NCBI GenBank assembly: GCA_016209865.1
Contig: JACQVL010000123.1
Location: 1-18,020, forward strand
Direction of reading: 5' to 3'
Source of the DNA: Candidatus Latescibacterota bacterium
Lineage (GTDB): Bacteria; JAAXHH01; JACQVL01
Length of the DNA: 18,020 nucleotides
Made by a program: the position numbers and the translations under genes
In this document: positions 1 to 18,020 of the stretch, piece after piece
Layout: every line of letters starts with the position of its first letter
Numbering within the stretch: position 1 is the first letter of the stretch
The notes under the pieces: model-generated
Told to the model about the DNA's origin: nothing
What the model saw: only the letters and a program-made list of their open reading frames with translations
Database searches by the model: none

Positions 1-413
1 AGGATGACGCCCGTCGTCTGCTCTTCGAGCGAGCGGAGGTAAGCCTCTTTCACCTGGCCGAGAATCTGCTGCTCCCCCACGACCATCGAATCGAGGCTGG
101 ACACGACCCGGAAGAGATGACGGATGGCCGCTTCGTCCGTCAGTCGGTAGAGATACGGGGTGAGGTCCCCGTCCGACAGACCGTGGATCTGGTAGAACCA
201 CGTCTCCACCGGCCTCGGGTCCGGGGCGGCCCCGTTCGTCGTGGCGTAAATCTCGCTCCGGTTGCAGGTCGACAGCACCACGGTCTCCACCAGCTCCCCG
301 GACGATTTCAGGAGAGTGAGCGCCTGCACCTGGCGGGATTCGGTCAGCGCCACGCGATCCCGCACGTCTAACGGCGCGGTATGATAGCTCAGGCCGACGA
401 CGTTGAGATACAT
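1..413 (-). CDS. hemA: Glutamyl-tRNA reductase, N-terminal part (runs off window)
   Basis: This enzyme reduces glutamyl-tRNA(Glu) to glutamate-1-semialdehyde, the first committed step of C5 tetrapyrrole synthesis in the cytoplasm. My translation from the ATG at 413 starts MYLNVVGLSYHTAPLDVR, the usual GluTR opening. It contains LSTCNRSEIY with Cys50, the catalytic cysteine that forms the thioester with glutamate, and later SSLDSMVVGEQQILGQVKEAY, the conserved region at the end of the catalytic domain. Only about 137 codons are present; the NADPH-binding and dimerisation domains lie beyond position 1. The start overlaps the end of the upstream siroheme gene by 25 bp and is preceded by an AGAAGG ribosome site, so the two are translationally coupled. 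Identification is firm. Confidence 0.95.
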   Translation of the reverse strand, partial: MYLNVVGLSYHTAPLDVRDRVALTESRQVQALTLLKSSGELVETVVLSTCNRSEIYATTNGAAPDPRPVETWFYQIHGLSDGDLTPYLYRLTDEAAIRHLFRVVSSLDSMVVGEQQILGQVKEAYLRSLEEQTTGVI

Positions 414-1033
414 GCTTCTACCTTCTGTCGCGCCTCGTCAATCTGCCCACCCCGGATGAGGTCGAGCAGGTCGGCATGGACGAGATTTTCCCAGAGCGCC
501 TGCCGCTGCTCGAAGTCGTCCGGGTACCGTTCTTTCATCTCCGCCCGGTAGCTGCCTAAGATGTCGAGCAAGATAGCGTACTCCGGGCCGAACCGGTGCT
601 CGAGTTGCTGCCGGATGCGTTGCGCCATCGCGGGGCTCGTCCCGCCGGTCGAGATGGCGATGCACAAATCTCCCCGGCGGACGACGGCGGGCATGATGAA
701 ACGGCACAGTCGCGGAGCATCGACGACATTGACGAGCAGGTTCCGGGCGAGGCCGTCTGCGGCGACCTGCTCGTTGACCGCCGGCGCATCCGTCGCGCAG
801 ACGACCAGGAAATACCCCTCCACATCCCCCGGCTCGTACTGGCGGGGAATCCACCGGAACGTCCCGGCCTCCGCAGATTCGCGCAACTGAGACGTGAGGT
901 CGGGACTGATGACCGTCACCCGCGCCCCGCAGTCGAGCAGGGGTTCAATTTTTTGCTCCGCGACCTCGCCGCCGCCGACGATCAGGCACGGCTGGCTGTC
1001 GAGGTCGAGGAAAATGGGATAGTAATGTTTCAT
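389..1033 (-). CDS. Precorrin-2 dehydrogenase / sirohydrochlorin ferrochelatase (CysG N-domain, Met8p-like)
   Basis: A 214-aa single-module siroheme enzyme, equivalent to the N-terminal part of CysG or to yeast Met8p. It oxidises precorrin-2 with NAD and probably inserts iron to give siroheme. Visible are the N-terminal Rossmann motif LIVGGGEVAEQK (residues 17-28), the active-site stretch VNVVDAPRLCRFIMPA, in which Asp105 matches the catalytic aspartate of Met8p, and the signature AISTGGTSPAMAQRIR (about residues 126-140). The C-terminal uroporphyrinogen methyltransferase module of full-length CysG is absent, so that activity must be encoded elsewhere. The stop lies inside hemA (25-bp overlap), placing it in a tetrapyrrole operon. 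Whether it chelates iron as well as dehydrogenates cannot be decided from sequence. Confidence 0.92.
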   Translation of the reverse strand: MKHYYPIFLDLDSQPCLIVGGGEVAEQKIEPLLDCGARVTVISPDLTSQLRESAEAGTFRWIPRQYEPGDVEGYFLVVCATDAPAVNEQVAADGLARNLLVNVVDAPRLCRFIMPAVVRRGDLCIAISTGGTSPAMAQRIRQQLEHRFGPEYAILLDILGSYRAEMKERYPDDFEQRQALWENLVHADLLDLIRGGQIDEARQKVEACISTSSA

Positions 1034-1046
1034 GTGTCTATCGGTT

Positions 1047-1123
1047 CACCACAAAGACACAAAGAGCACAAAGGGTAATGACACTTCTCTTCTTCTCTCT
1101 GTGTCCTTTGTGTCTTTGTGGTG
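1047..1123. repeat. 18-bp perfect inverted repeat made of CACAAAG units
   Basis: The arms CACCACAAAGACACAAAG (1047-1064) and CTTTGTGTCTTTGTGGTG (1106-1123) are exact reverse complements separated by 41 bases. The left arm continues into a third CACAAAG at 1067-1073. The units recur every 8-9 bases. The element fills most of the 103-bp gap between the ccsA-like gene and the siroheme gene on the minus strand, so it would be transcribed and could fold as a long hairpin within the operon message. There is no T-tract, so it is not a classic terminator. Confidence 0.85.
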
Positions 1124-1136
1124 CGTATCATCCGTA

Positions 1137-1955
1137 TCAAAAAATATGCAATTCCGTCCACAGTCCGGCACCGACATAGGCGACGAGGACGGAGACAAAT
1201 CCCACGATCGACAGGTACGCCGCGCGTTTCCCCTGCCAGCCGATCCCTAAGCGGGACCCCAACTGGACGGCGTAGATGCCCCAGGTCAGGACGACGCACA
1301 CGATCTTCGGGTCGACGATCCACGGCAAGATCGAATGCCAGACCTGCTCGGCCCAGAGCACCCCGGTGCCGATCCCGACCGTCAGGAACACCCAGCCGAT
1401 CCAGGTCGCCTTCAGGTTCATCTCATCGAGCATCTCTAAGGACGGGAGCCGGGAGAAGACGACCCCGACCCGGCGCGCGTTGATGTAGTAGATCTGCAAG
1501 ACGTAGAGGAGGCCGGTGATGAACGCGAAGAAGAACGCGGCGTACCCGAGGAAGCTCGCGGTGACATGGAGGCTGAACCAGGAACTCTGGAGGACGGACG
1601 GGAGCGGCCTGACCATCTGCATCGACGCGGCAGACACGACCTGAGCGATGAGAATCAGCGGAACGACGAACGCGCCGAGGGATTTGTCCCGGAAGCGGAA
1701 CTCGATCCCGGCATAGACGAGGGCGACCAGCCAGGCATAGAAGCTCATCGACTCGTGGAGGCCGACGAACGGGAGATGGCCCGACTCCAGCGTCCGGCTG
1801 ATGAGGAAGGCGCTGTGGCCGATGAGGGCCAGGATCAGCAGTCCAGTCGCGTATTGGCCGATCCGAGGCTGTTTGCTCGGAAAATACTGGATGTAGGCTA
1901 AGGTACTCCCGATGTACCCCAGCGTGATCAACCCGTGCAGGAGAGCGATGCCCAT
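1137..1955 (-). CDS. ccsA: CcsA/HemX-family cytochrome c assembly membrane protein
   Basis: A 272-aa polytopic membrane protein with about eight hydrophobic segments from residue 1 to the C-terminus. The family marks are LESGHLPFVGLHESMSFYAW (about residues 56-75) and SSWFSLHVTASFLGYAAFF (about 124-142). They hold His67 and His130, in the places of the histidines that ligand haem in CcsA/ResC. A degenerate tryptophan-rich segment, WAEQVWHSILPWIVDPK (201-217), carries the Asp of the WWD motif but lacks its full WGxxWxWD form. At this size, and first in a tetrapyrrole operon, it may act like HemX, which modulates GluTR in Bacillus, rather than as a true System II haem exporter; that is inference. 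It is transcribed from a promoter at 2018-2046, divergent from nifS. Confidence 0.85.
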   Translation of the reverse strand: MGIALLHGLITLGYIGSTLAYIQYFPSKQPRIGQYATGLLILALIGHSAFLISRTLESGHLPFVGLHESMSFYAWLVALVYAGIEFRFRDKSLGAFVVPLILIAQVVSAASMQMVRPLPSVLQSSWFSLHVTASFLGYAAFFFAFITGLLYVLQIYYINARRVGVVFSRLPSLEMLDEMNLKATWIGWVFLTVGIGTGVLWAEQVWHSILPWIVDPKIVCVVLTWGIYAVQLGSRLGIGWQGKRAAYLSIVGFVSVLVAYVGAGLWTELHIF

Positions 1956-2017
1956 CGCGTTCGGCCCCCGGCGTCACACCAGACACGACCCGTCCCCGTC
2001 GAAACAGTCCTATTGCC

Positions 2018-2046
2018 AAAATAGGGGTTCTGACGAAGAGCGTCAA
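2018..2046 (-). promoter_or_regulatory. Candidate sigma70 promoter for the ccsA-sir-hemA operon
   Basis: Read on the minus strand, TTGACG (2041-2046) is followed after 17 bases by TATTTT (2018-2023), about 63 bp upstream of the ccsA start. The -10 overlaps a small palindrome CCTAT-N7-ATAGG (2009-2025) that could be a regulator site. The spacing is ideal, but the -10 is only a partial match to TATAAT. Confidence 0.55.
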
Positions 2047-2071
2047 GAGTTTTTGTCATCCGTGATAATCC

Positions 2072-2100
2072 TTGACAGTCGGAGCGTTTCCCGGTATTTT
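2072..2100 (+). promoter_or_regulatory. Candidate sigma70 promoter for the nifS-iscU-mnmA operon
   Basis: A perfect TTGACA (2072-2077) is followed after 17 bases by TATTTT (2095-2100), 51 bp upstream of the chosen nifS start. It is the mirror partner of the divergent promoter at 2018-2046, with the same -10 and spacing. The match is good, but there is no experimental support. Confidence 0.6.
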
Positions 2101-2151
2101 GACGGATGGTTCATGACGAATGGGTTCTCGTTCTGCAACAGGGCATCAGCC

Positions 2152-3351
2152 ATGCGGCGAATCTACCTTGATCACAACGCGACGACGCCGGTCCGGCCGG
2201 AGGTGCTGGAGGCGATGCTCCCGTTCTTCCGCGAACGGTTCGGGAACGCGTCGAGCATCCACGCCTTCGGACAGGCGGCACGGGCTCCGGTCGAGGAAGC
2301 GCGGGCGCAGGCGGCGAGGCTGCTCGGCGCCCGGCCCGGTGAGGTGTTCTTCACGAGCGGGGGGACGGAATCGGATAATTTGGCCATCAAAGGGGTTGCG
2401 TATGCGAATCGGGGCCGCGGGTCTCATATCATCACCTCACAGATCGAGCACCATGCGGTCCTCAATAGTTGCCAATTCTTAGAACAGGAAGGGTTCACCG
2501 TCACCTATCTGCCAGTCGATTCGGACGGACTGGTCGACCCGGACGACGTGGCGCGTACGATCACGGATCGGACGATCCTGGTTTCCATCATGCACGCGAA
2601 CAACGAGATCGGGACGATCCAGCCGGTCGAAGAGATCGGCCGGATCGCGCGAGAGCGTGGAGTGTTTTTCCACACGGACGCGGTGCAGTCCGCCGGAAAA
2701 CTGCCGATCGAGGTTGACGCGATGTACATCGACCTGCTCTCCATCTCCGGCCATAAGCTGTATGGCCCGAAGGGGGTCGGGGCGGTCTACATCCGAAAGG
2801 GAACACAAATCGTCCAGACGGCCCACGGCGGCCATCACGAGGGGGACGTGCGGGCGGGGACGGAGAACACGCCGGGGATCGTCGGGCTGGGCAAGGCGGC
2901 GGAGCTCGCGTTCATCGAGCGGGAGGCTGAAGCGCAGCATCTGACTCAATTGCGGGATCTCTTGCAGCGCCGTCTCCTCGACGAGATCGACGACATCCGG
3001 GTCAACGGTCACCCGACCCGCCGGTTGCCCGGCACGCTCAACGTCTCGTTCACGGCGGCGGAAGGGGAGTCGCTCATCCTGAGTCTTGATCTTAAAGGCA
3101 TCGCGGTGTCGAGCGGCTCCGCCTGTACATCAGGCTCATTGGAACCCTCCCACGTCCTGCTGGCGCTCGGACTCGACCCGCAGCTCGCGCAGACCTCCGT
3201 CCGGTTCAGCTTCGGCCGGGACAACACGCGGGAGGACGTGGAGGACGTGATGGAGCACCTGCCCGAGATCGTCGCCCGTCTTCGCGCGATGTCTGCACTG
3301 ACGGTGAAGCAAGAGAAAATCCGGGGTTCGGGATTCGGGGTACGGGGTTAG
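2152..3351 (+). CDS. nifS: Cysteine desulfurase (NifS/IscS family)
   Basis: A PLP enzyme that takes sulfur from cysteine as a protein persulfide. The 399-aa product opens MRRIYLDHNATTPVRPEV. It has SGGTESDNLA (69-78), His101, the PLP contacts Asp176 and Gln179 in HTDAVQSAGK, the Schiff-base Lys202 in SISGHKLYGPKG, RAGTENTPG (235-243) and the persulfide Cys325 in SSGSACTSGS. I chose the ATG at 2152 because the family starts there; an ATG at 2113 would add 13 unlike residues, and the open frame back to 1912 runs through the promoters. It heads an operon with iscU (32-bp gap) and mnmA, so it probably feeds both Fe-S assembly and tRNA thiolation. The last eight residues and the TAG stop come from a heptamer repeat array (3324-3351). 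Confidence 0.95.
   Translation: MRRIYLDHNATTPVRPEVLEAMLPFFRERFGNASSIHAFGQAARAPVEEARAQAARLLGARPGEVFFTSGGTESDNLAIKGVAYANRGRGSHIITSQIEHHAVLNSCQFLEQEGFTVTYLPVDSDGLVDPDDVARTITDRTILVSIMHANNEIGTIQPVEEIGRIARERGVFFHTDAVQSAGKLPIEVDAMYIDLLSISGHKLYGPKGVGAVYIRKGTQIVQTAHGGHHEGDVRAGTENTPGIVGLGKAAELAFIEREAEAQHLTQLRDLLQRRLLDEIDDIRVNGHPTRRLPGTLNVSFTAAEGESLILSLDLKGIAVSSGSACTSGSLEPSHVLLALGLDPQLAQTSVRFSFGRDNTREDVEDVMEHLPEIVARLRAMSALTVKQEKIRGSGFGVRG
3324..3351. repeat. Heptanucleotide tandem array, 4 units (GGGTTCG type)
   Basis: Four consecutive 7-base units, GGGTTCG, GGATTCG, GGGTACG and GGGTTAG, make 28 bp. The array encodes the glycine-rich tail GSGFGVRG of the cysteine desulfurase, and the last unit supplies its TAG stop. 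The preceding enzyme is already complete, so the tail looks like a repeat that has grown into, or captured, the gene end. Confidence 0.85.
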
Positions 3352-3382
3352 GGAAAGACAACGGGCACATGAGGATGAGGGC

Positions 3383-3754
3383 ATGTACACCCCGCAAGTG
3401 ATGGACCACTTCCAGAACCCCCGCAACGTGGGAGATATCCCGGACGCGGACGCGGTCGGCCTGGCCGGAAACCCGGTCTGCGGCGACACGATGAAGCTGT
3501 CCCTGAAGATCGTCGACGACCGGATCGTCGACGCCAAGTTCCGGACGTTCGGGTGCGCGGCCGCGATCGCGACGAGCAGCAAATTGACCGAAATGCTCAT
3601 CGGACAGACGATCGCGGAGGCGTTGACGATCACGAATGAGTCGGTCGCCGGGGCGCTCGGCGGGCTGCCCCAGGCCAAGATGCACTGTTCCGTCCTGGCC
3701 GCCGACGGCGTTCGGGCCGCGGTCGCGGATTATCGCAAGCGAGATCACAGATGA
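3383..3754 (+). CDS. iscU: IscU/NifU-type Fe-S cluster assembly scaffold
   Basis: A 123-aa scaffold on which [2Fe-2S] clusters are built with sulfur from the desulfurase. The three cluster cysteines are present: Cys33 in GNPVCGD (with the conserved Asp35), Cys58 in [12 protein letters not shown], and Cys102 in [10 protein letters not shown]. The N-terminus [17 protein letters not shown] is typical of the family and the length is normal. A purine-rich GAGGATGAGGGC precedes the ATG. The final DHR and the TGA stop lie in a CACAGATGA nonamer, and the stop overlaps the mnmA start as ATGA, so translation is coupled. The position between nifS and mnmA suggests one dedicated sulfur-handling operon. 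Confidence 0.95.
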
Positions 3755-3763
3755 CCCAGATAG
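3746..3763. repeat. Nonamer repeat CACAGATGA/CCCAGATAG at the iscU-mnmA junction
   Basis: CACAGATGA (3746-3754) is followed directly by CCCAGATAG (3755-3763), matching at seven of nine bases. The first unit contains the overlapping stop of iscU and start of mnmA. The same nonamer ends the PfkB-family gene at 9490-9516. With only two units here, chance is possible, but the reuse at a second gene end makes a shared origin likely. Confidence 0.5.
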
Positions 3764-4911
3764 AAAAAATCAATGACACCGCCAATCGCCTCCCGCCCCC
3801 CGGCGCGTCCGTCGTCGTTGCCATGAGCGGTGGAGTCGATAGCTCCGTCGCCGCGGCCCTGCTCGTCGAGGCCGGCTGCCAGGTCATCGGCATCACGATG
3901 CACCTGTGGGACTACCAGACGGTCGGCGGCAACGTCCGCCGGGAGCACGGCTGCTGTACCCTCGACGACCGGAACGACGCACGGGTCGTCGCCGGACGCT
4001 TAGGCATCCCGTATTACGTCGTCGATTTTCGTGAGGAGTTCCGGACGGGGGTGATCGAGCGGTTCGTCGCGGACTACCTCGGCGGCCGGACGCCCAACCC
4101 GTGCATCGCGTGCAACAGCCAGGTCAAGTTCGGCGTCCTGCTCGACAAGGCACGCGCCCTCGGCGCGGAGTACGTCGCCACCGGCCACTACGCCCGTGTC
4201 GTCCACGACCCGGAGCGGGACCGTTCCCTCCTGAAGCGCGGGGTCGACCCGTCGAAGGATCAGTCCTACGCCCTCTGGGAGCTGACGCAGGACGAGTTAG
4301 CGCGGACGCTGTTCCCCGTCGGCGGTCTGACGAAAGAGGAGACCCGGCGGCTGGCGGCCCGGCTGGCCCCGCGCGTGGCCGAGAAGCGGGACAGCTATGA
4401 GGTCTGCTTCATCCAGGACGACCGCTACGAGCGGTTCCTCCGGGAGTGGACGGATGCTCATCCGGGTGATCTCCTCACTCTCGACGACCCTATCCGGCCC
4501 GGCCCGATCGTGGATACGAACGGGACGGTGCTCGGCCAGCACCGCGGGTACCCGCTCTACACGATCGGCCAGCGGAAGGGGTTGGGCCTGACGGCCGGCC
4601 GGCCGGTCTACGTCGTGGCCATCCATCCGGAGACGAACACGGTCGTCGTCGGGGCGGACGACGAGTTGATGCGGGACACGTGCCTGGCGGATGCTGTCAA
4701 CTGGCAGGGGATCGACCGGCCAGCCGGTCCGGGCCGGGCGGACGTGCAGATCCGGTACAGGCACCGGAGCGCAGCGGCCACGATCGTCCCGCTCGACGAG
4801 CGCAGCGTGACGATCACCTTCGACGAGCCGCAGCGTGCCATCACCCCGGGACAGTCAGCCGTGTTCTACGACGGCGAGACCGTTCTCGGCGGGGGCATCA
4901 TCCGGGAATGA
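3751..4911 (+). CDS. mnmA: tRNA-specific 2-thiouridylase MnmA
   Basis: It thiolates U34 of tRNA(Lys), tRNA(Glu) and tRNA(Gln) in the cytoplasm, using ATP and a relayed persulfide. The 386-aa protein has the PP-loop [11 protein letters not shown] (24-34), the catalytic Cys118 in [23 protein letters not shown] (143-150), the tRNA/ATP region [10 protein letters not shown], the second catalytic Cys219 in YEVCFIQDD, and the central-domain signature [13 protein letters not shown]. The C-terminal beta-barrel domain ends with [13 protein letters not shown]. The start ATG overlaps the iscU stop. With nifS and iscU just upstream it resembles the YrvO-MnmA arrangement, in which one desulfurase feeds MnmA directly, but an IscU scaffold is included here. 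Confidence 0.97.
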
Positions 4912-4924
4912 CGATGGGGCGACC

Positions 4925-5860
4925 ATGCCTGCCCTCTCCGTATCTCACTCGATCCAACGGTTTTTTCGTCCTTCGTCCTTCGTTCTTTGTCTTTGCCTTT
5001 TCCTCCTGTGGGTGAGCGAACCGGCCGCCGGGGCAGCCTGGATGAGCCGCCGGACCGACCGGGTGCATCTCACGTACCACCAGGACGACCGTCCGGTCGC
5101 TGACCTCGTCCTGAACGCCTTCACCACGGCGTATCCACGCCTGACCGCGGACATCGGGTTCAGTCCGCCGGACACTATCCGCATCATCATCGCCGGGACG
5201 AATCAGGAATTCCAGACTCTGACCCAGGGGGCGGTCCCGGACTGGGGAGCGGGATGCGCCATACCCGATGAGAACCTCATCGTGCTGAAGTCGTCTCGCA
5301 TTCCCGGTCTGGATGCGGATGTGCGGGAAGTGGTCGTCCACGAGCTGTCCCATATCGTCCTGAATCAGGCGCTCAACGGGGCGGATGTTCCGCGCTGGCT
5401 GGATGAAGGGTTTGCGATGCACGAATCGCGTGAATGGCAGGTCTGGCAGCGGCTCTCGTTGACCCTGGCGGTGCTGTCCCATTCCCTCATCCCTCTCCGC
5501 GACATCCGGCACGTGAACACGTTCTCCGAACGGAAAGCGCAACTGGCCTACTTAGAGAGTTCGTTAGCGGTGCGATTCATCTTAGCCCGGTACGGCCGCC
5601 AGGGTCTCCAGCAACTCATCCAGGGGTTCGCCACGGCCGGGACGACGGACGGGGCGTTCATGGATGGCTTAGGGACCGGGATGGACGAATTCGAGGCGGC
5701 ATGGCTGGAAGACCTGACGCGGCAGTACGGATGGCGGGCGCTGTCGGGCGAGGTCTTCTCGTTCTGGGTGATCGCGACGCTGTTGTTCCTGCTCGCGTAC
5801 TGGTCGAAGCGGCGCCAGGCGCGTCTGATCGTCCAGCGGTGGGAACGGGAAGAAGAATGA
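4925..5860 (+). CDS. Membrane-anchored MA-family metallopeptidase (HELSH)
   Basis: A 311-aa exported gluzincin of the peptidase MA-like family. It has an N-terminal signal peptide (about residues 1-37; hydrophobic core 18-30, then SEPAAGAA), a zinc motif VVVHELSHIVLNQ with His139, Glu140 and His143, and a probable third ligand, Glu161 in RWLDEGFAMHE. A single C-terminal membrane helix, FSFWVIATLLFLLAYWS, is followed by a charged tail. It would therefore be a periplasmic protease anchored to the inner membrane; the substrate is unknown. I chose the ATG at 4925, just after mnmA, because it gives a proper signal peptide; the open frame continues upstream inside mnmA. Residues 14-23 are encoded by a heptamer repeat array. 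The stop overlaps the next start as ATGA. Confidence 0.85.
   Translation: MPALSVSHSIQRFFRPSSFVLCLCLFLLWVSEPAAGAAWMSRRTDRVHLTYHQDDRPVADLVLNAFTTAYPRLTADIGFSPPDTIRIIIAGTNQEFQTLTQGAVPDWGAGCAIPDENLIVLKSSRIPGLDADVREVVVHELSHIVLNQALNGADVPRWLDEGFAMHESREWQVWQRLSLTLAVLSHSLIPLRDIRHVNTFSERKAQLAYLESSLAVRFILARYGRQGLQQLIQGFATAGTTDGAFMDGLGTGMDEFEAAWLEDLTRQYGWRALSGEVFSFWVIATLLFLLAYWSKRRQARLIVQRWEREEE
4965..4992. repeat. Heptanucleotide tandem array, 4 units (TTCGTCC type), inside a signal-peptide coding region
   Basis: TTCGTCC, TTCGTCC, TTCGTTC and TTTGTCT follow without gaps, and a further decayed unit may reach about 4999. The array encodes residues 14-23 of the peptidase signal peptide (FRPSSFVLCL), the start of its hydrophobic core. 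Confidence 0.8.
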
Positions 5861-6768
5861 CACTCCGTCACGGCATTGAATACGCCGGAGTCCGGCTGCT
5901 GATCGCCCTGGCGGGCACGGTCTCGCCGGAGACTGGGTTCCGGCTGGGTGGGCTCCTGGGCGAATTGACGTTTCGAGTCATTCGCACACGGCGGCACGTG
6001 GTCATGCAGAACCTCGTCCGGGCGTTTGGAGACGGGTACGGGAAGGATACGATGACGCAGCTTGCGCAGGCGGCCTACCGTCACCTCGGTCAGACGGCCG
6101 TCGAGCACGCCCGGCTCTTAGCGTCCCGTGCGACAGCCATCACTGGGCGGGTTGAGGTGAACGGTGCGGACCATCTCGCGCAGGCCGTCCAGCAGGGACG
6201 CGGCGCGGTGCTCGTCACCGGCCATTTCGGCCACTGGGAACTCCTCGGGGCGACGGTTGCCGCCCTCGGCTATCCGATCTCCGTCGTCGCCAAAGACCAG
6301 CACAACCCGGCGGTCAACCGGCTGATCAACGAGGGCCGGGAGCGGCTCGGCCTGCGCGTCATCCCGATGGCGTCCGCGACCCACGCAGTCGTCCGGGCGT
6401 TGCGGCGGAACGAGTGCGTCGGTCTGCTCGTCGATCAGGATGCGGGGCCCGGCGGGACGTTCGTGCAGTTCCTCGGCGCTCCCGCTTCGACATACCAGGG
6501 TCCCGCGCTCTTCGCGCTGCGCACGGGCGCGCCCATCATCCCGTGTTTTATCGTCAGGACAGGGGTCGAACGCCACCAGGTTGTCTTCGAGCCGCCGATC
6601 CAGGCGGTCCCGGCTGACGATGAGGCGGCGGATATCCAGCAGTACACTCAGCAATACACGACTGTACTGGAACGGTACGTCCGTGCGCATCCGGACCACT
6701 GGTTCTGGGTCCACCGGCGGTGGAAGACGGCGGCACCACGAGAGAAAATTTTGGATTTTGGATTTTAG
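5857..6768 (+). CDS. lpxL: Lipid A biosynthesis acyltransferase (LpxL/HtrB family)
   Basis: A 303-aa inner-membrane enzyme that transfers secondary acyl chains onto lipid A precursors. It has an N-terminal hydrophobic segment, the catalytic HX4E motif in VTGHFGHWELLG (His123, Glu128), then LLVDQDAGPGGTFVQF and TGAPIIPCFIVRT, and the family-ending HPDHWFWVHRRWKT. The chosen ATG at 5857 overlaps the peptidase stop as ATGA; the open frame runs back to 5434 but that part is a shadow of the peptidase. The last five residues (LDFGF) and the TAG stop are built from a TTTTGGA heptamer array. Its presence argues for a lipopolysaccharide outer membrane. Acyl-chain and position specificity are not readable here. 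Confidence 0.92.
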   Translation: MTLRHGIEYAGVRLLIALAGTVSPETGFRLGGLLGELTFRVIRTRRHVVMQNLVRAFGDGYGKDTMTQLAQAAYRHLGQTAVEHARLLASRATAITGRVEVNGADHLAQAVQQGRGAVLVTGHFGHWELLGATVAALGYPISVVAKDQHNPAVNRLINEGRERLGLRVIPMASATHAVVRALRRNECVGLLVDQDAGPGGTFVQFLGAPASTYQGPALFALRTGAPIIPCFIVRTGVERHQVVFEPPIQAVPADDEAADIQQYTQQYTTVLERYVRAHPDHWFWVHRRWKTAAPREKILDFGF

Positions 6769-6776
6769 ATTTTGGA
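6749..6776. repeat. Heptanucleotide tandem array, 4 units (TTTTGGA)
   Basis: TTTTGGA, TTTTGGA, TTTTAGA and TTTTGGA make an AT-rich 28-bp island in GC-rich DNA. The third unit differs by one base, and that G-to-A change creates the TAG stop of the acyltransferase gene (6766-6768). The remaining 88 bases to the next gene hold only its ribosome site. Confidence 0.9.
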
Positions 6777-6864
6777 TTGCGACGTCCTGTTACGTACGAT
6801 GTGGGGGCGTTATTCTTGTGGCACCGGGAATCTCTTGAGAATACAGCTACGGAGGAAACGACAG

Positions 6865-7449
6865 ATGTTCACTCTGACGAGCCGTCTGACACAATCCTTT
6901 CTTATCATCGGTATCGTCGCCAGTTTGATGATCACCGAGATCGTCATGGGGCAACAGTCCGGCAAGGGCGGCGGCGCGGCGGCATCCGCGGCGGGGGTTT
7001 CCTGGACGGTGCCGTCCCGCTGGAAAGCGCAGGGCGACCGGCCGATGCGGGTGGCGACGTACACGATCCCCGTCGCACCGGGCGATCCGGAGCCGGGCGA
7101 GTGCGGCGTTTTCTTCTTCGGAGCGGGTCAGGGCGGGGATGTGCAGTCCAACTTGACACGCTGGACGAATCAGTTCGAGCAGCCGGACGGCAAAACGCCA
7201 GCCGCCAAGACCGAGAAGAAAACGATCAACGGGATCGCCGTCACGACGATCAGCGTATCGGGCACATACCTGGCGTCCATGGGACCGATGGCGGTAGGCC
7301 AGGAGAAGAAGCCGAACTTCAGGCTGCTCGGGGTGGTCATCGCAGCGCCGGGCGGGAATGTGTTCTTGAAACTCACCGGGCCGGCCAAGACGGTGGCCGC
7401 CGCGGAGCCGGAATTTCAGGGGATAGTGGCGTCGTTAAAAAAGATGTAA
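6865..7449 (+). CDS. Secreted protein of unknown function
   Basis: I do not recognise a specific family. The 194-aa product starts at an ATG preceded by a strong GGAGG (6851-6855, nine bases away), which decides the start over the longer frame opening at 6772. Residues 1-30 form a signal peptide (hydrophobic SFLIIGIVASLMITEIVMG). A Gly/Ala-rich linker follows (KGGGAAASAAG), then a globular domain starting VSWTVPSRWKAQGDRPMR, with several Thr/Val-rich beta-type strands, a QSNLTRWTNQF segment and a C-terminal FQGIVASLKKM. The W-x-x-P-x-x-W opening resembles small secreted domains annotated as hypothetical in many environmental bacteria. It lies two bases before the heptosyltransferase start, so the two are co-translated, hinting at an envelope role. 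Confidence 0.8.
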   Translation: MFTLTSRLTQSFLIIGIVASLMITEIVMGQQSGKGGGAAASAAGVSWTVPSRWKAQGDRPMRVATYTIPVAPGDPEPGECGVFFFGAGQGGDVQSNLTRWTNQFEQPDGKTPAAKTEKKTINGIAVTTISVSGTYLASMGPMAVGQEKKPNFRLLGVVIAAPGGNVFLKLTGPAKTVAAAEPEFQGIVASLKKM

Positions 7450-7451
7450 AG

Positions 7452-8480
7452 ATGCCCGCGAACCTCCTTATCATCCAGACCGCGTTCATCGGAGATGTCG
7501 TTCTGACAACCCCGCTCATCCGGGCGGCGCGGGAGCGACTCGCGGCGGTCAGGCTGGCGGTGCTCGTCCGGCCGGACGCGGCGGAGTTGCTGCGCCACAA
7601 CCCGTGCATCGATGAAATTATCCCGTACGACAAGCACGGCAAAGCGCGTGGATTCTCCAGCCTGCTCGCCCTCGCACGCCGGTTGCGACAGCAGTCTTTC
7701 GACGCCGCCCTCATCCCGCACCGGTCGTTCCGGAGCGCCCTGATCGCGTGGCTTGCCCGGATTCCCTACCGCGTCGGGTTCGAGACGAGCGCAGGCCGCT
7801 GGCTGTTAACCGAGCGCGTCCCGTACCGGCGTGTGCACGAGGTGGAGCGGAACCTCGACCTCCTGCGTCCCTGGGAGGTCGATGAGGTCTCCTGCTCACC
7901 GGAATTATTCCCTGCTGAGGATGACCAGGCGTTCGCGGACGAATTCCTGGCCGCGCACGGGGCGGAGCGTTCCGCGGTGCTCATCGGCATCAGTCCCGGC
8001 TCGATCTGGCCGACGAAACGCTGGCTGCCGGAGCGGTTTGCTGAGGTGGCGCGGCGGGCGGAACGGGAGTGGAACGCGCGCGTCCTCCTGTTCGGCGGGC
8101 CGGAGGACGCACCCCTCTGCCGCCAGATCGCAGAGCAGACCGGGGGAGTCCCGCTCATCGCCGCGGGACGGGCGACGCTGCTCCAGTCGGCGGCGCTCGT
8201 CAGCCGGTGCGATGTGCTCATCTCGAACGACAGCGCCATGGCCCACATCGCCGCCGCGATGGGCACGCGGGTGATCGCCCTCTTCGGGCCGACTGTCCCC
8301 GCGTTCGGGTTTGCCCCGTACGGGGTCGACCATCGGATCATCGAACGGTCGCTCCCCTGCCGTCCGTGCAGCCGGCATGGGGGGAAGCGATGCCCGATCG
8401 GGACGCACGAGTGCATGCGCGGGATTGAGGTGGAGGAAGTGTTGCAGGCGGCGCAAAGAGCAGTGACGAGTGACAAGTGA
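7452..8480 (+). CDS. waaF: ADP-heptose:LPS heptosyltransferase (GT9 family)
   Basis: A 342-aa glycosyltransferase that adds heptose to the lipopolysaccharide inner core from ADP-heptose on the cytoplasmic face. Visible are the N-terminal acceptor motif FIGDVVLTTPLIRAAR, the central ISPGSIWPTKRWLPERFAEV (donor-domain opening; the Lys is conserved), LLFGGPED, and the donor motif LISNDSAMAHIAAAMGTRVIALFGPT. A Cys-rich C-terminal patch, CRPCSRHGGKRCPIGTHECM, is seen in many WaaF-type proteins. The open frame extends upstream to 6720, but there it runs through other genes; the ATG at 7452 matches the family start. The last four or five residues and the TGA stop come from a GTGACGA heptamer array. 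The heptosyltransferase I/II assignment is less certain than the family. Confidence 0.9.
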   Translation: MPANLLIIQTAFIGDVVLTTPLIRAARERLAAVRLAVLVRPDAAELLRHNPCIDEIIPYDKHGKARGFSSLLALARRLRQQSFDAALIPHRSFRSALIAWLARIPYRVGFETSAGRWLLTERVPYRRVHEVERNLDLLRPWEVDEVSCSPELFPAEDDQAFADEFLAAHGAERSAVLIGISPGSIWPTKRWLPERFAEVARRAEREWNARVLLFGGPEDAPLCRQIAEQTGGVPLIAAGRATLLQSAALVSRCDVLISNDSAMAHIAAAMGTRVIALFGPTVPAFGFAPYGVDHRIIERSLPCRPCSRHGGKRCPIGTHECMRGIEVEEVLQAAQRAVTSDK

Positions 8481-8483
8481 CGA
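8463..8483. repeat. Heptanucleotide tandem array, 3 units (GTGACGA)
   Basis: GTGACGA, GTGACAA and GTGACGA. The array encodes the VTSDK tail of the heptosyltransferase, and the third unit supplies the TGA stop at 8478-8480. Confidence 0.8.
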
Positions 8484-8520
8484 GTAGACCCAGGGGCAGG
8501 GTTGAGATCATAGCAGAAAA

Positions 8521-8550
8521 CATGGATTCCCGCTTGCGCGGGAATGATAT
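8521..8550. repeat. dRS3-like palindromic repeat, copy 1
   Basis: The core at 8526-8545 is ATTCCCGCTTGCGCGGGAAT, fitting the ATTCCC-N8-GGGAAT form of the neisserial dRS3 element. With flanks it matches the copy at 9524-9553 at 26 of 30 bases, in the same orientation. It sits 17 bases upstream of the PfkB-family start, where a ribosome site would be expected. The rest of the gap 8481-8562 shows nothing else I can name. Confidence 0.85.
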
Positions 8551-8562
8551 ACCACATTAGCC

Positions 8563-9498
8563 ATGAATCCTCCGATTGAACACTCGGCACTCTCGATTGC
8601 CGTCATCGGCATCATCAACCACGACACCATCCAGATGGCGAACGGAGAGGAGTTGCAGGACCTGGGCGGCATCCTGTACAATGTCGCCGTCCTGGCGAAC
8701 GTGGCCGATGCGGGGACGACGATCTATCCGGTCTCTCGGATCGGCCGCGACTGCTGGGACAGGATGCTCCACCTGCTGCGGCCGTATCCGAACGTCGATA
8801 CCCGCGGGATCGTGATCGCCCCGGAAGGGACGAGCCGGAACTCCATCCGGTACGACGCGTCGATGGAGAAGGTGGAACGGTTGACGAACCATATCGCCCC
8901 GATTCCATTCACGCAGGTCGAACCGTTTGTCGGATACGACGCCCTTCTCATTAACTTCATCATCGGGGATGATGTCAGTCTCGATACGCTCCGAGCGGTG
9001 CGGGCGCGGTCAACAGGTCTCCTGTATCTTGATGTCCACAACCTGTGCTTAGGGATCGACGCGGACGGGTACCGGTTCCATCACAGGCCGGACGACTGGC
9101 GGGAGTGGCTCAGCGTAGTCGACATCGTCCAGATGAACGAAGTCGAGGCCTGCCTGCTGGCGGGCAGGCCGATTCACACCGATGATGAATTTGCCGGCAT
9201 CGGCCGGGAAGTGCTTGCCGCCGGGCCGGCCATTGTCATCGTCACGCGCGGACGGCAGGGGTCGGTAACCGTCTCCCGTCGCGCGGGGGCAGACACGGTG
9301 TTCGTCTGCCCGCCAGAGCCGGTGGATCGGGTGGTGGATACGACTGGTTGCGGGGATGCCTTCGCGGCGGGCTTTCTGACAGAATACCTCAAGATGAACG
9401 ACCCGGTCGCCGCCAGCCGGCTGGCGAACTGGACGGCGGGGGTGAACTGCACGCTGGCGGGATTAAAAGAGGTAGGACGGTTCCGGAATCACAGATGA
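8563..9498 (+). CDS. PfkB-family carbohydrate kinase
   Basis: A 311-aa ribokinase/adenosine-kinase fold enzyme that phosphorylates a sugar or nucleoside with ATP in the cytoplasm. The N-terminal sugar-binding region shows DLGGILYNVAVLANV (a GG motif). The ATP-site signature is VDTTGCGDAFAAGFL (258-272), with catalytic base Asp265 and the anion-hole glycines. NxxE-like QMNEVEACLL and VTRGRQGSVTV are also in place. The substrate cannot be told. The start lacks a clear Shine-Dalgarno sequence, and a dRS3-like hairpin lies just upstream; the family N-terminus nevertheless fits this ATG. The stop sits in a CACAGATGA nonamer array. The neighbouring dioxygenase and TIM barrel suggest sugar or sugar-acid metabolism. 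Confidence 0.88.
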   Translation: MNPPIEHSALSIAVIGIINHDTIQMANGEELQDLGGILYNVAVLANVADAGTTIYPVSRIGRDCWDRMLHLLRPYPNVDTRGIVIAPEGTSRNSIRYDASMEKVERLTNHIAPIPFTQVEPFVGYDALLINFIIGDDVSLDTLRAVRARSTGLLYLDVHNLCLGIDADGYRFHHRPDDWREWLSVVDIVQMNEVEACLLAGRPIHTDDEFAGIGREVLAAGPAIVIVTRGRQGSVTVSRRAGADTVFVCPPEPVDRVVDTTGCGDAFAAGFLTEYLKMNDPVAASRLANWTAGVNCTLAGLKEVGRFRNHR

Positions 9499-9516
9499 CA
9501 CGGATGAACGCTGATG
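9490..9516. repeat. Nonamer tandem array, 3 units (CACAGATGA type)
   Basis: CACAGATGA, CACGGATGA and ACGCTGATG, the last more diverged. The first unit contains the TGA stop of the PfkB-family gene and encodes its final His-Arg. It is the same unit as at the iscU stop (3746-3754). Confidence 0.65.
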
Positions 9517-9523
9517 GCACGAA

Positions 9524-9553
9524 GATGGATTCCCGCGTGCGCGGGAATGACAC
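9524..9553. repeat. dRS3-like palindromic repeat, copy 2
   Basis: The core ATTCCCGCGTGCGCGGGAAT is at 9529-9548. It is a direct copy of the element at 8521-8550, so the PfkB-family gene is bracketed by two like-oriented copies about 1 kb apart. Confidence 0.85.
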
Positions 9554-9569
9554 ATGATAGATTGGTTTC

Positions 9570-9597
9570 ACCGACCACCGACTACCGACCACCGACC
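9570..9597. repeat. Heptanucleotide tandem array, 4 units (ACCGACC)
   Basis: ACCGACC, ACCGACT, ACCGACC and ACCGACC, with a decayed fifth unit ACTGTCT after them. It lies in the 125-bp gap before the PhyH dioxygenase, 11 bases upstream of its AAGGAG ribosome site. The same unit family recurs at 13809-13836 (reverse complement) and 13868-13902. Confidence 0.85.
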
Positions 9598-9623
9598 ACT
9601 GTCTTTTCAAGGAGACACTCACG

Positions 9624-10454
9624 ATGCAACCCGGCACGGCTTATGAGCGGTACACTGTCACCGTTGATCAGATCAAATCGTTCCGCGAACAGGGTTTCCT
9701 CAAGGTCGAGCAGCTTGTCCCGCCAGAGGACATCCAGGAACTCTCGGATCACACGATGGGCCTGATTTACGGGCGCATCGAAGTGCCGGGTCTGGAGCCG
9801 CCAGCGCCGGGTCTGTCGATCCAGGAGACCGAGAAACGGTATCTCCGGCTTCACATGCTCCACAGAAAATTGGAGCTCCACGAACGGTACCTGCTGCACC
9901 CGCGTATCCTCGACGTCCTGGAGGTGTTGATCGGGCCGGACGTGATGGCGATGCAGACGATGCTGTTCATCAAAGCGCCGGGCGCGCCGGGCCAGGGGTA
10001 TCATCAGGACTCGTATTACATCCCGACCCTCCCGGACACTCTCTGCGGGGCATGGATCGCCATCGACGACGCGGATGAGGGGAACGGCTGCATGTACATG
10101 GTGCCCGGCTCCCAGTACGAGCCCATCACCCGGAACGTGCAGAAACCGGAGGACACGGACGAACACCAGGAGAACCTGACAGAGATCATCGGGGTGGACC
10201 GGACGAAGGAGGTGCCGGTCATGGCGACGGCCGGGGATGTCGTTTTCTTCGGCGGCCACGTCAAACACCGGTCGATCAAGAACCGCTCAGCCAGCCGGCT
10301 TCGCCGCGCGTTCGTCAGCCATTACGCGAACGCCCGTTCGTACACTGAATGGGGGGGCGGCAACCAGAACCACATCCTCGCCCGCGGTCGCACCCATCTT
10401 CCGTACGCCAGGCCGACGTTCTACCCAGACTACGACCCGGAACGGGTGGCTTAA
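9624..10454 (+). CDS. Phytanoyl-CoA dioxygenase (PhyH) family Fe(II)/2-oxoglutarate oxygenase
   Basis: A 276-aa cytoplasmic non-haem iron dioxygenase, likely hydroxylating a small metabolite. The iron facial triad is His127 and Asp129 in GQGYHQDSYYI and His215 in HVKHRSIKNRS, in the PhyH H-x4-N-x-S context; Arg227 or Arg228 in LRRAF would bind 2-oxoglutarate. The middle WIAIDDADEGNGCMYMVPGS is the usual PhyH core. A clear AAGGAG (9609-9614) sets the start. The stop TAA forms part of the ribosome site of the next gene, a sugar isomerase-like TIM barrel, so the pair is tightly coupled. PhyH proteins in bacteria act on very different substrates, so the substrate is open. Confidence 0.92.
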   Translation: MQPGTAYERYTVTVDQIKSFREQGFLKVEQLVPPEDIQELSDHTMGLIYGRIEVPGLEPPAPGLSIQETEKRYLRLHMLHRKLELHERYLLHPRILDVLEVLIGPDVMAMQTMLFIKAPGAPGQGYHQDSYYIPTLPDTLCGAWIAIDDADEGNGCMYMVPGSQYEPITRNVQKPEDTDEHQENLTEIIGVDRTKEVPVMATAGDVVFFGGHVKHRSIKNRSASRLRRAFVSHYANARSYTEWGGGNQNHILARGRTHLPYARPTFYPDYDPERVA

Positions 10455-10460
10455 GGAGGA
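10452..10460 (+). promoter_or_regulatory. Shine-Dalgarno site fused to the PhyH stop codon
   Basis: TAAGGAGGA: the TAA stop of the dioxygenase doubles as the first bases of a near-perfect AAGGAGGA ribosome site, four bases before the ATG at 10465. A terminating ribosome would be positioned for immediate reinitiation. This decides the start of the downstream gene. Confidence 0.8.
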
Positions 10461-10464
10461 CATC

Positions 10465-11307
10465 ATGCGTCTCACTGTGAGCGGCCATTCATTCGAGTGG
10501 CTCCCGTTAGAAGGCACCCTGGCCGTTGCGAAAGCGATGGGGTTTACAGGGGTGGATATCGCGGGCTTCCACGCCCGCGCGCGATGCAGCCTGGAGCCCG
10601 ACGCGGTTGGGGCAGAACCGGAGAAGTATGCGGAGCATCTGAATGCGTTGCTGAACCAGTATGAATTGCAGGCGGTCGATTTCTTCCCGCAGTTCGGCGC
10701 ACAGCTTACCGAGCGGTCGTTGAACGACCCCGACCCGGCGGTGCGGCAGCAGAACACGCAGTCGTTCCGTGGCATCGTCCGGTTCTGCGAACTCACCCGT
10801 ATCCCCGGGTTCACGATCAGTCCGGGCATCCCCCATCCTGACCGGTCGCTGGAGCAGAACCTGGACACGTCGGGCGACGAGCTCCGGCGGTTGACCGACA
10901 TGGCCGGGGAGCGCGGGATCACCGTCCGCTTCGAGCCGCACATGATGTCGGTGGCGGACACGCCGGAGCGGGCGTTGGCGCTGATCGAGCGCGCTCCGCA
11001 CGCGACGGTGACACTCGATTACTCCCATTTTCTGCTGCAGTACATCCCGGTGGAACGGTGCCACGCCCTGTTGCCGCACACCGATCACTTCCACGTCCGG
11101 CAGGCGCGTCCGGGGAGACTGCAGACCCGCACGGAAGAGGGGACGCTCGATTTTGTCGATATCGCGAGCCGGCTCAAGGCGCTGAATTACCAGCGTTGCC
11201 TCTCGATCGAGTACGTGTGCATCCCCTGGTACGACTGCAATCAGGTGGACTGCCTCACGGAGACGGTGTTCACGAAGAGGGTGCTGGAGCCGTATGTGAG
11301 CGTGTGA
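10465..11307 (+). CDS. Sugar phosphate isomerase/epimerase (xylose isomerase-like TIM barrel)
   Basis: A 280-aa AP-endonuclease-2/xylose-isomerase-like barrel. The metal-site residues fall in the expected strand ends: Glu157 in TVRFEPHMM, Asp185 and His188 in TLDYSHFL, His210 in TDHFHVRQA and Glu249 in LSIEYVCIP. The N-terminus MRLTVSGHSFEWLP is the first strand. Such proteins interconvert ketoses and aldoses or epimerise sugars, or dehydrate inositol derivatives; the exact reaction is not readable. It is coupled to the PhyH gene by an overlapping stop/ribosome site and lies in the same direction as the PfkB-family kinase, suggesting one short pathway of oxidation, isomerisation and phosphorylation, which is inference. 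The frame upstream of 10465 is a shadow of PhyH. Confidence 0.9.
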   Translation: MRLTVSGHSFEWLPLEGTLAVAKAMGFTGVDIAGFHARARCSLEPDAVGAEPEKYAEHLNALLNQYELQAVDFFPQFGAQLTERSLNDPDPAVRQQNTQSFRGIVRFCELTRIPGFTISPGIPHPDRSLEQNLDTSGDELRRLTDMAGERGITVRFEPHMMSVADTPERALALIERAPHATVTLDYSHFLLQYIPVERCHALLPHTDHFHVRQARPGRLQTRTEEGTLDFVDIASRLKALNYQRCLSIEYVCIPWYDCNQVDCLTETVFTKRVLEPYVSV

Positions 11308-11371
11308 GTGAGATGGCGGGGTTCGGGAAGGACAGAAAACGGCAGGGCGACACGGTCGCAGAGATGGAACC

Positions 11372-11707
11372 ATGCACCCTCGAGCTTCACAGTCAGCATC
11401 CTCATCCAGGCTCCCTCCCATACTCCGTGGACTCTTTTGGGATTATGACTTCGAGGTCCTGACCTGGGAAGACGATCGAGAGCTGATTATCTCTCGCGTA
11501 TTAACATCAGGAACCTGGGACGCGATCATCTGGCTACGAGGTCGCACAGGGGATCGTGCCTTGCGGGAGTGGATCGAACGGCGCCACGGCAGAGGATTGA
11601 GCCCGCGGCAGCTTCGCTTCTGGGAGCTGATCTTGGGACTGCCGCACCGTCGGGTGAATGCCTGGCTTGCTGAGCGACAGGTTTGGGATCAGCGGACGCA
11701 CCCATGA
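11372..11707 (+). CDS. Small DUF6922-like protein, probable partner of the AbiEii-type toxin
   Basis: A 111-aa protein with the motif LPPILRGLFWDYDFEVLTWE followed by SRVLTSGTWDAIIWLRGRTG and a helical C-terminus (RQLRFWELILGLPHRRVNAWL). This matches the small proteins often found directly upstream of AbiEii/AbiGii nucleotidyltransferases, which I recall as DUF6922. By position it would be the antitoxin or a regulatory partner; no DNA-binding domain is evident. The stop overlaps the next start as ATGA. Its leucine TTA use and less GC-biased text differ from the flanking housekeeping genes, consistent with acquisition by transfer. The 64-bp gap before it holds a GAGATGG ribosome site and no obvious promoter. 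Confidence 0.7.
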   Translation: MHPRASQSASSSRLPPILRGLFWDYDFEVLTWEDDRELIISRVLTSGTWDAIIWLRGRTGDRALREWIERRHGRGLSPRQLRFWELILGLPHRRVNAWLAERQVWDQRTHP

Positions 11708-12336
11708 ATTGGCATCCGGACGTGTTAAGTGCTGTGCAGAAAAAGGTGCTCAGACAGTTGGGCCCGGTGATGACGCGGTGGCAGTTCTATCTCGGTGGGG
11801 GGACCGCATTGGCCATTCACTTGGGGCATCGCCACTCTGTGGATTTTGATTGGCTCACTGATGAGCGCATCACCGATTCTATGCGCCTGGCTCAGAATCT
11901 CAGGGATGAAGGAATTGCGTTCGTGACCGGTCAGGTCGAACGGGGGACGCTTCATGGCTCCGTGTCTGCGGTGCGAGTCAGTTTTCTGGAATACCGGTAC
12001 CCTTTGCTGAGACCCCTCGTTGTGTGGCCAGAGTTTGGCTGTCAGATGGCCTCACTGGACGATCTCGTCTGCATGAAGCTTTCAGCTATTGCTCAGCGTG
12101 GGTCCAAGAGGGATTTTGTGGATATTTACGCCCTGGGCGTGGAGCATTGTTCTTTGCAGGGCATGCTTCGCTTCTATCAGCGAAAGTATTCGGTCGAAGA
12201 CAGCGCGCATCTCCTCTATGGGCTGACTTATTTTGGCGAGGCTGATCAGGAGCGCATGCCGAGAATACGGTGGGATGTGGATTGGCGAACCGTCAAGAAG
12301 ACGATCCAGGGATGGGTGAAGGCGGTCGCGCGGTGA
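11704..12336 (+). CDS. AbiEii-type nucleotidyltransferase toxin
   Basis: A 210-aa member of the AbiEii/AbiGii nucleotidyltransferase superfamily, in which toxins transfer nucleotides to RNA (MenT-type proteins modify tRNA ends) and some give abortive phage defence. The catalytic core is FYLGGGTALAIHLGHRHSVDFDWLT: the GG(G)TALA loop at 31-36 and the metal aspartates Asp47 and Asp49. Downstream DLVCMKLSAIAQRGSKRDFVDIYAL (about 121-143) is the second conserved block, with Lys125 and Asp137. The start at 11704 overlaps the stop of the small upstream partner. Both genes sit between a metabolic cluster and an exporter, a typical cargo position. I cannot tell whether it acts as phage defence or plasmid-type maintenance. 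Confidence 0.85.
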   Translation: MNWHPDVLSAVQKKVLRQLGPVMTRWQFYLGGGTALAIHLGHRHSVDFDWLTDERITDSMRLAQNLRDEGIAFVTGQVERGTLHGSVSAVRVSFLEYRYPLLRPLVVWPEFGCQMASLDDLVCMKLSAIAQRGSKRDFVDIYALGVEHCSLQGMLRFYQRKYSVEDSAHLLYGLTYFGEADQERMPRIRWDVDWRTVKKTIQGWVKAVAR

Positions 12337-12351
12337 GACGGAGAGGACTGC

Positions 12352-13806
12352 GTGGAAGAGATCGGGGGTGAAGTGGACAGGAATCGTTCTGAAACAGACG
12401 TCGTCGCATCTGCACAGCGCCTGACACCTGGACGCACGGGCGCGCATCGGAAGTGGTGGGTCTTAGTCGCCATCGGGGTCGGCACGTTCATGTCCGCGCT
12501 GGACGGGAGTGTCGTGAACGCGATCCTGCCCGTCATCCAGCGAGCGTTCGGGAGTGACGTCGCCACGATCGAGTGGGTGATCACCGTCTACCTGCTGATG
12601 GTGAGCGGCGTTCTGCTCAGCTTCGGCCGGCTGGGGGATTTGCGCGGGCACAAGCCGGTCTACCTGCTCGGCTTCGCGGTGTTTATCCTCAGCTCGATGT
12701 TTTGCGGGCTTGCCCCGTCCGCCTTCATGCTCATCGTGTTCCGGGCGCTCCAAGCCTTAGGCGGGGCGATGCTCTTCGCCAACGCGCCGGCGATCCTGAC
12801 AAAAAATTTTCCCTCGACCCAGCGTGGCCAGGCCCTCGGTCTGCTCTCGATGATGACGTATTTAGGGCTTACGCTCGGTCCACCCATGGGGGGATGGCTG
12901 ACCGATCAGTTGAGCTGGCGGGCGGTCTTCTACGTCAACGTCCCGATCGGTTGCTTCGCCTTCTGGCTGAGTGCACGCTGGATTCCGCACGATTCTGCCG
13001 CGAAACAGGCGGAGCGGTTCGATCTGGCGGGGGCGGTCATCTTCACGGCGGGACTGATCGCCTTACTCCTGGGGCTGAACCAGGGGCACGCCTTGGGATG
13101 GACCTCGATTCCGATCATGGCCCTGCTGGCCGTGGCCGGGCTGCTGTTAGGAGTGTTCCTGGTGATCGAACGCCGCGTCCCTCACCCGATGCTCGACCTC
13201 AGCCTGTTCCAGAGCCGTCTCTTCTCTGCGGCCACCGCGAGCGCAGTCTTCAACTACGTCAGCGTCTACAGCATCGTCTTCCTGCTGCCGTTCTACCTCA
13301 TCCAGGGGCGCCAGCTCAGCCCCACCCACACCGGCCTGCTCCTCACCGCCCTCCCCATCATCATGGCGATCGCCGCCCCACTCAGCGGGACGCTCTCCGA
13401 CCGGATCGGGTCGCGGTTCCTCAGCACCCTCGGCATGATGTTCCTGGCGACGGGCCTCTTCCTCTTATCGAGGCTCGATGCCCAGTCGCCCCTGCGCGAG
13501 GTGACGCTCGCCTTAGCCGTCTCCGGGCTGGGCACGGGCCTCTTCATCTCGCCCAACAGTAGCGCGCTCTTGGGAGCGGCGCCGCGTCACCGGCAAGGGA
13601 TCGCCTCCGGCATCTTAGCCACGGCGCGCAACGTCGGGATGGTGTTAGGCGTCGGGCTGACGGGCGCGATCTTCACGACCGTCCTGACGCACGGCCGGAC
13701 GAGCGGCTCGGCCACGAGGTTGTTCGACGCGGTGAGCGCCAGTTTCCTCGTCGCGTCCGGGGTGGCGATCTTAGGCGCGCTGACGTCAGTCACGCGGGGG
13801 CGGTAG
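12352..13806 (+). CDS. DHA2-family MFS multidrug exporter (EmrB/QacA type)
   Basis: A 484-aa proton-driven exporter with about 14 hydrophobic helices. Motif A is visible as FGRLGDLRGHKPVYLLG. The first helix carries GTFMSALDGSVVNAILPVIQ, with the Asp of motif D1 typical of the 14-TM DHA2 group; QALGGAMLFANAPAIL and LGLTLGPPMGGWLTD (motif C, antiporter) follow. The gene begins at a GTG with GGAGAGG five bases before it, 15 bp after the toxin gene; the 35-residue cytoplasmic lead before the first helix is longer than usual, so a later start is possible. It ends two bases before a heptamer array in a convergent junction. The substrate is unknown. Confidence 0.9.
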   Translation: MEEIGGEVDRNRSETDVVASAQRLTPGRTGAHRKWWVLVAIGVGTFMSALDGSVVNAILPVIQRAFGSDVATIEWVITVYLLMVSGVLLSFGRLGDLRGHKPVYLLGFAVFILSSMFCGLAPSAFMLIVFRALQALGGAMLFANAPAILTKNFPSTQRGQALGLLSMMTYLGLTLGPPMGGWLTDQLSWRAVFYVNVPIGCFAFWLSARWIPHDSAAKQAERFDLAGAVIFTAGLIALLLGLNQGHALGWTSIPIMALLAVAGLLLGVFLVIERRVPHPMLDLSLFQSRLFSAATASAVFNYVSVYSIVFLLPFYLIQGRQLSPTHTGLLLTALPIIMAIAAPLSGTLSDRIGSRFLSTLGMMFLATGLFLLSRLDAQSPLREVTLALAVSGLGTGLFISPNSSALLGAAPRHRQGIASGILATARNVGMVLGVGLTGAIFTTVLTHGRTSGSATRLFDAVSASFLVASGVAILGALTSVTRGR

Positions 13807-13808
13807 GA

Positions 13809-13836
13809 ATCGGTGGTCAGTAGTCAGTGATCGGTT
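13809..13836. repeat. Heptanucleotide tandem array, 4 units (ATCGGTG/GTCAGTG)
   Basis: ATCGGTG, GTCAGTA, GTCAGTG and ATCGGTT. It starts two bases after the exporter stop and is the approximate reverse complement of the array at 13868-13902. Confidence 0.8.
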
Positions 13837-13867
13837 AGGACGTGCACGCGGAAATCTCTGTGTTTGA

Positions 13868-13902
13868 ACCGACTACCGGCCACCGATCACCGACTACCGA
13901 TG
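13868..13902. repeat. Heptanucleotide tandem array, 5 units (ACCGACT)
   Basis: ACCGACT, ACCGGCC, ACCGATC, ACCGACT and ACCGATG. Read on the minus strand it encodes the last residues IGSR and the TGA stop (13887-13889) of the AlbA_2 protein. It has the same unit as the array at 9570-9597. Confidence 0.85.
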
Positions 13903-15287
13903 TCAAACAACGACGGCTGGGCGTCGGCGGGGCGCATGTAATGCCGGTCCCGCTTCCCCGTTCCGCGTGACACGAGCAGGCCACGCTCGACCCATGAGTG
14001 GAGGAGACGCGACACGCGCACCCGGTCTTCGATCCCGGTGAGCTGGCGGACGTCGTGATTGGTCACCGTGCCATAATGGTCGAGCCACTGCGCCACCTGA
14101 TCCCACAATGAATCGCGGAGATGGTTGTAGAGGATGAGCCGGACCGCGGACCGGTCGGCGGGCGCTTCGTACACCGGGTCGGCCAGGCCGGCCTGTCGCA
14201 TGGCGTCGAACAGGCGCTTTACCCCGTCCCCGATATCCAGGTTGGGAGCTTGCGGAAAACGGTTGAGCGTCCGCAGGATGATGGGGTTGCGGGCGAATCG
14301 CTCGTGGCGGATGGCGGCCAGCGTGACATGCCCGGCCAGTCGGCCCGGGCTCTCGACCTCAACCCGGTCGTCGAAGAGGCGGACCTGAATATCGTTCTGC
14401 ACCGCGTAGTCACGATGGATGACCGCGTTCGTGATCGCCTCCTGGAGGGCATAGTCGGGGTAACGCAACGCCGGACTACCGTCGCGCCATCGCTTCAGAT
14501 ACTCGACACACTCCCAAATCTGCCTGGACAGCGGACCTTCGATGCTGATCGGTTTGCCCGCCAGACTGGGATGGGCTTCGGTGCCGCGGAACGTGGAGAG
14601 TTTGATGCCGCATTTGGCACGCAACGTGATGGCGGGGTTGATCCCAAACAGGAGCACCGCCGCTTTGGTGAGAACTGGTTTGTCCTCAGAGATCGCAGTC
14701 AGTCCGTTGCTCCGGAAAAACGTCATGACGTCGGATTCTCGTGCCGCGACCGCTTCCATGTATTCGCCTAACAAATCCCTGTCCAGGTCGTCTAACGTCG
14801 CGTTCGGCACGGGTTCATCTTCGACGTGCCAGGCGCCCTTGGCGTACTTGAGCTGGAGAATCTCGGCGGCGGTCAGCCTGCGATTCGTGCGGCCTCGACG
14901 GAGGTACGCATCCCCGTACAGGGTGGAATGAACGTCCGGGCTTTTCGGGACGATGAACATCAGCAGGTGATCGGCCTGTCCCCGGTGGTTGACGATCGGG
15001 ACTTCTTCGTAGCGCAGCGCTGGAATGGGTGGAGTGATCGTCTTGGGGACGAGGTTGAGCAGTTCTTCTTCGTTGTCAAGGTGCTCGCTCACCCCGATGA
15101 GCCGGGCTGCCCCGTCCGCTTTGTCGGGGTCTTCCAGTCCCAGGACGAACACCCCGCCTTCCGCGTTCGCCAGGGCCACGATGGGAACGAGCGCCTGACT
15201 GGGATGGAGATTCGCCCGCTTGCACTCGAACACCTGCCATGCTCGCATCGACAGGAGCCGGTCAACGCGCGGGTCGGGTTGTTGCAT
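13887..15287 (-). CDS. AlbA_2/Schlafen-type ATP-binding transcriptional regulator-like protein
   Basis: A 466-aa protein of the group annotated as ATP-binding protein or transcriptional regulator with an AlbA_2 domain. The N-terminal AlbA_2/Schlafen domain includes VFECKRANLHPSQALVPI (Glu21, Lys23) and ALANAEGGVFVLGLED. The middle has YLRRGRTNRRLTAAEI. A GHKL-like C-terminal region shows YALQEAITNAVIHRDYAVQ and VRLFDDRVEVESPGRL, then a winged-helix-like end (TNHDVRQLTGIEDRVRVSRLL). I chose the ATG at 15287, with AGGTGA upstream; a start at 15341 would overlap the upstream enolase-superfamily gene. It follows that gene by 17 bp. Such proteins occur in defence islands and as regulators; which role applies here is undetermined. 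Its last four residues and stop lie in a heptamer array. Confidence 0.85.
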   Translation of the reverse strand: MQQPDPRVDRLLSMRAWQVFECKRANLHPSQALVPIVALANAEGGVFVLGLEDPDKADGAARLIGVSEHLDNEEELLNLVPKTITPPIPALRYEEVPIVNHRGQADHLLMFIVPKSPDVHSTLYGDAYLRRGRTNRRLTAAEILQLKYAKGAWHVEDEPVPNATLDDLDRDLLGEYMEAVAARESDVMTFFRSNGLTAISEDKPVLTKAAVLLFGINPAITLRAKCGIKLSTFRGTEAHPSLAGKPISIEGPLSRQIWECVEYLKRWRDGSPALRYPDYALQEAITNAVIHRDYAVQNDIQVRLFDDRVEVESPGRLAGHVTLAAIRHERFARNPIILRTLNRFPQAPNLDIGDGVKRLFDAMRQAGLADPVYEAPADRSAVRLILYNHLRDSLWDQVAQWLDHYGTVTNHDVRQLTGIEDRVRVSRLLHSWVERGLLVSRGTGKRDRHYMRPADAQPSLFDIGSR

Positions 15288-15304
15288 GATGATCACCTGT
15301 ACGG

Positions 15305-16501
15305 CTAATAGTACGGATAATTGGCCGGATCGCGCGCCCATCGATCCTGCGGGATGACGCGGTGTTCCTCGATGAGCTGCTTCCGCAATCGTTCGTTCTC
15401 CTCATGCTTCTCCGGCGTCCAGCGGTACTGTTCTAATTTCTCCGGGTCGAGCTCCACCCCCAGGCCCGGTTTATCCCCGACCGTGATGCACCCATCCTCG
15501 ATCTTGTGCATCCCGCCTGTGATGACATCGTCGGTCAGGTGGTGGTAATGCATGTCGATCGGATGATGCAGTCCTGGTGTGGCGGCGGCGACGTGCGCCC
15601 GCGCGGCGATCTTGACCCCCATCTCGTACCCCGAATGCATCGACAGGCCGAGGTTGAACTCCGTAGCCATCCGGTAATACCGCTGAAGGTTGTCGATCCC
15701 GTAGGCGATGTCCCCCAACACCACATCGGCCGCCTGATGCCGGACGATCTGCACCAGGTCGCGCAGCCGGTAATGGCCGTCGGCGGCGATGGGGATGAGC
15801 GTCCGCTGGCGGAGCAGGTGCATGCCCGGATAGTCGTACCCCCGGTACTGACACAGCGGGTCTTCGAGGTATTCGAGGTTGCAATCTTCCAGCTTCTTGA
15901 TCGCCATCAGGGCGGTCGAATGCGACCAGACTCCGTTCACGTCCATCCGCAGAGCGATCCGATTCCCGACCGCCTGACGTACCTGATGGACCAACTCCAC
16001 ATCCACGTCCGGTGGATACGCCCCCATCTTGAGTTTCAAGCACGTGAACCCAAACCGCGCCATCAAGTCCTGACAGTAGGCGACGTAATTCTCCGGCGTC
16101 ACGCCATGCTTCCCTTCGACATTTGGGATGCGGAAGAAGCAGTACGCGGAGTGGGGCACACGGGCACGGATATCGTCCCCGTTAAGCAGCTTGCAGACGG
16201 GCAGGTCGAGCACCTTTCCCTGAATGTCCAGACAGGCCATCTCCGTCGCAGGCCATGCGTGCGTCTCCCGGAGCTTGAATTTGATCTGAGCAAGACAGAA
16301 CGGGTTCTCGCCGATCAGCAACTCAGATGGCGGGGGCGTGCCTTCGCCGACGCCGGTCACTCCGGCATCCGTGTACAGGACGATGAAGGTCGGCCCGGCT
16401 GCGTACCCGCCGACCCCATGCGCGTCATGATGGAACAGCGCGACAAAAGGGACGCTCACGCGGTGTGTCTCAACCTGGGTGATTCGTAGGGTGAGTTTCA
16501 T
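15305..16501 (-). CDS. Enolase-superfamily dehydratase/racemase, glucarate-dehydratase-like
   Basis: A 398-aa mandelate racemase/muconate lactonising enzyme-type protein. The acid/base and metal residues are in order: the KxK pair Lys156/Lys158 in CLKLKMGA, Asp187 and Asn189 in RMDVNGVWS, Glu213 in EYLEDPLC, Asp241 in IAADGHY, Asp264 in VLGDIAYG and His289 in SMHSGYEMG. The His289-Asp264 dyad and the DVNGVWS form resemble the glucarate dehydratase subgroup, implying dehydration of a sugar acid, but the substrate is a guess. AGGAGG just upstream of 16501 fixes the start; an in-frame ATG at 16525 lacks this. It may use products of the kinase/dioxygenase/isomerase cluster 4 kb away, though it is on the other strand. 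Confidence 0.9.
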   Translation of the reverse strand: MKLTLRITQVETHRVSVPFVALFHHDAHGVGGYAAGPTFIVLYTDAGVTGVGEGTPPPSELLIGENPFCLAQIKFKLRETHAWPATEMACLDIQGKVLDLPVCKLLNGDDIRARVPHSAYCFFRIPNVEGKHGVTPENYVAYCQDLMARFGFTCLKLKMGAYPPDVDVELVHQVRQAVGNRIALRMDVNGVWSHSTALMAIKKLEDCNLEYLEDPLCQYRGYDYPGMHLLRQRTLIPIAADGHYRLRDLVQIVRHQAADVVLGDIAYGIDNLQRYYRMATEFNLGLSMHSGYEMGVKIAARAHVAAATPGLHHPIDMHYHHLTDDVITGGMHKIEDGCITVGDKPGLGVELDPEKLEQYRWTPEKHEENERLRKQLIEEHRVIPQDRWARDPANYPYY

Positions 16502-16525
16502 CGGGGTCCTCCTGTCCGACCTCAT

Positions 16526-17008
16526 TTACGTGCTTGTTGTTTCCTCAACGAGAGCAACTTCATCCTCTGTCAACCCATACAACCGATACACGACGAAGTT
16601 AATCACATGGTCGGTGGCGGCGATCTTTGCTTTGAGGGGGGTCAATTTTGTGAGACTTGTGGTGAATTCGTGCTCGATGGCTTCCTGGGCAGTTCGGGTA
16701 TCAGGGTTGATCGTCAGTCTGCGACGGTTCTGGCGTAGCACGTCGAGGAAGGTGTTGAAATCGTGTTCGTGGTAGGCGGTGAGTTTGGTCTTATTGCTGA
16801 GGTCGTCCACGTTCGCGCCGATGTCGCGTTCCAGCCAGGTGAGAAAGCCTTTGACTTCCGTCCGTTGCTCTTTGTTCATGGCGGTCATCCGTTCGGCGAG
16901 ATAGGCGAGGAGGTCGTGGACGACATCCGTTTGATCGGTATTCATCCGCTCGTCCAGCCAGTGACCGAAGTCGGTGTTGAGGAAGTCGGGATAGGAGAGA
17001 ATGGGCAT
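16526..17008 (-). CDS. Free-standing C-terminal piece of a type IIG (Eco57I-like) restriction-modification protein
   Basis: A 160-aa product that I recognise as the far C-terminal segment of large single-chain restriction-modification enzymes, not as a complete enzyme. The diagnostic stretches are TDVVHDLLAYLAERMTAMNK (28-46), FLTWLERDIGANVDDLSNKT (55-74) and the family-ending NFVVYRLYGLTEDEVALVE (137-155). No methyltransferase or nuclease motif is present. An ATG with AGGTGA upstream, and an in-frame TAG five codons before it, show it could be translated on its own. The preceding part of the same protein type ends at 17907, on the other side of a toxin-antitoxin cassette. It precedes the enolase-superfamily gene by 24 bp. 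BREX PglX-like proteins share this ending and are the main alternative. Confidence 0.65.
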   Translation of the reverse strand: MPILSYPDFLNTDFGHWLDERMNTDQTDVVHDLLAYLAERMTAMNKEQRTEVKGFLTWLERDIGANVDDLSNKTKLTAYHEHDFNTFLDVLRQNRRRLTINPDTRTAQEAIEHEFTTSLTKLTPLKAKIAATDHVINFVVYRLYGLTEDEVALVEETTST

Positions 17009-17063
17009 GCATTCACCTGCCTAACACGGTATCTAATCAGGAATCAGCACGATGTCACGTTGT

Positions 17064-17270
17064 TTAGGCGTCATTCCATACCTCGTCGTCGATTGGATTG
17101 TCCCAGAAGGCAAGACTACTCTTAGAAGCCTCTAATAGGTCGATGTATTCATCGCCAGGCTCACGCATGAGAACAATGACTTCAACCGGTGTTCCCTTCT
17201 TCAGCCGCACACGTGGTAGGACAATTTGGCCGTGCGTGTTGACTGTGGTTACGTATTTGATGGCCTGCAT
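17064..17270 (-). CDS. Small AbrB-like antitoxin
   Basis: A 68-aa protein, IKYVTTVNTHGQIVLPRVRLKKGTPVEVIV at its core (split here as IKYVTTVNTHGQIVLP and RLKKGTPVEVIV). This is the swapped-hairpin AbrB-like DNA-binding pattern of antitoxins. The C-terminus LLEASKSSLAFWDNPIDDEVW is an acidic, Trp-containing tail of the type found in small antitoxins that plug a partner toxin. A GAGGGGG lies nine bases before the ATG at 17270; the longer frame opening at 17516 is a shadow. No toxin follows it directly; it sits 46 bp after the zinc-finger antitoxin gene, so either it shares the upstream toxin or its partner has been lost. Confidence 0.7.
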   Translation of the reverse strand: MQAIKYVTTVNTHGQIVLPRVRLKKGTPVEVIVLMREPGDEYIDLLEASKSSLAFWDNPIDDEVWNDA

Positions 17271-17316
17271 AGAACTTTCCCCCTCGTGTCGTTCTTCCAC
17301 ACACATTTCAATCACA

Positions 17317-17574
17317 TTATGACACCTGTTCCACTTCGCTAAACCGGTAGGTGGGCACCTGCACGAAATGGTCGGGAGGCACTTCGCCTGCGAGCATTTT
17401 ATCAATCGCTTTTGCCACATCTGGTAGGATGACTTTCTGTCCACATTGCTGACAAACGCCGATAGGGACATCTTCAATGAGATGTAGCTTGCCCCGCCAC
17501 CAGACTTCACGCGCAATGCGCTGCTCTTTCACTTCGCCGCCGCAGAAATAGCAGTCTGAATAGGGATGAAGCAT
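17317..17574 (-). CDS. YgiT-type zinc-finger antitoxin (MqsA N-domain-like)
   Basis: An 85-aa protein with two CxxC pairs, Cys8/Cys11 in SDCYFCGGEV and Cys41/Cys44 in GVCQQCGQKV, the zinc-binding form of the YgiT/MqsA N-terminal domain. LHLIEDVPIGVCQQCG is the standard strand-turn before the second pair. The helix-turn-helix domain of full MqsA is missing, so DNA binding would have to come from elsewhere, perhaps the AbrB-like gene downstream. The ATG at 17574 has AGGAGA seven bases upstream; the longer frame to 17679 runs into the toxin. It lies 11 bp after the DUF4258 gene, the usual toxin-then-antitoxin order for this pair. Confidence 0.85.
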   Translation of the reverse strand: MLHPYSDCYFCGGEVKEQRIAREVWWRGKLHLIEDVPIGVCQQCGQKVILPDVAKAIDKMLAGEVPPDHFVQVPTYRFSEVEQVS

Positions 17575-17585
17575 GATCGTTTCTC

Positions 17586-17900
17586 CTATTTGTTGCGAGT
17601 TCGTTCGTCCTTCCACTTGGGCATCGTCGGGCGATAAACCGTTATGAGAATCAATTTGTCCTGCTTCGTCAACCCACACACGACATGCACAGGCCGTCTA
17701 TCTATATAACCCAAGACCAGGCAACTATGACCACGGGGATCATCAGGATAGTCTTCCAGTAGTTCAACCGACTTCACTACCTCCTCAAGATCGTCGACTG
17801 TTAGCCCTTCGTCAAGTCGTTCCTCATCGGCATGCAAGGAAATCTCGTAGAACCCCGAAGCTGTACTTTGCTGTATAAACTCGATTGTCAGTGTCCCCAT
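17586..17900 (-). CDS. DUF4258 toxin (RelE/MqsR-like fold)
   Basis: A 104-aa protein of the DUF4258 group, small probable RNases of toxin-antitoxin pairs. The family pattern is seen as YEISLHADEERLDEGLTVDD (His23 in the HA-x-ER position), VELLEDYPDDPRGHSCLVLG and RPVHVVCGLTKQDKLILITVY, which ends in the TVYRP strand. The YgiT zinc-finger gene directly after it is the usual antitoxin partner. The ATG at 17900 has AGAGAGGA next to it and lies six bases after the stop of the truncated restriction-gene fragment, so the toxin would be translated by reinitiation from the host gene's message. Toxicity and RNase activity are inferred from family, not shown. Confidence 0.82.
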   Translation of the reverse strand: MGTLTIEFIQQSTASGFYEISLHADEERLDEGLTVDDLEEVVKSVELLEDYPDDPRGHSCLVLGYIDRRPVHVVCGLTKQDKLILITVYRPTMPKWKDERTRNK

Positions 17901-17906
17901 TCCTCT

Positions 17907-18020
17907 CTACCTCTGTCTTTCCATCTCCTCAACCATTTGATGATACAGCTTCTTCCCCTCCTCCACAAGCCGCGCCCGCTCGTCAGGCGGCGTAGTGAAG
18001 GTGATACGGCGGATGGGGAG
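17907..18020 (-). CDS. Truncated end of a type IIG restriction-modification protein (continues beyond window)
   Basis: The last 37 codons of an open frame entering from the right edge, ending at TAG (17907-17909). The visible text includes LPIRRITFTTPPDERARLVE followed by KKLYHQMVEEMERQR. The LPIRRI-F-TPP-ER form is the recurrent boundary after the target-recognition domain of Eco57I-like single-chain restriction-modification enzymes. In intact relatives, as I recall them, this is followed by the segment now encoded separately at 16526-17008. The bulk of the gene, with nuclease and methylase domains, would lie outside the window. The early stop and the toxin gene six bases later suggest disruption or a deliberate split. 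Confidence 0.6.
   Translation of the reverse strand, partial: LPIRRITFTTPPDERARLVEEGKKLYHQMVEEMERQR

Follow-up and report, generated by a model that had tools for sequence, protein, structure and literature searches.

How do short tandem arrays with a strict 7-base period, but with different units, come to lie at the ends of genes? The question is raised by an 18,020-nucleotide stretch of DNA from a Candidatus Latescibacterota bacterium (contig C73; called the window below), which holds seven such arrays. A sequence-only reading of the window had described them as arrays of about four units that supply stop codons and C-terminal tails, and had proposed one generating mechanism acting at gene ends rather than the spread of a single element. 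The source genome comprises 3.75 Mb in 356 contigs and is 83% complete. Around 100 stretches were surveyed, covering about 1.04 Mb (28% of the genome). Some 20 of these were picked via repeat hits and are thus biased; in a subset of 639 kb, consisting of contigs taken without regard to repeats, the outcome is unchanged. Genes were called with a home-made dicodon caller (904 calls), so start coordinates are approximate. The comparison set consists of 15 genomes from the same order and 272 others; no genus or family mate is among them.

Heptad arrays of the window

All seven arrays are present where they had been placed. TRF calls five of them at period 7 (3322-3353, 4965-4991, 6748-6778, 8462-8485 and 9569-9599) and one, 13868-13902, at period 14; the array at 13809-13836 is too imperfect to be called. 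They belong to five unit families, in agreement with the earlier count of at least five unit sequences. Their lengths are nearly equal, as had been noted, but a length of exactly 28 bp does not hold: the arrays are better described as n+0.5 units (31-33 or 24 bp) with a fixed phase.

Four arrays contain the stop codon of a gene, and their coordinates confirm each of the four cases reported before. An F6 array (GGGTTCG family; 3322..3353, plus strand) carries the nifS stop TAG (3349-3351) and encodes a 10-residue tail, IRGSGFGVRG; order relatives have neither the array nor the tail. An F3 array (GATTTTG family; 6748..6778, plus strand) carries the lpxL stop TAG (6766-6768), and an F1 array, (AGTGACR)3AGT, at 8462..8485 (plus strand) carries the TGA of the heptosyltransferase gene (8478-8480). 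The fourth, an F2 array at 13868..13902 (minus strand), holds the minus-strand stop of the SLFN_AlbA_2 gene (13887-13889). It is the right arm of an inverted pair between convergent genes, with a predicted fold of z = -3.9; the left arm, an F2/F8 array at 13809..13836 (plus strand), does lie 2 bp past the exporter stop (13806).

The remaining two arrays are associated with gene starts. An F2 array (GGTCGGT on the minus strand; 9569..9599) lies 24 bp ahead of the start of a PhyH-family gene, just outside its AAGGAGA Shine-Dalgarno site. An F5 array (GGACGAA on the minus strand; 4965..4992) lies 54 bp beyond the mnmA stop and is either ahead of or inside the segment of a Peptidase_MA_2 gene that encodes the signal peptide. 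It is inside this segment if the gene starts at the ATG near 4926, as in relatives; otherwise it is just upstream of a later start. Because positions 4965-4992 coincide with the signal-peptide segment of relatives, and the in-frame reading there gives FRPSSFVLCLCLFLL, the array may act as the hydrophobic core of the signal peptide.

The window contains other repeats and genes of note. A dRS3-like palindrome, ATTCCCGC(N)GCGGGAAT, is found at 8526..8545 in the spacer after the F1 array, and a second lies at 9529..9548 on the interior side of the F2 array that follows. An AbiEii-type nucleotidyltransferase toxin-like gene is encoded at 11704-12336; its partner may be the ORF that directly precedes it (11372-11707).

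Period, length and unit families

When periods 3-24 are scanned with one common scoring rule, the 1.04 Mb contain 172 arrays of period 7 compared to 3 each at periods 6 and 8. Other periods give 0-4 arrays each, except for the multiples 14 and 21 (10 each), and the order-2 Markov-shuffled control contains no period-7 array. In the unbiased 639 kb, period 7 accounts for 106 arrays, period 6 for 1 and period 8 for 2. The excess of period 7 on which the sequence-only reading depended is therefore real.

At a slightly lower cut there are 244 arrays. These fall mainly into about nine unit families, and each family has a phase and A-rich flanks of its own. On the G-rich strand, the units read F1 AGTGACR, F1b AGTGAAG, F2 CRGTGRT, F3 GATTTTR, F4 CAGGGGT, F5 AAGGACG, F6 CGGGGTT, F7 GGGCAGT (which belongs to a longer repeat) and F8 CAGTGGT. 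The start phase is near-constant in F1, F3 and F5. A-rich flanks occur on both sides of F1 arrays and after the array in most other families. Lengths cluster at 31-33 bp; 124 of the 244 arrays are in the 4.5-unit bin, and there is a second peak at 3.5 units.

G-quadruplex formation, with four units giving four G-tracts, has been discussed for the heptamers of Xanthomonas and Nostoc (PMC4692102), and the preference for four units reported by Rehm et al. (PMC4692102) fits it, as does the GGG within F6 and F4 units. However, F1 and F1b units have no GG and those of F3 and F5 have only GG, and length, polarity and pairing are the same in these families. For F1, F1b, F3 and F5 this explanation is already contradicted, and for the arrays as a whole it is highly improbable.

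Mrazek's group, cited for this in PMC4679880 and PMC4692102, proposed local polymerase slippage that favours 7-base units; copy number would then be set by chance or selection. In many bacterial genomes, period 7 is indeed more frequent than any other long repeat period. Against slippage, identical families recur here at unlinked sites, their phase is fixed, their A-rich flanks are conserved and their lengths peak sharply at 4.5 units, whereas about 325 kb from order relatives contain a single, weak period-7 array. Identical whole arrays are also in excess over a null in which unit order is shuffled within arrays: 26 pairs in F1 (null mean 12, maximum 24) and 29 in F3 (mean 9, maximum 18). Units differ by position in F1-F4 (p<0.002). 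The excess and the positional heterogeneity together indicate that whole arrays, as defined 24-33-bp sequences, have been copied, and have not slipped locally and independently. Slippage is already disfavoured and we give it very little weight.

Arrays of period 8 are rare (16, compared to about 300 of period 7 at a similar cut). One inverted pair of them, CACAAAGA... and ...TCTTTGTG, is found in the window at 1047-1122 between two minus-strand genes; the purine-rich arm comes first, which is the heptad architecture with an 8-base unit. Two further neighbouring inverted period-8 pairs are found elsewhere (L032:52-135 and L035:57-135).

Position at gene edges and polarity

The G-rich strand runs from a gene out into the spacer, and the array hugs the stop codon or the Shine-Dalgarno site. 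By the dicodon calls, 210 of 237 arrays lie closer to the gene on the 5' side of their G-rich strand than to the gene on the other side; the median distances are 6 and 92 bp, respectively. Lone arrays obey the same rule: in spacers of at least 120 bp, 48 are no more than 30 bp from the 5'-side gene, and two are that close to the 3'-side gene. The edge of the gene on the 5' side is a stop for 142 arrays (mostly -20 to +10 bp). For the other 95 it is a start; most of these arrays lie 0-30 bp ahead of the called position, with a peak at 10-20. Arrays at starts leave the Shine-Dalgarno region intact.

Stop codons lie wholly within arrays in 49 cases read with the G-rich strand and in 1 read against it, or about 6% of called genes, and mostly 0-6 residues separate the start of the array from the stop. 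Since arrays mark start edges as well as stop edges, stop supply is secondary and is best seen as a by-product of insertion. The placement of arrays at gene ends stands, but it was incomplete in leaving out the start edges. A role as intrinsic terminator was considered and rejected, as no T-run directly follows the 3' arm; A-runs follow the G-rich arm, so the T-runs precede the C-rich arm and lie inside the loop.

Comparison with relatives and other phyla

Relative to orthologous spacers, the arrays are insertions. The nifS-iscU spacer measures 31 bp, against 6-10 bp in relatives; lpxL is 96 bp from its downstream gene here and about 13 bp in relatives; the heptosyltransferase gene and pfkB are separated by an 82-bp spacer, where in relatives they overlap by 14-25 bp. 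In 7/7 comparisons the spacer with an array is longer (28-144 bp), whereas spacers without arrays differ from their orthologues in both directions. The array-coded tails of NifS, LpxL and the heptosyltransferase are not found in the orthologues of relatives, and are array-specific as had been suspected.

The F1 pattern has 159 match positions in the whole genome, none in the 15 same-order genomes, and is present in 2 of the 272 others. The F2 pattern is absent from the 14 order mates searched; F3 is found in one of 14 (G011; 13 match positions, same phase). The earlier view of several unit sequences with one architecture is borne out, but each family is a sequence that has itself spread, as the F1 positions demonstrate.

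Similar layouts with other units occur beyond the order. At loci obtained by homology to the exporter, Gemmatimonadota (L119, L127) have convergent pairs 1-13 bp from both stops, and Planctomycetota (L122) and Thermoanaerobaculia (L130) have a matching layout. Arrays are also present in a Chloroflexota genome (G293), with 121 match positions of one pattern. Another genome, G079, has far longer heptad arrays of about 8-34 units, of ACAAGTG and ACAGGTT types, on contigs C4 (L182, L197) and C8 (L201, L205); these differ from the fixed 4.5-unit arrays described here.

Inverted pairs and shared interiors

Neighbouring arrays of the same family within 200 bp are convergent, that is inverted and inward-facing, in 58 of 59 cases. 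When the 220 bp next to each array are considered, 128 of 281 arrays have an inverted same-family partner on their inner side, and none of 288 has one on its outer side. Families nest, for example as F2-F1-loop-F1-F2, with spacers of 3-12 bp between them. The predicted hairpins are stable (z -3.9 to -9.1). Pairing of families by gene instead of by spacer is not above chance (4/11).

Selection for RNA hairpins between genes, for mRNA 3'-end protection or translational uncoupling, could keep or make arrays whose sequence is free as long as the arms pair. Same-family inverted pairing and hairpin stability are in accord with this, as is the position between stop and Shine-Dalgarno site, where REP elements are also located. 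However, pairing alone explains neither the G-rich-arm-first rule nor the obedience of lone arrays to it; paired arms match no better than random arms of the family; and divergent spacers carry arrays too (14/56). We consider such selection an unlikely origin. The same comparison of arms led to the rejection of recent inverted duplication, which gives perfectly matched arms.

Some pairs share more than their arms. With dRS3-like sites masked, 24 of 1540 pairs of interiors exceed the threshold (0.8 expected); they fall in a few clusters and 21 of the 24 are same-family, and most loops are not recognisably alike. Three F3 elements (L063, L086, L098) are 82-86% identical across 88-108 bp, including arms and interior. 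Four F1b elements (L020, L038, L072, L107) are 76-85% identical (mostly 79-85%) across 78-99 bp, again including both, and F3b elements at two unlinked loci (L014, L060) are also homologous over the whole element. Dispersed copies with terminal inverted repeats and a common interior are thus present in the F3a, F3b and F1b clusters. Nucleotide matches and profile hits that link these separate loci end at, or close to, the arrays. Loop length is family-specific (p = 0.005): 31-38 bp in 7/7 F1b elements, and 41-74 bp in 13 of 14 F3 elements, with 41-64 bp in most copies. Shared arms and interiors and family-specific loop length favour the whole hairpin element as the dispersed unit. What is repeated is often such an inverted pair, shared interior included, and not a lone array.

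The spacers between arms often hold other palindromes, namely dRS3-like ones and GTAGGGGCGA...CGCCCCTAC repeats. There are 59 dRS3-like palindromes (ATTCCC...GGGAAT) in 1.04 Mb, and 41 of them have a heptad array no more than 150 bp away. Heptad arrays also adjoin a dispersed repeat that measures about 100-130 bp and contains a GTAGGGGCGATCCTTGTGATCGCCC...GGCGAATACAAGATTCGCCCCTAC palindrome; this repeat is found at L065, L103, L042, L105, L037, L026, L045 and L062, with 96-99% identity between loci.

Origin of the arrays

On balance, the arrays are probably terminal inverted repeats that form the arms of short hairpin elements, dispersed through the genome and of a MITE-like or foldback type. 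In families of narrow size an element would be about 95-115 bp long and would consist of a G-rich array of about 4.5 units, a loop and the inverted array; loops would be longer where other repeats, such as dRS3-like palindromes, sit inside. The nine or so families would have the architecture in common but not the sequence. Copies would have inserted into spacers that were often 15 bp or shorter in the ancestor, which would explain why the arms lie directly against a flanking stop codon or Shine-Dalgarno site. If an arm came to lie on the end of a gene, it would provide a new tail and stop: as 7 is 1 modulo 3, an array passes through each of the three frames in turn, and any frame can be closed by a unit or variant that contains TGA or TAG. 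Elements would spread by transposition, with the enzyme supplied in trans, and a lone array would be what is left of an element that has lost one arm.

For over half of the arrays no partner was detected, and their polarity is the same nevertheless, which counts against hairpin elements; loss of one arm would account for this only if the arm closer to its gene is the one that survives. What is explained least well is the strict polarity of arrays that stand alone; it is reminiscent of telomeres and leaves room for addition at break ends. Heptamers would then be built singly onto the 3' ends of broken or processed DNA, on both sides of a break, with the G-rich strand running 5' to 3' towards the end, and the ends would be rejoined, sometimes with filler DNA. 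This could account for the polarity of lone arrays, for the same family on both sides of a spacer, for younger families nested inward, for arms that are not copies of each other, and for filler-like loops that contain other repeats. On the other hand, the 83%-complete genome contains no RVT_1 reverse transcriptase and no Ku, and whole-element copies with shared loops and family-specific loop lengths are not expected from it. We regard break-end addition as doubtful. Its broader form would be a general bacterial process in which DNA ends that arise between genes are extended by about 4.5 G-rich heptamers, polarised like telomeres and drawn from a set of units particular to each genome; rejoining would leave inward-facing pairs that bracket spacers. 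We consider this broader form improbable.

Hairpin elements remain our preferred reading. Also against them stand the missing target-site duplications, the lack of a RAYT-type gene in the 83%-complete genome, the mostly dissimilar loops, and paired arms that are no more alike than random arms of the family. A larger element with matching ends around a transposase was not found in the sampled 28% either; the two candidates checked contain ordinary genes (PhyH, BshC).

Comparison with known systems

What looked like a curiosity of one heptamer is a sequence-independent architecture with fixed length, strict gene-edge polarity, inverted pairing and several families per genome, and similar layouts occur in at least four other lineages. 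Such independence from sequence argues against G-quadruplex and slippage explanations, and makes the generating mechanism testable. The architecture would also account for the nonsense C-terminal tails that recur among metagenome proteins, and for the way in which such elements alter gene ends and the spacing between cistrons.

MITEs and foldback elements are short, dispersed inverted-repeat elements without genes, and the arms of foldback elements are short tandem repeats. The elements described here differ in that no target-site duplication is detected (flank similarity equals that of shuffled flanks in all six families compared), no autonomous partner is found in the 28% sampled, and loops are mostly divergent. 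They are named MITE-like, and not filed as MITEs, because of the first of these differences. REP/BIME elements with their RAYTs are likewise short intergenic hairpins near stop codons and occur as inverted pairs; in the present case no single-unit palindrome defines the arms, and the 83%-complete genome has no RAYT-type Y1_Tnp (PF01797) gene.

Heptameric tandem repeats are known from several bacteria. The STRR of heterocystous cyanobacteria, compared here by description, comprise three defined heptameric units in Calothrix according to the introduction of PMC4692102. The TAACTGA direct repeats of Beggiatoaceae form intergenic arrays of 2-6 units, some of which overlap stop codons (MacGregor 2015, PMC4679880). 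In this they resemble the arrays described here; unlike them, they have one unit, mostly point towards start codons and are essentially direct, with one indirect repeat.

The closest likeness is to the GGGAATC repeats of two Xanthomonas genomes (Rehm et al. 2015, PMC4692102), for which a four-unit preference, closeness to the 5'-side ORF, the same strand rule as here and convergent pairs were described; similar repeats, GGGGA(C/T)T, were reported in Nostoc, and function was left open. Period 7, about four units, dispersal, intergenic location and convergent pairs are all found here as well. There, each genome has one unit family, read as G-quadruplexes, whereas about nine families coexist here, several without G-tracts. 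F1, F1b, F3 and F5 lack GGG (no GGGANTN or GGGGAYT unit), and the present arrays are therefore a variant of that type, outside its sequence family. Further features documented here are whole-element copies, nesting and stops supplied by arrays; dispersal as a hairpin element was not proposed there. In open-licence papers we found no generalisation of the heptad-repeat architecture. A copy number near four and inverted pairing are thus on record for Xanthomonas and Nostoc, in each case for one G-rich heptamer (PMC4692102); new here are the many families side by side, several of them incapable of G-quadruplexes and some without a G-tract in the unit, the evidence for whole-element dispersal, nesting, and recurrence in other phyla.
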